From the NCBI GenBank assembly GCA_029553845.1, contig JAKPKF010000315.1, positions 1 through 6,412 of the forward strand: a DNA stretch of 6,412 bases, read 5' to 3'. Below are positions 1 to 6,412 of this stretch, in pieces. The position numbers and the translations under genes are program-made. The notes under the pieces are model-generated. The model saw only the letters and a program-made list of their open reading frames with translations. It was not told the origin of the DNA and ran no database searches. Within the stretch, counting starts at the first letter, position 1. Every line of letters begins with the position of its first letter. Source of the DNA: a bacterium. GTDB lineage: Bacteria > Patescibacteria > Dojkabacteria > SC72.

Positions 1-141
1 CGGGGACTCCCGCCTGGTGTCACGGTTTTTGCCAACGCGAGAATAAACAAGTAACAATCACATCCCTGCATCGCATCACGAGTGCAAAAACACGCGCCAC
101 CGCGACTCGACGCCAACAACACATACCGCCGAACGTTAGCA
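1..141 (+). repeat. Right half of attC-like intergenic repeat, copy 1 (left part outside window)
   Basis: Bases 1-138 align along their whole length with 5017-5154, with only scattered substitutions and two compensating one-base indels. A 35-base block (13-47 versus 5030-5064) is identical. The stretch is much more GC-rich than the genes around it. It ends in CCGCCGAACGTTAGC, which resembles the right end (R' side) of integron attC sites, where recombination cuts within GTT. The cut would fall between 135 and 136. The left arm is outside the window, so the fold of this copy cannot be checked. The repeat relationship is seen directly; the attC identity is inferred. Confidence 0.85.
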
Positions 142-144
142 TTA
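135..144 (+). repeat. Cassette-boundary core GTTAGCATTA (pairs with 4865-4874)
   Basis: This 10-base sequence begins at the conserved GTTA of repeat copy 1 and continues into unique sequence. Its perfect reverse complement is at 4865-4874, at the outer left edge of repeat copy 2. The corresponding bases after the GTTA of copy 2 (GTTATGCCGC, 5151-5160) are different. The match is therefore not part of the repeat itself but a property shared by the two ends of the enclosed segment. Confidence 0.75.
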
Positions 145-156
145 ATGGGGTACGAT

Positions 157-198
157 CAAGTCACATCCTTTACAGAGTTAAAGACACATAGTTTACAC
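157..198 (+). repeat. Left terminal inverted repeat of the IS, with two internal boxes
   Basis: This end is the imperfect reverse complement of 1411-1452. It contains two direct copies of a 12-base box of form ACATnnTTTACA, at 163-174 and 186-197, 23 bases apart. The right end shows the same paired arrangement. Two boxes two helical turns apart are most simply read as paired transposase-binding sites. The exact outer end is uncertain by a few bases because the outermost match is weak (CAAG against TAAG). Confidence 0.7.
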
Positions 199-234
199 TT
201 TTCAGAGCCGTAATTTGTATAAAAACAAATTGCC

Positions 235-1416
235 ATGCCTTGGAAAGACACAACAACTATGGAACAAAAAGTAGAATTCATCTGTGAATGGCTTTCTGGA
301 AATTACAAGATCACTGAGTTATGCAAATCCTTTGGCATATCACGTCCGACCGCATACCTGTTAATCAGCAAGTATGAGAAATACGGTATAGAAGGGTTAT
401 TAGAGAAGTCTAAAGCCCCACGCAATCACCCTAACAAAACCAAAGAAGAGATTGAGTTAAAAATATTGAAGCTAAAAGGTCTACATCATCGATGGGGTGC
501 AAAGAAGATCCGTATACTATTGTTGAACTACTTTACAGAAAATCAAATTCCATCAGTAACAACTATACACAATATCCTTTCCAGAAACGGTCTGGTTTGC
601 CCACAAAGAAGAATACGACGTGTCAAGCCTCTATACCCTATCTATGACCCCCAGGAGTGTAATCAGGTCTGGAGTGCAGACTACAAGGGAAAGTTCAAAA
701 TGGGTAATCTGAAGTACTGTCACGCTTTAACCATAGCAGACTCTAAAAGCAGGTTCCTCTTTACGGCAAAAGCACACATCAGCGAGAATTTTAAGTCAGT
801 AAAAACAGAATTTACCAGGGTGTTTAGAAGGTATGGGTTGCCCAAACAAATACATACCGACAATGGCTCTCCTTTTGGCGCTATTACATCGGTTCAGCGA
901 TTTTCCAAATTATCATTCTGGTTTATAGACCTGGGTATATTACCAGTGTTCTCGGATCCAGCTCACCCTGAGCAAAACGGAAGACATGAGAGAATGCACC
1001 GCGACTTAAAAGCTGCCTGTGCTAAGCCATCGGCAAATGACATGAAGTCACAACAATGTAAATTAAATGCTTTTGTAGAAGAATATAATAACTTAAAACC
1101 TCACGAAGCCCTGAATATGGAGACTCCAGCGAGTGTGCATACCCGCTCAAAAATCCCATTCCCGGAGCGAATAAGAGAGTATCACTATCCTGAACACATG
1201 AAAGTGATGAACGTTACAAAAAACGGATCTATGAGATGGAGATCATATTACTGGGTATACCTGACCAGAGGACTTATCGGCAAAAGAGTTGGAGCTGAGG
1301 AGATTGGTAACGGAATTTGGAAAGTCTTTTACCGTAATGTATTTTTAGGTTACTTTAATGAAAATGATATAAGAAAAAAACAACAAGTAACAAGGTTATG
1401 CTCTAATCTAGTGTAA
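235..1416 (+). CDS. IS481-family-like DDE transposase
   Basis: The 393-residue protein would catalyse cut and strand transfer of the surrounding IS. It opens with MPWK, a start very typical of IS481 transposases. A helix-turn-helix region follows at about residues 12-60 (ITELCKSFGISRPTAYLLI), with a second HTH-like linker around 84-120 (HHRWGAKKIR). The rve/DDE catalytic core spans about 140-300. The acidic triad is visible as D149 (WSADYKG), D209 (HTDNGSPF) and E252 (NGRHERMHRDLK). The PEQNGRHER stretch before the glutamate is characteristic of IS481 rather than IS3, and a single reading frame without frameshifting also fits IS481. The C-terminal about 80 residues resemble the small beta-rich tail of this group. 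No strong Shine-Dalgarno sequence precedes the ATG, which is common in Bacteroidota. The gene appears intact and so possibly active. Confidence 0.93.
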   Translation: MPWKDTTTMEQKVEFICEWLSGNYKITELCKSFGISRPTAYLLISKYEKYGIEGLLEKSKAPRNHPNKTKEEIELKILKLKGLHHRWGAKKIRILLLNYFTENQIPSVTTIHNILSRNGLVCPQRRIRRVKPLYPIYDPQECNQVWSADYKGKFKMGNLKYCHALTIADSKSRFLFTAKAHISENFKSVKTEFTRVFRRYGLPKQIHTDNGSPFGAITSVQRFSKLSFWFIDLGILPVFSDPAHPEQNGRHERMHRDLKAACAKPSANDMKSQQCKLNAFVEEYNNLKPHEALNMETPASVHTRSKIPFPERIREYHYPEHMKVMNVTKNGSMRWRSYYWVYLTRGLIGKRVGAEEIGNGIWKVFYRNVFLGYFNENDIRKKQQVTRLCSNLV

Positions 1417-1452
1417 AGCATGTCCCTTAAACTTTGTAAAGTATCTCCCTTA
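1411..1452 (-). repeat. Right terminal inverted repeat of the IS, overlapping the transposase stop
   Basis: This is the partner of 157-198. On the + strand the boxes read TGTAAAGCATGT (1412-1423) and TGTAAAGTATCT (1435-1446), again 23 bases apart. The transposase stop codon TAA (1414-1416) lies inside the inner box, so coding sequence and terminal repeat overlap. This is compact packing often seen in small insertion sequences. Confidence 0.7.
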
Positions 1453-1486
1453 ACGAACATGGTAAAAAAAAATAAAAAAAGTTGAC

Positions 1487-1517
1487 TTGTATTATTTAAT
1501 TTCGGAACTTACGATTG
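1487..1517 (+). promoter_or_regulatory. Candidate Bacteroidota-type promoter for the lipoprotein-protease pair
   Basis: TTG at 1487-1489 is followed after 20 bases by TACGATTG (1510-1517), which fits the Bacteroidota -33/-7 pattern TTG-N19-21-TAnnTTTG with one mismatch. It lies just downstream of the IS right end and about 110 bases before the lipoprotein ATG. The leader between them is AT-rich and holds a small inverted repeat, TTCTCT with AGAGAA (about 1586-1606). An alternative -7 (TAATTTCG, 1497-1504) has a worse spacing. The call rests on pattern only. Confidence 0.25.
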
Positions 1518-1629
1518 CATTCAGTCTGAAAGTTAATGAATTAAACTTATGCTATAATAATGATTGCGTCTCTGAAATTATTAATTCTCTGAGAAATAGA
1601 GAGAAACAATTCTGAAAAGAAAAAACAAA

Positions 1630-2106
1630 ATGAAATTGATGAAAACGATTGTTTTTAAAATAGGGCTCCTAATGCTGTTTATACTGATGGTTAGAACAGG
1701 TTGTGAGAAAACCAACGAAAATGGAGAATATGCAGATGTTGAATATTTCAAATTTTCTGACTTCGGTTGTGAAACTGGAGATTCTTGGTATCTAAGACCA
1801 GGTTATGTTGGGAAAAATTACATAATCAGGTCTCAACAGGAATTCGAGGAATGTATAGCCATTGAATGTAATCCCCAAATTGATTTCTCAAATTTTGTAT
1901 TACTCATTGGTGTTAAGCTGTTTAATTCAGGAGCATTGCTATTTAATGAAATGGTACAAGAAAACAATTCTGAAGTCATATATACTATAACTTTCTTGAA
2001 AGATGAATCTACAGTCGCTCTTGGCATTCCATATCACTCTATTGTTAGGAAACCGTTAAACGGTAAAAGTATCAGGATTGTTGAAATCGTCAAAGAAACG
2101 CTATAA
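1630..2106 (+). CDS. Small PrcB-like lipoprotein, coupled to the protease gene
   Basis: The protein has 158 residues. A basic N-terminus and hydrophobic stretch (about 5-21) lead to T-G-C, with Cys25 as the likely lipidated residue; the -3 position is Arg, unusual for a lipobox, so lipidation is likely but not certain. Residues about 63-155 resemble the PrcB C-terminal domain: a 'viRSQqEFeeci' start, then PQIDFSNFVLLIGVKLFNSG, then alternating strands and a conserved PYH-containing end (IPYHSIVRKP). This is motif-level resemblance judged by eye. PrcB is a lipoprotein that stabilises the subtilisin-type protease PrtP in Treponema dentilisin. Here the next gene, one base after the stop, is a subtilisin-type protease, which makes a chaperone, inhibitor or anchoring role for that enzyme a reasonable inference. 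An in-frame Met4 (1639) is an alternative start. Confidence 0.8.
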   Translation: MKLMKTIVFKIGLLMLFILMVRTGCEKTNENGEYADVEYFKFSDFGCETGDSWYLRPGYVGKNYIIRSQQEFEECIAIECNPQIDFSNFVLLIGVKLFNSGALLFNEMVQENNSEVIYTITFLKDESTVALGIPYHSIVRKPLNGKSIRIVEIVKETL

Positions 2107-2107
2107 A

Positions 2108-4654
2108 ATGAGAATTAAATCTAATGGACGGGTAAACTTTTTAAGGAGTGCATTTGCATTTGGTTTAGTCCTAATGTCATTAAGCTTATTCGGCCAAAAT
2201 AACAATTATTACTGGTATAAGGGTACAAAAATTCCTTTGATACTTGTGGACAATAAGAAATTTATACTATTTCAAAGTGATAATTCTGATAGCACATTGG
2301 CGGTTCTAAAAAGAAATGAATGGAGAGTTATTAAGAGTGACGTAGACCTTACCATTAACACAATAAATCCTTTTAAGAAAAGTAATCCAAGCGAGGACCA
2401 CACCTGGGCAATCATAGAAAAGGATAAAGTGGAGAATCCGGAATTATTTTTTTCTCAATTTCCTGAATATATGCTTTATGTATCACCATTCTTCACAAGT
2501 CCAAGTGGTGACTTAGCGGGTTTGTCACATCTGTTTTATGTTAGGTTGCATAAAGAACAAGATTTAATTCAATTAGAAGAATTTGCACAGTTACACGAAG
2601 TGGAAATACTTGGAAATAACTATTTTATGCCTTTATGGTATACACTTGCATGTACAAAAAGGTCTCCTGGTAATGCCATGGAAATGGCTAATCTGTTTTA
2701 CGAGTCTGGAAAGTTTTGTGCATCCGAACCTGATTTAATGGTTTCTGATTTGCCTTTTTGTGTTAATGATGAGTATTTTTCAAATCAATGGAATTTAAAT
2801 AACACGGGACAATATGATGGTACCAATGGTTTCGATATTCGATTTTGTGAAGTAAGGGGATTAACTTCGGGCTGTAGCAATATTGTTGTAGCAGTTGTGG
2901 ACCAAGGCATAGAATTGGATCATCCTGACCTTACAAATATGTATCCTTTTAGTTATGATACCGAGTCAAACACTCAACCCAGCCAAGTGCTGGGCCCCCA
3001 TGGAACGGCTTGTGCTGGTATTATTGGTGCTTCTGCAAATAATGATTTAGGTGTCGCAGGTATAGCTTCGGAGTGTCAATTAATGTCTGTTAGCAATAGT
3101 CTACAAGGTACACTAAATAGTCGGCAAAGAAGAGGTGATGGGATAAATTGGGCTTGGCATAATGGTGCAGATGTAATAAGTAATTCATGGGGATCTTCTG
3201 TGCCAAATGAAATTATAAGTGAAGCAATTGACAGTGCCTTAACGGAGGGACGAAATGGATTAGGATGTGTTATTGTTTTCTCATCCGGGAATAACAATAT
3301 TGATGTTTCATATCCAGCCAATTATAATCCTGACATAATTGCGGTTGGTGCCATGAATCAATGCGGAGAAAGGAAAAGCCCGAGTTCTTGCGACGGAGAA
3401 GCCTGGTATAGGCTTGAATACAATGATTATTTAGGTGGAAGCAACTATGGTAGTGAATTGGATATAGTTGCACCTGGTGTTCTAATTGCAACAACAGATA
3501 GGCAAGGCAATGAAGGATACAATCCTAATGTGCCAATTCATACCCTAAATGGAGGAGATAAAATTACTGCTGACTTTATAGATCAAGATTTCACTGTATG
3601 GTTTAACGGAACATCTGCTGCCACACCACATGTTGCGGCAGTTGCTGCACTGGTATTATCTGTTAATCCAACTTTAACTCAGGATCAAGTACGCAATATA
3701 ATTGAGTCTACTACCCAGAAGGTAAGAACAGATATTTACACCTATTCAACTACTCCGGGAAGGACAAACGGTACTTGGAACAACCAAATGGGATATGGCC
3801 TACTTAATGCATATGAAGCTGTTATGGCTGCGATTGGTGGTCCAATTGCTGGTTCATATCTAGTCTGCTCGTCCGGAGCTACATTTTCACTTAATGATCC
3901 GCCAACCGGAGCATCTATAAGTTGGAATGCCAGCCCGTCAAGGTATTTCACAGTGACCTCTGGATCTGGATCATCTTTCTCAACGTCATGGGCCGGCGGC
4001 TTCCGATCAGGAGAAGGGACTATCACAGCGACTATTATTGCATCCTGTGATACAATTACTCTTACAAAAAGCGTTTGGGCAGGAAAACCAGCCGGCGTAA
4101 CAGCTATAAACTTGCTTCCTGATGATGGTGTTTGTAGAGGTTATTCCTACTACTATCAAGTTGGTGTTTCTGATCCATATCCCTTAAATGTAGAATCGTA
4201 TTATTGGGATCTTCAACCGCCTGGTGTGATTATCGGTAGCAATACGGGACCCTCGTTAAGATTCTATTATCCTCCAAATACAACGCTTGGGACATATTCA
4301 ATTGCTGTAAAAACAATTAATTCATGTGGCGAAAGTTTCTATCATATCGAAAACTTTGATGTGATAGATTGTGATCGTGATAAACTGCTCTCACTTATCA
4401 TTTATCCAAATCCTGCTTCTGAGGAAACTCAGATAACAATAAATGATGATGGAATTTCAGATCATTCAATGTCGGAGAGATCAAGTAGTTATTATGTGAA
4501 TATCTTTGATTTACAAGGGAGCGTTGTTTATTCCGATAAGGTGACCAGTAACGTTTTTATTTTGTCAGTATCCGGACTAACTAATGGAACATATAGTGTT
4601 GTTGCTACTGACAATAAAACAATTTGGCAAGGTGCTTTGATAGTATCTCATTAA
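2108..4654 (+). CDS. Secreted subtilisin-family (S8) serine protease with T9SS C-terminal sorting tail
   Basis: The start chosen is ATG 2108, one base after the upstream stop. It gives a clean signal peptide (basic residues, hydrophobic core, ending near LFGQ at about residue 30); the upstream TTG at 2078 would bury this. The product has 848 residues. About 31-220 is a propeptide-like region. The catalytic domain begins with a DEYFSNQWNLNNTG-type entry at about 221 and runs to about 580. The triad is D265 (VVDQGIELDHPDL; Gln replaces the usual Thr/Ser after Asp), H298 (GPHGTACAG) and S503 (NGTSAATPHVA), with oxyanion Asn395 (SSGNNN). About 585-755 looks like one or two Ig/PKD-type beta domains. 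The end, from YPNPA at about 766-770 to 848 (LTNGTYSVVATD), matches the T9SS type A sorting domain. The enzyme should therefore cross the inner membrane by Sec and the outer membrane by T9SS, and be released or anchored at the surface. Its substrate cannot be told. Confidence 0.93.
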   Translation: MRIKSNGRVNFLRSAFAFGLVLMSLSLFGQNNNYYWYKGTKIPLILVDNKKFILFQSDNSDSTLAVLKRNEWRVIKSDVDLTINTINPFKKSNPSEDHTWAIIEKDKVENPELFFSQFPEYMLYVSPFFTSPSGDLAGLSHLFYVRLHKEQDLIQLEEFAQLHEVEILGNNYFMPLWYTLACTKRSPGNAMEMANLFYESGKFCASEPDLMVSDLPFCVNDEYFSNQWNLNNTGQYDGTNGFDIRFCEVRGLTSGCSNIVVAVVDQGIELDHPDLTNMYPFSYDTESNTQPSQVLGPHGTACAGIIGASANNDLGVAGIASECQLMSVSNSLQGTLNSRQRRGDGINWAWHNGADVISNSWGSSVPNEIISEAIDSALTEGRNGLGCVIVFSSGNNNIDVSYPANYNPDIIAVGAMNQCGERKSPSSCDGEAWYRLEYNDYLGGSNYGSELDIVAPGVLIATTDRQGNEGYNPNVPIHTLNGGDKITADFIDQDFTVWFNGTSAATPHVAAVAALVLSVNPTLTQDQVRNIIESTTQKVRTDIYTYSTTPGRTNGTWNNQMGYGLLNAYEAVMAAIGGPIAGSYLVCSSGATFSLNDPPTGASISWNASPSRYFTVTSGSGSSFSTSWAGGFRSGEGTITATIIASCDTITLTKSVWAGKPAGVTAINLLPDDGVCRGYSYYYQVGVSDPYPLNVESYYWDLQPPGVIIGSNTGPSLRFYYPPNTTLGTYSIAVKTINSCGESFYHIENFDVIDCDRDKLLSLIIYPNPASEETQITINDDGISDHSMSERSSSYYVNIFDLQGSVVYSDKVTSNVFILSVSGLTNGTYSVVATDNKTIWQGALIVSH

Positions 4655-4661
4655 TCAGGAA

Positions 4662-4685
4662 GACCCCTTGGGGGTCAGATTTCAA
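4662..4685 (+). terminator. Possible terminator hairpin after the protease gene
   Basis: A perfect GC-rich 6-bp stem, GACCCC (4662-4667) with GGGGTC (4671-4676), encloses a 3-base loop 7 bases after the stop codon. Only a short, weak T-run follows (AGATTTC). A second inverted repeat, GTCGGA/TCCGAC (4703-4708/4711-4716), and a weaker one, GTGAA/TTCAC at about 4719-4735, follow. Position supports transcript termination or 3'-end protection; the poor T-tract lowers confidence. Confidence 0.45.
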
Positions 4686-4774
4686 AAGGACACTATCTAT
4701 AAGTCGGAGTTCCGACAAGTGAATATTTATTTCACAGATTAATTCTGAAACAAAACTATTATAACATGTCAAAG

Positions 4775-4803
4775 TTGACCTTAAGTACCTAAAGATAAAT
4801 TTG
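4775..4803 (+). promoter_or_regulatory. Candidate Bacteroidota promoter reading into the attC-like repeat
   Basis: TTG (4775-4777) and a perfect TAnnTTTG element, TAAATTTG (4796-4803), are 18 bases apart, close to the usual Bacteroidota -33/-7 spacing. Transcription would begin near 4810 and run through the whole structured repeat. No open reading frame follows before 5293. It could drive the next gene across the repeat, or produce a noncoding structured RNA. An inverted repeat CCTTAA/TTAAGG (4779-4784/4804-4809) overlaps the site. Pattern evidence only. Confidence 0.35.
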
Positions 4804-4864
4804 TTAAGGCTCGTACCATAAATGACGGAGAAGCCCTAAGATGGGATTAGGTAAATATTACCAC

Positions 4865-4874
4865 TAATGCTAAC
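4865..4874 (-). repeat. Cassette-boundary arm TAATGCTAAC (R''-like; pairs with 135-144)
   Basis: This is the exact reverse complement of 135-144. If the enclosed segment were circularised by joining the G of GTT at 5151 to TTAGCA at 136, the rebuilt R' would read GTTAGCA and pair perfectly with TGCTAAC here. In the present linear state it pairs with GTTATGC through the four core bases only. Confidence 0.7.
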
Positions 4875-5157
4875 AGGTCGGTATATGTCATTGGCGCGGC
4901 TGCTTTTTGCGCGCTAATCCATTAGATCAGCACCACAAAAACCAGTTGGTGCTTTATCGGCCCGGCTTCGCGGCTAATGCCGCCGGGCAAAAACCAGCCC
5001 GCTGGCCCCGCTCCCGCGGGGCACTCCCTCCTGGTGTCACGGTTTTTGCCAACGCGAGAATAAAGTAATAACATCATATCCCTGCATCGCACCATGAGTG
5101 CAAAAACGCGCGCCACCGCGACTCTGCGCCAACGCCACATACCGCCGAACGTTATGC
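4868..5157 (+). repeat. attC-like fold-back repeat, copy 2 (complete, about 290 nt)
   Basis: The copy is bounded by TGCTAAC (4868-4874) and GTTATGC (5151-5157) and is imperfectly self-complementary. Paired arms from outside to inside are: TAAC/GTTA (4871-4874/5151-5154), TCGG/CCGA (4878-4881/5145-5148), TTGGCGC/GCGCCAA (4891-4897/5126-5132), GGCAAAAACC/GGTTTTTGCC (4986-4995/5041-5050), and a GC-rich hairpin at the exact centre. Further local stems are AGCACCA/TGGTGCT (4929-4935/4947-4953) and GCGGC/GCCGC (4970-4974/4979-4983). R''-L''...L'-R' order with GTT cores is the attC plan, but known attC sites are mostly about 55-150 nt, so this one is about twice as long. A structured RNA or a palindromic miniature element are the alternatives. 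Confidence 0.75.
5005..5022 (+). other. Apical GC hairpin at the centre of the repeat
   Basis: GCCCCGC (5005-5011), loop TCCC, GCGGGGC (5016-5022) form a perfect 7-bp stem made only of G-C pairs. Its centre is within about one base of the midpoint of the 4868-5157 element, so it forms the tip of the overall fold. No T-run follows on the + strand, which argues against a simple terminator. The beginning of copy 1 (CGGGG, bases 1-5) is the right side of the same hairpin. Confidence 0.75.
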
Positions 5158-5292
5158 CGCATGCACAAATATACCCCTTCATCTAATTTCCTATATTCTG
5201 AATCTTTATAACACCTAACGGAAAAAAGGGTAGATCTATCAATAAGATTTATAAATAAATACAAACAGCAATTAGAAATAACAGTAGAAATC
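5158..5292 (+). other. Leader between repeat and TlpA-like gene, no clear signal
   Basis: This is 135 AT-rich bases with no open frame of note. I found no TAnnTTTG element and no Shine-Dalgarno sequence before the ATG at 5293. If the integron reading is right, it is the 5' leader of the next cassette, and the sequence TTATGCCGCATGC at its start is that cassette's own boundary core. Confidence 0.5.
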
Positions 5293-6412
5293 ATGAAAGA
5301 AAGACTCCATTCTGTTATTTCCATATTAGTACTATTAATGTCTGTGGTGCTGATAAATGGATGTAAAAGGGAAATTAATAAAAATGATTTCCTGAAAAAA
5401 GTATTATCTAAAATTGAACAAATCGAATCTGCAAGATATACCGCTACTTCAGGTGGCATTCCTCCAGGTAGAACAGTAGAAACGATACCTTCCTATGAAG
5501 ATACAGAAGAGTATTTTAATCCATGTGATACATTCATTGGGTCCAGTTTTTCAAAAATATATCACTGGAAAGGGTCTCAATATGGTTTTGTCTATGATGG
5601 AAATGCGCAGATTTTTTTGAACTGGGACCCAAATACTATTCGGATTGACAGCTTTCAACATAATCATCTCCCATTCAGACCTATGTCACCACCATTCTTC
5701 AACTACACAAAAAGCATAATTAAATACGCTCTGGAAACAAAAGATAGCATAACAACTGAAATAGAGGATTTCGGTGATTCTATTAAATTCAGTATTTATA
5801 TTCCTAATAAAGTCGTTGAATTTTTCGGAAAGGGATACATCATGGATAACCCATACCTTGCCAGTGAGGACGCATTTTCCAGCTATGATATTTGGATACA
5901 TAAGTCTGATTATCTTCCATTTCGTTATAAGAGAACAGTCCCTCATGAAACATCTTGGCTTATCAACAACAAGCCTGAATTCAATATAGGTAACATTGAG
6001 GATTTTGCAGCATCAAATTATTTTCCATCTGACTATTCTATTGTGGGCCAACAAATTAAACCAAAAAAAAACATGGTTGGTAAAACAGCCCCTGATTGGA
6101 CACTTAAAGATATAAATAACCAACCAATATCATTAAGAGACCTAAAGAGCAAAATCTTACTTATTAAGTTCACAGGAATTGGTTGCGGACCATGTCATGC
6201 ATCACTCCCGTTTACAAAACGGTTAGTGCAAGACTATTCGATTAATGACTTTGAGATCATAAGCATTGAAACATGGAGTAGTGACATAGATTATATTAAG
6301 AGTTACGTAGACAAGAATAAACTGAACTACAAATATTTAATATCAACAGAAGAAATAAGAAAGAGCTATCAGGTCAATGAAGTGCCAGCATTTTTCATCA
6401 TCGATGAAAACA
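5293..6412 (+). CDS. Lipoprotein with C-terminal thioredoxin/TlpA-like domain (3' end beyond window)
   Basis: The frame is open from ATG 5293 to the window edge, 373 residues so far. A short basic start and hydrophobic stretch end in L-I-N-G-C, giving a lipoprotein with Cys24. Residues about 25-260 are a domain I cannot name; its beta-rich text (KIYHWKGSQYGFVYDGNAQI, later YDIWIHKSDYLPFRYKR) suggests a LolA-like fold, as seen ahead of TlpA domains in other Bacteroidota lipoproteins, but this is inference. From about 262 (MVGKTAPDWTLKDINNQPISL) a peroxiredoxin/TlpA-type thioredoxin fold begins. It has the active site C298-G-P-C301 (GIGCGPCH) and the cis-proline P365 in VPAFFIID. Such proteins are periplasmic, membrane-anchored thiol-disulfide reductases of the ResA/TlpA type. 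It is on the same strand as the upstream genes but separated from them by the repeat. The remaining 3' part should hold the last strand and helix. Confidence 0.88.
   Translation, partial: MKERLHSVISILVLLMSVVLINGCKREINKNDFLKKVLSKIEQIESARYTATSGGIPPGRTVETIPSYEDTEEYFNPCDTFIGSSFSKIYHWKGSQYGFVYDGNAQIFLNWDPNTIRIDSFQHNHLPFRPMSPPFFNYTKSIIKYALETKDSITTEIEDFGDSIKFSIYIPNKVVEFFGKGYIMDNPYLASEDAFSSYDIWIHKSDYLPFRYKRTVPHETSWLINNKPEFNIGNIEDFAASNYFPSDYSIVGQQIKPKKNMVGKTAPDWTLKDINNQPISLRDLKSKILLIKFTGIGCGPCHASLPFTKRLVQDYSINDFEIISIETWSSDIDYIKSYVDKNKLNYKYLISTEEIRKSYQVNEVPAFFIIDEN

Follow-up and report, generated by a model that had tools for sequence, protein, structure and literature searches.

Is the 6,412-nt stretch of DNA analysed here (the window) part of an integron-type cassette array, or does it only carry two copies of a dispersed repeat? 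In the passages available from PMC8618304, PMC9668308 and PMC2426708, Bacteroidota are listed among integron bearers without detail. The available text on IntegronFinder 2.0 (PMC9024848) states that only In0 elements (integrases without cassettes) had been detected before in Bacteroidetes, and it names one complete Bacteroidetes integron, that of Salinibacter ruber. Judged by sequence comparison, the best overall explanation is that the window very probably belongs to a Bacteroidota integron-type cassette array.

Organization of the window

The two GC-rich repeats of the original prediction are direct copies (2–138 and 5019–5154) with 90–91% identity and the common right end GAACGTTA. Their right flanks are unlike, GTTAGCATTA vs GTTATGCCGC, as had been claimed; the left edge of copy 1 lies beyond the window start. 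The reported inverted match between 135–148 and 4861–4874 is confirmed at 13 of 14 positions. When the GTT/AAC core is left out, 10 of 11 positions agree, for which the chance probability is 8e-6 at two given places under equal base frequencies. The sole mismatch of the inverted match is position 8 after GTT, which is never matched in relatives (0/75 and 0/42 pairs). Crossover in copy 1 is expected between G135 and T136.

Table 1. Features of the window
Feature	Position	Strand	Basis or remark
Upstream attC-like site (copy 1), right part, cut by window start	2..138	+	Direct repeat with 5019–5154; homologous right ends in arrays
R'-like arm, GTT + 12 bases, start of cassette 1	135..149	+	Pairs with 4860–4874 (10/12); A145 is the never-paired position
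Cassette 1, 5.0 kb	136..5151	+	Two GTT sites as bounds
IS481-like insertion sequence within cassette 1	150..1460 (approximate ends)	+	Transposase ORF 235–1416; rve domains
Cassette 1 gene, 158 aa, no family match	1630..2106	+	ORF list, profile searches
Cassette 1 gene, S8 subtilase with type IX secretion sorting tail	2108..4654	+	PF00082 7.7e-47, PF18962 1.1e-9
R''-like arm, 12 bases + AAC, of full attC-like site	4860..4874	+	Pairs with 135–149; C4864 is the never-paired position
Full attC-like site, AAC to GTT 279 nt	4860..5165	+	Repeat and predicted fold, bottom strand better
Cassette 2 start, open at window end	5152..6412	+	Left edge of next site predicted from the pairing rule as TGCACGCGGCATAAC or near it
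Cassette 2 gene, lipoprotein-like thiol-disulfide oxidoreductase (AhpC/TSA), open-ended	5293..6411	+	Profile match

The three genes at 1630–2106, 2108–4654 and 5293–6411 lie on the same strand, as noted originally. The gene at 235–1416, which the original prediction left unmentioned, is part of an IS481-like insertion sequence; its transposase scores 192.8 bits against the IS481 NCBIfam model, under the cut-off of 224. L111 holds elsewhere another copy of this element, minus an internal stretch.

The predicted fold of 4863–5162 is more stable on the bottom strand (-72.6 vs -59.6 kcal/mol on the top strand), and so is the site as arranged in an excised circle (-81.1 vs -67.3). Rfam gives no match in the window up to E 1, and the window site is unmatched in plasmid and phage records. 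An integrase gene is absent from the window, which is too short to show one.

Pairing between neighbouring sites

The original prediction proposed testing each right flank against the left edge of the copy that follows, and in relatives the two do pair. Over 79 neighbouring site pairs, from stretches fetched without any flank condition, a mean of 9.42 of 12 positions are complementary, vs 4.29 after shuffling (sd 0.20, maximum 4.95, 500 shuffles). This mean retains the weak pairs at L002 (4/12), L121 (5/12), L126 (6/12), L133 (2/12) and L157 (0/12). At L002, two sites of another class lie in between; at L157, in a Shewanellaceae MAG, the pattern was matched by chance. Counted by position in 75 pairs, matches number 55–71 at positions 1–7, 0 at position 8, 47–67 at positions 9–12 and 24 at position 13, and are near chance from 14 onward.

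A second set of 42 pairs was called by a covariance model (R1) of ~120-nt sites in stretches outside its training. It gives 9.45 vs 4.36, again with position 8 matched in none; R1 contains the usual bases of position 8, not the pairing. In total, position 8 is unpaired in 117/117 pairs counted: it is mostly C/A on the top strand and a G.T wobble on the bottom strand. The 21 training sites of R1 were chosen for flank pairing and a mismatch at position 8, so the invariance of this position among them is not independent evidence.

Foldback inside one site was considered as the cause of the flank match. It was rejected because pairing of a flank with the left edge of its own site stays at shuffle level (4.6/12 over 94 sites).

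As read from the sequences, each cassette has GTT and 12 bases at its start and, towards its end, the complementary 12 bases and AAC, and then a long imperfect inverted repeat. An excised circle would therefore carry a foldback site.

An origin from dispersed repeats or miniature transposons that merely neighbour the recombinase would account for long GC-rich repeats being common to many contigs and for the insertion sequences seen in arrays. Such repeats would not explain why a flank pairs with the next repeat and not its own, why identity between cassettes ends at the G|TT point, or why exact-pattern copies keep a single orientation within every stretch (both orientations in 0/56 genome stretches), and this origin is very improbable. 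These 56 window-type stretches come from 27 records; 22 are from one MAG (JAGVVH), and 9 are labelled outside Bacteroidota. Pattern searches of IMG/VR gave 11 stretches for the right end and 100 for the left end. Inspection by eye assigns roughly half of the right-end stretches and only six or so of the left-end ones to this family, and the remainder look like unrelated genes.

Site structure and distribution

The bottom strand folds better in all 27 sites tested. In an RNAalifold alignment of 21 sites, 16/16 inner-stem pairs show pair-keeping changes on both sides. R1 matches occur in 233/393 Bacteroidales genomes and in about half of the sampled Bacteroidota genomes (149/296), vs 0/100 cyanobacterial genomes.

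R1 misses the window's own 279-nt site, where the best overlapping match has E 0.17. Within the window-site family it matches three short sites (L002, L072, L088) and two of ~240 nt (L109, L158), and arrays mixing window-type and R1-type sites are found at L110, L088, L072, L010 and L002. What ties the window to the R1 system is the common integrase family, the mixed arrays, these five matches and the pairing rule.

Sites and integrase also occur together. With up to four integrase candidates scored per genome, sites are present in 115/131 integrase-positive genomes vs 118/262 others (odds ratio 8.8, p 2e-17). Thus 16/131 integrase-positive genomes are site-free, and in 118 genomes with sites no integrase match reaches the threshold.

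Recombinase and attI-like site

The recombinase search suggested by the original prediction was fruitful in relatives. There, a tyrosine recombinase gene adjoins the arrays, with the array downstream in the same direction, and an attI-like site lies beside it; L134, L144 and L135 carry integrase, attI-like core and array on one contig. The core TATAAACNA|GTT is conserved in 13 loci, picked because the first cassette had been found. Among 20 further stretches fetched, the first cassette starts just behind the integrase in 10; the core lies 70–165 nt past the integrase stop in the nine of these that were measured (all but L224). By the test used, six of the 20 have no attI-type start (L217, L225, L226, L227, L230 and L232). 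R1 matches are downstream of the integrase and in its direction in 49/51 cases in one locus set and 62/62 in a second.

The IntI-specific insertion that the original prediction proposed to look for is absent from the array recombinases. This additional domain around patch III is a defining feature of IntI in the available text of PMC9668308 and PMC8352920; in array recombinases, TIGR02249 positions ~181–239 are unmatched, and the insertion region has 26 aa vs 68 aa in 2a3v (IntI). The spacing between two catalytic motifs is 64–65 aa in the 15/18 array integrases measured cleanly, vs 106 in two IntI; a clean spacing was not obtained for three array integrases, two Xer and one IntI.

Array recombinases carry an extra N-terminal domain, which weakly resembles HARP (PF07443), as in SMARCAL1, and the XPB damage-recognition domain. 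A fold search with this domain gives no match at E <= 0.001; XPB ranks level there with aIF1/eIF1 folds. One array-contig recombinase (L175/L155) was set aside: it has no N-terminal domain, and a transposase that looks IS91-like by eye follows it.

The tree sets the XerC/D-like proteins of such genomes apart on a branch of their own (100/100). It does not settle if the array integrases make up a single clade (AU p 0.396) or where IntI belongs; a larger quick tree places IntI inside the array-integrase group with a support of only 84–85.

Could an ordinary IntI elsewhere in the genome serve these sites, the window then being an attC cluster of a classical integron without its integrase? The cassette architecture, the G|TT boundary and bottom-strand folding would fit, and classical IntI does exist in Bacteroidales (5/393 genomes). 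It also occurs in 2/6 further pattern-match genomes, an Ignavibacteria-labelled MAG (L139) and a Calothrix whose pattern match looks like chance. Against this, TIGR02249 exceeds its cut-off in 0/17 array genomes searched (of the 27 records), and among the 393 Bacteroidales genomes, of which five hold IntI, 233 have R1 sites. None of the five stretches around classical IntI (L251–L255) has an R1 site, although the stretch L250, which lies on the contig of L251 and carries the array-type integrase, has one, and an order with classical IntI in 52/99 genomes has R1 in 0/99. Service by an ordinary IntI is thus quite improbable.

Probable mobility of cassettes

Two MAGs (L120 and L148) share a cassette of 1,204 nt and the site behind it (234 nt), both 100% identical, while the site in front is only 89% alike and both neighbouring cassettes are unrelated. 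This pattern fits a site that moves together with the cassette preceding it. Window positions 1347–5154 are 100% identical to JAGVVH010000413.1 (L161), and the cassette that follows differs there.

The arrays might instead be relics, formerly mobile and now fixed, with shuffling that is old or arises from assembly across repeats. Short-read assembly can be misled by shared sites of ~230 nt, an identical site ends both where the window and L161 diverge and on the downstream side of L120/L148, and some cassettes are interrupted by insertion sequences. An identical repeat does not, however, explain the upstream side of L120/L148, where an identical cassette is joined to 89%-alike sites and unrelated neighbours, and position 8, unpaired throughout, behaves as expected under continuing selection. 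Fixed relics are accordingly an unlikely reading.

Proposed mechanism and wider meaning

In a working integron-type array, the recombinase would bind the hairpin formed by the bottom strand and exchange this strand between G and TT, giving capture when the partner is attI, and excision and shuffling when it is another site. The bottom strand owes its better fold to the never-paired position 8 and other asymmetries, and the extra N-terminal domain may help to recognise the hairpin.

A broader proposal, held at somewhat less than even confidence, is a phylum-wide Bacteroidota integron class, independent of the IntI type as regards the build of its integrase, the place of attI and the grammar of its sites. 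It would have been overlooked by IntI-based search because the tools target the IntI domain and IntI-type attC. One to three HARP/mismatch-recognition-like domains of its integrase would read the folded bottom strand and the fixed G.T wobble. Classical IntI may even derive from within the group, since IntI falls in the same unresolved fork.

Should the arrays prove functional, present tools are probably overlooking a gene-capture system of a very large phylum. Such arrays would also test the rule that cassette recombination needs the IntI-specific domain, and offer a comparison case for integron origin.

Comparison with known systems

The L175 recombinase beside the IS91-like transposase has a similar core and likewise no insertion, but it is 282 aa long, without the N-terminal domain, and the transposase ORF follows it.

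Archaeal XerA and other Xer proteins, which also have no insertion, are among the best solved-structure relatives of the array recombinase by sequence and fold (5hxy, 4a8e); the first Foldseek row is 2a3v, an IntI. Xer recombinases act on double-stranded dif sites and are not known to have a cassette array. The XerC/D-like proteins of these genomes, as noted, branch apart.

Classical integrons (IntI, attI, attC) share with the arrays a tyrosine recombinase, a primary site, the G|TT boundary, tandem cassettes with mostly one same-strand gene each, and a bottom-strand folded site conserved more in structure than in sequence. They differ in that here the integrase has the N-terminal extra domain and no IntI-specific one, the attI-like site is downstream of an integrase gene pointing at the array, and 15-base paired arms with a never-paired position replace the 7-base boxes. 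The R-box motif GTTRRRY / RYYYAAC, as given in the available text of PMC7370490, occurs in only 14/133 right ends and 17/135 left ends. The original prediction judged well in leaving room for either a divergent integron or a separate foldback-site recombination system, as the IntI-specific insertion is absent. With no IntI-specific domain in its recombinase, the array would count as an integron through the way it works, though not as a member of the IntI type.

Sites and cassettes of the window

The two GC-rich repeats of the original prediction (copy 1 and copy 2, with cassette 1 between them) are borne out, and both belong to one kind of site. The proposed complementarity between the bases after the GTT of copy 1 and those before the AAC of copy 2 is also present (13 of 14). 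The bottom strand of the full window site folds far better than its shuffles (z −4.7), the top strand less markedly so (z −2.8); as a circle, the site reaches −81.1 on the bottom strand versus −67.3 on the top. An IS481-like element is inserted about 13 bases past the cassette start, and a copy lacking an internal stretch, otherwise identical, occupies a different place on another contig (L111).

Features of the window by position
Feature	Position	Remark
Copy 1		incomplete; window start cuts through site
Copy 2, R'' arm	4860-4874	complete site
Copy 2, AAC	4872-4874	
Copy 2, GTT	5151-5153	
IS481-like element	150-1460	inside cassette 1
Transposase of the element	235-1416	
158-aa gene		cassette 1; no known family
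Subtilase with secretion tail		cassette 1
Thioredoxin-like gene		first in cassette 2, downstream of copy 2

Pairing between neighbouring sites

A left-edge pattern scan of a genome collection of 84,980 species, with flanks unconstrained, returned 56 stretches, 47 labelled Bacteroidota or a subgroup and 22 from a single MAG; head-to-tail copies number up to seven per 8 kb. Pairing of a site's right flank with the next left edge, which the original prediction expected in relatives, is seen: across 79 neighbouring pairs from 64 sources (including the window, seven viral-collection contigs and chance matches), an average of 9.42 out of 12 bases pair between cassette start and cassette end, versus 4.29 in shuffled pairs (sd 0.20, maximum 4.95 among 500) and 4.6 for pairing inside one site (94 sites).

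Once identical flanks are removed, 75 pairs remain; positions 1-7 match in 55-71 of them, position 8 (eight bases after GTT in the cassette-start arm, with its left-arm partner) in 0, positions 9-12 in 47-67 and position 13 in 24, with chance-level matching from position 14 onwards. Position 8 carries A at the cassette start and C in the left arm in 67/75 pairs, a G·T wobble on the bottom strand and a C·A mismatch on the top; the window's sole mismatch, A145/C4864, falls there. Site lengths (n = 94) are 229-234 nt in 63, 278-322 in 13 and 66-92 in 5.

A common site class of about 120 nt

Arrays behind an integrase in other genomes have sites of mostly 119-125 nt from AAC to GTT. Twenty-one were aligned, selected for flank pairing and a mismatch at position 8; the bases at position 8 are invariant on both sides, as are AACA and CGTT, and given this selection the position-8 invariance is no independent result. 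The inner stem had no part in the choice, and all 16 pairs of its consensus show pair-keeping changes on both sides.

The covariance model built for these sites, R1, gives 64 matches across 20/34 sources (training sites counted). In 17 further stretches it gives 62 matches, spread over 12 of them; the remaining five all surround classical IntI, the integron integrase. Matches are co-oriented with the integrase in 49/51 cases in the first set of integrase-bearing loci and 62/62 in the further stretches, where the distance to the integrase reaches 57 kb (L262-L263). In 42 consecutive R1 pairs from these further stretches, kept to those within 4 kb with clear GTT/AAC, matching is again 9.45 versus 4.36 shuffled and position 8 is paired in none; L262-L263 and the training locus L232 come from one genome. 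Circle folds favour the bottom strand in 27/27 sites (from 32/62 matches, three loci). R1 misses the 279-nt site of the window itself but picks up five other sites of that family, three short ones and two of ~240 nt. Both site classes stand together in mixed arrays (L110, L088, L072, L010, L002).

Cassette content and movement

In cassettes shorter than 3 kb, the array's direction is shared by the longest ORF (minimum 50 aa) in 59/71 (7 opposite, 5 without ORF) and, in another count, in 59/69 (2 opposite, 8 without). Related cassettes in window-type arrays form 16 pairs: a neighbour differs on at least one side in 8, neighbours are the same in 4 (two arrays, each in two MAGs), and 4 fall outside the neighbour test. 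The clearest case is L120/L148, with a cassette identical over 1,204 nt (100%) and the site behind it over 234 nt (100%), a front site 89% identical, and unrelated neighbouring cassettes on both sides. Window 1347-5154 is 100% identical to L161 and the next cassette is different; assembly across the repeat may be the cause.

Short cassettes of about 265-305 nt, with no room for a long gene, recur in several arrays (L117, L137, L161, L109, L114, L123); they start GTTAGGGCC or GTTAGTAAC and end in a GCTACA left edge. Shared cassettes occur in Firmicutes- and Bacteroidota-labelled MAGs (L114/L123, L137/L160), whose array contigs are probably misbinned. In L002 (IMG/VR 3300001567_000025), phage-like genes, terminase- and portal-like by eye, continue directly into a cassette-site array, which suggests a prophage next to or within the array.

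The array integrase

One rival reading is a classical integron served by an ordinary IntI elsewhere in the genome. The integron integrase profile, run on 17 of the 27 genomes behind the 56 stretches, gave nothing over cut-off; classical IntI is present in 2 of 6 further genomes behind pattern matches. Array and profile match share one contig in three genomes (contigs L134, L144 and L135); the match concerned is the best one in G008 and G010 and the second-best in G009.

The array integrase of L144 has 397 aa and a phage-integrase core; array integrases carry an N-terminal extension of ~90-110 residues. They match the IntI profile on either side of the IntI-specific insertion and nowhere within it; this insertion, which the original prediction named as a feature to look for, is absent by profile and by motif spacing. 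Two catalytic motifs lie 64-65 aa apart in the 15 of 18 array integrases that gave a clean value. Two IS91-associated proteins show the same spacing (64-65 aa), three Xer proteins have 70-71 aa, and two classical IntI have 106. At least 7,987 relatives reach E <= 1e-40 (7,987 of 8,000 scored in a database search). A 28-protein tree sets off Xer and IntI branches (each 100/100); array integrases, IntI and IS91-associated proteins share one unsettled fork, and array integrases as one clade are not rejected (AU p 0.396).

The integrase of L258 (G320) has an open frame of 618 aa, seemingly with three tandem N-terminal domain copies. The gene next after the integrase looks, by eye, like an endonuclease/exonuclease/phosphatase in three genomes (L173, L174, L170). 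Several contigs (G114:C2, G371:C27, G136:C20, G396:C13 and others) end right behind the integrase gene, a break that would be expected where the repeats of a cassette array defeat assembly.

An attI-like site

A GTT behind a conserved string opens the first cassette in L168 (L144 contig), L134 and L183 (L135 contig), and the cassette start there pairs with the first site's left edge. The nine preceding bases read TATAAACNA, with fixed places kept in 10-12 of 13 loci; the GTT follows the integrase stop by 70-165 nt in 11 of 12 measured loci and by 1,381 in L134. The integrase thus points at its array, with attI behind it. Ten of 20 further integrase stretches supply such a start, four end less than 300 nt from the integrase (L219, L222, L231, L234), and in six this test found no attI-type start. 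In L216 the attI string (30 nt) is repeated ~3 kb into the array (reverse-strand 1964 and 4970).

Distribution

At E <= 1e-6, R1 sites occur in 233/393 Bacteroidales genomes (up to 8 candidates scored each) and 149/296 Bacteroidota genomes (up to 10), and in 0/100 of a cyanobacterial order and 0/99 of the order of a Shewanellaceae MAG (up to 31 each). IntI exceeds its cut-off in 52/99 genomes of the latter order and 5/393 Bacteroidales; 131 of these 393 carry the array integrase at E <= 1e-60 (up to 4 candidates scored each). Integrase and sites coincide in 115 of the 393, with integrase alone in 16, sites alone in 118 and neither in 144. At least some arrays are chromosomal, since R1 matches span 39 kb beside the integrase on a 3.1 Mb contig of G320.

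Comparison with known systems

Passages of the literature give an additional domain as the mark of IntI (PMC9668308, PMC8352920), list Bacteroidota among integron carriers (PMC9668308, PMC2426708, PMC8618304) and, for IntegronFinder 2.0, name one complete Bacteroidetes case, Salinibacter ruber (PMC9024848); PMC7370490 gives the R-box motif, GTTRRRY / RYYYAAC. No description of this system was recognised among the matches listed, in a searched literature that leaves subscription journals and preprints mostly outside. In the solved IntI 2a3v, the stretch corresponding to 26 aa in the array integrase has 68 aa. Most classical integrons have an integrase/attI layout unlike that of an integrase pointing at its array; the array system differs from them in that its integrase faces the array and attI lies behind the gene.
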